Origin: Methylobacter sp.
GTDB lineage: Bacteria > Pseudomonadota > Gammaproteobacteria > Methylococcales > Methylomonadaceae
Assembly: GCA_030679035.1 (NCBI GenBank)
Contig: JAUXTH010000150.1
Location: 1 to 64,000, forward strand
Direction of reading: 5' to 3'
DNA: 64,000 nucleotides
The notes under the pieces were generated by a model that was not told the DNA's origin, made no database searches, and was given only the letters and a program-made list of their open reading frames with translations. Positions within the stretch are counted from its first letter, which is position 1; the number at the start of each line of letters is the position of its first letter. The translations under genes and the position numbers were made by a program. Shown here in pieces: positions 1 to 64,000 of the stretch.

Positions 1-6
1 TCGAGG

Positions 7-39
7 GTCAGCAGAAGGGGCTCCTGCCCCTCTGCTGAC
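7..39. repeat. Palindromic repeat (hairpin)
   Basis: An imperfect inverted repeat with arms GTCAGCAGA-GGGG and CCCC-TCTGCTGAC lies at the window edge, followed by a GGCATCCATGCC palindrome. It looks like a REP-type intergenic element. No T-run follows, so a terminator role is not supported. Confidence 0.5.
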
Positions 40-195
40 GTGCGGCATCCATGCCGCCCCCCTGGCGGGCTATTCTCGACAAAAGCTCCGGTGCTCGGCG
101 CGGCAAACGGGAGAAGTACCGTCCGTGCGTAACATCAGTTACTAAGATTCAAAAAATCGTTATCGAACATCAACAACTTTTACTGGAGGCTTGGT

Positions 196-504
196 ATGCT
201 TACTTCAACGATTGAATTCACAGTACCGACAGCAGAAAACGTAACCATTACTTATGACGCCTTAACGGTTGATTTGAGTGATGGTCGTTCTATTACGGTT
301 CCGCTTGCATGGTATCCGCGACTTATCAATGCAACAAAGGCAGAGCTTGATAATTGGCGACTCGTTGGCAAAGGTTATGGTATCCATTGGGAAGACATTG
401 ACGAGGACGTTAGCATTGAGGGCTTATTACTCGGCAAGCCATCGGGTGAAAGTCAAACGTCTTTTAAGAAATGGCTATTGAGCCGGGCTTGCCAATCCGC
501 CTAA
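196..504 (+). CDS. DUF2442 domain-containing protein
   Basis: A small protein of 102 aa with the DUF2442 pattern: an N-terminal beta-rich stretch, DGRSITVPLAWYPRL near residues 30-43, and a GYGIHWEDIDEDVSIEGLL segment near residues 60-78. The family is often found near or fused to HTH or toxin-antitoxin-like proteins, and its function is not established. A GGAGG ribosome-binding site sits just upstream of the ATG. The gene ends about 33 bp before fadE on the same strand, so co-transcription is possible, but there is no known functional link. Confidence 0.8.
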   Translation: MLTSTIEFTVPTAENVTITYDALTVDLSDGRSITVPLAWYPRLINATKAELDNWRLVGKGYGIHWEDIDEDVSIEGLLLGKPSGESQTSFKKWLLSRACQSA

Positions 505-537
505 CTTAACCTGTTACCTTAATTTAAGGAATATCTC

Positions 538-2970
538 ATGATCTGGTTAATCTCATTAGTTATTATCGCTGGCGTTCTGGCTTATGGCCGGGCGACTTTA
601 CGCTGGACTACATTGGTTTTAGCCGGATGGTTAGGGCTTTATTCCTTGGCGGCGGGGGGCGGTTTTTTTGTGTTGCTGCTCTGGCTTATTTTCGACGCTG
701 TTTTTATCGCACTCAATTTCCCTGCTATCCGCAAAAAATTATTCAGCAGCGTGGTTTTCAAGATCATGAAGCAGATGCTGCCGCAGATGTCGCAAACCGA
801 ACGCGAAGCGCTGGAAGCGGGTAATACCTGGTGGGATGCCGAGCTGTTTTCCGGTAACCCCGACTGGAAAGTGCTGCTTGATTTGCCCGCCGCGAAATTG
901 AGCGCCGAGGAACAGGCCTTCATTGACGGCCCGGTAGATACCTTGTGCAGTATGTTGGATGACTGGGACATTACCCGCAACCGCTTTGATCTGCCGGTCG
1001 AAGTCTGGGACTATATCAAGGTGCATAAGTTTTGCGGCATGATTATACCCAAGCAATACGGCGGCCTGGAGTTTAGCGAATACGCGCATTCCGAAGCGGT
1101 GATGAAAATTTCCAGCCGCAGCAGTACCGCAGCCGTCACGGTCATGGTACCCAATTCCCTAGGCCCCGCCAAATTATTGCTGGCTTACGGCACCGAGCAA
1201 CAGAAAAACCATTATCTGCCGCGTCTGGCAGCCGGACAGGAAATTCCCGCGTTTGCGCTAACCGGCCCTCATGCAGGCAGCGATGCAGGGGCCATGCCCG
1301 ATACCGGCGTGGTCTGTTACGGCAAGTTTGAAGGCAAGGACAAGGTGCTGGGCATACGTCTTAACTGGGACAAGCGTTACATCACCTTAGGCCCGGTCGC
1401 CACGGTGCTGGGCCTGGCATTCAAGCTTTACGACCCGGAACACCTGATCGGCGACAAGGAAAACATCGGCATTACCGTCGCGTTGATTCCCACCGATACC
1501 CAAGGCGTCTCCATAGGCAGACGCCACTTCCCGCTGGATTCCGCGTTCCAGAACGGCCCGAACTGGGGTAAGGATGTGTTCATCCCGATGGACTGGATCA
1601 TCGGAGGTATCGAGCAGGTCGGCAACGGCTGGAAAATGCTGATGCAATGCTTGGCTACCGGCAGGGCGGTGTCCTTGCCTGCGCTCAGCACCGGCGCGTC
1701 AAAAATGGTCAGCCGCAATTCCGGCGCTTATGCCCGTATCCGCAAGCAATTCAACCTGCCGATCGGCGAGTTTGAAGGCATTGAAGAACCGCTGTCGCGC
1801 ATAGCAGGGCAAACCTATATCATCGATGCCGCGCGCAAGGTGACCGCCGCCGCGCTGGACGACGGGCAAAAGCCGTCGGTTATTTCCGCGATTATCAAAT
1901 ACGAGCTTACCGAAAGAATGCGCCGTGTCGTTAACGACGGCATGGACATTCAAGGCGGTTCCGGCATTTGCATGGGGCCTAAAAATTATCTCGGACGGAT
2001 GTACCAAGTGATTCCGGTCAGCATTACCGTCGAAGGCGCAAACATCCTGACCCGCACCATGATGATTTTCGGTCAGGGCGCGGTGCGGTGCCATCCCTAC
2101 ATCCAAAAAGAAATGGAAGCTTTAGGCCAGGACAATCCGGAATTGGCTTTGCAGCAGTTCGATCAAATCCTGTTTGAACATATCGGTTCGGTGCTGCACA
2201 ATCTGGCGGCAGGTTTTTGGTTGGGATTGACCAACGCCCGTTTTGTCGAGGTGCCGGGCGATCAAAACACCCAAAGGTATTTCCGGCAGATTGCCAGACT
2301 CAGCGTCAGCTTTGCGTTGGTTGCAGATTTTGCGCTGCTGACGCTGGGCGGCTCGCTTAAACGCAAGGAACGCATTTCCGGGCGTTTTGCCGATGTGCTG
2401 AGTAATCTTTATCTGTGTTCCTGCGTGCTTAAAAATTACCAGGATCAGGGTAGTCCCAAAGACGACTTGCCGTTGCTGCACTGGGCCTGCCAACAAACTC
2501 TGCACCGTGCCCAGCAATCTTTGCTGGCTATTTTTCATACCTTGCCCATGCGCATCCCGGCTTATCTGTTGAGAGCCGTGCTGTTCCCCAGTGGCAAGCC
2601 CTACTCGCCGCCCGCCGATCATTTGGTTCACGAAACTGCGGCGCTGCTGCTGAAAAACTCCCCGACCCGTGACCGATTGACCCACGGCATATACATCAAC
2701 CATAAGCCCAATGACGTCACCGGCAGGATTGAAGTGGCCTTCCAGGCCGTACTTGCCGCGACGCCCGTGGAAGCCAAAATCCAGGCCGCACAAAAGCAAA
2801 AACAGCTGCCGAAAGGCGCGATCTTGGATGTGCTTGATGCGGCGTTAAGCAAGGCCATTATTAGCAAAAAAGAAGCCGAACTGATAGTGGACGCCGAAAA
2901 GGCGCGGTTTTCAGTTATTAGCGTGGATGATTTTAGCCCTGAGCAGTTAGGCAATGGTGGTGGTAAATAG
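538..2970 (+). CDS. fadE: FadE-type acyl-CoA dehydrogenase
   Basis: A long acyl-CoA dehydrogenase of 810 aa, the size of enterobacterial FadE rather than the usual ~380 aa enzymes. FadE catalyses the first, FAD-dependent step of fatty acyl-CoA beta-oxidation. The N-terminus has two to three hydrophobic segments (residues 1-65), consistent with membrane association. The middle holds the dehydrogenase core (about 110-560), including FALTGPHAGSDAGAMPD and ITVEGANILTRTMM motifs. The C-terminal ~250 aa correspond to the DUF1974 extension typical of FadE. A good RBS (AAGGAA) precedes the ATG. No other beta-oxidation gene is nearby, so its role in a presumptive methylotroph is unclear. Confidence 0.93.
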   Translation: MIWLISLVIIAGVLAYGRATLRWTTLVLAGWLGLYSLAAGGGFFVLLLWLIFDAVFIALNFPAIRKKLFSSVVFKIMKQMLPQMSQTEREALEAGNTWWDAELFSGNPDWKVLLDLPAAKLSAEEQAFIDGPVDTLCSMLDDWDITRNRFDLPVEVWDYIKVHKFCGMIIPKQYGGLEFSEYAHSEAVMKISSRSSTAAVTVMVPNSLGPAKLLLAYGTEQQKNHYLPRLAAGQEIPAFALTGPHAGSDAGAMPDTGVVCYGKFEGKDKVLGIRLNWDKRYITLGPVATVLGLAFKLYDPEHLIGDKENIGITVALIPTDTQGVSIGRRHFPLDSAFQNGPNWGKDVFIPMDWIIGGIEQVGNGWKMLMQCLATGRAVSLPALSTGASKMVSRNSGAYARIRKQFNLPIGEFEGIEEPLSRIAGQTYIIDAARKVTAAALDDGQKPSVISAIIKYELTERMRRVVNDGMDIQGGSGICMGPKNYLGRMYQVIPVSITVEGANILTRTMMIFGQGAVRCHPYIQKEMEALGQDNPELALQQFDQILFEHIGSVLHNLAAGFWLGLTNARFVEVPGDQNTQRYFRQIARLSVSFALVADFALLTLGGSLKRKERISGRFADVLSNLYLCSCVLKNYQDQGSPKDDLPLLHWACQQTLHRAQQSLLAIFHTLPMRIPAYLLRAVLFPSGKPYSPPADHLVHETAALLLKNSPTRDRLTHGIYINHKPNDVTGRIEVAFQAVLAATPVEAKIQAAQKQKQLPKGAILDVLDAALSKAIISKKEAELIVDAEKARFSVISVDDFSPEQLGNGGGK

Positions 2971-3137
2971 CATTTAATTTAGTGAATAACTAAAGGACGG
3001 CTTCGGATACTCGTTATGTTTTATTGGGTGGGGTAAACTAATTGGATGTTAAATATCGTTTATGCCCCATGGTCATTTAACGAGCAATAGCCTATGCTTT
3101 AGGAAACCTCTGCCCAATTTGAAACGGCTTTTAATTT

Positions 3138-3608
3138 GTGAATATGCCCACCGCTAAAAATTACAGCTATTTTATTTTGCTGGTTGCAATAGTTTTGCTT
3201 TCCGGCTGCGCCAGCGTTCCGGAAACCGACTCTGCTGCGAATTATCCGCCGATGGTTAGCTATGCGATGAGTTTGCAGGGTGCGCCTTATCATTACGGTA
3301 AAAGTTCACCCGAGGAAGGTTTCGATTGCAGCGGTTTTGTGCAACATGTCTATAAGCATCAAGGCATAGCGTTACCGCGCACGGTTCAGGGCATGGCCCA
3401 GTCGCTGAGCCAAGTTCCTAAAGATGATCTTCATTCCGGCGACTTGGTTTTCTTCAATACCAACGGCAAGCCGTTTTCTCATGTCGGCATTTATGTCAAT
3501 AATGATAATTTTATTCACGCACCCAGCCAGCGTACCGGAAAGGTGATGATGTCTAGCCTAAAAAACCGTTATTGGGGTGAGCGGTTTAGTTGTGCGCGAC
3601 GTCCATAG
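3138..3608 (+). CDS. NlpC/P60 family lipoprotein (peptidoglycan endopeptidase)
   Basis: A 156 aa protein with a hydrophobic signal sequence ending in the lipobox LLSGC (Cys about residue 24), so probably an outer-membrane lipoprotein. The rest is an NlpC/P60 domain: the catalytic Cys lies in DCSGF (about residue 63), the His in FSHVGIY (about 114) and a third polar residue in FIHAP (about 130). The family cleaves peptide stems of peptidoglycan (gamma-D-Glu-diamino acid bonds). It resembles short Spr/MepS-like endopeptidases. It is convergent with the formate dehydrogenase operon and appears to be a separate unit. Confidence 0.9.
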   Translation: MNMPTAKNYSYFILLVAIVLLSGCASVPETDSAANYPPMVSYAMSLQGAPYHYGKSSPEEGFDCSGFVQHVYKHQGIALPRTVQGMAQSLSQVPKDDLHSGDLVFFNTNGKPFSHVGIYVNNDNFIHAPSQRTGKVMMSSLKNRYWGERFSCARRP

Positions 3609-3633
3609 CGGCATTGCTCGGTTTTTAGATTTT

Positions 3634-3846
3634 TTAAGCAGCAAGCTTGGTGATAGCCGTTTTGACCAAGCCGCTTAATTCAGAGCCGTCTTCCTGGCAG
3701 TAGGCGATAATCGCTTTGCGCATTCTTGGATCCCATGATCTTAAAATGTGATTTTTTATGCCTTCCGCTGCGATTTCTTTGTCGGATTCCGAGTTAAAGA
3801 AATTGCCTATATCGTTGGCCATTTTGATCAGTCTTTCTATTTTCAT
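3634..3846 (-). CDS. fdsD: Formate dehydrogenase delta subunit FdsD
   Basis: A 70 aa protein matching the short FdsD family (RLIKMANDIGNFF near the start, then a helix rich in charged residues and RSWDPRMRKAI). FdsD accompanies soluble NAD-dependent molybdenum formate dehydrogenases and is needed for an active enzyme, with no known cofactor of its own. It is the last gene of the fds operon, starting 2 bp after the fdhD stop. Confidence 0.9.
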   Translation of the reverse strand: MKIERLIKMANDIGNFFNSESDKEIAAEGIKNHILRSWDPRMRKAIIAYCQEDGSELSGLVKTAITKLAA

Positions 3847-3848
3847 CG

Positions 3849-4709
3849 TTAATCACACAGATAGTTGCTATGGGTTAAGCGTTGCGGATGGGTGTAAATC
3901 ACATGCTGGTCATCGCGGGCAAAACCGATTAAGGTCAGGCCCGCCTCATCAGCCAAACGTATGGCTAAACCGGTAGGTGCGGAAATGGCCGCAAGCAGCG
4001 TAATGCCGACCCACGCGGTTTTTTGCACCATTTCATAACTGGCGCGGCTGGTGACGATCACAAAGCCTGCGGATAAATCCTTGCCGGTACGCAGCAAAAA
4101 GCCGATCAATTTATCCAGCGCGTTATGCCGTCCTACATCTTCACGGATGTCCAAAATGCCCTGTCCGGGAACCGCCCAGGCGGCCGCATGAACGGCACCG
4201 GTTAACTGGTTCAGTTTCTGGTGCTGTTTGATGTCGGTTAACGCTGAACGCAACTCGGTCGCAGGCAGGATCAAGCCTCCGTTAACCGGGCCGGGCTGGC
4301 GGATGGCCTGTTTTAAGGTGCTGGCACCGCAAAGACCGCAACCGGTACGGCCGGTTAAATTGCGGCCTTTATCTGTCATGCATTGAGAACGCTGTTCAGG
4401 GATTTTGATCTGGACTTCAATGCCGTTCGACCGGTTATAAACCCGCGCCGATAATAATTCCTTCGGGTTTTTAATGATGCCTTCGGTAATGCTGAAACCC
4501 AGCGCAAATTCTTCAAGATTGGTCGGGGTTGCCAGCATGACGACATGCGGCACCCCGTTGTAAACCAGGGAAACAGGCACTTCTTCGGCAACAGTGTCTT
4601 GCCGTTGTTCGTGCTGTCCATCTCTCCAGCGATCAACAGTGATTTGTTGATAGCTGGGCCAGCCTAATTCTAAGGGTAACGACTCTGCGGTGGCAGCGTC
4701 GTTAGTCAT
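3849..4709 (-). CDS. fdhD: Formate dehydrogenase accessory sulfurtransferase FdhD
   Basis: A 286 aa FdhD-family protein. Members pass sulfur from the IscS desulfurase to the molybdenum cofactor of formate dehydrogenase, which is required for activity. The conserved CGLCGAS motif (about residues 131-137) supplies the sulfur-carrying cysteines, and a GRHNALDK segment follows further on. Its start overlaps the fdsA 3' end by 8 bp, which implies translational coupling and joint expression with its client enzyme. Confidence 0.93.
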   Translation of the reverse strand: MTNDAATAESLPLELGWPSYQQITVDRWRDGQHEQRQDTVAEEVPVSLVYNGVPHVVMLATPTNLEEFALGFSITEGIIKNPKELLSARVYNRSNGIEVQIKIPEQRSQCMTDKGRNLTGRTGCGLCGASTLKQAIRQPGPVNGGLILPATELRSALTDIKQHQKLNQLTGAVHAAAWAVPGQGILDIREDVGRHNALDKLIGFLLRTGKDLSAGFVIVTSRASYEMVQKTAWVGITLLAAISAPTGLAIRLADEAGLTLIGFARDDQHVIYTHPQRLTHSNYLCD

Positions 4710-7551
4710 GGCTTATGCCTTGTTCCAACAGATCGAGCTGCTTTTCTGTAAACGCGCTGTATTCCTGCTGCCATTCGGAAGGCTGGCTGACCTTGGTGAT
4801 TTGCACGGCCGTCACTTTGTATTCCGGACAGTTGGTCGCCCAGTCGGAATTGTCGGTGGTAATTACGTTGGCACCGGACTCAGGGAAATGGAACGTGGTG
4901 TAAACAACGCCCGGTTGCACACGATCACTGACCAAGGCGCGCAATACGGTCTCACCGGCGCGGCTTTTAATGCCAACCCAGTCGCCGGTTTTCACGCCAC
5001 GGTCTTCGGCATCGTGCGGATGGATTTCCAGGCGGTCTTCACTGTAAAAAGCGACATTTTCGGTGCGGCGTGTTTGCGCGCCGACGTTGTATTGCGACAA
5101 AATCCGCCCAGTAGTCAAGATCAACGGGAACATCGGTGTGACTTTTTCGATAGTCGGCACATATTCAGTCAGCATGAACAAGCCTTTGCCGTTGTCACGC
5201 AAGAAATGCTCTGTGTGCATAATCGGCGTGCCTTCCGGCGCTTCGTCATTGCAAGGCCATTGCACGCTACCGAGGCGGTCAATCTTTTCATAACTGACGC
5301 CGGCAAAACTGGGTGTAAGCCGTGCTATTTCAGCCATGATTTCTGACGGATGGTTGTAATTCATCGGGAAGCCCAGCGCATTGGCCAGCATTTGGGTGAC
5401 TTCCCAATCCTGATAGCCTGCCAACGGCGACATGACTTTACGCACCGGTGAAATACGGCGTTCGGCATTGGTAAATGTGCCGTTCTTTTCCAGGAAAGAC
5501 GATCCAGGGAGGAAAACGTGGGCAAATTTAGCGGTTTCGTTCAGGAATATGTCCTGAACGATCACGCATTCCATAGCCCGTAACGCGGCGTGAACATGTT
5601 TAATGTCCGGGTCGGATTGGGCAATGTCCTCACCTTCGCAGTAAAGACCCATAAAGCTGCCGTCCAATGCCGCCTCGAACATGTTGGGAATACGCAAGCC
5701 CGGTTCTGCACTGAGCTTGGTCTGCCAGGCGTGTTCAAACAGTTGGTGGGTTACTGGATCGGAGACATGACGATAACCGGGGAACTCATGCGGAAATGAG
5801 CCCATATCGCAAGAGCCCTGTACGTTGTTCTGTCCGCGTAACGGATTAACGCCCGCGCCGTCGTGGCCCAAATTGCCCGTTGCCATGGCCAGATTGGCAA
5901 TGCCGATTACGGTGGTGGAGCCCTGGCTGTGCTCGGTTACGCCGAGTCCATAGTAAATCGCGCCGTTTTTGGCGGTGGCATAAAGCCGTGCGGCAGCCCT
6001 AAGCTCGGCGGCAGGAACGCCGGTAATTGACTCGGAAGCTTCCGGTGAATTATGTTCCTGCGCAACAAAGGTTTTCCATTTGGCAAAAGAGGCTACTTCG
6101 CAACGCTCATTAACGAAGGCTTCGTCAAGCAAGTTTTCGGTCACAACGACATGTCCGAGGGCATTAATCAAGGCGACATTGGTGCTGGGACGCAGCTTTA
6201 AATGATGGCTGGCTTTGACATGCGGCGATTTGATCAAATCAATTTCGCGCGGATCAATGACGATCAGCTTTGCGCCCTGACGCAGGCGTTTTTTCATTTG
6301 CGAACCGAATACGGGATGACCGTCGGTAGGGTTAGCGCCCATCACTAAAATGACATCGGCTTTCATGACCGAGTCGAAATCCTGGGTGCCGGATGACTCG
6401 CCAAAGGTTTGTTTCAATCCGTAACCGGTCGGCGAATGGCAAACCCGCGCACAAGTGTCGACATTGTTATTGCCGAAGCCCGCGCGTATCAGTTTTTGCA
6501 TGATGTAGACTTCTTCGTTGGTGCAACGAGAAGAGGTGATGCCGCCGATCGAGTCTTTGCCGTATTTAGCCTGGATGCGTTTTAATTCCGACGCGGCATG
6601 ATTGATCGCTTCTTCCCAGCTGACTTCTTGCCATGCATCTTTAATGCTGGCGCGGATCATCGGCTTGGTGATGCGATCTTTGTGCGTGGCATAACCGAAC
6701 GCGAAACGTCCTTTGACGCAGGAATGGCCGTGATTGGCCTTGCCGTCTTTGGCGGGAACCATGCGGATGACTTGTTCGCCCTTCATTTCCGCCCTGAACG
6801 AGCAGCCGACGCCGCAATAAGCGCAGGTTGTCACGATCGCGTGTTCCGGCTGACCGTTGTCGATTACCGATTTTTCCATCAGCGTCGCGGTGGGGCAGGC
6901 TTGGACGCAAGCGCCGCAGGATACGCATTCCGAGTCCATGAACGGCTGGTTCTGGCTGGGCGATACTTTGGAATCGAAGCCGCGGCCGTCGATGGTTAAC
7001 GCAAATGTGCCTTGGGTTTCTTCGCAGGCCCGTACGCAACGCGAACAAACGATGCATTTGCTGGGATCGAAACTGAAGTAGGGGTTGCTGTGATCTTTTT
7101 CGGCGTTTAAATGCGTTTCAATCGGGTTGTAACGTACCTCGCGCAAACCAACGGCGCCTGCCATATCCTGTAGTTCGCAATCGCCGTTGGCTGAACAGGT
7201 CAGGCAGTCCAGCGGGTGATCAGAAATGTACAGTTCCATGATGCCGCGACGCACATCGGCCAGTTTTTTATTCTGGGTGACGATTTTCAAGCCTTCCGCA
7301 ACTGGCGTCGTACATGACGCGGGCATGCCTCTGCCGCCTTCTATTTGCACTACGCAAAGCCGGCAGGAACCGAACGGTTCGATGCTGTCAGTTGCGCATA
7401 ATTTGGGGATTTCAATACCGATGCTTGCCGCCGCACGCATGACCGAGGTTCCTGCCGGAGCCGTGACCTTAAAACCATCAATTTCCAGCGTAACCATGTT
7501 TTCGCTGGTAGCGGCTGGTGTGCCAAAATCTTTTTCTTTACTTATGCTCAT
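4702..7551 (-). CDS. fdsA: NAD-dependent formate dehydrogenase alpha subunit FdsA
   Basis: The 949 aa catalytic subunit of a soluble, NAD+-linked, molybdopterin formate dehydrogenase, which oxidises formate to CO2. In methylotrophs this is the last step of C1 dissimilation. Visible in order: an N-terminal [2Fe-2S] domain (CRLCVVQ), a CLTCSANGDCELQ cluster region, two ferredoxin-like [4Fe-4S] motifs (CIVCSRCVRAC and CVSCGACVQAC), the CAYCGVGCSF cluster of the molybdopterin domain, then DTCARVCHSPTGYG, where the second Cys is the likely Mo ligand (no selenocysteine). The C-terminus has the dinucleotide-binding fold. RBS GAGGAA precedes the ATG. The operon is interrupted upstream by hicAB. Confidence 0.95.
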   Translation of the reverse strand: MSISKEKDFGTPAATSENMVTLEIDGFKVTAPAGTSVMRAAASIGIEIPKLCATDSIEPFGSCRLCVVQIEGGRGMPASCTTPVAEGLKIVTQNKKLADVRRGIMELYISDHPLDCLTCSANGDCELQDMAGAVGLREVRYNPIETHLNAEKDHSNPYFSFDPSKCIVCSRCVRACEETQGTFALTIDGRGFDSKVSPSQNQPFMDSECVSCGACVQACPTATLMEKSVIDNGQPEHAIVTTCAYCGVGCSFRAEMKGEQVIRMVPAKDGKANHGHSCVKGRFAFGYATHKDRITKPMIRASIKDAWQEVSWEEAINHAASELKRIQAKYGKDSIGGITSSRCTNEEVYIMQKLIRAGFGNNNVDTCARVCHSPTGYGLKQTFGESSGTQDFDSVMKADVILVMGANPTDGHPVFGSQMKKRLRQGAKLIVIDPREIDLIKSPHVKASHHLKLRPSTNVALINALGHVVVTENLLDEAFVNERCEVASFAKWKTFVAQEHNSPEASESITGVPAAELRAAARLYATAKNGAIYYGLGVTEHSQGSTTVIGIANLAMATGNLGHDGAGVNPLRGQNNVQGSCDMGSFPHEFPGYRHVSDPVTHQLFEHAWQTKLSAEPGLRIPNMFEAALDGSFMGLYCEGEDIAQSDPDIKHVHAALRAMECVIVQDIFLNETAKFAHVFLPGSSFLEKNGTFTNAERRISPVRKVMSPLAGYQDWEVTQMLANALGFPMNYNHPSEIMAEIARLTPSFAGVSYEKIDRLGSVQWPCNDEAPEGTPIMHTEHFLRDNGKGLFMLTEYVPTIEKVTPMFPLILTTGRILSQYNVGAQTRRTENVAFYSEDRLEIHPHDAEDRGVKTGDWVGIKSRAGETVLRALVSDRVQPGVVYTTFHFPESGANVITTDNSDWATNCPEYKVTAVQITKVSQPSEWQQEYSAFTEKQLDLLEQGISHD

Positions 7552-7619
7552 GGTAGTTTCCTCGTGTCACAGGCTTATATCTGGTCGTTGTTGTCGCTTA
7601 AAGAAGCGGAACACAAAAT

Positions 7620-7844
7620 TTATGCTGCCATTGCTGGTCGTGGTTTCGATGCAGGTTCCGGCGGCTCTCGCCCCATTGCTGTCCACGCTTGCAGCCACGC
7701 ACTTATCGCGTCGTTCATTTCTTGTATCGCCTCAATCGGAGTATCCCCAAAGGCGCTGCAACCCGGCAAATCAGGAGCGATAGCGATATAACCATCGTCT
7801 TCATCACTCCAAAAAACTTCAATCAAGTATTTATTGGTTGCCAT
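7620..7844 (-). CDS. hicB: HicB family antitoxin
   Basis: A 74 aa protein with the HicB half-RNase H fold signature (YLIEVFWSDEDDGYIAIAPDLPGCSAFG), the antitoxin that neutralises HicA. No C-terminal DNA-binding domain is visible. The tail ends in a Pro/Ala-rich stretch, so autoregulation may depend on another region or be absent. It overlaps the hicA 3' end by 14 bp in the usual toxin-first order. The pair lies inside the fds operon between fdsB and fdsA. Confidence 0.88.
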   Translation of the reverse strand: MATNKYLIEVFWSDEDDGYIAIAPDLPGCSAFGDTPIEAIQEMNDAISAWLQAWTAMGREPPEPASKPRPAMAA

Positions 7845-8073
7845 ATTTTTTTACCATGTCTCGCAGCTGTCGAAGTTGATAGGGTTTGATAGTGCCATTC
7901 CGATTTTGGAAATTAAGCAGCTTGATTTCATCATCCTTCCCATAAACAATGTGAGAACCTTGTCCGCTTTTTCGAGAAAACCCAATCAGCTCGGCCACTT
8001 TACAAGCGTCTTCAAATCTTATCGAAACAGAGACATTAAAAACTGACTGCAACAACTTATCATGTTTTGTCAT
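7831..8073 (-). CDS. hicA: HicA family mRNA interferase toxin
   Basis: An 80 aa HicA-like toxin. The dsRBD-like fold is suggested by LIGFSRKSGQGSHIVYG, where the His after GS is the expected catalytic residue, followed by the IKPYQLRQLRDMV helix. The family cleaves mRNA in a translation-independent way when free of HicB. It starts 14 bp downstream of the fdsB stop and overlaps hicB. The N-terminal ~20 aa are longer than in minimal HicA proteins, so a later start is possible. Confidence 0.85.
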   Translation of the reverse strand: MTKHDKLLQSVFNVSVSIRFEDACKVAELIGFSRKSGQGSHIVYGKDDEIKLLNFQNRNGTIKPYQLRQLRDMVKKYGNQ

Positions 8074-8087
8074 TTGACAATGCCATG

Positions 8088-9626
8088 TTACGCATTTACT
8101 CCAAAATCTTCAGGAAAATGATTTAAAGCGCTCAGTACAGGGTATGGCGTCATACCGCCTAATGCACAGAGGGAGCCGTTGAGTAAGGTGTCGCAAAGAT
8201 CACGTAACAAGGGGATGTTTTTATCGAGGTTGCGACCGTTGATAATGTCGTCCATGACTTCTACGCCACGGGTGGAGCCGATGCGGCAAGGTGTGCATTT
8301 GCCGCAAGATTCGATTTTGCAAAATTCCATGCTATAGCGAGCCATTTTTGCCATATTGACTGTATCGTCAAAAACGACAATGCCGCCATGTCCCAGTACC
8401 GTCCAGTTTGCGGCAAAGGCTTCGTAATCCAAGGGGGTGTCAAATTGCGATTCGGGCAGGTAAGCGCCGAGCGGGCCGCCAACCTGGACTGCCTTAATCG
8501 GTCGGCCGGAAGCGGAACCGCCGCCGAAATCATACAGCAATTCGCGCAAGGTTAAACCGAAGCCCAGCTCGACCAAACCGGGGCGCTTGATGTTGCCCGC
8601 CAGTTGCACCGGCAAGGTGCCGCGCGAGCGTCCCATGCCGAAATCGCGGTAATAATCGCCGCCTTTATCCAGGATAACCGGTACTGAAGCCAGCGAAATA
8701 ACGTTGTTAACGACAGTCGGTTGACCGAATAAACCGCTAATGGCAGGCAAGGGCGGTTTAAAGCGAACCAAACCGCGTTTGCCTTCCAGGCTTTCCATGA
8801 GTGACGTTTCTTCGCCGCAGACATAAGCGCCAGCGCCCAATCTGACTTCCAGGTTAAAAGTAAGGCCGCTGCCTTGGATATTGTCGCCCAGGTAACCTTC
8901 CTTGTAAGCGCTTGCAATCGCTGCATTGAGCACTTCTAAAGCGTGAGGATATTCAACGCGCAGGTAGATATAGCCTTGTGTCGCATCGACGGCCAAGCCT
9001 GCAATCGTCATGCCTTCGATCAATACGAACGGATCGCCTTCCATAACCATGCGGTCGGAAAACGTACCGGAATCGCCTTCATCGGCATTACAGATAATGT
9101 ATTTTTGCAGCGATGCGGTGTTGAGCACCGTCTTCCATTTAATGCCGGTTGGGAAGGCTGCGCCGCCGCGGCCGCGTAAACCTGAATCGGTTACCGCTTG
9201 GACGATTTGCTCCTGACTCATAGCCAGTGCATTTTTTAAGCCGCTGTAGCCGTCATTTTCAATGTAGTCAGTCAAGCTTGCGGGATCGGTTTTGCCGATA
9301 CGGGCAAAGGTCAAGCGCTGCTGTTTCTTGAAATAATCAATCTCTTCGGTCAGGCCCAAACCCAGCGCGTGTGCGCCACCGTCTGTGAAACCTGCATCGA
9401 ATAAGCCGGACACGTCCCCGGGCTGGACAGGGCCGTAAGCCACACGTCCTTTAGCTGTCGCCACTTCAACCAGGGGTTCCAGCCAGTACATGCCCCTTGA
9501 GCCGTTACGAACCAGGTTAATTTCAATGCCTCGTTTTGCCGCTTCCTGGCCAATTGCCTTGGCAACGCGCCCGGCGCCCAATGAAATAGCGCTGGAATCG
9601 CATGGAACATAAACAGTGATACTCAT
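8088..9626 (-). CDS. fdsB: NAD-dependent formate dehydrogenase beta subunit FdsB (NuoF-like)
   Basis: A 512 aa subunit that carries FMN, binds NAD(H) and holds a [4Fe-4S] cluster, homologous to NuoF. The N-terminal ~130 aa resemble a thioredoxin-like NuoE-type extension. Then follow [16 protein letters not shown] (NADH/FMN site), [16 protein letters not shown] and [22 protein letters not shown]. Near the C-terminus [12 protein letters not shown] plus a later Cys bind the [4Fe-4S] cluster. It overlaps fdsG by 4 bp. It transfers electrons from the FdsA iron-sulfur chain to NAD+. Confidence 0.95.
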
Positions 9627-10105
9627 GCTGATGCCTCCGTATTGGCGATAGTCGCATCAAAGCTGTCCGCTGTCACACGACCGTATATTTCCTTGCCGAT
9701 TTGCATAGCCGGTGAACAGGCGCAGTTGCCCAAACAGTAAACAGGTTCCAGGGAGAATTTGCCGTCCGCAGTCGTTTCATGAAAATCAATGCCCAGCTTG
9801 GCTTTAACATGTTCTTCCAGTTGTCTTCCGCCCATCGCTTGACAGGATTCCGCGCGGCAAAGATGAATGGTTTGTTTGCCCGGAGGCGTATCCCTGAAAT
9901 AATGGTAAAAGCTGATGACGCCATGCACTTCGGCGCGAGAAAGGCTCAGCGCTGTTGCGATGTCCGGGACGCTGCCCTCCGGAATATAACCTAAAGCATC
10001 TTGTACGCCATGCAGAATAGGTAAAAGAGCGCCGGGCTTGTCTTTAAGTGCGGCGATTATTTCTTGCACGGTTGTTTGCGTAGAGCCTGATTCTGTCATG
10101 GTCAT
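9623..10105 (-). CDS. fdsG: NAD-dependent formate dehydrogenase gamma subunit FdsG (NuoE-like)
   Basis: A 160 aa thioredoxin-like [2Fe-2S] subunit homologous to NuoE. The cluster ligands are visible as [11 protein letters not shown] (about residues 82-92) and [11 protein letters not shown] (about 123-133). It is the first gene of the fdsGB-hicAB-fdsA-fdhD-fdsD unit and overlaps fdsB by 4 bp. Together with FdsB it forms the diaphorase arm that passes electrons to NAD+. Confidence 0.94.
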
Positions 10106-10177
10106 CTCAATATGGGGAATCCATCCGGATTAAAACAACGGCAGTTCCTGACTGTTGCGTATTTAAGTGTGCCGGGT

Positions 10178-10206
10178 AGCATAACATAAGATATTTTGGC
10201 TGTAAA
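10178..10206 (-). promoter_or_regulatory. Candidate sigma-70 promoter for the fds operon
   Basis: Read on the minus strand, TTTACA (-35) and TATGCT (-10) are separated by 17 bp, about 75 bp upstream of the fdsG start. It is a reasonable match to the sigma-70 consensus. No operator was recognised around it. Confidence 0.4.
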
Positions 10207-10440
10207 AATGCTATAAAACGGATTAAAAAGGTAAGTGTTTTAATCACTATCGGCTATGTGGTTATTTATAATGAATATTTTTTAAATACAGTGCCTTAAA
10301 ATGATTTGCCTGTTTTTATGCAACAAACTGTTCACGAATAAGCCTATAGTGGTTACTTTTTGTTGGAACTACAAGGGGGCGGCCGACGATACACTAAACT
10401 TGTTCAGTATCAACTTCAGAAGGCAGGGAGAATCATGAAC

Positions 10441-10523
10441 GGAGACGCGACTTTAGTCGCGCATGAGCGATCATGCGTAAGCAGTGATGATGAGCTATCA
10501 CCGCGACTAAAGTCGCGGCTCCA
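10441..10523. repeat. REP-like palindrome pair
   Basis: Two related palindromes, CGCGACTTTAGTCGCG and CCGCGACTAAAGTCGCGG, are separated by ~40 bp in the 490 bp divergent space between fdsG and the tautomerase gene. This paired arrangement is typical of REP/BIME elements mobilised by RAYT transposases. A short ORF called across it (10360-10557) is not credible. Apart from the fds promoter nothing else was recognised in this spacer. Confidence 0.7.
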
Positions 10524-10597
10524 AATGCCCTGGAGTTTAAAGCAGATACCGCTCTAATAGCACATTGTTAAATTAGCCACGTAGAAGAGAGGATTTT

Positions 10598-10945
10598 ATG
10601 CCGTATTTAAAATTAACAACCAATATTGCAATCAGTAAAGAGCAGTCGCCAAAATTATTGAGCCAATTTTCGCAACTGCTAGCCAAAGAAACCGGCAAAC
10701 CAGAGCGTTATGTGATGGTTGAGCTAGTCGGTGACAAAGACATGCTGTTTGGCGGCAGCAGCGAACCCTTAGCCTATGTCGAATGCAAAAGCATCGGCCT
10801 TAGCGCCCAGCAAGCCAAGTTGCTTTCGGCTTCAATTCCCCAATTGTTAGCCAGCGAGTTACAACTTTCAGCGGAGCGTGTTTATATAGAGTTTAGTGTG
10901 TGCCCGGCTGAATTCTGGGGCTGGAATGGTTCTACGTTTGGCTGA
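10598..10945 (+). CDS. MIF-like tautomerase family protein
   Basis: A 115 aa protein of the macrophage migration inhibitory factor / phenylpyruvate tautomerase family. The conserved Pro directly follows the initiator Met (MPYLKLTTN) and would be the catalytic base after Met removal. ETGKPERYVMVEL (about 31-43), FGGSSEPLAYVECKSIG (about 50-66) and the C-terminal VYIEF...WGWNGSTFG follow the family closely. Bacterial members tautomerise keto-enol acids, but the physiological substrate here is unknown. The gene stands alone after an RBS-like GAGAGGA. Confidence 0.88.
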   Translation: MPYLKLTTNIAISKEQSPKLLSQFSQLLAKETGKPERYVMVELVGDKDMLFGGSSEPLAYVECKSIGLSAQQAKLLSASIPQLLASELQLSAERVYIEFSVCPAEFWGWNGSTFG

Positions 10946-11112
10946 ACGCGATAAAATAGGCTGCCGCTTTCTCATTGTTTAGACAGAGTAAAACCTATTC
11001 GTGTACGAATAGGGACTGTATCGTCACATTCAAAACACCTATCGATTTAGAGTCGATAAAAGACGCTTTAATAAGCGCTGGGCGATTCAGCTTAAATCAC
11101 CACGGTAATGCG

Positions 11113-14046
11113 TCAATCCACCCTCAATGACAAGGTGCTGATAATCTCGGCGCTCTTCCTTTCCGGATCGATCACCGTATCCAGTATAAATACCCGGTCG
11201 TTGGCGATGCCGCCTTTTTGCACGATATACTTGGCAATCGCTTGCGCTCTTTGGGCTGCCAGATCTTTTAGCCGCTGGGGTTCCGGCTGAATAATGGCTG
11301 ACAACTTCTCCTTGGCGACTGCATAAAACTTGTCGGTGCTGGTATCAGCTTGGCTATCGATCAAGCGCGTCTTTCTCAGCAATGATTTTTCCACCAGCAG
11401 CGGGAATTTTTCAACAAACAGTTGCTCCATCAAACGCCGGTAATCATCGTCGGAAATCTCAACATACTCCGCGCGTGTTTTTCTGCCGCCCTTCTTATTA
11501 ATCTCGGCGGCTTTGATTCTTTTAAGTTGGTCATATAACGCGTCGTCGCTGACCGCAGGCCAATCCTGCTCCTGAAAAGCCGCGCCTTTAATTTCCAACT
11601 TTAAAACCTCGCGCGTTTTTAGCGCCTTGGCCAAATCGTCCAACTTGCTGATTTGTTGCTTAGTTAATACAGCATCGCCAGCAGCAAAGCTGATCGTGCT
11701 TAAATCTAGTTCACTGCCTATCAGCGATGCCAGTGCGCGAAAAGGCGAGGTGATCACTTTGCTGATTGCATTAGCCAACGCATCGACAACGATATGACTC
11801 ACGCTGAATTTAGGGTCTTCCAGGCTACCGGTAATGGGCACGTGCATGTTTATTTTGCCGTCGGAATCCTTCATTAACGCTATCGCCAAGTCCAGCGGCA
11901 ATGACACGGCATCGGGGTTTTCAACTTTCTCGCCCAGTTCAAACTGGTCAATCAGGATATTATTGGATGCGGTCAATTCCTTGTCGGCAACCTTGTAATT
12001 GAGCTCCAGTGACATCTTGCCTTTTTCAACCTTATAGCCGGCAAACTGCACCATATACGATGAAATCAACGGCATCGGCATGCCGGTAAAATTCACCGAC
12101 ACATCGTAATTGCCCTGATAAGGACTGATTTCGCCCTTGACATCAACCGGCGCCAGATCATAAGCCGTACCCTTTAATTCAACCTTGATCGTTGATTTTT
12201 GCTCCGAGGAAATGCCGCTGGCGCCGCCATCCAGACTTTTGATTTGCGCGGCGAACGGCAAAATCAGCGAAAGGTCGGCAAAATCCGAAGAGCCGTCGAT
12301 GATTTTAATCTTGCCCAGCTTAAATTGGGGCTTAGGCGCTTCGGTGGATGCTTTTTTCGCTGCCGCATCGGGTTTGCTTTTTTCAGTGCTTTTGTCGGCA
12401 ATCATAATGTCGCCAAAATTAACCGTCGTGTCCTTTTTGATGATGACTCGGGCATAAGGCTTGTTAATCAGCAGTGCTTCCGCGCTGTATCGATTCGCAG
12501 GAAGATCGACATCGATGCCGCTAAGCGTTAAATTCTGCCATTTTATAAAGTCCTTGTTCTTCAACTGATCGCGGGTTAACAAATCAGCTATTTGGGTGTT
12601 GCCGGTAAACTTAAGCTCCAGTTTTCCCTCTGCCGGTTTGGCGACCAAGACCTTGCCGTCAACAGCCAGCAACCCATCAATGACATCCAGCCGGGCAAAT
12701 TTGTCGACATAAGCCTGGAAGTGTTCCAGCGCAATATCTTTGACAGCAACGGCTATCTGGGCGGATAAGGGTTCGATTATGGCATTGCCGTCCAGGGTTA
12801 TCGAACCTGTTTCGTTAACCTTGGCGCTGAGCTGAAAAGGTAGTCCCGCTCCGGCCAGATTGCTGAAATCTGTCAGCTTAAAATTGATCGGTTTGGCGGT
12901 AATGGTGATCGGCTTTTTTAGCGTATGGTCTTCAAAGGTAAGACCGCAATTGTTGAGAGCGATACTATTGACCTTGATGCTCCACGATGTTTTTTCCACT
13001 GACTCGCTGGGAGGGGCTTCAGCTTTTTCAATCGGCAATAGGGGCTGATAACTGAACACGCCGTCTGGATTCAACCATGCCTTAAAATCAGCATCATTTG
13101 CAGAAACCGATTCGACCGTCAGTTCATGCTTTTCAAGATTAAAACCGATTCCTTGCACAGCAAACTTAATCATTTTAACCAGCGCTTTATCCTGCGCAGA
13201 TGCCGAAACTTGAAGATCGTGCAGTTCAAACTGGCCCTGGCTGAGGTTTACGTTAAATTTATTATCAACATAATGAACCTTATAATCTGCCTCGAACAGT
13301 TCATAGCCTTGTAAATCCAGTTGCACAAAATCTTGCAAAGCCAGAGCCTGGATTCTCGGCAGTTGCACTTTCTCCAGCTTGATATGCCCGGATGAAGACA
13401 GAGGCTTGAGGCCGATAGCGCCTTGCCAATCGAGCTTGCCGCCTGAATTCAATTCCAGGGTTAAGCCGAAGTTGGATTGGTTGTCCGTTTGAGTCGTGAA
13501 GTTTTCAATAGCGAGATTGATCGGGTACACAGTCTCCTTTTCGGGACTGTTAAAATGCGCATCTTCCCAGTCCAGCTTCCCTTCGACTATCGACAGCTTT
13601 GCGACGTTTAGCGGGAAAATTTTGCCGCTTTCCTGCTTGGCTTCGTTGTTACCCTTAAGCAAGTCTTTAAAATTGAATGATCCGCCTTTATCTTTGGCAA
13701 TGCGGACAACCGGCTTATTCAGCGATACGTTATCAATAACCAGCGCCGCCTGAGTGATGGAGTGCAGTGCATTGATGTCGATAAAAAAATCATCAAAGCG
13801 GGCAAACGGCTGACCGCCCGGCTCTTGAAGCTCAAATCCCTGCATGCTTAACTGTAGTGAAAAGGGATTAAACCGAACCGTTGCAACAGATGCCTTCCTG
13901 CCGGTTTGCTGCTGGATCAGAGGCGGCAGTTTCGACTTGATCAGCGTCGGCAACACGAAAAACCCCAGCATGGTATAGATGCCGAGAAGGCCGCCCGCTA
14001 TCAAAGCAGCTATTTTGATTTTTGATGGTATGTGTGGAACTTGCAT
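11113..14046 (-). CDS. DUF748 domain-containing large envelope protein
   Basis: A 977 aa protein with one N-terminal membrane anchor (residues ~12-32) and a very long beta-rich periplasmic region carrying DUF748 repeats, related in build to AsmA/TamB-like bridge proteins. The C-terminal ~150 aa include a segment beginning LTKQQISKLDDLAKAL and ending AAQRAQAIAKYIVQKGGIANDRVFIL, reminiscent of OmpA-like/peptidoglycan-interacting modules. The family is thought to act in envelope maintenance or lipid transport; no precise function is assigned. It is flanked by unrelated genes on both sides. Confidence 0.85.
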   Translation of the reverse strand: MQVPHIPSKIKIAALIAGGLLGIYTMLGFFVLPTLIKSKLPPLIQQQTGRKASVATVRFNPFSLQLSMQGFELQEPGGQPFARFDDFFIDINALHSITQAALVIDNVSLNKPVVRIAKDKGGSFNFKDLLKGNNEAKQESGKIFPLNVAKLSIVEGKLDWEDAHFNSPEKETVYPINLAIENFTTQTDNQSNFGLTLELNSGGKLDWQGAIGLKPLSSSGHIKLEKVQLPRIQALALQDFVQLDLQGYELFEADYKVHYVDNKFNVNLSQGQFELHDLQVSASAQDKALVKMIKFAVQGIGFNLEKHELTVESVSANDADFKAWLNPDGVFSYQPLLPIEKAEAPPSESVEKTSWSIKVNSIALNNCGLTFEDHTLKKPITITAKPINFKLTDFSNLAGAGLPFQLSAKVNETGSITLDGNAIIEPLSAQIAVAVKDIALEHFQAYVDKFARLDVIDGLLAVDGKVLVAKPAEGKLELKFTGNTQIADLLTRDQLKNKDFIKWQNLTLSGIDVDLPANRYSAEALLINKPYARVIIKKDTTVNFGDIMIADKSTEKSKPDAAAKKASTEAPKPQFKLGKIKIIDGSSDFADLSLILPFAAQIKSLDGGASGISSEQKSTIKVELKGTAYDLAPVDVKGEISPYQGNYDVSVNFTGMPMPLISSYMVQFAGYKVEKGKMSLELNYKVADKELTASNNILIDQFELGEKVENPDAVSLPLDLAIALMKDSDGKINMHVPITGSLEDPKFSVSHIVVDALANAISKVITSPFRALASLIGSELDLSTISFAAGDAVLTKQQISKLDDLAKALKTREVLKLEIKGAAFQEQDWPAVSDDALYDQLKRIKAAEINKKGGRKTRAEYVEISDDDYRRLMEQLFVEKFPLLVEKSLLRKTRLIDSQADTSTDKFYAVAKEKLSAIIQPEPQRLKDLAAQRAQAIAKYIVQKGGIANDRVFILDTVIDPERKSAEIISTLSLRVD

Positions 14047-14129
14047 AAAACCCGGCGATCCAATCAGCTTTAACTTAAAGCCATTATATACTCAACACCG
14101 GCACGATTAGCCAACAAGCCAAATTTCCC

Positions 14130-16772
14130 TCACAACAACGCCTTGATCTCAGGAACACAAGAACCGCAGTTGGTTCCGGCTTTTAGGCAACGGCCGACTT
14201 CCTGATGGGTTTTCAGTCCTTTTTCCCTGATCGCGGCTAGTATGGTTTTTTCTCCGACATTAAAGCAGGCGCAAACGATAGTGCCGACATCGGCGACACC
14301 TATGGGTGGCTTGCCTGTCAATAAGGCCATACGTTCGGCTTGTTCCAATTCTGATTTTGCAAACAGGCTGCACAGCCAGTTACGCTCCGGTAACGCAGAT
14401 CCGGCGGCGATAAAAATCACGCTTTCCGGCTGATTGTTCACGATACGCGCGGCTCGGTAATTACCTAAGCCGGGATCTTGATATTCCTGCCACTGGGGCG
14501 TTCCGCCATTGCTGTCGCAGAGGTTATCTTTTGCCCAATCCTGCCAGTTTTCAGGCAACGTTAGCCCGGCCAGTTCGTAGCGGTAAAACTGTTCGCCTTT
14601 GATTTTTACCCAATAGTCCGGTGTGCTGATGCTCAACTCGCGGCGGGACAAGATAAAACCTTGCCAGACAGGCTGGTAAGCCTTGATGCGCGCCGGTGTG
14701 TGCTTGCTTTCCGGCTGCTTGGAAATCGGGTCGACTATCGGGTTGACTAACGCACCCATGCGTCCCCGGCTGGCGTATTGTTCAGTCCAATGCATCGGAA
14801 CGAAGAGGCTGCCCGGAAGCTGGCTGTCGGTAATCTGCACCCGCGCAAGCATAGTCCCCCAAAAGCTTTCTATGGCTGCCAGACTGTTTGCAATTAATCC
14901 ATAGCGCTCGGCATCAACCGGATGCACTTCGACAAAAGGCTCAGGCTTGTGCTGATTCAACTGTGCCGCAATAGCGGTGCGGGTCATGGTGTGCCACTGG
15001 TCGCGCAAACGGCCTGTATTTAAAATCAGCGGATAATCCTGATCCGGCAGATTGACAGGCGTGCGCGGCGTTATCGCAATAAACTGGGCTTTGCCCGATT
15101 CGGTAAAAAACCGCCCGTCATCAAACAGCCTTGCCCTGCCTTGCGGATAGGCCTGATTTACCGGCCATTGGGTTGGCTGCAAACAATCGTAATCATGCTG
15201 AGTGATGTCCGCAAACGCCGATATATCGAAATCGCGTGACCCGTTATTTTCAAAGCCGGAAAGCGCGGCGTGTTCGCGAAAAATCTCTACCGGACTTTGA
15301 TAATGGAATGCCTGTTCAAACCCCATGCGCCGCGCCACTTGGGTGATAATCCACCAGTCGGGTTTGGCGCTGCCCGTTGGTTTGAATAACGCCCTCTGAC
15401 GTGAAATCCGCCGCTCGGAATTGGTCACCGTGCCGTCTTTTTCGCTCCAGCCTTGCGCAGGCAACAGCACATGCGCCAGGGCGGTGGTATCGGTATCGGC
15501 GATGCAATCGGACACCACCACAAACTCACAGCCCTGCAAGGCCTGTTTGACTTTATTCGCATCGGGCAAACTAACTACCGGGTTGGTACCCATAATCCAT
15601 ACGGCTTTGACTTTGCCGGCGTAAATGGCATCGAACAGTTCAACAGCTGGATAACCCGGCTTTTTGGCAATATTTCGGGTGTTCCAAAAGCGTGCGACCC
15701 GATCAATGTCATCGGCGCTGGAAAAATCCATATGCGCGGCCAGCTGGTGCGACAATCCGCCGACTTCGCGCCCGCCCATCGCATTGGGTTGTCCGGTCAG
15801 CGAGAATGGCCCGCAGCCCTGTTTGCCTATGCTGCCGGTCGCCAAATGGCAGTTGATAATCGCGTTGACCTTGTCGGTGCCGGATGACGATTGATTGATG
15901 CCCTGGCTGTACAGGCTGATGACTTTTTTATGCCCGGCAAACCAGCCGTAAAAGCGGTGCAGGTCGTCTTTGTTCAGTCGGCAAACAGCTGCCACCAGTT
16001 CAGCATCGATACCGGCGGCAGCCAGGGCTTGCTCAAAGCCTTCGGTATGGGCTTTGATATAAGCCGAATCCAGCGCGTTTTGTTCGCTCAAAAAATGCAG
16101 CAGGCCGTTAAACAAGACCGCGTCGCTGCCGCTTGCCAGCGGCAGATGCAAATCGGCGATGTCGCAACTGACGGTGCGGCGCGGGTCGATCACGACGATT
16201 TTTAACGCCGGATTGGCTTCCTTGGCTGCGCGTATCCGCTGAAAACTGACCGGATGGCACCATGCGGCATTGGAGCCGATCAGCACGATCATCTCGGCCT
16301 GTTCGAAATCCTCATAACAGCCCGGCACGGTATCGGAGCCGAACGCGCGTTTATGCCCGGCGACCGACGATGACATGCACAAGCGGCTGTTGGTATCCAT
16401 GTTGCCGCTGCCGATAAAACCTTTCATCAGCTTATTGGCGACATAATAATCTTCGGTCAACAATTGCCCGGAGCCGTAAATCGCTACCGCATCCGCGCCG
16501 TATTTTTCGATAACGCTGATAAAGGAATCGGCGACCAAATCCAGCGCCTCCGTCCATCCGGTTTCGCGCCCGTAAACTTTCGGCTGCAACAGCCGGCCTT
16601 TAAGCTCAACGGTTTCGCCGAGCGCCGAACCTTTGGAGCACAGCCGACCGAAATTAGCCGGATGCGTGGTGTCGCCGCTGATTTTAAGGCGATGCTGTGC
16701 CGCATCGACCTTAGCGCTGATACCGCAGCCTACGCCGCAGTAAGGACAAGTGGTTAGTATGGATTTTGGCAT
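14130..16772 (-). CDS. nasA: Assimilatory nitrate reductase catalytic subunit
   Basis: An 880 aa molybdopterin oxidoreductase that reduces nitrate to nitrite in the cytoplasm. TCPYCGVGCGISA at the start binds a [4Fe-4S] cluster, and NMDTNSRLCMSSSVAGHKRAFGSD contains the probable Mo-ligand Cys (about residue 140). The molybdopterin dinucleotide-binding domain occupies about 570-690. The C-terminal ~60 aa form a BFD-like [2Fe-2S] domain (CACFNVGEKT...AGTNCGSCVPEI), as in Klebsiella-type NasA. It is downstream of the FAD subunit and shares its sigma-54 promoter. A long palindrome lies 18 bp before its start, and no strong RBS is visible there. Confidence 0.94.
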   Translation of the reverse strand: MPKSILTTCPYCGVGCGISAKVDAAQHRLKISGDTTHPANFGRLCSKGSALGETVELKGRLLQPKVYGRETGWTEALDLVADSFISVIEKYGADAVAIYGSGQLLTEDYYVANKLMKGFIGSGNMDTNSRLCMSSSVAGHKRAFGSDTVPGCYEDFEQAEMIVLIGSNAAWCHPVSFQRIRAAKEANPALKIVVIDPRRTVSCDIADLHLPLASGSDAVLFNGLLHFLSEQNALDSAYIKAHTEGFEQALAAAGIDAELVAAVCRLNKDDLHRFYGWFAGHKKVISLYSQGINQSSSGTDKVNAIINCHLATGSIGKQGCGPFSLTGQPNAMGGREVGGLSHQLAAHMDFSSADDIDRVARFWNTRNIAKKPGYPAVELFDAIYAGKVKAVWIMGTNPVVSLPDANKVKQALQGCEFVVVSDCIADTDTTALAHVLLPAQGWSEKDGTVTNSERRISRQRALFKPTGSAKPDWWIITQVARRMGFEQAFHYQSPVEIFREHAALSGFENNGSRDFDISAFADITQHDYDCLQPTQWPVNQAYPQGRARLFDDGRFFTESGKAQFIAITPRTPVNLPDQDYPLILNTGRLRDQWHTMTRTAIAAQLNQHKPEPFVEVHPVDAERYGLIANSLAAIESFWGTMLARVQITDSQLPGSLFVPMHWTEQYASRGRMGALVNPIVDPISKQPESKHTPARIKAYQPVWQGFILSRRELSISTPDYWVKIKGEQFYRYELAGLTLPENWQDWAKDNLCDSNGGTPQWQEYQDPGLGNYRAARIVNNQPESVIFIAAGSALPERNWLCSLFAKSELEQAERMALLTGKPPIGVADVGTIVCACFNVGEKTILAAIREKGLKTHQEVGRCLKAGTNCGSCVPEIKALL

Positions 16773-16789
16773 TGGAAATAGTCGGTCTT

Positions 16790-16857
16790 GTAGGGTACGC
16801 TGTGCGTACCTTTTTTAAATTTATTGTGTTTGAAAAGGTACGCACAGCGTACCCTAC
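16790..16857. repeat. Long perfect inverted repeat between nasC and nasA
   Basis: Perfect 25-bp arms (GTAGGGTACGCTGTGCGTACC plus TTTT) flank an 18-nt loop. It looks like a small palindromic mobile repeat. Its distal arm supplies the TAG stop codon of the upstream FAD subunit gene. As RNA it would form a strong hairpin within the nasCA transcript just before nasA, which could stabilise, pause or partly terminate the message. Confidence 0.75.
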
Positions 16858-18074
16858 GAAGTAGCATAAGCTTTACCAAAAATCAGCGCATCCCTTATCT
16901 CGGCAATGTCTTCCCCCCGCTCCAGCAATTGCTGATACCAACTGCCATCGGCCGTGTCACCATACAGCACTGCGCCGATCAACTTATTGGCTTTAATGAC
17001 CAGCTTCTTATAAATGCCGACAGCGGGATCGGTAAAACAGATGCTTGAACAGTTTTCATCGCCTTGAAAATCGCCGACCGAAAACAGGTTAATGCCCGTT
17101 ACCTTAAGCTTGGTCGCGGTCGGCAAGGTGATATATTCCGCCGCGCCATGCGCGCTGAGATGATTGGCGCAGACTTTGGCCTGTTCAAACAGCGGAGCGA
17201 CCAGGCCGAAAGTATCCCCGCGATGCTGGATGCATTCGCCGACCGCGTAAATGCTGGGATCGTAACTTTGCAGGGTATCGTTGACCACGATGCCGCGCTC
17301 GCAATAAATCCCCGCTTGCTGAGCCAGTGCAATATTGGGACGTACGCCGATTGCGGTGATAAACAGGTCGCATTCCAGTTGGCTGTTATCGTCAAAGCGT
17401 ACCGCTGTGATATGCCCGTTTTCATCACCCAATAATTGCTTGAGCTTGGCGGCCATTTTAAATTTCAGGCCGCGTTGTTCCAGTTCCGTTTGCAGCATTT
17501 TAGCTGCTGGCTTGTCCATTTGCCGGTTCAGCAAGATTTCATGGTTATGGATTACGGTCACGTCCATGCCTCTTAAAACCAGCCCGTTGGCGGCCTCCAA
17601 CCCCAGCAAACCGCCGCCCAATACCACCGCTTTTTTGTGGCTGCGGCTGTAGCTAAGCATTTTATTCACATCGAAAATATCCCGAAAGCTGATCACGCCA
17701 TCCAGATCATTGCCGGGAATCTGCGGTATGACGGCTTTGGAGCCGGTAGCAATTAATAACCGATCATAGCCTGCAACTGTGCCGTCTTGCGCATAGACAT
17801 CTTTTTTTATCCGGTCTATGAACACCACGGCTTTGCCTTCACCCGCATGCAGCGTTATGCCGTTGTCGATGTACCACTGGCGGTTATTGATCACAATATC
17901 CTCAATGGTTTTCTCTCCGCACAGCACCGAGGACAGCATGATGCGGTTATAGTTGCCGTAAGGCTCGGCGCCGAACACGGTAATGTCGTATTTATCCGGC
18001 GCGGCGGTCAAAAGTTCCTCTACGGTACGCATACCCGCCATGCCGTTGCCGATCACGACCAAGCGTTGTTTCAT
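16854..18074 (-). CDS. nasC: Nitrate reductase FAD/NAD(P)H electron-transfer subunit
   Basis: A 406 aa pyridine-nucleotide-disulfide oxidoreductase-fold protein, similar to the N-terminal part of NirB and to Klebsiella NasC, which passes NAD(P)H electrons to the nitrate reductase. The FAD motif GNGMAGM starts near residue 9, and the NAD(P) motif VVLGGGLLGLEAANGL lies near 145. The ORF track starts at 18149, but the ATG at 18074 is preferred: it is preceded by AAGGAA and gives the expected MKQRLVVIGNGMAG start. No C-terminal iron-sulfur domain is present. The final codons run into the palindromic repeat that provides the stop. Confidence 0.9.
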   Translation of the reverse strand: MKQRLVVIGNGMAGMRTVEELLTAAPDKYDITVFGAEPYGNYNRIMLSSVLCGEKTIEDIVINNRQWYIDNGITLHAGEGKAVVFIDRIKKDVYAQDGTVAGYDRLLIATGSKAVIPQIPGNDLDGVISFRDIFDVNKMLSYSRSHKKAVVLGGGLLGLEAANGLVLRGMDVTVIHNHEILLNRQMDKPAAKMLQTELEQRGLKFKMAAKLKQLLGDENGHITAVRFDDNSQLECDLFITAIGVRPNIALAQQAGIYCERGIVVNDTLQSYDPSIYAVGECIQHRGDTFGLVAPLFEQAKVCANHLSAHGAAEYITLPTATKLKVTGINLFSVGDFQGDENCSSICFTDPAVGIYKKLVIKANKLIGAVLYGDTADGSWYQQLLERGEDIAEIRDALIFGKAYATS

Positions 18075-18106
18075 TGTGTGTTCCTTATGATTGAATGCCA
18101 GCAAAT

Positions 18107-18142
18107 CATGTTGTTTGCAATTCAATTGCAAACAACATGCCG
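18107..18142 (-). promoter_or_regulatory. Sigma-54-like promoter overlapping a 33-bp perfect palindrome (nasC)
   Basis: On the minus strand CGGCAT-N5-TTGC has GG and GC at -24/-12 spacing (18142-18128), about 55 bp before nasC. It overlaps a perfect palindrome with 16-bp arms (CATGTTGTTTGCAATT, one-base centre, 18107-18139). The palindrome covers the -12 element and the presumed start site, so it could be an operator or a hairpin at the very 5' end of the mRNA. Inference from sequence only. Confidence 0.5.
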
Positions 18143-18170
18143 ATTTCAATCCAGTAGGCAGGAATAAGCC

Positions 18171-18331
18171 AGTTCGAGCCTGTCCTGAGCTTGTCGAGGG
18201 GCGTCAGCACGAACTGGAGTTTCCGGCAACACGCTATCCAGCAAGCCGGGAACTGCTCTCGACAAGGCACTCCTAAGCGAAGCCGAAGGGCTCAGGACAG
18301 GCCGCTTCGACAAGCTCAGGACAGGCTTGGG
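18171..18331. repeat. Cluster of CTTCGACAAGCTCAGGACAGG-type dispersed repeats
   Basis: Contains CCTGTCCTGAGCTTGTCGAG, a variant ending GGCTCAGGACAGG, and CTTCGACAAGCTCAGGACAGG in both orientations. The same unit occurs inside nirD (23311-23335) and the fused nitrate-transport ATPase gene (41168-41191), so it is a mobile or gene-converted repeat. The cluster separates the nasC promoter from NtrC-like dyads. Confidence 0.75.
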
Positions 18332-18364
18332 CGGTCTTGTTTCGGCCTATTTCTAAAATTTTCA

Positions 18365-18412
18365 TGCTCTAAAATGGTGCGATAGCCCAGATATAAGGTC
18401 TTGAATTGTGCA
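18365..18412. promoter_or_regulatory. Candidate NtrC-binding dyads
   Basis: TGCTCTAAAATGGTGCG (18365-18381) and AGGTCTTGAATTGTGCA (18396-18412) resemble the NtrC dyad TGCACCAACATGGTGCT. They lie about 225-270 bp upstream of the nasC sigma-54-like promoter, with the repeat cluster in between, and about 180-230 bp before the secreted-protein gene at 18594. Which gene they serve is uncertain. Confidence 0.35.
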
Positions 18413-18593
18413 TGCTCAAGTTTTGTTTTAGATGAATACACAATGAAAAACCTACCTCCCTCCTCAGGTTTACATTGACAAGTGTTCTGATAAAGTTCAC
18501 ATTGAATATGTAACTAATTAAATACCCTTAATATCTAAGCAGTTGCAAGCCTAATAATAAAAATAACTACAACTACAACGAGGATTCCATTAC

Positions 18594-19085
18594 ATGAAAT
18601 TATTAAAAAGCGCTGTCGTAGCGACTACATTGGCACTTTCTTTAGGATCTTTTTCGGCTACTGCTGACATCTGTTTAGGTATGGCATGTATGTATAATAA
18701 AATGACTCCAGCTGAAGGCATTGATGCTACTGTAGGCCAAGTTACCAAGGCATTGATAGCTATCAATGACAATGCTGGTGTCGATGTCGTTATAAACGAT
18801 ATCAAAGAGGCATTAAAATTAAGTAAAGAAATCAATGCCAATGACAAACTTGATCGTAATCGTAACCGAGCTAATGATTATTTGAAAAAAGCTCGAGCAG
18901 CTGTACAAGAGGGTGATTCGGTTAAAGCAACAGAACTCCTAAAAGAAGCTGAGAACCGTTTTTCAGATCTTAAAGGTATGATCGAATTAACTCAAGCCGA
19001 TAGAAAATCACAACAGACCAACTTGCTAAACCGCATGACGGGCACGGTCGATACCGAAGCTGGTGCCCGATCTAGCGTTCGATAG
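18594..19085 (+). CDS. Hypothetical secreted helical protein
   Basis: A 163 aa protein with a clear Sec signal peptide (residues 1-24, AT-rich codons, cleavage near SATA-D). The mature part is mostly alpha-helical and charged, with two Cys close together after the signal (ICLGMACMYN) and a long helix-forming segment (NRANDYLKKARAAVQEGDSVKATELLKEAENRF) reminiscent of a TPR-like or four-helix fold. I do not recognise the family. The adenine-rich codon use and low GC differ from the flanking nas genes. The ACGAGGATTC sequence before the ATG gives a fair RBS. Periplasmic location is inferred. Confidence 0.7.
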   Translation: MKLLKSAVVATTLALSLGSFSATADICLGMACMYNKMTPAEGIDATVGQVTKALIAINDNAGVDVVINDIKEALKLSKEINANDKLDRNRNRANDYLKKARAAVQEGDSVKATELLKEAENRFSDLKGMIELTQADRKSQQTNLLNRMTGTVDTEAGARSSVR

Positions 19086-19098
19086 ATAATACAGTCAA

Positions 19099-19126
19099 GG
19101 TCGGGTTACGCTACGCTAACCCGACC
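19099..19126. repeat. Hairpin GGTCGGGTTA...TAACCCGACC
   Basis: A 10-bp perfect inverted repeat with an 8-nt loop, 13 bp after the secreted-protein stop codon. No T-run follows. It could cap the 3' end of that mRNA, but the motif is of the dispersed palindrome type common in this window. Confidence 0.5.
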
Positions 19127-19157
19127 AGCCCGCTGCATGCGAACCTATATCCGTAGT

Positions 19158-19281
19158 TCGTAGGGTGCGCACCGCGCACCATTTACGAATGCCAAGCTAT
19201 TACAACAAGCAATCCGTTTCGAGCATCAGTATTTTCGGCATTGTTGGACACCGAGAAAGGCGCGCGATGCGCCCCCTACCT
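19158..19281. repeat. MITE-like imperfect inverted repeat (GTAGGG...CCCTAC)
   Basis: Starts with GTAGGGTGCGCACCGCGCACC and ends with the roughly inverted GGCGCGCGATGCGCCCCCTAC. The distal arm supplies the TAG stop of the ParD-type antitoxin gene. It belongs to the same GTAGGG-initiated class as the repeat between nasC and nasA. Confidence 0.55.
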
Positions 19282-19506
19282 GGCTTCAGCTTCTTTCCAT
19301 ATTTCTTGTGGAGTGCGATCACTCACGCCGCTGGATTCGGCTTCATCAAGGATAAAACGAAGCTGAGTTTCTGCTTCCCGCTTTTCCTGATCTTGGCGTA
19401 GCAAATCCTGAAAATATTCACTGTCATTTTCATATTTACCGGAATCAACCTGCGACTTAACCCAACTTTCCATTTGATCGGTGATTGTTTTGCGCTGCAT
19501 GGACAT
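19276..19506 (-). CDS. ParD-type (ribbon-helix-helix) antitoxin, orphan
   Basis: A 76 aa protein (start chosen at MSMQRKTITDQ; the ORF track runs further upstream) with the ParD/CC2985-like pattern: a short N-terminal strand TITDQMESWVKSQVDSGKYENDSEYFQDLLRQDQEKR followed by an acidic toxin-binding helix. Such proteins dimerise as ribbon-helix-helix DNA binders and block a ParE toxin. No parE-like ORF follows on the minus strand; only the palindromic repeat does. It is therefore an orphan, or its toxin was lost. The final stop codon comes from the repeat, so the native C-terminus may have been altered. Confidence 0.72.
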   Translation of the reverse strand: MSMQRKTITDQMESWVKSQVDSGKYENDSEYFQDLLRQDQEKREAETQLRFILDEAESSGVSDRTPQEIWKEAEAR

Positions 19507-19633
19507 AACAAGGCCGCAAGAGTAAAAATGTGCGTGAACTGACGTTATCATGCTTTGAGCTACATGATGCGAAAATTCTGTTGTCATTTATGGCTCGTAT
19601 TTCCAAAAGGAAAAGTACCCCCTTTTTTCACAG

Positions 19634-19743
19634 TTGCGTAGCCCGTATGCAGCGTAGCGAAATACGGGATGATCAAAGCTACGTAGCCCTGGACTCCATC
19701 CAAGCTACTTGCTGGGTTTCGCGTTGCTCTACCCAGCCGACGG
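19634..19743. repeat. Composite REP-like palindromes
   Basis: CGTAGCCCGTATGCAGCG...GAAATACGGG followed by CTGGGTTTCGCGTTGCTCTACCCAGCC. The second half matches the palindrome at 21211-21289. Noncoding. Confidence 0.5.
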
Positions 19744-19745
19744 CC

Positions 19746-20036
19746 CTATAACCTGTCTGTCCAGTACATCGGCCTTTGATGCAAATGGCTAACGGCGATA
19801 ATCAAAATCTCTTCGTCGCGGATTTGATAGATCACGCCATACGGAAATCAGCGAGTCAGGCAGCGCCGGGTTCGTTTACTTAGCGGCTGCCATGCTTCAG
19901 GAAAGTCGGTTATGCGCCCTACTGCGGCTTTTATCTTCGTAAGAAACTCATGCCCCAAGCCTTGTTTTTGCTGATTGTAGTAATCCATTGCGCATTGCAG
20001 GTCGCATTCCGCCGCTTCGAGAAAACCGACTTTCAA
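19746..20036 (-). pseudogene. RelE/ParE-type toxin gene broken by one nonsense codon
   Basis: The ORF track stops at 62 aa, but the same frame continues after a TGA (19848-19850) for 33 more codons, [29 protein letters not shown]..., the standard C-terminal half of RelE/ParE-family toxins. The total of ~96 residues is the normal length. The TGA stands where family members usually have Arg (RRFPYGVIY), so a single CGA to TGA change explains it. The first half (MKVGFLEAAECDLQCAMDYYNQQ) is well preserved. It overlaps the 3' end of its antitoxin gene by 4 bp. Family toxins cleave mRNA or poison gyrase; this copy is presumably inactive. Confidence 0.85.
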
Positions 20037-20257
20037 TTTGATTCCAGTCGGCTGAAAACTTGGTCAACCGGTATTGAACGCATTTCGCCATTGTCGTAAG
20101 CATCAATTCGGCGTTCGGCTTCAATGGCTATTAATTCATCCATTTGCGGATCAGGTTGATCAAGACTGGCGAGCAGTTGCTCGGCTAAAGCCGCTCTATC
20201 CGCTAGCGGCAGGCTTAGCGCCTGATCAAATAACTGTTTTTGGTGCATAGTGTCCAC
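20033..20257 (-). CDS. Addiction-module antitoxin (unstable antitoxin family)
   Basis: A 74 aa protein of the putative addiction module component family (PF09720-like). It has ALSLPLADRAALAEQLLASLDQPD followed by an acidic middle and the C-terminal DEL...EAERRIDAYDNGEMRSIPVDQVFSRLES, the segment that wraps the RelE-like toxin. It is intact while the toxin downstream carries a nonsense codon, the expected direction of decay for a toxin-antitoxin pair. Confidence 0.83.
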   Translation of the reverse strand: MDTMHQKQLFDQALSLPLADRAALAEQLLASLDQPDPQMDELIAIEAERRIDAYDNGEMRSIPVDQVFSRLESN

Positions 20258-20392
20258 CTCACCATGCTGTTGTGTTGGGCCATATCATACAGAACTTCAG
20301 AGCAGAACAACTACCAACTTTAGCAGGTGGATGTTTCGATCAGGAAAATGCTCTATGCAAGACCCTAGGCTTGCCTTTAATCGAGTTTTCCT

Positions 20393-20505
20393 CGTTCCCA
20401 CGCGCTGCGTCCTCATGTTGATATACTCTGCATTCCGGCGCGCTAAACTCGACTCGCGGCGCAGCGCGCCTTGACTGCATTCCCATGCAACGCGTGGGAA
20501 CGAGA
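20393..20505. repeat. Inverted repeat of the CGTTCCCACGC family
   Basis: Begins CTCGTTCCCACGCGCTGCG and ends GCAACGCGTGGGAACGAG, a ~113 bp unit with inverted ends and an internal GCGCGC-rich palindrome. The same terminal sequence occurs at 30840-30890, 31451-31504 and 58720-58752, next to an intact RAYT transposase gene in one case. Confidence 0.7.
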
Positions 20506-20570
20506 CATATCATCAAGCCTACGGTCCTGGTCACGTGACTCGGTTATTGAAACTAAAAATTCAGCTTCAC

Positions 20571-20602
20571 AGCGGGACGGGGCATGTTGCCCCGTCCCGC
20601 TT
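20571..20602. repeat. Palindrome AGCGGGACGGGG...CCCCGTCCCGCTT
   Basis: A near-perfect 12-bp-arm hairpin (GCGGGACGGGGC / GCCCCGTCCCGC) just downstream of the broken antitoxin gene. Related copies lie at 20944-21048. Confidence 0.65.
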
Positions 20603-20609
20603 GGAGTTT

Positions 20610-20833
20610 TCACTTCAAAGCTGCACGAGCTTGTGCGATCACTTCTTCGAAGGCATGCCAACAACCGTCCCACTCTCGATCTCGGCAACACGCCTTTCAA
20701 CTTCAACAGCCCAAGCTGATTCGATTTCGTTATCTTCATCAAGGCTGGCGATAATGTGCTCCGCTAATAGCGCACGCTCGGCGGGTACAAGTTTTAATAC
20801 CTAGGCCTCTAAAATCTCAAATTGTGGTGACAT
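20610..20833 (-). pseudogene. Degraded addiction-module antitoxin
   Basis: Reading 20833 downwards gives MSPQFEILEA, an in-frame TAG, then VLKLVPAERALLAEHIIASLDEDNEIESAWAVEVERR, clearly the same antitoxin family as 20033-20257. After VVGMP the frame shifts by one base, and the other frame continues FEEVIAQARAALK to a stop. Two lesions (amber codon and frameshift) therefore inactivate it. No partner toxin is recognisable next to it. The C-terminus abuts the GCGGGACGGGG palindrome. Confidence 0.75.
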
Positions 20834-20943
20834 TACATACCCTCCAAACGATAAGTTTGAATTGTAGCGCGAGTAAGGTTTTCTGATCTCGATTTTTCAC
20901 ATGTCCATCTTTTAAATAATTTTGGAAAAACGGAGGCTTACGA

Positions 20944-21048
20944 GCCGGACGGGGCATGTTGCCCCGTTCGAAACGTTTTAAGTTGGGTAACTTACCTCAA
21001 ACACAAAAAAAACGTTAGGGACGGGGTTGCAAACCCCGTCCCGCTTGG
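20944..21048. repeat. ~105 bp composite palindromic repeat
   Basis: GCCGGACGGGGCATGTTGCCCC, a spacer with AAACGTTTTAAGTTGGGTAAC and AAACGTTAGGGA, then GGGACGGGGTTGCAAACCCCGTCCC. A diverged copy with the same order of blocks lies at 28143-28240. It abuts the RAYT remnant directly. Confidence 0.65.
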
Positions 21049-21054
21049 GATTAC

Positions 21055-21198
21055 ATTCATTACAATCCGGTAAAACACGGTTATGTGGCAAAAGTTGCGG
21101 ATTGGCCGTATTCGTCTTTCCATCGTTGTGTAAAACGCGGAATTTATTCGCCGGATTGGGCCGCACCTCCAGCTATTGTTGAACAATCCTGGGAGTAG
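21055..21198 (+). pseudogene. C-terminal remnant of a REP-associated tyrosine transposase
   Basis: The frame from 21055 reads IHYNPVKHGYVAKVADWPYSSFHRCVKRG and on to a stop at 21198, matching the C-terminal end of RAYT (TnpA-REP, Y1_Tnp) proteins; the intact copy at 30892-31422 has IHANPVKRGYV at the same place. Everything upstream of this segment is replaced by the palindromic repeat, so the catalytic half is missing. Confidence 0.8.
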
Positions 21199-21210
21199 CG
21201 TGTGATACCG

Positions 21211-21289
21211 GTAGGCTGGGTTGAATGCAATGAAACCCAGTATTGGCCGCCATCGAAAGCTGGGTTTCGCGTTGCTCAACCCAGCCTAC
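21211..21289. repeat. Palindrome GTAGGCTGGGTTGA...TCAACCCAGCCTAC
   Basis: An inverted repeat with ~14-bp outer arms and a nested AAACCCAG/CTGGGTTT pair. It separates the RAYT remnant from the IS110 remnant. A partial copy is present at 19713-19741. Confidence 0.7.
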
Positions 21290-21304
21290 GGGCTGCGCAG
21301 CAGC

Positions 21305-21547
21305 CAATCGGCGCTGGGCGCGTATTTTCGCAGGCTGTGCGCACGCATGGACAAACCCAAGGCAGTCACTGCGGCGGCGCACAAATTAGCTCGACTAATC
21401 TACACGATGCTCACCAAGGGTGAGGAATACACCGATCAAGGTCAGGACTACTACGAGGAACGCTACCGCGAACGGGTGCTGCGGCAACTATCCCAGCGCG
21501 CCGAAAAACTGGGGATGAAACTCGTTGCTACCGAACAACCAGCTTGA
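21305..21547 (+). pseudogene. C-terminal remnant of an IS110-type transposase
   Basis: The last ~80 residues of the 108 aa ORF (SALGAYFRRLCARMDKPKAV, then HKLARLIYTMLTKGEEY and YYEERYRERVL) match the C-terminal end of IS110-family transposases. The N-terminal DEDD part and most of the serine domain are absent, replaced at 21290 by palindromic repeat. The element is dead; no terminal ends could be defined. Confidence 0.75.
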
Positions 21548-21566
21548 TAACACCTTTACAAGTCAA

Positions 21567-21938
21567 TTACTTGGGATGTGTTTCTTGAGAGGAATGCGAT
21601 TTGTCATCACGGCGCGAAAATATAAGTCCATTATCTGGACTGAGTGAGAGGATGACATTTGTAGAACTCAGTTCAATTAGCCGCCCAGCTTGGTTGTATG
21701 CAAATCGAACCTCACCACCACCATAAAACTTAATAAAGTGCGATCTTGAACCTACAACAGTGTTGATACTATGGGTTTCTACATCGATAACATTTTTAAT
21801 ACCAACAGACTCGATTTTTTCCAAGTCAATTGAGATTCCATTCTCCCCCATGGTAATGACGGCACCAGAAGAGGACTTAACGGAAAGTGTGCCGTCTGGA
21901 TTTGTTTTTATAGTAGAGCCAAATTTCTCGAATTCCAT
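21567..21938 (-). CDS. Hypothetical protein, beta-rich
   Basis: A 123 aa soluble protein with no signal peptide. The sequence is rich in short beta strands separated by turns (TIKTNPDGTLSVKSSSGAVITMGENGISIDL), suggesting a beta-helix or beta-sandwich, and ends in a polar tail KSHSSQETHPK. I do not recognise a family. It sits between mobile-element remnants and the nir operon and may be a cargo gene. The start is followed by a typical MEFEKFG and preceded by weak RBS sequence. Confidence 0.55.
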   Translation of the reverse strand: MEFEKFGSTIKTNPDGTLSVKSSSGAVITMGENGISIDLEKIESVGIKNVIDVETHSINTVVGSRSHFIKFYGGGEVRFAYNQAGRLIELSSTNVILSLSPDNGLIFSRRDDKSHSSQETHPK

Positions 21939-22136
21939 TTGTATTCCTAACGTTAAGTAGACACCTAAGCAGGTGCAGATTAATTTTCAATTACCGGCGT
22001 ATAACGCAACTCCTGCAATCCGTTAGGCAAGATACTATAGATATTCAATTATTGATAGCTACCTTTTTATGCAAATCAAAAACACGGCTCTAAAACTATT
22101 TGCTCCAGCCAGCGACCCTATTCGCGTTTAATCGAG

Positions 22137-23057
22137 TTACCAATCAGGAATATTCATAACCCCCTCAGCCACCATCACCGCCGCGCCACCGACCCGGATA
22201 GTCAGCGTGTCGCTACCTTTATTATCCATTTCCAGATTCAGCACACTGCGGCGGTTGCGTTCATCGCCGCGATCCACGGCAAAGGTGTAGGTACCTTTTT
22301 GCATGAATTCAAATGAGCACAAATACGAAGCAAACGCAGGCATCGCGCTGCCGACAGGCGGGTCTTCGTGGATGCCGATACGCGGGCCGAGCAGGCGGGC
22401 GTTAAAATCCGCATCCGCAAATGGCGTTTTCGGGGCGAACAGCAAGATTTCCTGGGCGGCGGTTTGCGGGGCGGTCGATTGGCTCCAGGCCGCGTAATTG
22501 AATTTTGCGGCTCTTACGCTTTCGTAACGCCAAACCGGAACGATTAAATACGGAACGCCGCAAGACACCAAGCGCGTGGCATATTTTTTATGGTCGAGTT
22601 CCGACTGCTGTATCGACAGGAAACTCGCCAACTCCTCATCGCTGGGGGTAAAGCGGTCGATGATGGACGTCACCTTGCGGGTGAATTGCACAAAGCTGGG
22701 TTGGCCGTTTTCAGCGGTAATGTTGACGTTGACTGGGCCGGTATTTTGCTCGAAAACCATCGGCGTAATCGCATCGCTTAACTGAATGTCTCCGCAATGC
22801 GCCAATACAAAGGCGGTGGCGATTATCGGGTGTCCTGCAAAATCGATTTCGCTTAGCGGCGAAAAAATCCGCATCACGCGGCTGGTGGTTTGCTTATCGG
22901 GATGAAATACAAACACCGTTTCCGATAGGTTCAACTCCCTGGCTACCAGCTGCATTTGCTCTTTGTTTAATCCCTCGGCATTTGGGAAAACGGCTATTTG
23001 TGCGCCGCTGAAAATCTGTTTGGTAAATACATCGGCGATGTAATAGTTGTATTTCAT
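22137..23057 (-). CDS. PhzF family isomerase-like protein
   Basis: A 306 aa protein of the PhzF / diaminopimelate-epimerase-like fold. IADVFTKQIFSGAQIAVFPNAEGL (residues 7-30) and LNLSETVFVF near residues 43-52 (Glu of SET is the usual general acid/base) are characteristic; the second half repeats the fold with GPRIGIHEDPPVGSAMPAFASYL. PhzF itself isomerises dihydro-hydroxyanthranilate, but most homologues have unknown substrates. It starts within the nirD stop (ATGA overlap, 4 bp), so it is the third gene of the nirBD operon and would share its nitrogen control. No phenazine genes are present. Confidence 0.87.
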   Translation of the reverse strand: MKYNYYIADVFTKQIFSGAQIAVFPNAEGLNKEQMQLVARELNLSETVFVFHPDKQTTSRVMRIFSPLSEIDFAGHPIIATAFVLAHCGDIQLSDAITPMVFEQNTGPVNVNITAENGQPSFVQFTRKVTSIIDRFTPSDEELASFLSIQQSELDHKKYATRLVSCGVPYLIVPVWRYESVRAAKFNYAAWSQSTAPQTAAQEILLFAPKTPFADADFNARLLGPRIGIHEDPPVGSAMPAFASYLCSFEFMQKGTYTFAVDRGDERNRRSVLNLEMDNKGSDTLTIRVGGAAVMVAEGVMNIPDW

Positions 23058-23437
23058 AACGCTGGCTCTCCGTGATGCGGCAATGAGGAAAGATCGACTT
23101 GAACCTTGAGATTTTCAATGCGAATCGCATAAACGGGAATTTTCACGGTTTCATCTTCCAGGCAAACGCCGGTTTGCAGACTGAAATGTTGTTTGTATAG
23201 AGGCGACGCGACGACCGGCTGGCCGCCGATGTCGCCGATCAATCCGCGCGACAGGACATTGGCCTTGCCGAACGGGTCGTAATTGCCGACAGCATAAATT
23301 TTCGCGTCGGCCCCTTCGGCTTCGCTCAGGACAGGTCGCATCCAAAAAATCGCCACCTGCTCCCCATCAAGCAACGCGCAAACGCCGGAGTCGGGCTGCA
23401 AGTCATCGACCTTGCAAACATCTAACCACTTAGCCAT
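23054..23437 (-). CDS. nirD: Assimilatory nitrite reductase small subunit
   Basis: A 127 aa Rieske-like small subunit of NAD(P)H nitrite reductase. WLDVCKVDDLQPDSGVCALLDGEQVAIF opens the domain. Later RGLIGDIGGQPVVASPLYKQHFSLQTGVCLED shows the family pattern without the Rieske Cys-His pairs, as is usual for NirD. It is longer than typical NirD (about 108-115 aa) because a dispersed repeat is inserted in frame, giving MRPVLSEAEGADAK around residue 40 (23311-23335). Start and nirB stop share one base (TAATG). Confidence 0.9.
   Translation of the reverse strand: MAKWLDVCKVDDLQPDSGVCALLDGEQVAIFWMRPVLSEAEGADAKIYAVGNYDPFGKANVLSRGLIGDIGGQPVVASPLYKQHFSLQTGVCLEDETVKIPVYAIRIENLKVQVDLSSLPHHGEPAL
23311..23335. 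repeat. Dispersed repeat inserted in frame within nirD
   Basis: CCCCTTCGGCTTCGCTCAGG followed by ACAGG belongs to the same family as the cluster at 18171-18331. It adds LSEAEG to NirD without breaking the frame. Confidence 0.75.
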
Positions 23438-25974
23438 TACGCAATCTCCATTAGTTTAAAATGTTTCCGCTCGTTTTCATCGGCAGGACGAATCTGACCG
23501 CGCTCTTCAACAAAGACTATATTGTCATCGGGCTGGTCGCTGTTGATGAAATGCCTGAAGCGTTTGAGCTTGGCTTCATCTTCAATCGCGGCTTTCCATT
23601 CGCATTGGTAGGTGTCGATCACATACTGCATTTGCTGTTCCAGCTGATCGCACAATCCCAGTTTGTCTTCAATGACCACCGATTTTAAGTAATCCAGTCC
23701 GCCTTCCATGTTTTCCATCCATACCGAGGTGCGTTGCAGACGGTCTGCGGTGCGCACATAAAAACTCAAAAAGCGGTCGATGTATTTAATCAGGGTTTCC
23801 TTGTCCAAGCCGGTGGCGAATAAATCCGCATGGCGCGGTTTCATGCCGCCGTTGCCGCAGACATACAAGTTCCAGCCGTTTTCGGTCGCGATAACGCCGA
23901 CATCCTTGCCCTGCGCTTCGGCGCATTCGCGGGTGCAGCCGGACACCGCAAATTTGATTTTATGCGGGGAGCGCAAGCCCTTGTAGCGGTTTTCCAGTTC
24001 TATCGCGAGCCCCACGCTGTCATCGACGCCGTAACGGCACCAGGTGCTGCCGACGCAGGATTTAACGGTGCGTAGCGATTTGCCGTAAGCATGGCCCGAT
24101 TCGAAACCGGCATCGATCAATTCTTTCCAGATATGCGGCAGTTGATCGACCCGCGCACCGAATAAATCCACGCGCTGGCCGCCGGTGATTTTGGTGTAGA
24201 GCTGGTATTTTTTGCCGACCTGACCCAACGCAATCAGCATGTCCGGGCTGATTTCGCCGCCGGTAATGCGCGGCACCACCGAATAAGTGCCGTCTTTTTG
24301 CATATTGGCTAAGAAGGTATCGTTGGTGTCCTGTAGCCCCAGATGGTCTTTTTCCAGAATATGCTCATTCCATTGCGAGGCCAGGATGTTGCCGACGGCA
24401 GGTTTGCAAATTTCGCAGCCGTGGCCTTTGCCGTGTTTGTGCAGCAAGTCGGCAAAGGTTTTGATTTGCTCAACCCGGATCAGATTATGAAGATCCTGCC
24501 GGGTATAGGCAAAATGCTCGCAGATGTCGGTATTGACTTCAAAACCCTGTTTGGACAGTTCCGAATCCAACACCGACTTAAGCAACGCCGAACAGCCGCC
24601 GCAACCGGTTGCGGCTTTGGTTTCCGATTTTAATGCTCCCATCGTCATGCAGCCGCCTTCAATCGCCGAACAAATCGCGCCCTTGCTCACGTCGTAGCAG
24701 GAACAGATTTGCGCCGAAGCGGGCAGGGCATCAGGGCCCAAACCGACCGAGGAATCGGAGCGGTGCGGTAATATTAACGCATCGGGATTTTCCGGCAGTT
24801 CGATACCGTTCAGGCAATATTGCAATAAGGTTCCGTAGCCCGATGCATCGCCGACCAACACCGCGCCCAGCAATTGTTTTTTGTCCTGGCTGACCACCAG
24901 GCGTTTATAGACTTCGCTTGCACCATTTTGGTAAGTGTAAACCATCGCGCCCTGGGTTTTGGCGTGAGCGTCGCCGATGCTGGCGACATCGACGCCCATC
25001 AGTTTCAGCTTGGTGCTCATGTCCGCGCCGGTAAAGCTGGCGTCATTGCCTGCCAAATCGGCTACGACGGTACGCGCCATCGTATAACCCGGCGCGACCA
25101 ACCCGTAAATCATGCCGTTCCACAACGCGCACTCGCCGATTGCATAAATGCTGGGGTCGGACGTGCGGCACTGGTTATCGATGACGATACCGCCGCGCTG
25201 GCCGACTTCCAGACCGGAAGCTCTGGCAAGATCGTCACGCGGTCGAATCCCCGCCGAAAACAGCACGATGTCGGTTTCCAGTTCTTCACCGTCGGCAAAA
25301 CACATTTTGTTCACGCACTGCTCGCCGTCGGTGATGACGCTGGTGTTTTTGCCGGTATGCACGGTCACGCCCAAATTCTCGATCTTGAGTCGCAGCATCG
25401 CACCGCCCGCGTCATCAAGCTGCACCGCCATCAAGCGCGGCGCGAACTCGACCACATGGGTTTCCAAGCCTAAATCCATTAACGCTTTGGCCGCTTCAAG
25501 CCCCAACAAGCCGCCGCCGACTACGGTACCGACCTTGCCGGTTTTGGCCGCAAGGGCAATCGCTTCAAGATCTTCAATCGTGCGGTAAACCAGACATTGC
25601 GCCCGATCATGCCCAGGAACGGGCGGCACGAACGGATAAGATCCGGTCGCCAACACCAGTTTATCGTAGGCTATGGTCAGGCCTTTTGCCGAAGTGACGG
25701 TTTTATCGGCTCTATTAATAGTGGCGGCTTTATCGCCCAGATGAAGGGTAATGCCATGCTGTTCGAAAAAGCCGTCTTCGACTAAAGACAATTCCTGCGC
25801 AGTCGTGCCGGTGAAAAAGGCCGATAAATGCACCCGGTCATAGGCTGCTCTGGGTTCTTCGCAAAAAGTGATAATTTCATATTGCTCTTTAATGGTGCTT
25901 TCGACCAGGCTCGCCAGAAAATGCTGCCCGACCATGCCATTACCAATAACGACCAATGTTTGTTTTGTGCTCAT
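23437..25974 (-). CDS. nirB: Assimilatory nitrite reductase [NAD(P)H] large subunit
   Basis: The 845 aa large subunit that reduces nitrite to ammonium with NAD(P)H. In order: FAD motif GNGMVGQHF (about 11-19), NAD motif VVGGGLLGLEAAKAL (about 148-162), BFD-like [2Fe-2S] region (ICSCYDVSKG...TGCGGCSALLKSV, about 425-480), and the ferredoxin-like sulfite/nitrite reductase half with siroheme-[4Fe-4S] ligands in CVGSTWCRYG and SGCTRECAEAQ. Length equals E. coli NirB. ATG at 25974 is preferred over the ORF-track start because it gives MSTKQTLVVIGNGM and has a GGGG RBS. It heads nirB-nirD-phzF under a sigma-54 promoter. Confidence 0.95.
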   Translation of the reverse strand: MSTKQTLVVIGNGMVGQHFLASLVESTIKEQYEIITFCEEPRAAYDRVHLSAFFTGTTAQELSLVEDGFFEQHGITLHLGDKAATINRADKTVTSAKGLTIAYDKLVLATGSYPFVPPVPGHDRAQCLVYRTIEDLEAIALAAKTGKVGTVVGGGLLGLEAAKALMDLGLETHVVEFAPRLMAVQLDDAGGAMLRLKIENLGVTVHTGKNTSVITDGEQCVNKMCFADGEELETDIVLFSAGIRPRDDLARASGLEVGQRGGIVIDNQCRTSDPSIYAIGECALWNGMIYGLVAPGYTMARTVVADLAGNDASFTGADMSTKLKLMGVDVASIGDAHAKTQGAMVYTYQNGASEVYKRLVVSQDKKQLLGAVLVGDASGYGTLLQYCLNGIELPENPDALILPHRSDSSVGLGPDALPASAQICSCYDVSKGAICSAIEGGCMTMGALKSETKAATGCGGCSALLKSVLDSELSKQGFEVNTDICEHFAYTRQDLHNLIRVEQIKTFADLLHKHGKGHGCEICKPAVGNILASQWNEHILEKDHLGLQDTNDTFLANMQKDGTYSVVPRITGGEISPDMLIALGQVGKKYQLYTKITGGQRVDLFGARVDQLPHIWKELIDAGFESGHAYGKSLRTVKSCVGSTWCRYGVDDSVGLAIELENRYKGLRSPHKIKFAVSGCTRECAEAQGKDVGVIATENGWNLYVCGNGGMKPRHADLFATGLDKETLIKYIDRFLSFYVRTADRLQRTSVWMENMEGGLDYLKSVVIEDKLGLCDQLEQQMQYVIDTYQCEWKAAIEDEAKLKRFRHFINSDQPDDNIVFVEERGQIRPADENERKHFKLMEIA

Positions 25975-26014
25975 ATACAACCCCGATAACGTTGTTTGTT
26001 GATTGGAGTTATAG

Positions 26015-26030
26015 AGCAATGGCTATGCCA
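26015..26030 (-). promoter_or_regulatory. Sigma-54 promoter of nirBD-phzF
   Basis: On the minus strand TGGCAT-AGCCA-TTGCT matches the -24/-12 consensus (TGGCAC-N5-TTGCW) with one change, about 40-56 bp upstream of the nirB ATG. The leader is too short for ANTAR hairpins. An NtrC-like dyad lies about 110 bp upstream. Confidence 0.75.
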
Positions 26031-26124
26031 GAATGATCAAGCAAGTGATTTTAAAAGGTTCTTTCATTATCAAGTTGAAAAAAAAGATTAATGATGAGCC
26101 GATATGGTGCATGCAAATAAACAA

Positions 26125-26141
26125 TGCCCGTTATTTGTGCA
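26125..26141 (-). promoter_or_regulatory. Candidate NtrC site for nirB
   Basis: Read on the minus strand TGCACAAATAACGGGCA resembles the 17-bp NtrC dyad (TGCAC-N7-GGTGCA type). Distance to the nirB sigma-54 promoter is about 95-110 bp, in the normal enhancer range. Confidence 0.5.
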
Positions 26142-26308
26142 ATGCAGGCCTCATTTTAAACACGGTTTGATAATGTCCGGTATTGCGACGGCATATCGTC
26201 AAGAGCTTGCGCAGTTTGTGCTGATGTTGGGTACTGTCCGCGAAAAGAACGATACTCAGAAAATATAGCTACAGAGCAACATGAATTTTTAAACTTCGCG
26301 ATCCATTC

Positions 26309-26345
26309 AGCACCACAATGATACGCATTGCATCATTATGGTGCT
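26309..26345 (+). promoter_or_regulatory. Tandem NtrC-like dyads upstream of narK
   Basis: AGCACCACAATGATACG (26309-26325) and TGCATCATTATGGTGCT (26329-26345). The second is a very close match to TGCACCAACATGGTGCT. They are about 75-110 bp upstream of a -24/-12 element for the transporter gene. Confidence 0.6.
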
Positions 26346-26420
26346 TGCTATCCGCCTGGCAAGCCTTTTAATTCACTTCGCATCCTAAATAACTCCGCAT
26401 GATAGCGGTTCCGGCTTATG

Positions 26421-26436
26421 TGGCATGCAATATGCT
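26421..26436 (+). promoter_or_regulatory. Sigma-54 promoter of the narK-type gene
   Basis: TGGCATGCAATATGCT keeps GG and GC ten bases apart, as the -24/-12 class requires, with ATGC in place of TTGC. The predicted start is ~30 bp before the ATG at 26476, leaving no room for an attenuator. Confidence 0.6.
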
Positions 26437-26475
26437 GTTTCCAGTTTTAGTCGCATCAATAACTGGAAATCAATC

Positions 26476-27954
26476 ATGTCAGCTCAACACCTTAACCTGT
26501 TCTCTTTCTCGGGGAAAACAAAAATTCTCCACATGACGTGGATGGCTTTTTTTATCAGTTTTGTGGTGTGGTTTAACCATGCGCCCTTAATGATGGTGAT
26601 CGCTAAAACGCTGGGCATGAACAACTCGGAAATAAAAACCATCCTGATTTTAAACGTCGCCTTGACCATTCCGGCGCGGATTGTGATCGGTATTCTGGTC
26701 GATAAATTCGGTCCTAAACGCACTTATTCAACACTGTTGGCGGCGGGCAGCATTCCCTGTTTTATGTTCGCTTTTGCGACCAGCTTCGAACAACTGGCCT
26801 TGGCTCGCTTCTTATTGGGCTTTATAGGCGCCGGTTTTGTGATCGGCATCCGCATGGTCGGTGAGTGGTTTCCGGCCAAACAAGTGGGTATTGCCGAAGG
26901 TATTTACGGCGGTTGGGGAAACTTCGGTTCAGCTGCGGCGGCCGGAGCTTTACCTGCTCTCGCGCTGGTCTTTGGCGGCGATGAAGGCTGGCGATATGCG
27001 ATTGCAACGACAGGCGTTATTGCGTTGATTTATTCGGTTATCTATTTTTTCAGTGTATCCGATACGCCTAAAGGCTCGACTTATTTTAAGCCCAAAAAAG
27101 CCGGGGCGATGGAAGTCACCAGTATCTGGGACTTGTTTTTCTATATTCTGATGAGCGTTCCTTTGTATGCCACCTTGAGCCTGTTAACCTGGAAATTATC
27201 GCCAACCGGCGCAAATCTGTTATCGAACGTTGCCGCCATCTGTATTTACACCGCCATTTGGGCTTTATTTATCTATAACGTGTATAAAATAATCCACGTT
27301 AATGAAGAGCATTTGCAACACCCGATAGATGAAATTCATAAATACAAATTCAAACAGGTTGCGATTCTGGATCTGGCGTATTTCATTACCTTCGGCTCGG
27401 AATTAGCGGTGGTTTCGATGTTGCCGCTGTTTTTCTTCGATACTTTCCATGAGTCGCACGGCATTACCATGGTTGAAGCCGGTTTGCTGGGAGGCAGTTT
27501 TGCCTTTATCAACTTGGTTGCGCGGCCGGCGGGCGGTTGGATTAGCGATAAATTCGGCCGTAAATTGTCGTTAAGTATTTTTGTTTTGGGTCTGTCGGTA
27601 GGTTATTTCTGCATGTCGATGATTGATTCGGAATGGCCTATTGCGTTGGCGGTATTGATCACCATGGCTTGTTCCTGCTTTGTATCCGGCGGCTGCGGTG
27701 CGGTCTATGCAATCGTTCCGTTGATTAAACGGCGCATGACCGGCCAGATCGCGGGCATGGTCGGCGCTTACGGCAATGTTGGCGGCGTACTGTTTTTGAC
27801 CATATTATCGTTTGTTACACCGGCTGTATTTTTTACGATCATAGCGGCAGTGGCGCTATCGGTATTGATTGCAGTACAGTTTATCGATGAACCGAAAGGA
27901 CACATGGCCGAGGTTCAGGAAGACGGTACAGTGGAAATGATTGAGTTGAATTGA
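26476..27954 (+). CDS. narK: NarK/NNP-family nitrate transporter (MFS)
   Basis: A 492 aa major facilitator protein with about 12 membrane segments. The nitrate signature GIYGGWGNFGSAAAAGALP (about residues 139-157) and the second-half SGGCGAVYAIVPLIKRRMTGQIAGMVGAYGNVGG are typical of nitrate/nitrite porters of the NNP family. DKFGPKRTY and DKFGRKLS are the MFS loop 2-3 and 8-9 motifs. Context (next to nirBD and a PP2C-kinase, as in the pseudomonad assimilatory cluster) supports nitrate uptake for assimilation. The start at 26476 fits the sigma-54 promoter; the ORF-track start at 26425 would lie upstream of the transcription start. Confidence 0.9.
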   Translation: MSAQHLNLFSFSGKTKILHMTWMAFFISFVVWFNHAPLMMVIAKTLGMNNSEIKTILILNVALTIPARIVIGILVDKFGPKRTYSTLLAAGSIPCFMFAFATSFEQLALARFLLGFIGAGFVIGIRMVGEWFPAKQVGIAEGIYGGWGNFGSAAAAGALPALALVFGGDEGWRYAIATTGVIALIYSVIYFFSVSDTPKGSTYFKPKKAGAMEVTSIWDLFFYILMSVPLYATLSLLTWKLSPTGANLLSNVAAICIYTAIWALFIYNVYKIIHVNEEHLQHPIDEIHKYKFKQVAILDLAYFITFGSELAVVSMLPLFFFDTFHESHGITMVEAGLLGGSFAFINLVARPAGGWISDKFGRKLSLSIFVLGLSVGYFCMSMIDSEWPIALAVLITMACSCFVSGGCGAVYAIVPLIKRRMTGQIAGMVGAYGNVGGVLFLTILSFVTPAVFFTIIAAVALSVLIAVQFIDEPKGHMAEVQEDGTVEMIELN

Positions 27955-27994
27955 ATCAGGTGAAATATTCAATCCATAAATGTAAGTAGATTAA

Positions 27995-28350
27995 TTCACC
28001 ACGAACGACTGCATGGACAGATATATTGCTCCTGCAATATCTGCATTCCCCACATCCCTGTGGGTTATGCAGGAGGTAGAGCAACGCATGGAGCAGTTGC
28101 CGAGACACGAAGGACACGAAGAAAAAAACAAGATAAAACACAGCCGGACTGGGCATGCCGCCCAATCCGAAATGTTTTGCGTTGGGTTTAGCTCAACCAT
28201 CGCAGAAACGTTAGGGAGGAGTCACTCTGACCGCAGATTGGAGTTCAAAGCTAGCTTTGAACGATTTACGTACAAGGCCAGCCTTGTACTCCGACTTGGA
28301 AATGAAGCTTTCCTTGTTTTTTCTTCGTGTCCTTCGTGTCTTCGTGGTGA
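27995..28350. repeat. Nested mosaic of palindromic repeats
   Basis: This 356 bp block between narK and the kinase gene contains no credible gene. Outer arms are TTCACCACGAA...ACACGAAGGACACGAAG and the inverted CTTCGTGTCCTTCGTGTCTTCGTGGTGA. The left arm is split by ~90 bp carrying its own palindromes. Inside lie a diverged copy of the 20944-21048 composite repeat and two perfect small palindromes (GTTCAAAGCTAGCTTTGAAC and GTACAAGGCCAGCCTTGTAC). Confidence 0.7.
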
Positions 28351-28384
28351 TATGCCTTTTGTACTCGAATATAAACTATAAACC

Positions 28385-30115
28385 ATGTCCAAACCAACAC
28401 TCAAAATCAGCATCGGCTCTGCCAGCGATAAAGGCATCAAGCAGGATAATGAAGATTTTTTCGGTTCATTAATACCGGAAGGTTCGCAGCTGCTCCATAA
28501 AGGCATAGCCGTTGCCATTGCCGATGGCATGAGCGGCAGTGACGACGGAAAACAAGCCAGTCATTGCTGTGTGGTCAGTTTTTTAAGCGACTATTACAGC
28601 ACGCCCGATTCCTGGTCGGTCAAACATGCCGGGCAAAAGATTCTTTCCGCTACCAATTCCTGGTTATACAGTCAGGGGCAAAGCCGATATGAATCGACTA
28701 AGGGCATGGTCAGCACGCTCAGCATAATTATTCTGAAATCAACGACGGCACATATTTTTCATATCGGCGATTCGCGGATTTATCGTTTACGCCAAGGTAA
28801 TTTTGAGCAGATAACCCGTGATCACCGCATCTGGGTTAAAGAAAAAAATTATCTGAACCGGGCCATGGGTATAGAGCCGCATCTGGAAGTCGACTACCAG
28901 TCGAGTTCTTTGGAAAAAGGCGACCTGTTTTTAATGACGACGGACGGCATACACGACTTTATCGATGAAAAAACCTTAAAAAAGCTCGTCCAAGAGTGTG
29001 CGGATTTAACGCGGGTTGCCGCACAAATTATGCAACAGGCTAGTGATAATCACAGCGATGACAACCTGACCTGCCAGCTGGTCAGAATCGATGAATTGCC
29101 CGAAGCCAACGAAGACGAGGTTATTCGCCGCCATACCAACCTGCCTTTTCCGCCACCGTTGGAACCCGGCATGGTGATTGACGGCTACCGGATTGAGGCG
29201 GAATTGCATGCCAGTAAACGCACCCAGATTTATCGGGCATTCGATACAACAACCGACACCCCGGTTATTTTGAAGACGCCGTCCATCCTTTATAACGACG
29301 ACACTCATTACATAGAACATTTTCTTCATGAAGAATGGGCGGGAAAGCGTATTCATCACGAAAATGTGCTGAAAATTCTCAGTTCGAATCGAGAAAAAAG
29401 CTGCATTTATTATGTTACCGAGTTTCTCGAAGGTTCGACACTTAGGCAATGGATAGACGCAAATCCTAAGCCGGACATAAAAGAAACCCGGAAAATAGTC
29501 GAGCAAATCGCCAAGGGCTTGCGCACTTTTCATCGTATGGAAATGCTGCATCAGGATTTAAAGCCTGAAAACATCATGTTTGATAAAAACGGGACGGTTA
29601 AAATTATCGATTTCGGCTCGGTTAAAATCGCCGGTATCACGGAAATCACCCCGCTGGATCACGGCGAGGCGCAGAACATACTTGGCACCTTAAATTACAC
29701 CGCGCCTGAATATCACTTGGGGCAGCGCGGCACCCCAAAATCCGACCTGTTTTCATTGGGCGTCATTACTTATGAAATGCTTAACAACGCCCTGCCTTTC
29801 GGCCAGGATATGCCCGAAAAACCCAACAAAATGAATCTGGCAAAACTTCACTATGTGCCCAGTTTTCATCACAACGCAATGGTTCCTATCTGGATTGACG
29901 GCGCATTAGAAAAAGCCACCGCAATAACCCCGCAATTTCGCTACGACGACTTATCGGAGTTTCTGTATGACCTATCCACGCCCAATCCCAAGTTCCTGAG
30001 CGCTAAAGAGTCTATCCCTTTAATACAGCGCAACCCGTTATTATTCTGGAAAGGCTTATCGGCAATACTGCTGATCACAAACTTGGTTTTTATGTATTTG
30101 TTGTCGCATGGATAA
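28385..30115 (+). CDS. Fused PP2C phosphatase / Ser-Thr protein kinase
   Basis: A 576 aa membrane-anchored signalling protein. Residues ~5-235 form a PP2C-type phosphatase (ASDKGIKQDNEDFF, VAIADGMSGSDDG, HIGDSRIYRLRQG, TTDGIHDF). Residues ~265-540 form a protein kinase: ATP Lys in VILKTP, catalytic loop LHQDLKPENIMF (near 387) and IDFGSVK as DFG. A C-terminal membrane helix (LSAILLITNLVFMYLL) ends the protein. The same fusion sits next to assimilatory nitrate/nitrite genes in pseudomonads, so a role in controlling nitrate uptake or reduction is likely, though its substrate is unknown. It lies between narK and the NasT-like gene on the same strand. Confidence 0.9.
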   Translation: MSKPTLKISIGSASDKGIKQDNEDFFGSLIPEGSQLLHKGIAVAIADGMSGSDDGKQASHCCVVSFLSDYYSTPDSWSVKHAGQKILSATNSWLYSQGQSRYESTKGMVSTLSIIILKSTTAHIFHIGDSRIYRLRQGNFEQITRDHRIWVKEKNYLNRAMGIEPHLEVDYQSSSLEKGDLFLMTTDGIHDFIDEKTLKKLVQECADLTRVAAQIMQQASDNHSDDNLTCQLVRIDELPEANEDEVIRRHTNLPFPPPLEPGMVIDGYRIEAELHASKRTQIYRAFDTTTDTPVILKTPSILYNDDTHYIEHFLHEEWAGKRIHHENVLKILSSNREKSCIYYVTEFLEGSTLRQWIDANPKPDIKETRKIVEQIAKGLRTFHRMEMLHQDLKPENIMFDKNGTVKIIDFGSVKIAGITEITPLDHGEAQNILGTLNYTAPEYHLGQRGTPKSDLFSLGVITYEMLNNALPFGQDMPEKPNKMNLAKLHYVPSFHHNAMVPIWIDGALEKATAITPQFRYDDLSEFLYDLSTPNPKFLSAKESIPLIQRNPLLFWKGLSAILLITNLVFMYLLSHG

Positions 30116-30245
30116 AACTAACGATTAGGGAAGGGCGTAACGGCTCATGAATAACGAGTGAAACTAAAAGTGCGAAAATATTCAAAAGAGATACAAAATT
30201 GTGAGTTGTCACCTAAAAGGTAACTGCAGGGCTAAATAGTTAAAA

Positions 30246-30821
30246 ATGAACGACTTAAAAGTATTGCTTATTGAAGATGGAACGGCAGACCAGTTATTGG
30301 GAAAAATACTGGTTTCTAAGGGCTATTCAGTCACCGGCACCGTAATGCTTGAAGGAAACATGCAATCCTTGGCGGTGAACAACAAAATCGACATTGTTAT
30401 CTTTAATATTGACAGCCCCAGAAAATATTTTCAGCACATCGATTTCCTTAGCCAGAATCATCCGCTGCCCATCATTATCTTTGCACCTGACGATACCGTC
30501 GACACCATCAATCAAATCGTTAAGGCCGGCGTCAGCGCCTATGTTGTTAATGGCCTGGAAACCGGTCGCATTGACAGCATCATCAATATCGCTGTGGCAA
30601 GATTTAAGGAACAGCAACGGCTTAAAACCGAATTGGAAAAAACAAAATCCAGGCTTGAAGAAAGAAAACTGATAGACCGGGCAAAAGGCATTTTAATCAA
30701 AACCCGCGGCTTTACCGAAGATGACGCTTATCACACCCTGAGAAAACTGGCGATGGATCGCAATATTGCCATCGGGGAAATGGCGAAAAACGTTATCGCT
30801 ATGGCGGAGCTGCTTAAATAG
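30246..30821 (+). CDS. nasT: NasT-like ANTAR-domain response regulator (antiterminator)
   Basis: A 191 aa protein with an N-terminal receiver-like domain (KVLLIEDGTADQLLGKIL; FNIDSP where the phospho-acceptor Asp would be) and a C-terminal ANTAR domain (about 130-188: RLEERKLIDRAKGILIKTRGFTEDDAYHTLRKLAMDR). NasT proteins bind a two-hairpin RNA in nas leaders and prevent intrinsic termination when nitrate releases them from the sensor NasS. No NasS gene is in the window. Matching RNA targets are present upstream of nrtA and of the EAL gene. It follows the kinase gene by 130 bp. Confidence 0.88.
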   Translation: MNDLKVLLIEDGTADQLLGKILVSKGYSVTGTVMLEGNMQSLAVNNKIDIVIFNIDSPRKYFQHIDFLSQNHPLPIIIFAPDDTVDTINQIVKAGVSAYVVNGLETGRIDSIINIAVARFKEQQRLKTELEKTKSRLEERKLIDRAKGILIKTRGFTEDDAYHTLRKLAMDRNIAIGEMAKNVIAMAELLK

Positions 30822-30839
30822 CCTTCCTTGGTATTTTAT

Positions 30840-30890
30840 CGTTCCCACGCACCGGCGTAGGAATGCAGTGTCAGACGCTCCAGCGTCGCC
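30840..30890. repeat. REP element, left copy flanking RAYT
   Basis: CGTTCCCACGCACCGGCGTAGG followed by AATGCAGT and a small hairpin GACGCTCCAGCGTC. An inverted copy is at 31451-31504 on the other side of the RAYT gene. Confidence 0.8.
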
Positions 30891-30891
30891 C

Positions 30892-31422
30892 TTACCACGA
30901 ATCGATGTCTATTAACCCCGCCAGCCCGGAATAATTAGCGGCGCTGGAATAGCGCCAATGCTCAGGCAAGTTCACATAACCGCGTTTTACAGGATTGGCA
31001 TGAATGTATTGCAACTTCTCTCGCATCATAGCCTCGCTAAATATCAGCTCGGCATGAACGCCTTCTTGCCAGAATTGATACTCTCGGTCTGTTTTATGCG
31101 CTCGCTTGTAAAAACGCAATCGTGTTAATAGCCTCTCGACATGCTGTGCCTGCAAACAATCGATAATTTGCCGCGCAGTATATGACTTGAAACTGTGCGC
31201 GCATTTATTCAAGTCTTTCGCTTGGGCAATAAAATGCAAATGGTTTTCTAAAATGACGTAACCGTAAAGTCGTAAGTCTTCGTGTTCCCGTTGGTAACGC
31301 CAACTATCGAGCACGATTTGCACGGTTTCAGTTCGCGTGAAAACTGGTAGCCACTCCAGTACTGTACAGGTCATAAAGTGAGGCCTACCGGGTTCTGTTA
31401 TCAGGTAACGGTTTCTGCCCAT
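30892..31422 (-). mobile_element. REP-associated tyrosine transposase (RAYT, TnpA-REP)
   Basis: A 176 aa Y1-transposase-like protein. ENHLHFIAQ (about residues 58-66) is the HUH metal-binding motif. The conserved downstream block ELIFSEAMMREKLQYIHANPVKRGYV contains the candidate catalytic Tyr (LQYIHANP), and WRYSSAANY is also typical of RAYTs. These single-copy domesticated relatives of IS200/IS605 transposases act on REP hairpins. The gene is bracketed by inverted REP copies a few to ~30 bp away, so the whole is a REPtron. It appears intact. Confidence 0.92.
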
Positions 31423-31450
31423 ATTGACTTTTAATGTTGAGGTTTAATGT

Positions 31451-31504
31451 GACGGGACGCTGGAGCGTCCCGAACTGCATTCCCACGCCGGAGCGTGGGA
31501 ACGA
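31451..31504. repeat. REP element, right copy flanking RAYT
   Basis: GACGGGACGCTGGAGCGTCC followed by the inverted CATTCCCACGCCGGAGCGTGGGAACGA. It is the inverted counterpart of the left REP and is better conserved as a hairpin. Confidence 0.8.
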
Positions 31505-31512
31505 TAAATGCT

Positions 31513-32436
31513 CTATTTTGCTAACTGCCGAATTTTTTTCAACCACTCTTTCACAACCGGCCAGCCGCGTGTCAGCCATTGCTCTGTTACAAAAGCCGCC
31601 GCCGGTTTAATCTTCTTCCCTAGCGTCTTAGTATAAAACCATAACCTGTCGGCAAATGAAGCATCGGTGCTATCTCGGTATTGCAAATAACGTGAGCCGA
31701 AGCCATCGATAAATACCGGCTTGAACAGCCACATTTCCAGAATTGCCGTTACCCACATAAACATGAACGAAACGCCCATGCCCATACCGGCAAAAATAAC
31801 CAGCCACGCAAACATCGGGTGAATCTTGGTTAGCCACCATGACAATATATCGGCTATCAGAAACGCATAGGGCATGCCGATGGCAATACATTTATATTGC
31901 GTTGTCGTCGTCTCCGCAAAACTGAAAATAAGCCCCACGAACATGAAAATGAAGCTGATCCCGAACAAGTGGATATGTGAAATACGGGTCAGTGAGGCGA
32001 ATGTAGCGCCGGTATCCTGCGCGGTTAAGGCTTTTAACGGCTCAAATTGGGTGAAATCCGGTATGCCGGACGCTTCCTTGTTATGGCACATCACACAACG
32101 GCTCTCAATGATTTTGTCGATACCGTCATCCTTGTAATCATCGCTATCCGCGCCATCCCTGACCCATTCCATGATCTTAAAGCGTTCCAGTTCCGGCGCG
32201 TTATCCTTCATCGAACCATTCAGTTTCTGCTCCAAAACAGTGCCTGAACGGTTCCCGTAATAACTGTAAACAATATCATCAACAGACAAGCCGAATTTGC
32301 CGTCCGCCATGCCGTGGGTAAACAAGATTTGGATTAATGCGAAAAGATAACCTATGCCAACCGTACACAAATAGCCGGTAAACAATACCTTGATAGGGGT
32401 GTCGTGGTCTTTTAGCGGGGTATATTTTGTTGTCAT
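31513..32436 (-). CDS. Multi-pass membrane protein with a heme-c binding motif
   Basis: A 307 aa protein (ATG at 32436 chosen; the ORF-track start is a TTG). A first membrane helix (residues ~18-40) is followed by a ~100 aa extracytoplasmic region containing RCVMCHNKEASGIPDF, a single CxxCH heme-c site. At least three more membrane helices follow, with several His in or near them (RISHIHLFGISFIF, KIHPMFAWLVIF) that could bind heme b or a metal, then a basic cytoplasmic tail. I do not recognise a named family. It looks like a small quinol- or oxidant-linked redox membrane protein. It is divergent from the EAL gene and embedded in the nitrate region. Confidence 0.75.
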   Translation of the reverse strand: MTTKYTPLKDHDTPIKVLFTGYLCTVGIGYLFALIQILFTHGMADGKFGLSVDDIVYSYYGNRSGTVLEQKLNGSMKDNAPELERFKIMEWVRDGADSDDYKDDGIDKIIESRCVMCHNKEASGIPDFTQFEPLKALTAQDTGATFASLTRISHIHLFGISFIFMFVGLIFSFAETTTTQYKCIAIGMPYAFLIADILSWWLTKIHPMFAWLVIFAGMGMGVSFMFMWVTAILEMWLFKPVFIDGFGSRYLQYRDSTDASFADRLWFYTKTLGKKIKPAAAFVTEQWLTRGWPVVKEWLKKIRQLAK

Positions 32437-32598
32437 AATCTCGATTGATAATTTGTTGTGTGACGGGTTCAAGCTGAAGCCATGATTATACGATGCCTTG
32501 ATGACGTTGTTATTAACATTCCATATTCCAGCAGATTTTATGCCACAGAGCAGCTTTAGTCACCTTGAGCTACCAAGAGGCTTCGCGCCCACGCAAAA

Positions 32599-32647
32599 AA
32601 GACCGGATTGGTGCAATACCCTGAAAATAGCGCACCAAATCGATGCG
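32599..32647 (+). promoter_or_regulatory. Two NtrC-like dyads upstream of the EAL gene
   Basis: AAGACCGGATTGGTGCA (32599-32615) and CGCACCAAATCGATGCG (32631-32647). The second fits the 17-bp NtrC dyad well. The centres are 32 bp apart, almost the same spacing as the pair upstream of nrtA (31 bp), and surrounding bases are also similar. Confidence 0.6.
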
Positions 32648-32733
32648 TTGCAGCCGCCAATGCCAATAATCATGCCGCCGCTGGTACGAGCTATAACCGT
32701 TTAAATCGGGCAAATAAAACTTACCCCCGGCTT

Positions 32734-32749
32734 TGGCACATCGATTGCT
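32734..32749 (+). promoter_or_regulatory. Sigma-54 promoter of the EAL-chemoreceptor unit
   Basis: TGGCAC-ATCGA-TTGCT is a full match to the -24/-12 consensus, about 75-90 bp before the EAL start codon. The nrtA promoter has the same TGGCAC and TTGCT. Confidence 0.8.
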
Positions 32750-32763
32750 TTAGACAACACAGG

Positions 32764-32802
32764 GCTCCAGCGTCGGAGTGCTGCGGGTTCAATGACGAAC
32801 TC
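32764..32802 (+). promoter_or_regulatory. Dual-hairpin ANTAR-type RNA motif before the EAL gene
   Basis: Hairpin 1: GCTCC, loop AGCGTC, GGAGT. Hairpin 2: GGGTTC, loop AATGAC, GAACTC. Both loops are hexanucleotides with A at position 1 and G at position 4, the feature recognised by ANTAR proteins. They are transcribed from the sigma-54 promoter. Unlike nrtA, no T-run terminator is visible between hairpin 2 and the start codon 20 bp later, so any control may act on translation or beyond. Confidence 0.65.
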
Positions 32803-32822
32803 CTTAAACAACTCATATCGAT

Positions 32823-33995
32823 ATGAATCAAGAAAAAATACTATTCCCTTATTTTCAGCCTATTGTCGGCGCTGCCAGCGGCACTATCATCGGTTATGAG
32901 GCATTAGCCAGACAACATGATGCAGAGGGCAGGGTTATTTCGGCAGGCGAATTGTTTTCTTCCGCGGATATTGCGCCCGATCAATTGATAGCTTGGGATC
33001 GCATGGTTCGGCGGCAAGCCTTGGAGCAATTCAGTCAATCGAATTCCAACGGTTATTTAACGCTCAATATCTCGGCCGCCTGGATCGACCGGATCGCCGA
33101 CTTTAATTCATTGCCGACCCTGCTGATGCTGGACGAGTTCAATGTTGACAGAAGCCGCGTCATTATTGAAATAACTGAATCGAAAGGCGATCTGGACAAG
33201 CTCGTTGAAATTGCCGCCGTGTATCGCAGGCACGGCTTGAAAATAGCGATTGATGACTTTGGCGCGGGTTTTTCCCAGTTGGAAAGAGTCATGGCTATAC
33301 AGCCCGACATCATCAAACTGGATATGCAGTTATTCCAGAATGCAGCCAAAGGCGGCATCGCCAGCGATATAGTGCATTTGATATCCCGGCTGGCGAAACG
33401 CACCGGTTGTCGCATCGTTTGCGAGGGCGTTGAAACCGCTGAGGACTTCCATTTCGGCTTAAGCTGCGGCGCCCAATATATGCAAGGCTACCTGTTTTCG
33501 CCGGCCACTGCGGAGTTTAAACAGCCGCTGCATTATCAACAACAAATCAGCTCACTCAGAAAAACCTTCCTGAAAAAGACCTTAGCCACCGAAGAACACA
33601 AGATTCAGTTTATCGCCAACATTAAGAGCTTGATCGAACTGCTGAAAAAAGCCCTGGAAACTGACTTCAACCTCAATAAATTATCAGCACACCCGTTTGA
33701 GGAAAGCGGCGTTCTACGGTTTTATTTATGCAATAACGACGGCGACCAAATCTCCTCCAATTTTAATTTTGCCGATGCCAGATGGTTCGAGGATTCGACG
33801 CAACTCGGCTATAACTGGGCATGGCGACCTTATTTTTATCAATTGCTGGCGCTGGAATCGGCGCAAGACAGCTATCGCATTGTAACGTCTGAACGTTACC
33901 GCGATTTTAATACCGACATGCTTTGCAAAACCCTGTCGCTGAGACTGGACGACGAGCGTATTTTATTAATTGATATTGCTGCCGAATGGGTATGA
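32823..33995 (+). CDS. EAL-domain c-di-GMP phosphodiesterase with YkuI_C-like sensor domain
   Basis: A 390 aa cytoplasmic protein. The EAL domain (about 8-235) keeps the expected catalytic set: EAL in GYEALAR (26-28), Asn in TLNIS, EITES, IDDFGAG, IIKLDM, CEGVE and MQGYLFSP, so it should hydrolyse c-di-GMP. Residues ~240-390 (with LGYNWAWRPYFYQLLAL) resemble the PAS/PDC-like C-terminal domain of YkuI, a ligand-sensing module. No membrane segment. The start has a poor Shine-Dalgarno sequence. It is preceded by NtrC-like sites, a sigma-54 promoter and an ANTAR-type leader, and followed 58 bp later by a chemoreceptor gene. Confidence 0.9.
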   Translation: MNQEKILFPYFQPIVGAASGTIIGYEALARQHDAEGRVISAGELFSSADIAPDQLIAWDRMVRRQALEQFSQSNSNGYLTLNISAAWIDRIADFNSLPTLLMLDEFNVDRSRVIIEITESKGDLDKLVEIAAVYRRHGLKIAIDDFGAGFSQLERVMAIQPDIIKLDMQLFQNAAKGGIASDIVHLISRLAKRTGCRIVCEGVETAEDFHFGLSCGAQYMQGYLFSPATAEFKQPLHYQQQISSLRKTFLKKTLATEEHKIQFIANIKSLIELLKKALETDFNLNKLSAHPFEESGVLRFYLCNNDGDQISSNFNFADARWFEDSTQLGYNWAWRPYFYQLLALESAQDSYRIVTSERYRDFNTDMLCKTLSLRLDDERILLIDIAAEWV

Positions 33996-34053
33996 ATTGA
34001 GGCATTCGACCTGACCCAAGCCACCATCAACCCAAAATAAAGGGAAATACATC

Positions 34054-36435
34054 ATGCCAAATGGTATTAAAAACTCGAATCGATTAACCATCAAAATGCG
34101 TTTTATGGTTATTGTGGCTTCTTTAATTATCGGCTTTGCGTTATTCGGCTTTGCGACCTTTAAAGCGATGAATATGCTCAATGTTAACGGTCCAATTTAT
34201 CAACGTATTGTTCAGGGCAAGGATATTATTGCCGACGTGTTGCCGCCGCCTGAATATATTATCGAATCTTATCTGGTTGCGCTGCAATTGACCCAAGTCG
34301 GCGACCCTGATGAAATCAGTGCCTTAGTGACGCGTTTTCAGTCGCTAAAAACGGAATACGAGTCCCGTCATAGTTATTGGTTAGGGCAGTCTTTGGAATC
34401 GGAACTCCATGTTTCTTTGCTTGAGCGCTCCTACCGGGCGGCACAAACTTTTTATGATGAAGCCGGCCAGCGATTTCTGCCAAGCATTCAGGCGGGCGAC
34501 CGCGAAGGTTCTCAGGCCAGTCTGCTGCAAATGCGCCACGCTTATGAAGATCATCGACTCGCTATTGATGAGGTAGTCAAGTTTACAACAACTCGTAATG
34601 TAAAAGATGAGGCACAGGCGCTGACGACCATACACGGGTACAAAATCGTTTTGATCGGCATTTTTATATTCAGCGTTGCGGTGGCTGTCGTGCTGACTGC
34701 ACTGATCAGCCGCGGCATATTACGCTCGCTCAAAACTGTCCAACAGGTAGCAGGCGCCATTGCCGAGGGTGATCTGAACTCCAATATTGACACCCATCAA
34801 AGAGATGAGATTGGCGATCTTTTACGCTCCATGAAAGCCATGCAACAACAACTGCTGGAGCGCATCACGGCGGATCGCAAAGCGGCAGACGAAATTTTGC
34901 GCGTCAAGATTGCGTTGGATAACGTCAGTACCGGTGTAATGATTGCCGATAATGACCGCAACATCATTTACGCCAATAAATCGGTAATCAATATTCTCGG
35001 TAAGGCTGAAGCTGAAATTAGTCGGCAATTGTCAAAATTCTCTCTCAATGGCCTGGTCGGAACCAACATGGATGATTTTCACGAAGATCCCTCGCATCAG
35101 GCAAAAATGCTTAACTCCTTAGCCGGCAGCTATGAGGCCGCCATGCTGGTAGGCGGCCGCTCGATGGTAGTGCTCGCCAATCCGGTCATCAATGAACAGG
35201 GTCAACGACTGGGTACGGTGGCCGAATGGCATGACCGCACCGACGAGGTCATCGCGGAAAATGAAGTAGCCGCGATTGTCGGTGCCGCAGCGATGGGAGA
35301 TTTCAGCATGCGCTTCGACCTGGATGGCTAGGAAGGCTTTTTGCGTCATTTGGGCGAAGAAATTAATCGGCTTATGCACACCAGCGAAACCGGACTGAAA
35401 GAGGTGGTGCGCGTACTCGGAGCGTTGTCCCGTGGCGACTTAACAGAAGAAATTACCCATGATTATTACGGCACTTTCGGACAACTGAAAGATGACTCCA
35501 ATTCCACAGTAGAAAAACTTACAGCTATTATCAGCCAAATCAAGGATGCCACCGACAGCATTAACACGGCGTCTAAAGAAATTGCAGCAGGCAACAATGA
35601 CCTGTCGCACCGTACTGAACAACAAGCCGCCAGCCTGCAACAAACCGCCGCCAGCATGGATGAGCTGACCTCTACCGTGCAGCATAATGCCGCAAACGCC
35701 CAACAGGCAAACCGGCTAGCCGCTGATGCCTCGGACATCGCGGGCAAAGGCGTCGAAGTGGTCAACCAAGTTGTCATGACGATGAATGAAATCAATGAGT
35801 CTTCGCACAAAATCGGGGATATAATTTCGGTGATCGACGACATTGCTTTCCAGACCAACATTCTCGCCCTCAACGCAGCGGTAGAAGCCGCACGGGCAGG
35901 AGAGCAGGGCAGAGGCTTCGCCGTGGTGGCAGTGGAAGTGCGCAGTCTTGCGCAACGCGCCGCGACGGCTGCCGGAGAAATTAAAAACCTGATTAATGAT
36001 TCGGTCAATAAAGTCGTAGGGGGCAGTAAACTGGTTGCCCAGGCGGGTCAGACCATGGAAGAAATCGTCAGCTCCATCCATGGCGTTACAAACATAATGA
36101 GCGAAATCACCGCCGCCTCTTCTGAACAAAGTTCCGGCATCGAGCAGGTCAATCAAGCCATTACCCAAATGGACGATGTAACCCAACAAAATGCCGCCTT
36201 GGTAGAACAAGCCGCAACGGCAGCAGAATCACTGGAAGAGCAGGCGCAAAATCTGGTGGTCACGATGAGCAGTTTTAAGGTGGCCGGCAACCCGAGTAAC
36301 TCAGGCAGTTCTTTTTATGTGCCACCCGTTCGAAAGGAAATAGCACAAACCAAAACAACTGCCGTTAACGTTTTATCTATCCGCCAAAAATCACAGCTGC
36401 AAGCTGCTGGTATTGATGATTGGGAAGAGTTTTAA
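34054..36435 (+). pseudogene. Methyl-accepting chemotaxis protein gene with in-frame amber codon
   Basis: Two ORF-track entries (34054-35331 and 35341-36435) are one gene in one frame, interrupted only by TAG at 35329-35331 (LDG[14 protein letters not shown]). Before it: membrane helix (~13-33), periplasmic four-helix-type sensor, second helix (~190-210), HAMP and a PAS-like domain (IALDNVSTGVMIADNDRNIIYANK). After it: HAMP-like repeat and the full signalling tip ([32 protein letters not shown]). The usual Gly after AVVA is Val. The C-terminal DDWEEF resembles a CheR-tethering pentapeptide. The protein would be ~793 aa with readthrough; otherwise a receptor without signalling domain is made. 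Confidence 0.85.
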
Positions 36436-36507
36436 TCCTCCTGTATTAACGAATAAAAGCGGTAAAATTAAATTTTATTTTGCCGCTTAATTACCCCTTA
36501 TAGAGCC

Positions 36508-36897
36508 ATGGACATCACCATCACTACACCAGCCCTGTTATTCCCAGCCATTTCTGTTCTGTTCTTGGCCTATTCCAATCGTTTCCTGGCGATTGCCAGC
36601 CGGATTAGGGAACAGCATAACCTGTTAAACAAAACCCAAAGTCTGGTAGCTAAAAAACAGATCGACAGCTTGAGGCTGCGCATCCGCTTTATTGTGGCGA
36701 TGCAGGTGCTGGCGGTCGTTGGGATTATCTGTTGCATACTCGCTATGGGGCTGATTTTTTACGGACTGCAAAATTACGGCAACATTACTTTTGGCTTCAG
36801 TATGATCTTTATCGTTTTATCGTTGCTGGCCTCGGTCAGTGAGTTATTGCTTTCAACCAAAGCGCTCAATATCGAGCTTGAAGACATGGAAGGATAG
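36508..36897 (+). CDS. DUF2721 family membrane protein
   Basis: A 129 aa protein with three predicted membrane helices (residues ~7-27, ~63-90, ~95-118) and the conserved N-terminal part TTPALLFPAISVLFLAYSNRFLAIASRIRE, as in DUF2721 proteins. Function unknown. It follows the chemoreceptor gene by 72 bp and may be read from the same transcript. Confidence 0.8.
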   Translation: MDITITTPALLFPAISVLFLAYSNRFLAIASRIREQHNLLNKTQSLVAKKQIDSLRLRIRFIVAMQVLAVVGIICCILAMGLIFYGLQNYGNITFGFSMIFIVLSLLASVSELLLSTKALNIELEDMEG

Positions 36898-36926
36898 CCA
36901 AGCCTTTTGGGGTAATCAAATTGTCA

Positions 36927-37844
36927 CTAAAACAGGAACGTAACCACCGCTTTTAAATGCCCTGCATCTATGACAGGCATCGCAAGCATGGAATTCAAGC
37001 TCCCTTCCACCAAGGCAATTTTTGAATTATTTCTGATAACAGGAACTCCGGTCAGCCATACCCTGCCCAATAGTCCTTCGCCTTTGCGGACTGAAACGGT
37101 TTCAAAGATTTCCGCCAGTTCATCATTTTGTTTGCTGTATCCCGCCTGACACACCAACCGCTGACCGCTTTCATCCGGCACCCATATCTGTAACCGTTTG
37201 GCAATCGGCGTCGCTTTAGCCGACAGAAATGTCATGATATAAACTTGATTGGCAACAACCGAAACGGGAATGCCCAGCGCCGTAGTTATTCCTGCTTTTC
37301 TGGCATCCGCACTTCTGATGAACGCAGATGATGAACCCAGGTCTTCGATAAGCACAGGCATGGCTGTTTCCCATACCTGTCCGGGTAAACCGGCACCTTT
37401 GGTGAATGTTATGTTTCTGGACATGTCTTCAAAATCATCCAGCGTACCGTAATATCCGTCAATAACAGTCAACTCAGCGTGATTCTCCAAACGGTTACTC
37501 CACACTTCTATCGCACCTGCATGGTGCTGATCGTCTCCGCACAAAAAAACCACCACGGCCATTAAAAATTCGCCTGAAAAAACAGGTATGGCAATGCCGC
37601 AGGTCAAACCAGCCTTTTTGGCCGATTTTGTCCTTTTAAAATAAGAATGATCGAATTCAGTTAATACCACAGGATGACCGGCGGCCCATGCTTTGCCGGG
37701 TAAACCTTCGTCATAAGCGAAGGATTCCTTTTCACTGGCGCCCCGAAACTCATTCAAGTCGCCATACAATCCAGCGCTAAATTCCAAGCGGGTACGATCT
37801 TTTGTCGGTATCCAGATTTCCGTTACTTTAATAAACGTTTTCAT
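36927..37844 (-). CDS. Triple GAF-like repeat protein
   Basis: A 305 aa cytoplasmic protein made almost only of three tandem GAF-like units of ~95 aa. Each starts with a related E(I/V)W or QIWVP strand and contains a (G)LPG(K/Q)xW or GLLGRVW turn, then a small-residue strand ending in a core such as LGIPV. No kinase, GGDEF or DNA-binding output domain is attached, so it may sense a small ligand and act by protein contact. It is convergent with the DUF2721 gene and divergent from nrtA, whose regulatory region lies just upstream. Nitrate-sensor function is only a guess. Confidence 0.7.
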   Translation of the reverse strand: MKTFIKVTEIWIPTKDRTRLEFSAGLYGDLNEFRGASEKESFAYDEGLPGKAWAAGHPVVLTEFDHSYFKRTKSAKKAGLTCGIAIPVFSGEFLMAVVVFLCGDDQHHAGAIEVWSNRLENHAELTVIDGYYGTLDDFEDMSRNITFTKGAGLPGQVWETAMPVLIEDLGSSSAFIRSADARKAGITTALGIPVSVVANQVYIMTFLSAKATPIAKRLQIWVPDESGQRLVCQAGYSKQNDELAEIFETVSVRKGEGLLGRVWLTGVPVIRNNSKIALVEGSLNSMLAMPVIDAGHLKAVVTFLF

Positions 37845-38109
37845 ATCAAGTCGTTTTCTTTAATAGCCGAAAAATAGTTGGTTGATGGTCTTCGTATTCC
37901 TCAATAGCATTGAGATGATCCATTTTAGACATATCTAAGAAACCTGATAATTAATAATAACTATCCAAGCCGTAGCAGGTTTTATGCCGGATTGTAGAAA
38001 TGGCACAGACGTATACCGCTGGAGCTTGACCCCTTTCATATTCACGCCACTTGTCTACATGTCAAAAATCATCGCTTTAGGTTCAGCCATCGCTACCTTG
38101 CGCATCAAG

Positions 38110-38157
38110 AGGACTCAATTGGTGCAACACGCAGGAAAATTGCACAGATTCGATGCG
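38110..38157 (+). promoter_or_regulatory. Two NtrC-like dyads upstream of nrtA
   Basis: AGGACTCAATTGGTGCA (38110-38126) and TGCACAGATTCGATGCG (38141-38157). The latter aligns with the NtrC 17-mer. They lie 98-145 bp upstream of the sigma-54 promoter. Confidence 0.6.
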
Positions 38158-38254
38158 CTGTTTTCAGGAACAAACCATCTCAGTCACACAAGACAAAAAC
38201 TATAACTAACTGTATTTATTATATAAGTCACATAAATAATCCATGTGATATTTT

Positions 38255-38270
38255 TGGCACAACGATTGCT
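38255..38270 (+). promoter_or_regulatory. Sigma-54 promoter of nrtABCD
   Basis: TGGCAC-AACGA-TTGCT is a full consensus -24/-12 promoter, ~158 bp before the nrtA start. The transcript would begin near 38281 and therefore contains the two ANTAR-type hairpins and the terminator. Confidence 0.85.
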
Positions 38271-38285
38271 CTAAACAATACAGAG

Positions 38286-38332
38286 GCTCCAACGATGGAG
38301 CGCTAAAAAAATAGGGGTTCAACGGCGAACCC
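38286..38332 (+). promoter_or_regulatory. Dual-hairpin ANTAR RNA motif in the nrtA leader
   Basis: Hairpin 1: GCTCC, hexaloop AACGAT, GGAGC. Hairpin 2: GGGTTC, hexaloop AACGGC, GAACCC. Both loops have A1 and G4, and the hairpins are separated by a 13-nt A-rich linker. This is the known target form of NasR/NasT-type antiterminators. It starts only a few bases after the predicted transcription start and is followed by an intrinsic terminator. Confidence 0.8.
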
Positions 38333-38343
38333 AAACAGACAAA

Positions 38344-38397
38344 GGCGTCTACCCGGCTGAATACTCCATGTATTCCGTAAGGTGACGCTTTTTTTTT
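38344..38397 (+). terminator. Leader terminator (attenuator) of nrtA
   Basis: GGCGTC-T-ACC pairs with GGT-GACGC, with an inner GAATAC/GTATTC hairpin, and is followed by nine T residues. It lies between the ANTAR hairpins and the nrtA start, so transcription would stop here unless the ANTAR protein acts. Confidence 0.8.
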
Positions 38398-38427
38398 GCT
38401 GATTTTTTCAAACCTGCTGAGGTCAAT

Positions 38428-39828
38428 ATGAAACAAACCGGACGATTTACCATTAAAAAACGGGTTGCGGCGCTCATTGCTGTGGCTGTGGTATCAACTT
38501 TATCTTTTGCCTCCAGTGCCTACGCAGCTGAAAAACTGGAAAAAGACAGCCTCAAGCTCGGTTTCATCAAACTGACCGATATGGCGCCTTTGGCGGTTGC
38601 TTTGGAAAAAGGCTATTTCGAAGACGAAGGTCTTTCCGTGCAGCTGGAAGCGCAAGCCAACTGGAAGGTCTTGTTGGATCGCGTCGTTAGCGGCGAACTG
38701 GACGGCGCGCACATGCTGGCAACCCTGCCTTTTGGTGCGGCCATCGGCTACGGCACCAAGGCCGATATTATCAGCGCCTTTACCTTAACCTTAAACGGCG
38801 ATGCGATTACCGTATCCAACGATGTCTGGAAGCAGATGAAGCCGCAGATTCCTATGAAAGACGGCAAGCCGGTGCATCCGATCAAAGCCGATACCTTAAA
38901 ACCGGTGCTGGAAAAATACAAAGCCGCGGGCAAACCGTTCAACATGGCGATGACCTTCCCGGTCGGCACCCACAACATGAAACTGCGTTACTGGCTGGCG
39001 GCCGGAGGCATCAAGCCCGGATTCTACGCGCCGCCTGAAGACACTTCCGGCCAAATCGACGCCGAAGCGATGCTGTCGGTCACGCCGCCCCCGCAAATGC
39101 CTGCAACGATGGACTCGGGCACGATCGTCGGCTACTGCGTCGGCGAACCGTGGAATCAGCAGGCGGTATTCAAAGGCATCGGCGTGCCGGTCATCAGCGA
39201 TTACGAGCTGATGAAAAACAGCGCTGAAAAAATCTTCGGCGTGAACAAGGAGTGGGCCGACAAGAATCCCAATACCCACAAGGCGGTCATCAAGGCGTTG
39301 ATTCGCGCCTCGATGTGGCTGGATGCGGAAAATAACAAGAACCGCAACGAAGGCGTGGAAATGCTGTCGCAAAAACAATATGTCGGTGCCGATTACGAGG
39401 TGCTCGCCAACAGCATGAACGGCACGTTCGAATATGAAAAAGGCGACAAGCGCGATCTGCCCGATTTCAACGTGTTTTTCCGCCATAACGGTTCTTACCC
39501 TTATTACAGCGATGCGGTCTGGAGCCTGACCCAAATGCGCCGCTGGGGGCAAATCAACGAATACAAACCTGATTCTTGGTACCTGGAAACCGCTAAAAAA
39601 GTGTATCGGCCCGATATTTACATGGCGGCGGCCAAGACATTGATTGCCGAAGGCAAGGCGAAAGCCGGCGATTTTCCGGCCGACAATGAAACCGGCATCA
39701 AGCCGCCCAGCGCTGACTTTATTGACGGTGTCAGTTTCGACGCCACCAAGCCCAATGATTATCTGAGTAAGTTTGCTATCGGCCTTAAGGGCAAGCAAAA
39801 AGTGGTCGGCGGGAAGGTGGTCGAATAA
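38428..39828 (+). CDS. nrtA: Nitrate ABC transporter substrate-binding protein
   Basis: A 466 aa protein of the NrtA/CmpA family. A signal peptide (about residues 1-33, ending AYA-AEK) directs it to the periplasm. The mature chain shows [54 protein letters not shown] and [15 protein letters not shown], which form the nitrate pocket in this family. It delivers nitrate (or nitrite) to the NrtB/NrtCD membrane complex. It is first in the operon and controlled by sigma-54 and the attenuator leader. A related sensor, NasS, would lack a signal peptide, so this is the transporter component. Confidence 0.93.
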
Positions 39829-39830
39829 TT

Positions 39831-39901
39831 GTAGGGGCAATCCCTTGTGGTTGCCCCCTATACACCACGAATTTTGGGCAACCACAAGGGATTGCCCCTA
39901 C
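39831..39901. repeat. 71-bp palindromic repeat, copy 1
   Basis: GTAGGGGCAATCCCTTGTGG then TTGCCCC, ~17 bp spacer (ATACACCACGAATTTT), and the inverted arm ending ATTGCCCCTAC. Nearly identical to copy 2 (41040-41109). Together they flank nrtB. It begins 2 bp after the nrtA stop. Confidence 0.85.
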
Positions 39902-39956
39902 GCGTGGGAACAATTGAATTAAACGTGTGAGTGCCTAGAAACAATGGACGTTGATT

Positions 39957-39980
39957 TGGTGCAAGGATGCACCTTTTTTT
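39957..39980 (+). terminator. Possible intra-operon terminator before nrtB
   Basis: GGTGCA, tetraloop AGGA, TGCACC, then seven T residues, ending 26 bp before the nrtB ATG. The 6-bp stem is short, so termination would be partial. It may lower permease expression relative to the binding protein. Confidence 0.55.
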
Positions 39981-40006
39981 ACCAACTGCTTTTAGAGGTA
40001 CCGACC

Positions 40007-41023
40007 ATGCATAACCGACTGATAAAATTTTTAAACATAACCGGCTTCACCTGGTTTGTTCCGCTGGTAAAAATAGCCGCCGGAGAAAATCCCTCGCTGC
40101 AAATCCGCCAACTTTGGCTGGTCATGGGCGTGCCGATACTCGCTTTTATGGTCTTCCTGGGGCTTTGGAGCTTTTCGGCATCCAAGGTCAACACCAGCCT
40201 GGGCGCAATTCCCGGCCCGGTCGCGGTGTGGCATGAAGCCGCCGGATTACTGGACGATCATTTCGCCGAACGAACCAAAGAAGCCGAGTATTACCAACGC
40301 CAGCAGGCCCGCAACGAGCAAAAACTTGCTGAAGATCCGGCCGCTGAAATCAAAGTCCGCCCTTATAACGGCCAAGCCACTTATCTGGACAAGATTTTCA
40401 CCAGTCTTTACACGGTGTTTGCAGGCTTTGTTATAGCCACCCTGATCGCCGTGCCGCTGGGCCTATTCTGCGGCATGAGTCCGGTTTTCAACACCGCAAT
40501 CAACCCACTGGTGCAGATTTTCAAACCGGTATCGCCATTGGCCTGGCTGCCTATCGTTACGTTGGTGGTCAGCGCGATGTACGCGGGCGGCAGTGATTCC
40601 TGGTTTGAAAAATCGTTCCTGACCTCCGCGATTACCGTCACGCTGTGCTCGCTTTGGCCGACCTTGATCAATACCGCAGTCGGCGTGTCATCGATAGACA
40701 AAGACCTGATCAATGTCGGCAAAGTGCTGCGCCTTGGCTGGAGTACCCAAATCAAGAAAATCATTTTGCCGTCCGCGCTGCCTTATATTTTCACCGGCAT
40801 GCGCTTGTCGCTCGGCGTGGGCTGGATGGTGCTGATCGCTGCGGAAATGCTGGCGCAAAATCCGGGGCTGGGCAAGTTCGTTTGGGATGAATTCCAGAAC
40901 GGCAGTTCCAACTCCTTAGGAAGAATCATGGTCGCGGTCTTTACCATCGGACTGATCGGCTTTGCGTTGGACCGCATCATGCAGTCCTTTCAAAACCTGT
41001 TCTCTTTCGGTAGAGCGCTTTAA
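40007..41023 (+). CDS. nrtB: Nitrate ABC transporter permease
   Basis: A 338 aa inner-membrane permease of the NrtB/SsuC type. A long N-terminal region with one membrane helix (residues ~35-52) and a charged linker precedes the five to six helices of the BPD_transp_1 domain (about 120-330). The EAA-loop region is seen in AEMLAQNPGLGKFVWDEFQNGSSN. The ATG at 40007 is chosen over the ORF-track start because it is preceded by GAGG and gives the MHNRLIKFL start. It sits between two palindromic repeats within the nrt operon. Confidence 0.9.
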   Translation: MHNRLIKFLNITGFTWFVPLVKIAAGENPSLQIRQLWLVMGVPILAFMVFLGLWSFSASKVNTSLGAIPGPVAVWHEAAGLLDDHFAERTKEAEYYQRQQARNEQKLAEDPAAEIKVRPYNGQATYLDKIFTSLYTVFAGFVIATLIAVPLGLFCGMSPVFNTAINPLVQIFKPVSPLAWLPIVTLVVSAMYAGGSDSWFEKSFLTSAITVTLCSLWPTLINTAVGVSSIDKDLINVGKVLRLGWSTQIKKIILPSALPYIFTGMRLSLGVGWMVLIAAEMLAQNPGLGKFVWDEFQNGSSNSLGRIMVAVFTIGLIGFALDRIMQSFQNLFSFGRAL

Positions 41024-41039
41024 TTATTTATTCACGCCC

Positions 41040-41109
41040 GTAGGGGCAATCCCTTGTGGTTGCCCTGATACACCACGAATTTTGGGCAACCACAAGGGAT
41101 TGCCCCTAC
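41040..41109. repeat. 70-bp palindromic repeat, copy 2
   Basis: GTAGGGGCAATCCCTTGTGG then TTGCCC, spacer with ATACACCACGAATTTT, and inverted arm. Same orientation and sequence as copy 1 apart from a few bases, in the nrtB-nrtCD spacer. Confidence 0.85.
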
Positions 41110-41138
41110 CGAATAATTATGTTTAACCAGGAGCCGAG

Positions 41139-43004
41139 ATGTCCGTCGTGAACCTTAACATTGTGAACCCTTCGACAAGCTCAGGACAGGTCAAGCGCCC
41201 CCTGAACGTGCCGCCTGCGCCATCGAATGACGCCCATCAACCCTTATTGGAATTAAAGGCTGTATGCAAAAGCTATGGCGCGACATCCATCCTCCACAAC
41301 ATCAACCTGAGCATTAAAGAAGGCGAATTTGTTGCCATTGTCGGTTTTTCCGGCAGCGGCAAAACCACGTTGATTTCAACCATTGCCGGGTTGATTCAGG
41401 CCGACAGCGGCGAGGTGCTGAAACAAGGGCAGCCGATTACCGATCCGGGGCCGGATCGCGGTGTGGTATTCCAGAACTATTCTTTGATGCCGTGGCTGAC
41501 GGTGTTTGAAAATGTCGCGCTGGCGGTAGACCAGATTTTTAAGCATTGGCCTGCCGAGCAACGTCGCGCGCATACCGAAAAATACGTCAGGATGGTTAAC
41601 CTCGGCGCGGCGATGGACAAAAAGCCCGCCGAACTGTCCGGCGGCATGCGGCAACGGGTCAATGTCGCCCGCGCCTTGGCCGCCAGCCCCGATATTTTGC
41701 TGCTCGACGAACCGCTCAGCGCGCTGGATGCGTTGACGCGCGGCAACTTGCAGGATGAGATCTTGCAAATCTGGGCGCAGGAGAAAAAAACCGTCATCCT
41801 GATCACCAACGATGTCGATGAGGCCATCTACATGGCGGATCGGGTTATCCCGCTTAATCCCGGTCCCGATGCGACTTTCGGCCCTGATTTTTATATCAAT
41901 ATCGAGCGTCCCAGAGACCGAACCGCATTAAACCATAATGCCGAGTTTAAACGGTTACGGGCCGAAATAACCCGTTATTTAATGGACATCGGCATTGAAA
42001 AAAACTTGGGTTCGACTGTTGATCAAATCGTCCTGCCCGATGTTAAACCCAATACCAGCAGCGACTGGAATCGCAACCAGCCGACCTTCGCCGCGCCTGC
42101 TCCCGGCAGGCTTGCGGCATACACACCATCCCTGGCGATCGCCGCGTCCGTTCCCGACGGACCTGCGGCATACACGCCATCCCTGGCGATAAAACCGGCA
42201 CCGGACGATTTGGAGCGCCCCCGTTACCTGGAGTTTTCGCAGCTGTCCAAAATCTACCCGACACCCGACGGCAACAGCTCGGTCAAGGTCGTGGACGGCT
42301 TCGACCTGAAAATGAAAAAAGGCGAATTCATCTCGATCATCGGCCATTCCGGCTGCGGCAAATCCACTGTGTTATCGATGACCGCAGGATTAAACAGCGT
42401 TTCTGAAGGCGTTATTATTTTGGATAACAAGGAAATTGACGGAGCGGGACCCGATCGCGGCGTGGTGTTTCAGGCGCCCAGTCTGTTTCCCTGGCTGACC
42501 GCATTTGAAAACGTGATGTTGGGCGTTGATAAGGTCTATCCGCATGCCGCCAAATCGGAACGCGACGACATCGTCGAATATTACCTGACCCGCGTCGGCT
42601 TGGGTGATTCGCTACGCAAAAAAGCCGGTGACATGTCCAACGGCATGCGGCAAAGGGTCGGCATCGCCCGCGCCTTTGCCTTATCGCCCAAACTGCTGTT
42701 GCTGGATGAACCTTTCGGCATGTTGGATTCTTTGACCCGTTGGGAATTGCAGGAAGTGTTGATGGAAGTCTGGGAAAGAACTCATGTGACGGCGATTGTG
42801 GTCACCCATGATGTCGATGAGGCGATCTTGCTGGCGGATAGGGTAGTGATGATGACCAACGGCCCACACGCCAAAATCGGCAAAATCGAAACCATCGATT
42901 TGCCCAGGCCGCGCAGCCGCAAAGCCCTGCTGGAGCATCCCGATTACTACAAATATCGGGAGAGCATCTTGAGCTTTCTGACCGAGTGCGACCATACCCA
43001 TTAA
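41139..43004 (+). CDS. Nitrate ABC transporter, fused double ATP-binding protein
   Basis: A 621 aa protein with two complete ABC ATPase domains. First (about 36-290): Walker [10 protein letters not shown], signature [15 protein letters not shown], Walker [13 protein letters not shown]. Second (about 365-605): Walker [10 protein letters not shown], signature [15 protein letters not shown], Walker [13 protein letters not shown]. It thus combines NrtC-like and NrtD-like ATPases and would serve as the whole motor. The N-terminus ([12 protein letters not shown]) is encoded by the dispersed CTTCGACAAGCTCAGGACAGG repeat. The inter-domain linker carries a duplicated AAYTPSLAI segment. An AGGAG RBS precedes the ATG. 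No NrtA-like domain is attached, unlike cyanobacterial NrtC. Confidence 0.92.
41168..41191. repeat. Dispersed repeat inside the ATPase gene
   Basis: CCCTTCGACAAGCTCAGGAC then AGG, the same unit as at 18304-18326. It codes for PSTSSGQ near the N-terminus, before the first ATPase domain. Confidence 0.8.
42105..42190. repeat. Direct repeats in the ABC linker
   Basis: Two copies of TGCGGCATACAC(A/G)CCATCC followed by CTGGCGAT, ~51 bp apart, encode AAYTPSLAI twice between the two ATPase domains. The unit resembles an intergenic palindromic repeat now used as coding linker. Confidence 0.7.
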
Positions 43005-43260
43005 CAATAAATACAATGGAACGCTGATGACGCAGATGATTATGATTGGATAAGATTTTTCGCATCTATTCAGCGCTAAGCACAACATCTCTCTCCATCA
43101 GGAGAGGAAGCAAGCTCTCAGCAACTTTCGGGTTTTCCGGTCCGCTGAATAGTTACGGTTTTTCTTGAATTATCCTGCGTTAATCATATTTATCTGCGTC
43201 ATCTGCGTTCTATTTTTTCTACTGGGTATTAACCCATTTTAACCATAAACAGGAGGCTTT

Positions 43261-44520
43261 ATGCCACTGAACAAAACCAAACTTTCTGTATCGTTGCTGG
43301 CGCTTTCTGTCGTAAGCGGCTCTTCGATAGCCGACATAACGCAGAACGTTGAAGATGCGCTTAACTTCTATCATTACGGCAAAAATGGCGCGGTCAAGGT
43401 CGACCTGAATTACCGTTACGAAAACGTCGATCAGGACCTGGGTGCACCAAGAACCGCCAATGCCAACACCGCCCGCTTACGGGCAGGTTTGCTGTCTCCC
43501 GTATTCCACGGCCTGCAAGGCTATGCTGAATACGAAGGCAATCTTGCGATGCAAGAGGATTTCAACAGTACGCGCAACAACAATACCGCTTACTCGACGG
43601 TTGCAGACCCTCAACAAAGCGAATTGAATCAACTATGGCTCAGCTATGCCGGCATCCCCGATACGGTCATTAAAGGCGGTCGGCAACGTATCAAGTTGGA
43701 TGACGACCGCTTCATTGGCAACGTCGGCTGGAGGCAAATGGAAACGACCTTCGATTCGGTGCTGGTTACCCACAACAATCAACAGATTTTCGGCCTGACC
43801 GTTAACGCAGGCTATATCGGCAATGTGCAAACATTTACCGCCACGACTGAAAACATCGAAGCCCCGATTTTGAACGTCAATTATAAAGTCGGCGATTACG
43901 GCAATCTGGTCGGTTACGCCTATTTGCTGGATTATACCGAGCGAGAGAATTACGAGAAATCCAGTCAAACTTATGGTTTGCGCATGAGTAATTTTCAAAA
44001 ACCGGGGGACACTTTTAAGCTCAGCGATAACTACGGTTTGGTTTATACCGCTGAATGGGATCGTCAGATTGATTACGGACACGGCCTGACCAAGTATGAA
44101 GCCGACCGCATCAATCTGATGGGCGGTTTTACCGCCTATAACTTTACCTTCCAAGGAGCAATGGAACAACTTGATGGTAAAGGGCTTAATAAAACCTTTG
44201 ATACGCCGCTGGGCACTAACCACGCATTCCAGGGCTGGGCGGACTTATTCCTGACTACTCCCGCCAACGGTATCCGTGATGTATTCGGCACAGCAATAAC
44301 CACGCTGGATCGTGGCAGTATTGTATTAACCGGGGTTTACCATGATTTTAGCGATGACACCGGCCGCTTTCATTACGGCAAGGAATATGATTTTTCGGCG
44401 TTGAAGAAATTCGGTAAGCATTATTCGGTGTTAGCCAAATACGCTTATTACGATGCGGATAGCTTTGGAGGAACAACCGATACCCAGAAAATCTGGGTGC
44501 AGGGGAATATAAGTTTCTAA
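43261..44520 (+). CDS. Alginate-export-type outer membrane porin
   Basis: A 419 aa outer-membrane beta-barrel protein with a signal peptide (about 1-22, SGSSIA-D). Alternating beta strands run through it, with family-like segments VKVDLNYRYENVDQD, TARLRAGLLSPVFHGLQGYAEYEG and a final aromatic strand ending ISF. It belongs to the alginate_exp porin family; many members are general anion or substrate channels, not alginate exporters. It lies 256 bp after the nitrate ABC transporter genes, in the same direction, so an outer-membrane route for nitrate is plausible. Its own promoter was not identified; the spacer has no repeats beyond ordinary AT-rich DNA. Confidence 0.82.
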   Translation: MPLNKTKLSVSLLALSVVSGSSIADITQNVEDALNFYHYGKNGAVKVDLNYRYENVDQDLGAPRTANANTARLRAGLLSPVFHGLQGYAEYEGNLAMQEDFNSTRNNNTAYSTVADPQQSELNQLWLSYAGIPDTVIKGGRQRIKLDDDRFIGNVGWRQMETTFDSVLVTHNNQQIFGLTVNAGYIGNVQTFTATTENIEAPILNVNYKVGDYGNLVGYAYLLDYTERENYEKSSQTYGLRMSNFQKPGDTFKLSDNYGLVYTAEWDRQIDYGHGLTKYEADRINLMGGFTAYNFTFQGAMEQLDGKGLNKTFDTPLGTNHAFQGWADLFLTTPANGIRDVFGTAITTLDRGSIVLTGVYHDFSDDTGRFHYGKEYDFSALKKFGKHYSVLAKYAYYDADSFGGTTDTQKIWVQGNISF

Positions 44521-44538
44521 GGCTTATTGCCAATAAAC

Positions 44539-44579
44539 AAAAAAGGCGGTTCCCAGATTACTGAGAAGCCGCCTTTTTT
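44539..44579. terminator. Bidirectional intrinsic terminator (porin / amtB1)
   Basis: AAAAAAGGCGGTT...AAGCCGCCTTTTTT forms an 8-bp-plus stem with T-runs on both sides, between the convergent porin and ammonium transporter genes. Confidence 0.9.
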
Positions 44580-44604
44580 AGCCGAATGAGACTAATGCCT
44601 AAAT

Positions 44605-45900
44605 CTATAGATCGAGATACCCGGTCTCTTCATGCAGCACGGTATCCAGACCCTGTACTTCTTCATCGGAAGTTACTCTCAGTCCTATCAGTTTGTCCAA
44701 ACATTTCAAAATCAGGAAACTGAACAGTGCGCTCCAGGCAGCAGTCACGACAATCGCCAAGGCCTGAACGCCGACCTGATCCATGATTGAAACGCCCTCG
44801 GCCAAACCGAGGCCGCCCAGGCTGCCGGCCGCGAAAATACCGGTCATTAATGAGCCGGTCACGCCGCCTACGCCATGAACGGAAAATACGTCCAGGGAAT
44901 CGTCGATTTTCAGGCTGCGTTTGACGTATTGGGTCGCGTAAAAACAGACGAAACCAGCGGTAATGCCGATCACCAGCGCGCCGAAGGGGCCGACAAAGCC
45001 GGAAGCAGGGGTGATGGTGCCCAAGCCTGCAACCATGCCGGTCACAATACCCAGTACGCTGGGTTTGCTAAAGCGCTTCCATTCTATGAACATCCAGGTT
45101 AAAGCGCCGGAAGCTGCACCGATATGGGTCACCAGCATCGCCATGCCTGCGCGTCCATCCGCGGTCAACGCGCTGCCGGCATTAAACCCGAACCAGCCGA
45201 CCCACAGCATGCCTGCGCCGGTCACCACCATGGTCATGTTATGCGGTGGCATGGCCGTGTTGGGGAAGCCTTTTCTTTTGCCCAATACCAACGCGGACAC
45301 CAAAGCCGCGACACCGGCATTAACATGGATGACGATACCGCCGGCAAAATCCATTGCGCCCATGTCAGCCAGCCAGCCGCCGCCCCATATCCAGTGACAG
45401 ACAGGCAGATAAACAATGACCAGCCATAAGCCGCTAAACCACAGCATCGCCGAAAATTTCATCCGCTCGGCAAAAGCGCCTACGATCAGCGCCGGGGTGA
45501 TAATCGCAAAAGTCATCTGGAACATGAAGAAAACGGATTCAGGAATGTCGCCTTTCAATGACGCCACGCCTATGCCCGGCAGGAATACCTTAGAAGCGCC
45601 GCCGATCAGCTTTTGCAGTTCTCCTCCGTCGGCGAAGATGAAACTGTAAACCCCGGCCAGCCAAAGTATCGAAACCATGCAGGTAATCGCAAAGCACTGC
45701 ATTAACACTGACAGCACGTTCTTGCTTCTGACCAACCCGGCATAAAACAGCGACAAACCCGGAATGGTCATGAACAAGACCAGGGCGGTCGATGTCAAAA
45801 CCCAGGCGGTATTGGCTTGGTTTAATTGATCCGCAACAGCAAGATCGGGTAACAGCAGGAGGCCTAAAAACAGCCTTCTATTTATTATTTTTAACAACAT
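44605..45900 (-). CDS. amtB: Ammonium transporter (second copy)
   Basis: A 431 aa Amt-family channel with a cleavable signal sequence and about 11 membrane helices. Motifs include FYAGLVRSKNVLSVLMQ (residues ~55-72), DFAGGIVIHVNAGVAALVSALVLG with the first pore His, and FSVHGVGGVTGSLMTGIFA with the second. The C-terminal cytoplasmic tail LRVTSDEEVQGLDTVLHEETGY is the GlnK interaction region. It follows glnK by 17 bp. It differs clearly from the copy at 46428, for instance in lacking the inserted periplasmic loop. Confidence 0.92.
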   Translation of the reverse strand: MLLKIINRRLFLGLLLLPDLAVADQLNQANTAWVLTSTALVLFMTIPGLSLFYAGLVRSKNVLSVLMQCFAITCMVSILWLAGVYSFIFADGGELQKLIGGASKVFLPGIGVASLKGDIPESVFFMFQMTFAIITPALIVGAFAERMKFSAMLWFSGLWLVIVYLPVCHWIWGGGWLADMGAMDFAGGIVIHVNAGVAALVSALVLGKRKGFPNTAMPPHNMTMVVTGAGMLWVGWFGFNAGSALTADGRAGMAMLVTHIGAASGALTWMFIEWKRFSKPSVLGIVTGMVAGLGTITPASGFVGPFGALVIGITAGFVCFYATQYVKRSLKIDDSLDVFSVHGVGGVTGSLMTGIFAAGSLGGLGLAEGVSIMDQVGVQALAIVVTAAWSALFSFLILKCLDKLIGLRVTSDEEVQGLDTVLHEETGYLDL

Positions 45901-45917
45901 TTTTTTCCCTTGCGCCT

Positions 45918-46268
<351 letters not shown>

Positions 46269-46365
46269 TTAGATAGCAAAAAGTGTGGGTAACATCGGCT
46301 GCAATCATAGTGAATTATCAAGCAACATACAATTAATAGACCGGATTAAAAAACCTAAATAACGC

Positions 46366-46400
46366 AAAAACGGGCGCACAATGAATGTGCGCCCGTTTTT
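46366..46400. terminator. Intrinsic terminator after amtB2
   Basis: AAAAACGGGCGCACA, 5-nt loop, TGTGCGCCCGTTTTT: a perfect 10-bp GC-rich stem with T-runs on both sides, between amtB2 and glnK1. It separates the glnK-amtB pairs into two units. glnK1 then needs its own promoter in the ~110 bp that follows, but none was convincing. Confidence 0.88.
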
Positions 46401-46427
46401 GCGGAAAACTTTATCTTCGAGGTTAAA

Positions 46428-47825
46428 TCAACTGTGATAAGCCGTTTCCCCATGTTCGGAAACATCAAGACCTATACGTTCAATCTCCTCGCTAACCCTC
46501 AGTCCGATCGTCATATCCACGATCTTGTAAGCTATAAAAGATACCGCGCCGGACCAGACGATACAGATCCCCACGCCCCAGGCTTGACTTGTGATTTGCC
46601 CGATCATGCTGTATTCGGCCACGCCGCCCGCTACATAATCCCAGACGCCGGTGCCGCCCAGCGACGGGCTGGCGACGATGCCTGTACCCAATGCACCGAG
46701 AACTCCGCCTACGCCGTGGACGCCGAAAGCATCCAAAGAATCGTCATAACCTAAAGCCGTTTTCAGCATAGTCACCGACCAGAAACAAACCGCACCGGCA
46801 GCGAGCCCTAAGAAAATAGCGCCCATAGGACCTGACCAGCCGCAGGCAGGCGTAATCGCAACAAGGCCTGCAATCGCGCCGGAAGCGCCGCCCAACATGC
46901 TGGGCTTGCCGCGCAACAGCCATTCCGCGCCTATCCAGGCAAGAGTCGCCGCCGCGCTGGCCAATAAGGTATTTACAAAGACCAAAGCGGCAAGGCCGTT
47001 GGCTTCCAGGTTGGAGCCGACGTTAAAACCGAACCAGCCTACCCATAACAGGGAAGCGCCGATCATGGTCATGGTGACGCTATGCGGCGCAAGCGATTCC
47101 TTTCTGTATCCGATACGCTTGCCTATCATCAAGCAACCCACTAAGCCTGCGATACCGGCATTGATATGTACGACCGTGCCACCGGCAAAATCCAGCGCAC
47201 CTTTTTGGAACAAGAATCCCGCCGTAGCGCCGGCCGCTTCAGCAGCCGATGCATCGGTATAGGCGTCGGGACCTGCCCAATACCAGACCATGTGTGCCAT
47301 CGGCAGGTAGGAGAACGTAAACCAGATGAACATGAACAACAATACCGCTGAAAACTTAACCCGCTCGGCGAAGGCGCCGATAATCAGCGCCGGCGTAATG
47401 GCGGAGAAAGTAAGCTGGAATGCAACGTAGATATACTCAGGGACGTAAACACCCTTACTGAAAGTGGCTGCAAGCGATTCCGGCGTGATTCCTTTAAGGA
47501 ACAGTTTGCTGAAACCGCCGAAGAACGCATTACCCTCGGTAAACGCGATGCTGTAGCCGTAAATCGCCCACAAGATGGCCATCATCGAAAAAATCACGAA
47601 TACCTGCATCAACACGGACAGCATATTCTTGGCGCGCACCATGCCGCCGTAAAACAGCGCCAATCCGGGTATGACCATCAGGATGACCAGCACTGTCGCG
47701 ACAATCATCCAAGCGGTATCGCCTTTGTCGGCTGTCGGTGGTACAGCCGCCGCAGTTTCCGCGAATGAAAGTCCTGAAAAACCCAGCAAAGCAAGCAGGG
47801 CGAAGGTAGTTAAAAGTTGTTTCAT
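46428..47825 (-). CDS. amtB: Ammonium transporter AmtB (first copy)
   Basis: A 465 aa Amt channel with signal peptide (MKQLLTTFALLALLGFSGLSFA) and about 11 membrane helices. Shows FYGGMVRAKNMLSVLMQVF, DFAGGTVVHINAGIAGLVGCL and FGVHGVGGVLGALGTG, the last two with the pore His pair. An extra loop (GPDAYTDASAAEAAGATAG) lies before the DFAGG helix. The ATG at 47825, with a GGGGG Shine-Dalgarno, is preferred; the ORF-track start at 47882 would overlap glnK2. C-terminal tail fits GlnK binding. Confidence 0.93.
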   Translation of the reverse strand: MKQLLTTFALLALLGFSGLSFAETAAAVPPTADKGDTAWMIVATVLVILMVIPGLALFYGGMVRAKNMLSVLMQVFVIFSMMAILWAIYGYSIAFTEGNAFFGGFSKLFLKGITPESLAATFSKGVYVPEYIYVAFQLTFSAITPALIIGAFAERVKFSAVLLFMFIWFTFSYLPMAHMVWYWAGPDAYTDASAAEAAGATAGFLFQKGALDFAGGTVVHINAGIAGLVGCLMIGKRIGYRKESLAPHSVTMTMIGASLLWVGWFGFNVGSNLEANGLAALVFVNTLLASAAATLAWIGAEWLLRGKPSMLGGASGAIAGLVAITPACGWSGPMGAIFLGLAAGAVCFWSVTMLKTALGYDDSLDAFGVHGVGGVLGALGTGIVASPSLGGTGVWDYVAGGVAEYSMIGQITSQAWGVGICIVWSGAVSFIAYKIVDMTIGLRVSEEIERIGLDVSEHGETAYHS

Positions 47826-47838
47826 AGTTCCCCCTAGA

Positions 47839-48192
<354 letters not shown>

Positions 48193-48197
48193 TTAAA

Positions 48198-48542
48198 TTA
48201 ATGACTCAATGTTCTGTGCATCGTGGCCATACTTAGATTCGCCTCGGCGGCTTTTTCATAAGCATTAATCAGCGCCTCGCAATGTGCTTTAAAGTCTTGC
48301 GCCTGTCTGCCGTATAAATAGCTTTTGGCTTGATACTGGGTGAGAAGTTTCTTGTGTTCATCAACCTTGGCCTGCATTTCTGCCGCCGCCCCTTCGTAGT
48401 GCTCAGCCAATGCTTCATGATCGGCCTTGGAATTTGCGTTTTGTACAGCCTCGCTCATATCCATAGGATGAGGATTGGTGCCTTCGCAGCCATTCAGCGA
48501 GGCCAGTGTCAGGATCAAGGTGATAAGTAATTTAATTTTCAT
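48198..48542 (-). CDS. Small hypothetical lipoprotein
   Basis: A 114 aa protein with a lipoprotein signal (LASLNGC, Cys about residue 19). The mature part is an amphipathic, Ala/Glu/Lys-rich helical segment (EALAEHYEGAAAEMQAKVDEHKKLL), likely a helical hairpin or coiled coil. I do not recognise a named family. It lies between the porin and glnK2 in what looks like a nitrogen-controlled operon, so it could assist porin or transporter assembly; that is inference. Confidence 0.75.
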   Translation of the reverse strand: MKIKLLITLILTLASLNGCEGTNPHPMDMSEAVQNANSKADHEALAEHYEGAAAEMQAKVDEHKKLLTQYQAKSYLYGRQAQDFKAHCEALINAYEKAAEANLSMATMHRTLSH

Positions 48543-48603
48543 AGGTTTTCTCTACCGTTTTTGTTGGTTCGGAATCAAAAGTGCAATTCTGGATATTTTG
48601 ATT

Positions 48604-49986
48604 TTAAAAGTTAACGTTGAAATCGCTAGAGAACAGGAATTGACTATCCCTGTTGTTATTACCGAAAGGTAGATACCGATTGCTGCCGTTTGCTTGTACT
48701 CCATCCGCCCAGTCATAACGAACATTCGGGCGAATATTCAGCCATTTCACCGGCTTCCAGTTCACACCCGCCGTGATTCCGTAATAGCTGGCGCCGCTGC
48801 CAAAATTACTGCCGCTATAGTTGCTATTCAGGCCGCCACTGGCGTAACTGTCCAGTCCATTACTGGAAGCTGCTGATACTCTCATCGGAGACCAGACCCT
48901 GAAACCGTTTTGATCGCGGAACCATTCGGTACGAATACCGGCGGTCAGGTTATCCTTGATGTCATAGGTTAAATGCATGTTGAGGCCATACCATTCGGTA
49001 TCTGTAGAAGCGTTATTTATTAAAACGCCATTTGCGTAGCCATGATCATGCTGTAGCATCAGATGGGTTTTATCGGTGATATTATGTTTGAGCACGATGC
49101 TGTACAGGCCCCATTTTTTACTGCTCTGTTCAGAAGTAGATCCAAAGGTGCCACTGATATTGGCTGAAGTATTCTTATCATCGCTGGTCCAGGTGGTACC
49201 GGCCAAGCCGCCCCAGTTGCCTAATTGTTTGTTGAAGCCGCCATCCCAACCGCCGGTCGCACTGCCGGTGGTCGCGCCGCCCATAACCGCCCAGTTCTTA
49301 TCGACGGTATAGTTACCCATCACGCCGGTATGGGTGAACGGTTCGCCATATTGCATGGTGTAAGCGTGGGTATAGAAAAAGTTATCCGGTGCAGGAACGG
49401 TCTCGTAACCAATCGGCGTATAAAAGTGACCAGCCTTGATATTCAAACCATTGCCGATAGGCGCATAAGCCTCTGCATAAGCCTGTGGTAGTGCAATGTC
49501 GTAAAAACGGTTGCTCTCGCTGCCAAGTAAATTAAGATCCCAATTGCCTCGATCTTTGGCAAGTCCGCTATTCACATCGAGTGCGGGGACGCCGTAAGCC
49601 TGGGTAAAAATAGAATCAGTACCGAACATCGCATCAACACGTCCGCCGAAGTCCCATGCATCGCCTTCTGCGGCCACCGCGCGTTGCGCGAATATGTTTA
49701 ATTGATTCAACTGGAATTCGCCGGAACGATCAGCGAAAGTAACCGGGCCGTTGAAGTTGTTATCCGGACTTGCCGCGTTGTAGGTGATTCCCGCGTTGGC
49801 CCAGCCGCCAATTTTCAAGCCAAGATCTTTCATGAACTTGCTTTCGTTGGGGTCTCCTACCGTTTCGAGCAAAGTGCTGGCTTCGGTCAAGCTTTTCGCC
49901 TGCGCTACACCAAAAACAGAAACCAGCGCTATGCCAAAAACTAAGGGCTTTAGCTTGAAACGATTATTGTTTATATGGTTTTTCAT
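48604..49986 (-). CDS. Outer membrane beta-barrel porin (OmpL/BBP2-like)
   Basis: A 460 aa outer-membrane protein with a signal peptide (cleavage near VAQA-K, about residue 30). It resembles the beta-barrel porin-2 family: LKIGGWANAGITYNAASPDNNFNG, ITAGVNWKPVKWLNIRPNVRYDW and a terminal strand ending NVNF. Family members are proposed solute porins. It is the first gene of the cluster porin-lipoprotein-glnK-amtB and carries a sigma-54 promoter with NtrC-like dyads, so it may admit a nitrogen source such as ammonium, urea or small organic nitrogen; the substrate is not shown by sequence. Confidence 0.82.
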   Translation of the reverse strand: MKNHINNNRFKLKPLVFGIALVSVFGVAQAKSLTEASTLLETVGDPNESKFMKDLGLKIGGWANAGITYNAASPDNNFNGPVTFADRSGEFQLNQLNIFAQRAVAAEGDAWDFGGRVDAMFGTDSIFTQAYGVPALDVNSGLAKDRGNWDLNLLGSESNRFYDIALPQAYAEAYAPIGNGLNIKAGHFYTPIGYETVPAPDNFFYTHAYTMQYGEPFTHTGVMGNYTVDKNWAVMGGATTGSATGGWDGGFNKQLGNWGGLAGTTWTSDDKNTSANISGTFGSTSEQSSKKWGLYSIVLKHNITDKTHLMLQHDHGYANGVLINNASTDTEWYGLNMHLTYDIKDNLTAGIRTEWFRDQNGFRVWSPMRVSAASSNGLDSYASGGLNSNYSGSNFGSGASYYGITAGVNWKPVKWLNIRPNVRYDWADGVQANGSNRYLPFGNNNRDSQFLFSSDFNVNF

Positions 49987-50041
49987 GATTAAAGATCCTT
50001 AACTTAAATTGAACTTAAGACAAAATGCCTAAACAAACCAA

Positions 50042-50057
50042 AGCAAGTAAAATGCCA
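50042..50057 (-). promoter_or_regulatory. Sigma-54 promoter of the porin-glnK-amtB operon
   Basis: Minus strand TGGCAT-TTTAC-TTGCT, one base off the consensus, 56-71 bp before the porin start. Two NtrC-like dyads lie ~150-215 bp upstream. Confidence 0.75.
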
Positions 50058-50207
50058 ACTGCATTTGCGCTATGGGTTGCAAAGGGATGATCTTGAATAT
50101 ATGAATTAAACTTATTTATTTTCAATGGGTTGAAATACAAAAATAGAAGACGGGGCATTCAAAGCCCCTGATAAGCATCAGGTTGATGCAGCAAAGCAGA
50201 AACAATT

Positions 50208-50255
50208 TGCACAACTATTGGGCAATCCTAATTATCGCTGCACCATAACTAGGCG
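50208..50255. promoter_or_regulatory. NtrC-like dyads between the porin operon and glnA
   Basis: TGCACAACTATTGGGCA (50208-50224) and TGCACCATAACTAGGCG (50239-50255) resemble the NtrC 17-mer. They could activate the porin sigma-54 promoter on the minus strand. A sigma-54 promoter for glnA was sought and not found. Confidence 0.5.
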
Positions 50256-50353
50256 CTGGTTATCATTGTCATCCTCGCGCTAGAAAAGGTAGATTATCCA
50301 GTCCCGTTTTTTTAGTGGCTAATTCAGCAAAAAAAATGGTATCGTTACCCCGT

Positions 50354-50381
50354 TTGGCATAAAACACAGATTCCATATAAC
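50354..50381 (+). promoter_or_regulatory. Candidate sigma-70 promoter for glnA
   Basis: TTGGCA and TATAAC with a 16-bp spacer, ending 21 bp before the glnA start, which would leave a very short leader carrying the AGGAG RBS. Moderate match only. Confidence 0.35.
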
Positions 50382-50402
50382 CCATCTCAGGAGACAAAAT
50401 AA

Positions 50403-51812
50403 ATGTCTGCAGCAAAAGTACTTAAATTGATCAAGGAAAACGACGTAAAATTCGTCGATTTTCGTTTTTGTGACACCCGCGGTAAAGAACAACACGTAAC
50501 ATTCCCTGCTCATTCTATTGATGAAGATACCTTTGAAGAAGGCAACATGTTTGACGGTTCTTCAGTTGCCGGCTGGAAACACATCAATGAATCAGACATG
50601 ATTTTGATGCCTGATCCATCTACAGCGGTTATGGATCCGTTCTTTGATGACAACACTTTAATCTTGCGTTGCGATATTATTGAGCCTAAAAACATGCAAG
50701 GTTACGAACGCGACCCGCGTTCTATCGCCAAACGCGCAGAAGCCTATTTGAAATCAACCGGTATTGCAGACACTGCATTCTTCGGTCCCGAAAACGAATT
50801 CTTTATCTTTGACGATGTCCGTTGGGGCACCGATATGAGCGGTTCTTTCTACAAAGTCGATTCAGAAGAAGCGGGCTGGAACTCAGAAAAAGTTTATCCA
50901 GACGGCAACACCGGTCACCGTCCAGGTGTTAAAGGCGGCTATTTTCCTGTGCCTCCAGTCGATTCTTTCCAAGACATGCGTTCTGCAATGTGCTTAACGC
51001 TGGAAGAAATGGGCATGATCACTGAAGTTCACCATCACGAAGTAGCAACTGCAGGTCAGTGCGAAATCGGCGTGAAGTTCAACACACTGGTTAAAAAAGC
51101 CGACGAAGTTCTGGAACTGAAATATGTCGTTGCCAACATTGCGCATGCATACGGCAAAACAGCGACTTTCATGCCTAAGCCTTTAGTTGGCGACAACGGC
51201 AGCGGTATGCATGTACACCAATCTTTAGCTAAAGACGGCGTTAACCTGTTCACTGGCGATTTGTACGGCGGCTTGTCTGAAACAGCACTGTTCTACATCG
51301 GCGGTATCATCAAACACGCTAAAGCATTGAACGCTTTCACCAACTCATCAACCAACAGCTACAAGCGTCTGGTGCCAGGTTTTGAAGCGCCCGTTATGTT
51401 GGCTTACTCCGCACGTAACCGTTCAGCTTCTATCCGTATTCCTTTTGTTAACAACCCAAAAGGTCGTCGTATCGAAGTTCGTTTCCCTGATTCAACTGCG
51501 AACCCTTATCTGGCGTTCTCAGCCATGATGATGGCCGGTTTGGACGGCATTCAAAACAAAATCCATCCTGGCGATGCTATGGATAAAGATTTGTATGACT
51601 TGCCTGCTGAAGAAGCGAGAAACATCCCGCAAGTTTGCCACTCATTCGACCAAGCGCTGGACTCTCTGGACAATGACCGTGAATTCTTGACACGCGGCGG
51701 TGTTTTCACTGACGATGCTATCGACGGTTTTATTGCATTGAAAATGGAAGAAGTGACTCGTCTTCGTATGAGCACTCATCCAGCTGAATACGATATGTAC
51801 TACAGCTTGTAA
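50403..51812 (+). CDS. glnA: Glutamine synthetase type I
   Basis: A 469 aa GSI-beta type enzyme that joins ammonium and glutamate using ATP. Motifs include [17 protein letters not shown] (about 51-67), the metal-binding [27 protein letters not shown] (ATP and His), [13 protein letters not shown] and [10 protein letters not shown]. The adenylylation site Tyr is in the C-terminal [13 protein letters not shown] region (about residue 398). It is divergent from the amtB cluster. RBS AGGAG. It is the main sink for ammonium from NirBD and AmtB. Confidence 0.97.
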
Positions 51813-51842
51813 GCTTGATCAAAACCGATTAGGTTGACTAAG

Positions 51843-51877
51843 AACCCCGCAAGTTATCTGACTTAGCGGGGTTTTTT
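51843..51877 (+). terminator. Intrinsic terminator of glnA
   Basis: AACCCCGC, 15-nt loop, GCGGGGTTTTTT; a GC-rich 8-bp stem with T6, 31 bp after the glnA stop. Confidence 0.9.
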
Positions 51878-51983
51878 ATGGCTAATTATTATCAGTATAA
51901 GTTCGGTAGAGTAAATATTCTCATTGCGCTCAGGTCAACTGTGCGCATGATAAACCCCGCCAAAGTCAGGCAGGTATAAACAA

Positions 51984-55229
<3,246 letters not shown>

Positions 55230-55238
55230 GGATCAGTC

Positions 55239-56333
55239 ATGCCTACATCAGCAAACAAGCGTTCCACCATTTTGGTTGTGGATGATACGCCTGCCAACCT
55301 GACCTTGCTCGCCAATCTGCTTAAGGAGCAATACCGCATCAAGGTGGCCAACAATGGCATTAAGGCTCTTGAGCTGGCGGCCGCCGCGCCGCCGGATCTG
55401 GTGCTGCTTGATATCATGATGCCGGAGATGGACGGCTATGAAGTGTGTCGCCGCTTGAAGCTGGACGAAGCGACACGCAAAGTGCCGGTGATTTTTCTGA
55501 CCGCAAAGACCGAAGTTGAAGATGAGGAGTTGGGCTTTTCGGTTGGCGCGGTGGATTTTATTCACAAGCCGATCAGTCCGCCTATTGTCGCGGCGCGAGT
55601 CAAAATACACCTGGAAATCAAGTCCTGGCATGACTTCCTGCAAGACCAAAATGCCTGGCTGCAAAAGCAAGTGGAAAAGCGGCTGTCGGAAATCAATCAC
55701 ATGCAGGATGCTTCGATCTGCGTGATGGTGTCGTTGGCGGAATTTCGTGACGAAAGTACTGGCAACCACATTCGCCGCACCCAGGAATGTGTGCGTATGC
55801 TGGCCCTGGAGCTGGCCAAATTGCCGCATTACAGTGAGCTGTTGACGCCTAGCTATATCGAGCTGATGAGCAAATCAGCGCCTTTGCACGACGTAGGCAA
55901 GATCGCCATACCTGACCACATCCTGTTGAAGCCGGGCAAACACACTCCGGAAGAATTCGCCATTATGAAAACCCATGCCCAGCGCGGCTACGACATGCTT
56001 AAACGGGCTGGCGATCATATGGGCGAGCAGGGTGAATTTCTGACTCTGGCGATGGAGATCGCCGGCTGTCACCATGAAAAGTGGGATGGCTCAGGCTATC
56101 CCAACGGGCTGGTCGGGGATTCAATACCGCTGTCGGCCAGGCTAATGGCTGTCGCCGATGTATTTGATGCGCTGCTTGCCCGCCGCCCCTACAAGGAACC
56201 CATGAGTATCGCGCAAGCGACGGCGATCATCATGGAAGGGAAGGGCAAGCACTTCGACCCTGAGGTGGTGGAGGCATTCGTGGTGATTCATGATGACCTC
56301 AAGCGTATGGCCATCCAGTGGGCTGATGGCTAA
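55239..56333 (+). CDS. Response regulator with HD-GYP phosphodiesterase domain
   Basis: A 364 aa protein. REC (about 8-125) with phospho-acceptor in VLLDIMMPEMDGYEV and Lys in FIHKPIS. After a short coiled linker, the HD-GYP domain (about 145-345) has HIRRTQE, HDVGKIAIPDHILLKPG, HAQRGYDML, HHEKWDGSGYPNGL (GYP intact) and ADVFDAL. All metal and GYP residues expected of an active c-di-GMP phosphodiesterase are present. Its start is 9 bp after the hybrid kinase, indicating a two-gene operon in which phosphorylation controls c-di-GMP breakdown. Confidence 0.93.
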   Translation: MPTSANKRSTILVVDDTPANLTLLANLLKEQYRIKVANNGIKALELAAAAPPDLVLLDIMMPEMDGYEVCRRLKLDEATRKVPVIFLTAKTEVEDEELGFSVGAVDFIHKPISPPIVAARVKIHLEIKSWHDFLQDQNAWLQKQVEKRLSEINHMQDASICVMVSLAEFRDESTGNHIRRTQECVRMLALELAKLPHYSELLTPSYIELMSKSAPLHDVGKIAIPDHILLKPGKHTPEEFAIMKTHAQRGYDMLKRAGDHMGEQGEFLTLAMEIAGCHHEKWDGSGYPNGLVGDSIPLSARLMAVADVFDALLARRPYKEPMSIAQATAIIMEGKGKHFDPEVVEAFVVIHDDLKRMAIQWADG

Positions 56334-56495
56334 TGGGTTTTCTTGAGCGGTAAATCCCGTCCAAATGTTTACATGCTCTTAGGACACTGTGCACGTTATG
56401 CCAATCGATCAAAGCCGAAGCCCTTTTCTTCGCGTCGTGGTGATGTTTACCTTAAACTGATTTTTGCTGCCTGATACGAGAGCATTTCTACCAAA

Positions 56496-56525
56496 TTGCA
56501 AACAATGTCTCTTTTAGAGGATAAT
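56496..56525 (+). promoter_or_regulatory. Candidate sigma-70 promoter for leuCD
   Basis: TTGCAA and GATAAT with an 18-bp spacer, ~94 bp before the leuC ATG. The 285 bp spacer shows no clear leader-peptide attenuator or riboswitch. Confidence 0.5.
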
Positions 56526-56618
56526 ATGCGGCTATGCATAGCTTTACTATGCTTTTGATTGCCCCGTAACACGCCATACGCTCAATATAGAGCCGGTATG
56601 CAAGCTTTGGAATACGCT

Positions 56619-58016
56619 ATGAAAAAGACCATGTACGAAAAAATCTGGGACAGCCATCTTGTCGTTGACGAGGCAGGACAAGCTCCCTTGCTTTATGTTG
56701 ATAGACATTTGATGCATGAAGTCACCAGCCCACAGGCCTTTGAAGGTCTGCGTTTGTCCGGTCGCAAGGTGCGCAATCCGCACAGCATTCTTGCCACGAT
56801 GGATCACTGCGTACCGACCAAAAATCGCAACCTGCCGATTGCTGACCCCATTGCTAAAAAGCAGATAGAAACCATGGCTGAAAACTGCCGCGTGAACGGC
56901 CTGAAGCTGTATGACATGACTGACCCGAACAACGGTGTGATTCATGTTGTTGTGCCTGAGCATGGCTTTGTTCATCCCGGCATGGTGGTGGTGTGCGGCG
57001 ACAGTCATACCGCGACGCATGGCGCTTTCGGCGCGCTGGCCTTCGGTATCGGAACTTCCGAGGTCGAGCATGTGATGGCGACCCAAACGCTGCCGCAGAA
57101 AAAATCCAAAACCATGCAGGTGGTGGTTAATGGCTCGTTATCCAAATTCGCTTCTGCAAAAGATATTGCCTTGGCAATTACCGGCAAAATCGGCACGGCG
57201 GGCGGTACCGGCTATGTAATCGAATATACCGGTTCGGCGATCAGGGAACTGTCGATGGAAGGCCGGATGACGCTGTGCAACATGGCGATTGAAGCCGGAG
57301 CCAGGGCAGGGCTGGTTGCTCCAGACGAAAAAACTTACGAATATATTAAAGGACGCGAGTTTGCGCCATCCGGTCAATACTGGGATCAGGCGCTGGCTTA
57401 CTGGAAGAGCCTGCCCAGCGATGAAGGCGCGGTGTTTGATGCAACCGTCACACTGGATGCGGCCGATATTGCCCCGCAAGTTTCTTGGGGAACGTCGCCG
57501 GAACAAGTGGTTGGCGTCGACAGCGTTGTGCCTGCACCGGAAAGCTTTAGCGATGAAATAAAACGCCAAGCCTGTGAAAACGCCTTGGCCTATATGGGCT
57601 TAACGCCGAACACCAAAATCACCGACATTCCGATAGATTATGTTTTTATCGGCTCTTGCACCAACGGCCGTATCGAAGATTTCAGGATCGCCGCCGAAAT
57701 GGCAAAAGGCACAAAGGTTGCAACAGGCGTCACCGCGATTGCAGTCCCAGGCTCTTATCACGTCAAGAAGCAGGCTGAAGAAGAGGGCTTGGATAAAATC
57801 TTTATCGATGCCGGCTGGGAATGGCGCGAACCCGGATGCTCCATGTGTCTGGCGATGAATGGCGATGAATTGACCAAAGGCCAACGTAGCGCTTCGACTT
57901 CAAACCGCAATTTTGAAGGTCGTCAGGGCAAAGGCGGACGCACGCACCTGGTTTCGCCTGCAATGGCGGCGGCCGCAGCGGCGGCAGGCCATTTTGTCGA
58001 TATTCGCAAACTATAA
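56619..58016 (+). CDS. leuC: 3-isopropylmalate dehydratase large subunit
   Basis: A 465 aa aconitase-family protein that isomerises 2- to 3-isopropylmalate in leucine synthesis; it would also handle citramalate in the pyruvate route to isoleucine. [4Fe-4S] ligands: Cys in FIGSCTNGR, and two in [36 protein letters not shown] is highly conserved. The ATG at 56619 ([15 protein letters not shown]) is chosen because it matches the family N-terminus; the ORF-track start is 20 codons upstream. leuD follows after 14 bp. Confidence 0.95.
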
Positions 58017-58030
58017 GATCGGAAAGAATT

Positions 58031-58642
58031 ATGGAACCGTACAAAAAACATGAAAGTATCGCGGCATTGATGAACCGCAGCAATGTCGATACCGACCAGA
58101 TTATCCCCAAGCAGTTCCTGAAAAAAGTGGAACGCAGCGGCTTTGGTCAGCACCTTTTTCACGATTGGCGTTTTAACGACGACGGCAGCGACAACCCGGA
58201 ATTCGAGTTGAACAAGCCTGCGTTCAAAGGCGCTAAAATCCTGGTGGCTGGCGACAACTTCGGTTGCGGCTCGTCACGGGAACATGCGCCCTGGGCGATT
58301 GCCGACTATGGTTTTAACACCATTATTTCCACCAGCTATGCCGATATTTTCTATAACAACTGTTTTAAAAACGGCATCCTGGCGATCAAAGTCGATAAAG
58401 CTCAGTTGGACAAATTGATGGCCGAAATTGCCGCCAACGAAGGCGTGCGCTTTGTCGTTGATCTTGAAAACCAGCAGGTAACCACGCCCGGCGGCAATGG
58501 TTTTAGCTTTGAGATCGACCCGTTCCGCAAAGGCAACCTGTTGAGCGGACTGGATGACATCGGCTTGACCTTAAAGCATGTCGATAAGATTACGGAGTAC
58601 GAGCAGCAGCACAAGAAAAACTATCCTTGGCTCTGGGCTTAA
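58031..58642 (+). CDS. leuD: 3-isopropylmalate dehydratase small subunit
   Basis: A 203 aa swivel-domain partner of LeuC. RSNVDTDQIIPKQFLK, ILVAGDNFGCGSSREHAPWAI and NNCFKNGILAI are the family signatures, shaping the substrate pocket. It follows leuC closely and is followed by a REP-type repeat. No leuB gene is found between leuD and the next synthase gene, unlike the common leuCDB order. Confidence 0.95.
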   Translation: MEPYKKHESIAALMNRSNVDTDQIIPKQFLKKVERSGFGQHLFHDWRFNDDGSDNPEFELNKPAFKGAKILVAGDNFGCGSSREHAPWAIADYGFNTIISTSYADIFYNNCFKNGILAIKVDKAQLDKLMAEIAANEGVRFVVDLENQQVTTPGGNGFSFEIDPFRKGNLLSGLDDIGLTLKHVDKITEYEQQHKKNYPWLWA

Positions 58643-58660
58643 GCATTTCGCCTCTTTACG

Positions 58661-58752
58661 CTAGTTCCCAAGCTGGAAGCTTGGGAACTAGCGTAAACAC
58701 AGGACGCAGTGCGTCCACCTGCGTTCCCACGCAGCGCGTGGAAACGAGATAA
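58661..58752. repeat. REP-type repeat cluster after leuD
   Basis: Perfect palindrome CTAGTTCCCAAGCT-GGA-AGCTTGGGAACTAG (58661-58691) followed by GGACGCAGTGCGTCC and TGCGTTCCCACGCAGCGCG, a variant of the REP family flanking the RAYT gene. The first hairpin may also act on the leuD mRNA end. The ORF-track start for the next gene lies inside this repeat and is not real. Confidence 0.75.
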
Positions 58753-58783
58753 CCTGCTTACATTGAGAACACAGGCAACAATC

Positions 58784-60328
58784 ATGTCCACCGATTCAAG
58801 ACACATCCAGCTGATGGACACCACCTTGCGTGATGGCGAACAAACCCAAGGCGTTTCGTTCACGCCCGTGGAAAAAGTCAGCATCGCCAAAGCCCTGTTG
58901 CAATCGCTACGGGTTGACAGGATTGAGGTTGCCTCTGCCCGCGTCTCCCAAGGCGAAAAAGAAGCGGTCACCAGCATTAATGAGTGGGCGAAACAGGAAG
59001 GCTTTGCCGGACGCGTGGAAGTCCTGGGCTTTGTCGACCACGCGCGTAGCGTCGACTGGATACTGGAAACCGGCGGCGAAGTCATCAACCTGCTGATCAA
59101 AGGCAGCGAAAAGCATTGCCGCGTGCAGCTCGGCAAAACGCTCTCTCAACATACCGCCGATGTGCTGCAAACCGTCAATTACGCGCTGGAAAAAGGCCTG
59201 AAAGTCAACGTCTACCTGGAAGACTGGTCGAACGGTTATCAAGACAATCCGGACTATGTTTTCGGCCTGATGGACAGCTTGCAGGACGCGGGCATCAGCC
59301 ATTTCATGCTGCCCGATACCCTTGGAGTTTTGTCGCCTGACGAAGTATTCTCAAGCTTCAGCGACATGTGCAACCGCTATCCGAAGCTGCAATTCGATTT
59401 TCATCCGCACAACGATTACGGACTGGCAACCGCCAACGTGATGGCCGCAGTTCGCGCTGGCGTAAATGCCATCCACTGCACCGTCAACTGCCTTGGCGAA
59501 CGCGCAGGCAATGCCTCAATGGCTGAAGTGGCTGTGGTATTGCGCGACAAAATGAACATGCAGCTGTCTATCGATGAAAGTCATATTGTCCGCATCAGCG
59601 CGATGGTCGAAAACTTTTCCGGCAAACGCATCGCCGCCAATGCGCCGATCGTCGGGGCCGACGTTTTCACCCAGACCGCAGGCATCCATGCCGACGGCGA
59701 CCAAAAAGGCGGACTGTACAAAACCAAACTGGGGCCGGAACGCTTCTCCCGCACCCGAAGCTACGCCTTGGGCAAAATGAGCGGCAAAGCGTCGCTGAAA
59801 AAGAACCTGGAAATGCTGGAACTCGACCTGTCGGAAGAGAACCAGAAAAAAGTGCTGGCCCGGATCGTCAGCCTCGGCGATTCAAAACAGACTATCACCA
59901 CCGACGATCTGCCTTTTATCATTGCCGACGTACTGGAAAGCAAGAATTACCAGCATATCAAACTGCTTAACTGCTCGATCACCAGCGGTCTGGATTTGGA
60001 ATCGACGGCCAGTCTGCGGATCAAAGTAAACGGCACGACGCATGTTGCCTCAGGCTCCGGAAACGGCGGTTTTGATGCCTTTGTCGATGCCACTAACAAG
60101 GTCATGAAGCAGCATGACTACACCCTGCCAGCGCTGGCCGATTTTGAAGTGCGGATACCCAGAGGCGGACATACCAGCGCCTTAACCGAGTGCGTCATCA
60201 CCTGGGATTGCGGCGGCGAACTGCGCAAAACCCGCGCGGTGCATTCCAACCAGGTTTTTGCTGCGGTTTTGGCGGCGCTTAAAATCATCAACATGCAATT
60301 GCACGAGCTTAAATTGCATCAGGCTTGA
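58784..60328 (+). CDS. 2-isopropylmalate / citramalate synthase family protein
   Basis: A 514 aa enzyme of the HMGL-like acetyl-CoA condensing family. The barrel begins LMDTTLRDGEQTQGVSFTP, with metal His in DFHPHNDYGLA and NCLGERAGNASMAEV. A C-terminal LeuA-type regulatory domain (about 390-505) is present. It condenses acetyl-CoA with 2-oxoisovalerate (leucine) or pyruvate (citramalate, isoleucine). The sequence resembles the shorter LeuA/CimA-like group rather than classic LeuA, so the substrate is open. It is next to leuCD. The start ATG at 58784 fits the family; the ORF-track start lies in a repeat. Confidence 0.88.
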   Translation: MSTDSRHIQLMDTTLRDGEQTQGVSFTPVEKVSIAKALLQSLRVDRIEVASARVSQGEKEAVTSINEWAKQEGFAGRVEVLGFVDHARSVDWILETGGEVINLLIKGSEKHCRVQLGKTLSQHTADVLQTVNYALEKGLKVNVYLEDWSNGYQDNPDYVFGLMDSLQDAGISHFMLPDTLGVLSPDEVFSSFSDMCNRYPKLQFDFHPHNDYGLATANVMAAVRAGVNAIHCTVNCLGERAGNASMAEVAVVLRDKMNMQLSIDESHIVRISAMVENFSGKRIAANAPIVGADVFTQTAGIHADGDQKGGLYKTKLGPERFSRTRSYALGKMSGKASLKKNLEMLELDLSEENQKKVLARIVSLGDSKQTITTDDLPFIIADVLESKNYQHIKLLNCSITSGLDLESTASLRIKVNGTTHVASGSGNGGFDAFVDATNKVMKQHDYTLPALADFEVRIPRGGHTSALTECVITWDCGGELRKTRAVHSNQVFAAVLAALKIINMQLHELKLHQA

Positions 60329-60414
60329 TTGCCTATCGGTGCTTAGGCTATTCCTGACAGCAGCCTGGATCCGAGTTCAGAGGATCCAAGCTGAAAGCAC
60401 GAACCTGAGCCTGA

Positions 60415-62358
60415 CTATCCGATTGCTTTCTTTTGCTGCATGCTTTCGTTATAGAAGGAAATCCCATGCTTTCCCTGCTTTGCGTGATACATTGCCGTAT
60501 CGGCAAAATGAACCAGAGTTTCGCTGTTGCTGGTATTATGAGGGTAAACCGCAATGCCGATACTGCCGCCCAGCGTAAACTCCAAGTCATCAAAAATATA
60601 AGGTTCCCGTAATTTTTTTAGGATTTTTTCGGCAACCGGTGTCGCGCCAGTTGCATCGGTTTCCGGTAGTAATAGAGCGAATTCATCGCCGCCAAGGCGG
60701 GCGGCTATATCGGAATCGCGCAGAGTGGAGGAAATTCTTCTGGCCGTTTCTTTTAGTACTTCGTCACCAACAGCGTGCCCCATAGTGTCGTTGACAAACT
60801 TGAAGCGATCCAGATCCAGGTAAAAAAGTGAAACCGACTTGTTGGTGCGATGCGCCATATTGATAACATGCTGAAGTTGATCGGCAAATAATCGGCGATT
60901 AGCCAGACCGGTTAACTCATCGTAATAAGATAGCCAGATTAAGCGATCATCAGCTTGTTTGCGTAAAGTGATGTCATGCACAATGCCATCAACGCCTATA
61001 CAGTTGCCGTATTCATCATAAACAGGGGTGTCTGTTACTTCAAGCCAGTGGATACTTTTCTGCGCATCGTATATTTCTAACTGGTAAGGTGAATTGTGTA
61101 TGTCTTGGTTACACGGTTTGATGAGCTCATCAATTTTAAGGTTTATCGGGTTATCAGTTAGATATTCATGGGAATGAGTCATAAATTCATCCACAGTGTA
61201 TCCGAGTATATTAGTTATTGACGGGCTGATATAAGTGAATATACCTTCGCAATCGCGCTGATAAAAAATGTATTCATTACGCAAATTTTCAACCAGACTA
61301 CGAAATTTATGTTCGCTGGAATGCAGTTCGGCGGTGCGCTTTAAGACCAGATGTTCAAGGTCGTCTTTTAATGACAGCAGGATGTTGTTGGTGGTTTGAA
61401 CTTCGGTTTTTGACAGTTTGATTTTTTTGTTTTGTCTGCGAACGCGGGCAATCCATAGTAGTAATAAGACCAGTACGCTTATGAACGCGGCTACAATTTT
61501 CCAAATCAGTTCGTAGTCAATTGAGGGTTTAATGCTGGGAACCCATTTGGCGTGGATATTCTGCATTTCCTCTTCACTTAGGGTGACCAGCGCTTTTTGT
61601 AAGATGTCTGCCAGAATCGGCCAGTCATTACGTACGGCAATGCTCTCATTAATGCTTTCATTGGCGCTATTGAGATCATAGAAGGCTGCAATTTTCAGAT
61701 CAGTCAGAAGGTATTTTGTTTGCAGATAACTGGCTGTCGCCATAAAAGTAATGGCCGCATCGGCCTTTTCTGTACTGACCGCTTTTAGCCCGTCCAGCAT
61801 AGAGCCCACAAAATAGGGCGTGACTGAAGGCAGTTCTTTAGTAACCCTGTCGGCAAATTGGTAACCCTTAACCATCGCGACCCTTTTTTTCGCAAGATCG
61901 GTTTGGTTTTTAATCGTGACGTTATCCCTTTTGCTGATGATAACCAAGGATTTTCTCAGGTAGGGTTGTGTGAATTTAAACCACTGCCTGCGATCCGGTC
62001 GATTGACCATCGTAGCGACTACATCAACTTTATGTGTTGTAGCTGCTTCGTATAATTTGTCCCAGTTGGTATTGGGGTAAGTTTCAAATTTAACCCCTAA
62101 TCGTTTGCTCAGGGTGTTCATGACTTCGATGGCAATACCTTCAAGCTGCCCCGAATCATTGACAAAACTATAGGGCGGAACCGAGCCGTCAAAAGCAATT
62201 CGGATCCTCTTATGATTCGATAACCACTCCCGTTCTATAACGGTTAACTGCACGACGGGATCAGGTTTAGTTCTGTTTGCAGTTATGTCACTAAAGTCAT
62301 CGGCCGCAGCAACATTTAACAAAAAAACGAAAAAACACAATGAAATTAAATAGGGCAT
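60415..62358 (-). CDS. Periplasmic-binding-domain, PAS, GGDEF diguanylate cyclase
   Basis: A 647 aa protein with signal peptide (cleavage near AAA-D), a SBP_bac_3-type amino-acid-binding domain (about 45-285: IRIAFDGSVPPYSFVNDSGQLEGIAIEVM), one membrane helix (~290-312), a coiled segment, a PAS domain (~350-465, ISPSITNILGYTVDEF) and GGDEF (~480-640) with RLGGDEFALLLP at about 555. The active motif is intact, so it should make c-di-GMP in response to a periplasmic solute. An I-site RxxD four residues before GGDEF appears present (RDSD further upstream). No good RBS precedes the start, which lies 14 bp after a small ORF. Confidence 0.9.
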   Translation of the reverse strand: MPYLISLCFFVFLLNVAAADDFSDITANRTKPDPVVQLTVIEREWLSNHKRIRIAFDGSVPPYSFVNDSGQLEGIAIEVMNTLSKRLGVKFETYPNTNWDKLYEAATTHKVDVVATMVNRPDRRQWFKFTQPYLRKSLVIISKRDNVTIKNQTDLAKKRVAMVKGYQFADRVTKELPSVTPYFVGSMLDGLKAVSTEKADAAITFMATASYLQTKYLLTDLKIAAFYDLNSANESINESIAVRNDWPILADILQKALVTLSEEEMQNIHAKWVPSIKPSIDYELIWKIVAAFISVLVLLLLWIARVRRQNKKIKLSKTEVQTTNNILLSLKDDLEHLVLKRTAELHSSEHKFRSLVENLRNEYIFYQRDCEGIFTYISPSITNILGYTVDEFMTHSHEYLTDNPINLKIDELIKPCNQDIHNSPYQLEIYDAQKSIHWLEVTDTPVYDEYGNCIGVDGIVHDITLRKQADDRLIWLSYYDELTGLANRRLFADQLQHVINMAHRTNKSVSLFYLDLDRFKFVNDTMGHAVGDEVLKETARRISSTLRDSDIAARLGGDEFALLLPETDATGATPVAEKILKKLREPYIFDDLEFTLGGSIGIAVYPHNTSNSETLVHFADTAMYHAKQGKHGISFYNESMQQKKAIG

Positions 62359-62372
62359 CGTTTGGGATTGGG

Positions 62373-62546
62373 CTAGTTTTCAATGTGAGAAAAAATAAGA
62401 CGGAAGTCACTCATTTTGTGGTTTTCCCTGACTTGATTTAAGTCATTCGTATCTGGTCTGAGTTTATGAGACGAGCTAATAAGGGCTGCTTCAAAAAATA
62501 CAGGGTAAGGCCGCAAACAAACATGCCAATTCAGTTGGTTTTTCAT
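62373..62546 (-). CDS. Possible small protein or leader peptide upstream of the diguanylate cyclase
   Basis: An ORF of 57 codons, too short for the supplied track: MKNQLNWHVCLRPYPVFFE, ending SHIEN. It has an excellent Shine-Dalgarno (GGAGGTAA, 5 bp before the ATG), unlike the cyclase start 14 bp after its stop. It may be a translated leader coupled to the cyclase gene. The composition has no recognisable domain or signal, so it could also be a chance ORF. Confidence 0.4.
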   Translation of the reverse strand: MKNQLNWHVCLRPYPVFFEAALISSSHKLRPDTNDLNQVRENHKMSDFRLIFSHIEN

Positions 62547-63140
62547 GATATTACCTCCAATACATAAAACTATTGCATGGGGCGCTCAATGTCTCTGTTT
62601 TATAGCGCATTGAATTATATGTAAAACTCACAAATATCGTGAAGTGCCTTCTAATTCATTCGTGCGATATGATTTCTATCAACCTTGCATAAAGTGTAAT
62701 GCGGAAAAGTCACGAAAAATGTGACTAGTCCCAAATTTAACCTATGCTGATGGAAAAATACGGAACTCGTGATGTATTTCCATTTAATGTATGTGAAATT
62801 TCTTCTAAATAACTCGCTAAAAAAATAAAGCGAAATACATGCCATTTTTTAAAATAGCAATAACAATCACATGTTAACGCATTGATTTAGATTTTAATTT
62901 GATTAATGTCATGATATTGACATCACAAAGCGGCAAGAAATTGCTGGTGAGCGGCTTAAGCGGTGGTTCTGTTCGGCTATGTTTAATTTTTGATCACTTG
63001 GCATGCTGTGCGTTTACTCATACTTTATTTAAAGGCTGCGAAATAAGGGCAATTAATTGTTAGCTAATTCATAAGTTTCCTATGCAAATACTTACCTGTA
63101 AAATCTGCTGTTTTATTATTATCGTTGGAGCAGCAGCAAA
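62547..63140. other. Gene-free AT-rich intergenic region
   Basis: About 590 bp without a supportable gene. The 64-codon minus-strand ORF in the track lacks an RBS and recognisable sequence. It presumably holds the promoters of the diguanylate cyclase unit and of the YebC-family gene. No strong palindrome or terminator was seen. Confidence 0.5.
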
Positions 63141-63857
63141 ATGGGTAGAGCCTATCAAAACCGTAAAGTGTCTATGGCCAAAACATCCGATGCCAAGGCA
63201 AAGGTTTACAGCAAATATGGCCGGGAAATATATGTAAGTGCTAAATCGGGAGGCGTTGACCCGGCTGGAAATTTAGCCTTGCGGGGCTTGATTGAGCGCG
63301 CCAAGAAAGACCAAGTCCCTACCCATGTGATTGAGAAAGCCATCGACAAAGCTAAAGGTGGCGGTGGTGAAGATTTCGCACCTGCGCGCTATGAAGGTTA
63401 CGGCCCCGGCGGTTGCATGGTGATTGTCGAGTGCCTGACCGACAACCCTAACCGTACTTTTGGCGACGTGCGTCAGTGTTTTACCAAAACCAAATGTAAA
63501 ATCGGCACTCAAGGCACGGTCAGCCACATGTTTGATCATGCCGCTATTTTGGCATTTAAAAATGATGACGAGGATGCTGTTCTTGAGGCGTTGCTTTCGG
63601 CCGATGTCGACGTGACCGATATTGAAAGCGATGATGGAAAAGTCACCGTGTTCACGCCTCAGACCGACTATTTTAAAGCCAAACAAGCTTTATCGGACGC
63701 TTTGGGCGAGATTGATTTTGAGGTGGACGAGATTCAATTTTTGCCCAAAGGCAGCACACCGATCGGCGGCGATGATGTCGCGCTGTTTGAAAGGTTTTTA
63801 GACCTGTGTAACGATCTGGACGACGTGCAGAATGTTTATCATGATGCCGAGTATTAA
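63141..63857 (+). CDS. YebC/PmpR family regulator
   Basis: A 238 aa protein of the YebC family. [73 protein letters not shown] and the [19 protein letters not shown] core are diagnostic. The N-terminus (MGRAYQNRK rather than MAGHSKW) places it in the YeeN-like branch. Family members act as transcription regulators and, in recent work, as factors relieving ribosome stalling. A GGAG sits ~10 bp before the ATG. A LOG-family gene follows 20 bp later. Confidence 0.92.
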
Positions 63858-63877
63858 TTTTAAACAGCAACGCAAAG

Positions 63878-64000
63878 ATGAGCCCAATTAACAGCATCTG
63901 CATCTATTGCGGCTCCAGTCCTGGGCGACTCGATGCCTACGCCTCAGCCGCTTATTCGCTTGCCGAATCATTGGTCAGCCGAAACATCAGGCTGGTTTAC
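63878..64000 (+). CDS. LOG family protein, truncated by window end
   Basis: The first 41 codons read MSPINSICIYCGSSPG, then RLDAYASAAYSLAESLVSR, the N-terminus of LOG/TIGR00730 lysine-decarboxylase-like proteins (cytokinin riboside monophosphate phosphoribohydrolases or related nucleotide hydrolases). The PGGxGT motif lies beyond the window. It follows the YebC-family gene by 20 bp. Confidence 0.8.
   Translation, partial: MSPINSICIYCGSSPGRLDAYASAAYSLAESLVSRNIRLVY

What the first reader, a model, noticed from the sequence alone, without database searches (positions are those of the whole stretch)
32599..36435. NtrC/sigma-54/ANTAR-type control cassette in front of a c-di-GMP phosphodiesterase and chemoreceptor
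Seen: two 17-bp NtrC-like dyads, a full TGGCAC-N5-TTGCT promoter, and two hairpins with six-base loops AGCGTC and AATGAC (A1 and G4 in both), then an EAL/YkuI_C-like gene and a chemoreceptor gene. Known: ANTAR proteins such as NasR/NasT bind paired hexaloop hairpins with A1/G4, and such leaders normally control nitrogen-metabolism or ethanolamine genes. Inference: nitrate or nitrogen status controls c-di-GMP turnover and taxis through the NasT-like protein encoded 2 kb away. There is no T-run terminator between the hairpins and the EAL start, and the start has a weak RBS, so the ANTAR protein may here act on translation. I know of no described case of an ANTAR RNA controlling an EAL gene.
Basis: partly seen in the sequence, partly recalled or inferred. 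Interest (0 to 1): 0.85.

Follow-up and report, generated by a model that had tools for sequence, protein, structure and literature searches.

The report
Nitrate-type RNA switch before c-di-GMP gene
In this methane-eating bacterium (Methylobacter), the gene for an enzyme that should break down the signal molecule c-di-GMP carries the same nitrogen-responsive promoter and paired RNA hairpins that stand before the nitrate-transport genes, so nitrogen supply probably also steers surface-or-swimming behaviour.

Summary
Upstream of the EAL/YkuI_C gene (32823-33995) lie two NtrC-like dyads 32 bp apart, a perfect sigma-54 promoter (32734) and two A1/G4 hexaloop hairpins (32764-32802). A covariance model built only from nrtA leaders finds the EAL leader. 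Across Methylobacter its 34 credible hits precede only nrtA (17), EAL genes or paralogs (10), the chemoreceptor gene (6) and one EAL remnant; outside the genus only nrtA. In several relatives EAL and the chemoreceptor have full P1-P2-terminator leaders, so ANTAR targeting of both is well supported. Here the terminator and a nasT remnant were probably lost by a deletion between GAAC repeats. The hairpins survive in four separate lineages, with compensatory and wobble changes. Control by NasT is likely, but its mode (translation, stability) and sign are untested, and the hairpins could be a relic: other relatives lost them while keeping NtrC/sigma-54. Corrections: the chemoreceptor here has an in-frame TAG, and no NasS nitrate sensor was found. 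Nothing was tested in the laboratory.

The parts
32599..32615 (+). NtrC-like dyad 1 (AAGACCGGATTGGTGCA)
   Evidence: 9/12 letters of TGCACC-N5-GGTGCA; the core GGTGC-N14..20-GCACC is found exactly in 12 of 23 orthologous upstream regions and only twice in the 64 kb window, the other copy being inside nrtA
32631..32647 (+). NtrC-like dyad 2 (CGCACCAAATCGATGCG), 32 bp from dyad 1
   Evidence: inner half-sites 0.80 pairwise identity against 0.49 in the spacer
32734..32749 (+). sigma-54 promoter TGGCAC-N5-TTGCT
   Evidence: perfect match; 2 in 64 kb against 0.16 expected; present in front of nearly all EAL orthologs of the genus
32764..32779 (+). ANTAR hairpin P1, GCTCC-AGCGTC-GGAGT
   Evidence: model R1 hit 32754-32807, 24 bits, E 1.7e-4 in the window; inner 4 bp and loop A1/G4 invariant in four lineages
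32785..32802 (+). ANTAR hairpin P2, GGGTTC-AATGAC-GAACTC; its end lies 20 nt before the start codon
   Evidence: R1 hit; inner 5 pairs kept in four lineages with one G-C to A-U double change and G-U/U-G changes
32823..33995 (+). EAL + YkuI_C protein, predicted c-di-GMP phosphodiesterase, 390 aa
   Evidence: PF00563 E 3e-45, PF10388 E 3e-16; full-length relative of YkuI 2BAS
34054..36435 (+). chemoreceptor (HAMP-PAS-MCP) with in-frame TAG at 35329-35331; conserved partner gene of EAL
   Evidence: EAL-MCP order kept in distant orthologs
30246..30821 (+). NasT-type ANTAR protein, 191 aa
   Evidence: PF03861 E 1e-19; orthologs in most genomes of the genus at 64% identity or more
38255..38398 (+). 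reference leader of nrtA: sigma-54 promoter 38255-38270, P1 38286-38301, P2 38315-38332, terminator about 38343-38398
   Evidence: sequence; R1 training member; weak match to Rfam narK RNA and Pseudomonas P11
38428..39828 (+). nrtA, nitrate-type ABC transporter binding protein
   Evidence: PF13379 E 1.7e-90

Best explanation
The EAL gene belongs to the nitrogen regulon of this Methylobacter. NtrC and sigma-54 switch on its transcription under nitrogen limitation. The first 60 nt of the mRNA hold a genuine ANTAR-type target RNA (P1-P2), homologous to the leader of the nitrate-transport operon in the same cluster, and the NasT-like protein encoded 2 kb upstream is its likely binder. In relatives the element is followed by an intrinsic terminator and should work by antitermination. 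In the window's lineage a deletion fused P2 to the sequence just before the EAL start, so attenuation is impossible and binding must act, if it acts, on translation initiation or mRNA stability. Shown by computation: promoter, homology, conserved structure, gene associations, terminator loss. Inferred: NasT binding, the signal (nitrate or nitrite), the sign and step of control, and the effect on c-di-GMP.
For: A model from 16 nrtA leaders finds exactly two sites in the whole genome: nrtA (E 1.8e-20) and EAL (E 0.0125). Orthologous terminator-less leaders score higher: G012 46.3, G018 42.6, G013 28.4 bits. EAL leaders with terminator: G019 57.3, G021 46.3, G011 45.1, G017 38.4 (terminator weak or absent in G017); EAL paralogs of G018 and G013 53 and 33 bits; chemoreceptor leaders 47-53 bits in five genomes and 14.8 in a sixth. 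On EAL and chemoreceptor leaders kept out of training, 89.7% of cells are paired and the covariation score beats all 500 shuffles and all slid versions. In the four terminator-less lineages, which are separate branches with 34-42% change at fourfold sites, 18 of 22 core columns are invariant against 16 of 83 in the promoter-upstream spacer, p 9e-8. The G018 EAL1 leader matches its EAL2 leader minus 179 nt between two GAAC copies. All eight genomes with hairpins before an EAL gene carry nasT. rpoN and ntrC are present.
Against: About ten EAL orthologs have lost the hairpins, several in genomes that keep nasT, so this layer is dispensable. The window's own copy scores only 24 bits, about the level of a chance hit in coding DNA (G010 C97, 24.3 bits); its linker is short (5 nt). 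In G012 the P2 loop has one extra base. No NasS was found. P2 ends 20 nt before the start, so a direct block of the ribosome site is not obvious. No binding or expression data exist.
Confidence: 0.6

Rival explanations
1. Relic: the hairpins are a leftover of an ancestral ANTAR attenuator. Once the terminator was deleted they lost their job, and EAL is now controlled only by NtrC and sigma-54.
For: Terminator loss by deletion; complete loss of the hairpins in sister lineages with promoter and NtrC sites intact; one P2 loop enlarged (G012) and the lowest score in the window's own copy.
Against: Core positions conserved far above the spacer in four lineages with 34-42% fourfold-site change, with pairing-preserving changes in P2. 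Shared ancestry of the deletion form and constraint around the start codon could inflate this.
Confidence: 0.3
2. Decoy: the EAL leader RNA binds NasT without controlling EAL and tunes how much NasT is free for the nrtA leader, as proposed for sponge RNAs in ethanolamine systems (from my own knowledge, not checked here).
For: Intact A1/G4 loops without any output element next to them; same sigma-54/NtrC type of promoter as nrtA.
Against: The element sits within 60 nt of a conserved, catalytically intact-looking EAL gene and in relatives the same leader carries a terminator in front of it.
Confidence: 0.07
3. Chance hairpins, or a copy of the nearby REP repeat (GCTCCAGCGTCG, 12 nt identical at 30877 and 32764), with no link to ANTAR RNAs.
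For: 12-nt match to the repeat around the RAYT gene; fold energy not exceptional.
Against: Orthologous P1 in G018 is AACGGC-type as in nrtA and shares no such 12-mer; the model trained on nrtA leaders finds the orthologs at E down to 1e-10 and below; covariation.
Confidence: 0.03

Closest known systems
NasS-NasT / NasR leader attenuators of nitrate assimilation genes (Klebsiella nasF, Paracoccus nasA, Pseudomonas)
   Same: Paired A1/G4 hexaloop hairpins at the start of the transcript, nitrate-assimilation cluster, NasT-type ANTAR protein nearby; the nrtA leader of the window is of this kind
   Different: Target is an EAL phosphodiesterase gene; terminator missing in this genome; NasS not found
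ANTAR target RNAs without terminator (2012 prediction over a chemoreceptor start, PMC3369931; mycobacterial and actinobacterial RNAs that overlap the start site, PMC8164766)
   Same: P1-P2 close to the start codon, no terminator; one 2012 example also precedes a chemoreceptor gene
   Different: Here P2 ends 20 nt before the start, the promoter is of the sigma-54/NtrC type, and related species show the form with terminator
Rfam narK RNA RF03032 and Pseudomonas P11 RF00625
   Same: Weak similarity to the window's nrtA leader, including the sigma-54 promoter letters
   Different: Below gathering score; the EAL leader matches narK at E 1.1 mainly through the promoter
YkuI of Bacillus (2BAS, 2W27)
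   Same: Full-length similarity, EAL plus YkuI_C
   Different: Window protein has DDFGAG where YkuI has DNIGKE, so it looks catalytically intact

Membership tests
ANTAR target RNA | Two consecutive hairpins with six-base loops, A at loop position 1 and G at 4 | tested here: met
   Sequence, fold, blind scan; in G012 the second loop has seven bases
ANTAR target RNA | Linker of 2-25 nt (PMC8164766) | tested here: met
   5 nt between the stems
ANTAR target RNA | Similarity to a clear ANTAR leader by covariance model | tested here: met
   24 bits in the window, 28-57 bits in orthologs, model from nrtA leaders only
ANTAR target RNA | Conserved pairing with covariation | tested here: met
ANTAR attenuator (antitermination type) | Intrinsic terminator downstream of or overlapping P2 | tested here: not met
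   None before EAL in the window; present before EAL or the chemoreceptor in relatives
NasT regulon | NasT-type ANTAR protein in the genome | tested here: met
   30246-30821
NasT regulon | NasS partner that senses nitrate | tested here: not met
   Only one PF13379 protein in the genome, and it is NrtA
NasT regulon | NasT binds this leader RNA | not testable with these tools
   Needs a gel shift
Sigma-54/NtrC promoter | TGGCAC-N5-TTGCW with NtrC dyads upstream; rpoN and ntrC in the genome | tested here: met
EAL phosphodiesterase | EAL domain with catalytic motifs EAL, N, E, DD, K, E | tested here: met
   Pfam match; motifs read by eye in the translation; activity not tested

The most novel reading that the evidence does not exclude
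A nitrate-assimilation attenuator was recruited to a c-di-GMP phosphodiesterase and a chemoreceptor gene in Methylobacter, and in some lineages, including this one, a deletion turned it into a terminator-free ANTAR switch that controls translation, so that nitrogen source sets c-di-GMP level and taxis.
Probability: 0.35. Interest if true: 0.75.

Novelty: new variant of a known kind. Interest (0 to 1): 0.6.

Why it matters
ANTAR RNA switches have been tied mostly to nitrogen metabolism itself. Here, across one genus of methane oxidisers, they stand in front of a c-di-GMP phosphodiesterase and a chemoreceptor that sit inside the nitrate cluster. That gives a concrete, testable wire from nitrogen supply to lifestyle (swim or settle) in bacteria that matter for methane budgets. 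The series of related leaders, from full attenuator to terminator-less to bare promoter, shows stages in the possible rewiring of an RNA switch.

Tried and rejected
Rfam gave no match above threshold anywhere in the window; the weak narK hit at the EAL leader rests mainly on the promoter letters. A REP-repeat origin of hairpin P1 was considered because of a 12-nt match and rejected on orthologous leaders. A coding origin was considered because the promoter region has an open minus-strand frame of 47 codons; orthologous spacers are only about 49% alike, so it was not pursued. Folding the four terminator-less leaders to find a common mechanism at the start codon gave no consistent picture: the start codon is paired in the window and G013, half open in G012, mostly open in G018. 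Hits of the model in G010 C97 and G003 C233 lie in coding DNA, and one in G097 in an unrelated context; they are taken as chance. A direct accession request for a Pseudomonas genome failed. The association of nasT presence with hairpins is only suggestive (p 0.07).

Full report
WHAT IS THERE. The window belongs to a Methylobacter genome (handle G000, 4.79 Mb; nearest relatives by EAL identity M. tundripaludum and sister MAGs). Upstream of a 390-aa EAL/YkuI_C gene (32823-33995) lie two NtrC-like dyads at 32599 and 32631, 32 bp apart, and a perfect sigma-54 promoter at 32734. Only one other perfect sigma-54 match exists in the 64 kb, at 38255 in front of nrtA; shuffled sequence gives 0.16 on average. 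About 15 nt after the promoter comes hairpin P1 (32764-32779, loop AGCGTC), then 5 nt, then P2 (32785-32802, loop AATGAC), then 20 nt to the start codon. No Shine-Dalgarno and no terminator lie in between. Fold energy alone is not exceptional (z -1.26).

THE KEY COMPARISON. The nrtA leader in the same window has the same order: sigma-54 promoter, GCTCC-AACGAT-GGAGC, GGGTTC-AACGGC-GAACCC, then a clear terminator ending in nine T. This is the canonical form of a NasR/NasT leader (P1-P2 with A1/G4 hexaloops, PMC3369931, PMC8164766). From 16 such nrtA leaders of the genus I built a covariance model; no EAL leader was used. In the window it finds nrtA (88 bits) and the EAL leader (24 bits, E 1.7e-4); in the whole genome it finds only these two at E 0.1 or better.

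ORTHOLOGS. Close EAL orthologs exist in 17 of 22 other genomes of the genus. Three states of the leader are seen. (a) P1-P2 without terminator directly before EAL: the window, G012, G018 and G013 (24 to 46 bits). (b) P1-P2 further upstream, with terminator (G019 = M. tundripaludum SV96, G021, G011; not clear in G017), then in G019 and G011 a remnant of the 3' end of nasT, then EAL (38 to 57 bits); likewise EAL paralogs in G018 and G013. (c) No recognisable hairpins but a sigma-54 promoter, mostly with NtrC sites: about ten genomes. In addition the chemoreceptor gene itself has a sigma-54-P1-P2-terminator leader in G019, G021, G011, G006 and G001, and a degenerate one in G010. Genus-wide, 34 hits are credible: 17 nrtA, 10 EAL or EAL paralog, 6 chemoreceptor (the G010 one only at 14.8 bits) and one EAL remnant in G018; two further weak hits lie in unrelated coding DNA and are chance. 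In other genera of the family the credible hits precede nrtA only. Such a distribution is hard to get by accident.

STRUCTURE UNDER CONSTRAINT. In 15 EAL and chemoreceptor leaders outside the training set 89.7% of pair cells are standard pairs, against 42-51% for slid versions; 12 cells have double changes and the covariation score beats all 500 shuffles. Relatedness can inflate such counts. The four terminator-less leaders are on separate, poorly resolved branches of the EAL tree and differ at 34-42% of fourfold sites. Their P1 inner stem and the A1/G4 positions of both loops are invariant, P2 keeps five inner pairs through one G-C to A-U double change and wobble changes, and loop positions 2, 3, 5 and 6 vary. 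Core columns: 18 of 22 invariant against 16 of 83 in the spacer, p 9e-8. The 20 nt before the start are also conserved (15 of 20), so part of the signal could reflect the translation start.

HOW THE TERMINATOR WAS LOST. G018 carries both forms. Its EAL1 leader corresponds to its EAL2 leader with 179 nt missing between two GAAC copies, one in the 3' arm of P2 and one in the nasT remnant. In G019 and G011 the remnant matches the last 28-30 residues of NasT at 63-64%. Inferred: a repeat-mediated deletion removed the terminator and left P2 fused to the EAL start region.

GENE CONTEXT. The cluster nirB - nasT - EAL - chemoreceptor - DUF - GAF - nrtABC is kept in much of the genus, with rearrangements. 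EAL followed by a chemoreceptor is kept in orthologs with only 62-66% EAL identity, and a sigma-54-like promoter precedes many of them. So the pair is functionally linked and probably nitrogen-controlled beyond the genus; the ANTAR layer is seen only within the genus.

MECHANISM. Established for other bacteria: NasT is freed from NasS by nitrate or nitrite, binds the leader and allows read-through (PMC3795266, PMC6759348). In this genome rpoN, ntrC and nasT are present, but the only PF13379 protein is NrtA, so the signal that governs NasT is open. Without a terminator, antitermination cannot operate at EAL. P2 ends 20 nt before the start codon, at the edge of the ribosome footprint; folding gave no consistent picture for the start codon. 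Translational or stability control is therefore an inference, with precedent in actinobacteria (PMC8164766). The relic reading remains a serious rival because several relatives with nasT have lost the hairpins.

THE PROTEIN. The EAL protein matches YkuI (2BAS) over its full length, but keeps DDFGAG where YkuI has DNIGKE, and the other catalytic motifs are present by eye, so phosphodiesterase activity is likely. The chemoreceptor in this assembly is interrupted by TAG at codon 426; 11 relatives read through to 725 aa or more, so here it may be a pseudogene or an assembly error.

LITERATURE. No paper in the held library links ANTAR RNAs to an EAL gene (limited library). A putative ANTAR RNA over the start of a chemoreceptor gene was shown in Figure S3 of PMC3369931 (species not given in the text I could read).

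Noticed in passing
35329-35331: In-frame TAG splits the chemoreceptor gene 34054-36435; none of 11 relatives has a stop there. Pseudogene or assembly error.
   Followed up: partly
30835-31508: A RAYT-type transposase gene (30892-31422, minus) flanked by 53-nt inverted REP-like arms sits between nasT and the membrane protein gene upstream of EAL; it was not found at this place in the relatives checked.
   Followed up: no
26015-26030 (minus): Sigma-54 promoter with one mismatch (TGGCATAGCCATTGCT) in front of nirB, without an ANTAR leader; similar sites precede nirB in many relatives. The listed TTG start of nirB is probably too far upstream.
   Followed up: no
L093:6200-6330, also L094 and L095: In G019, G021 and G011 the first roughly 35 codons of EAL are duplicated in tandem, giving an N-terminal extension (open frame 429 aa or more).
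   Followed up: no
30246-30821 and whole genome G000: NasT without NasS: only one PF13379 protein in the genome. G004 has a divergent nasT beside a second PF13379 gene, a likely true NasS-NasT pair.
   Followed up: partly
L104:4453-4885: G018 has a decayed extra copy: ANTAR leader with terminator followed by a C-terminal EAL/YkuI_C fragment.
   Followed up: no
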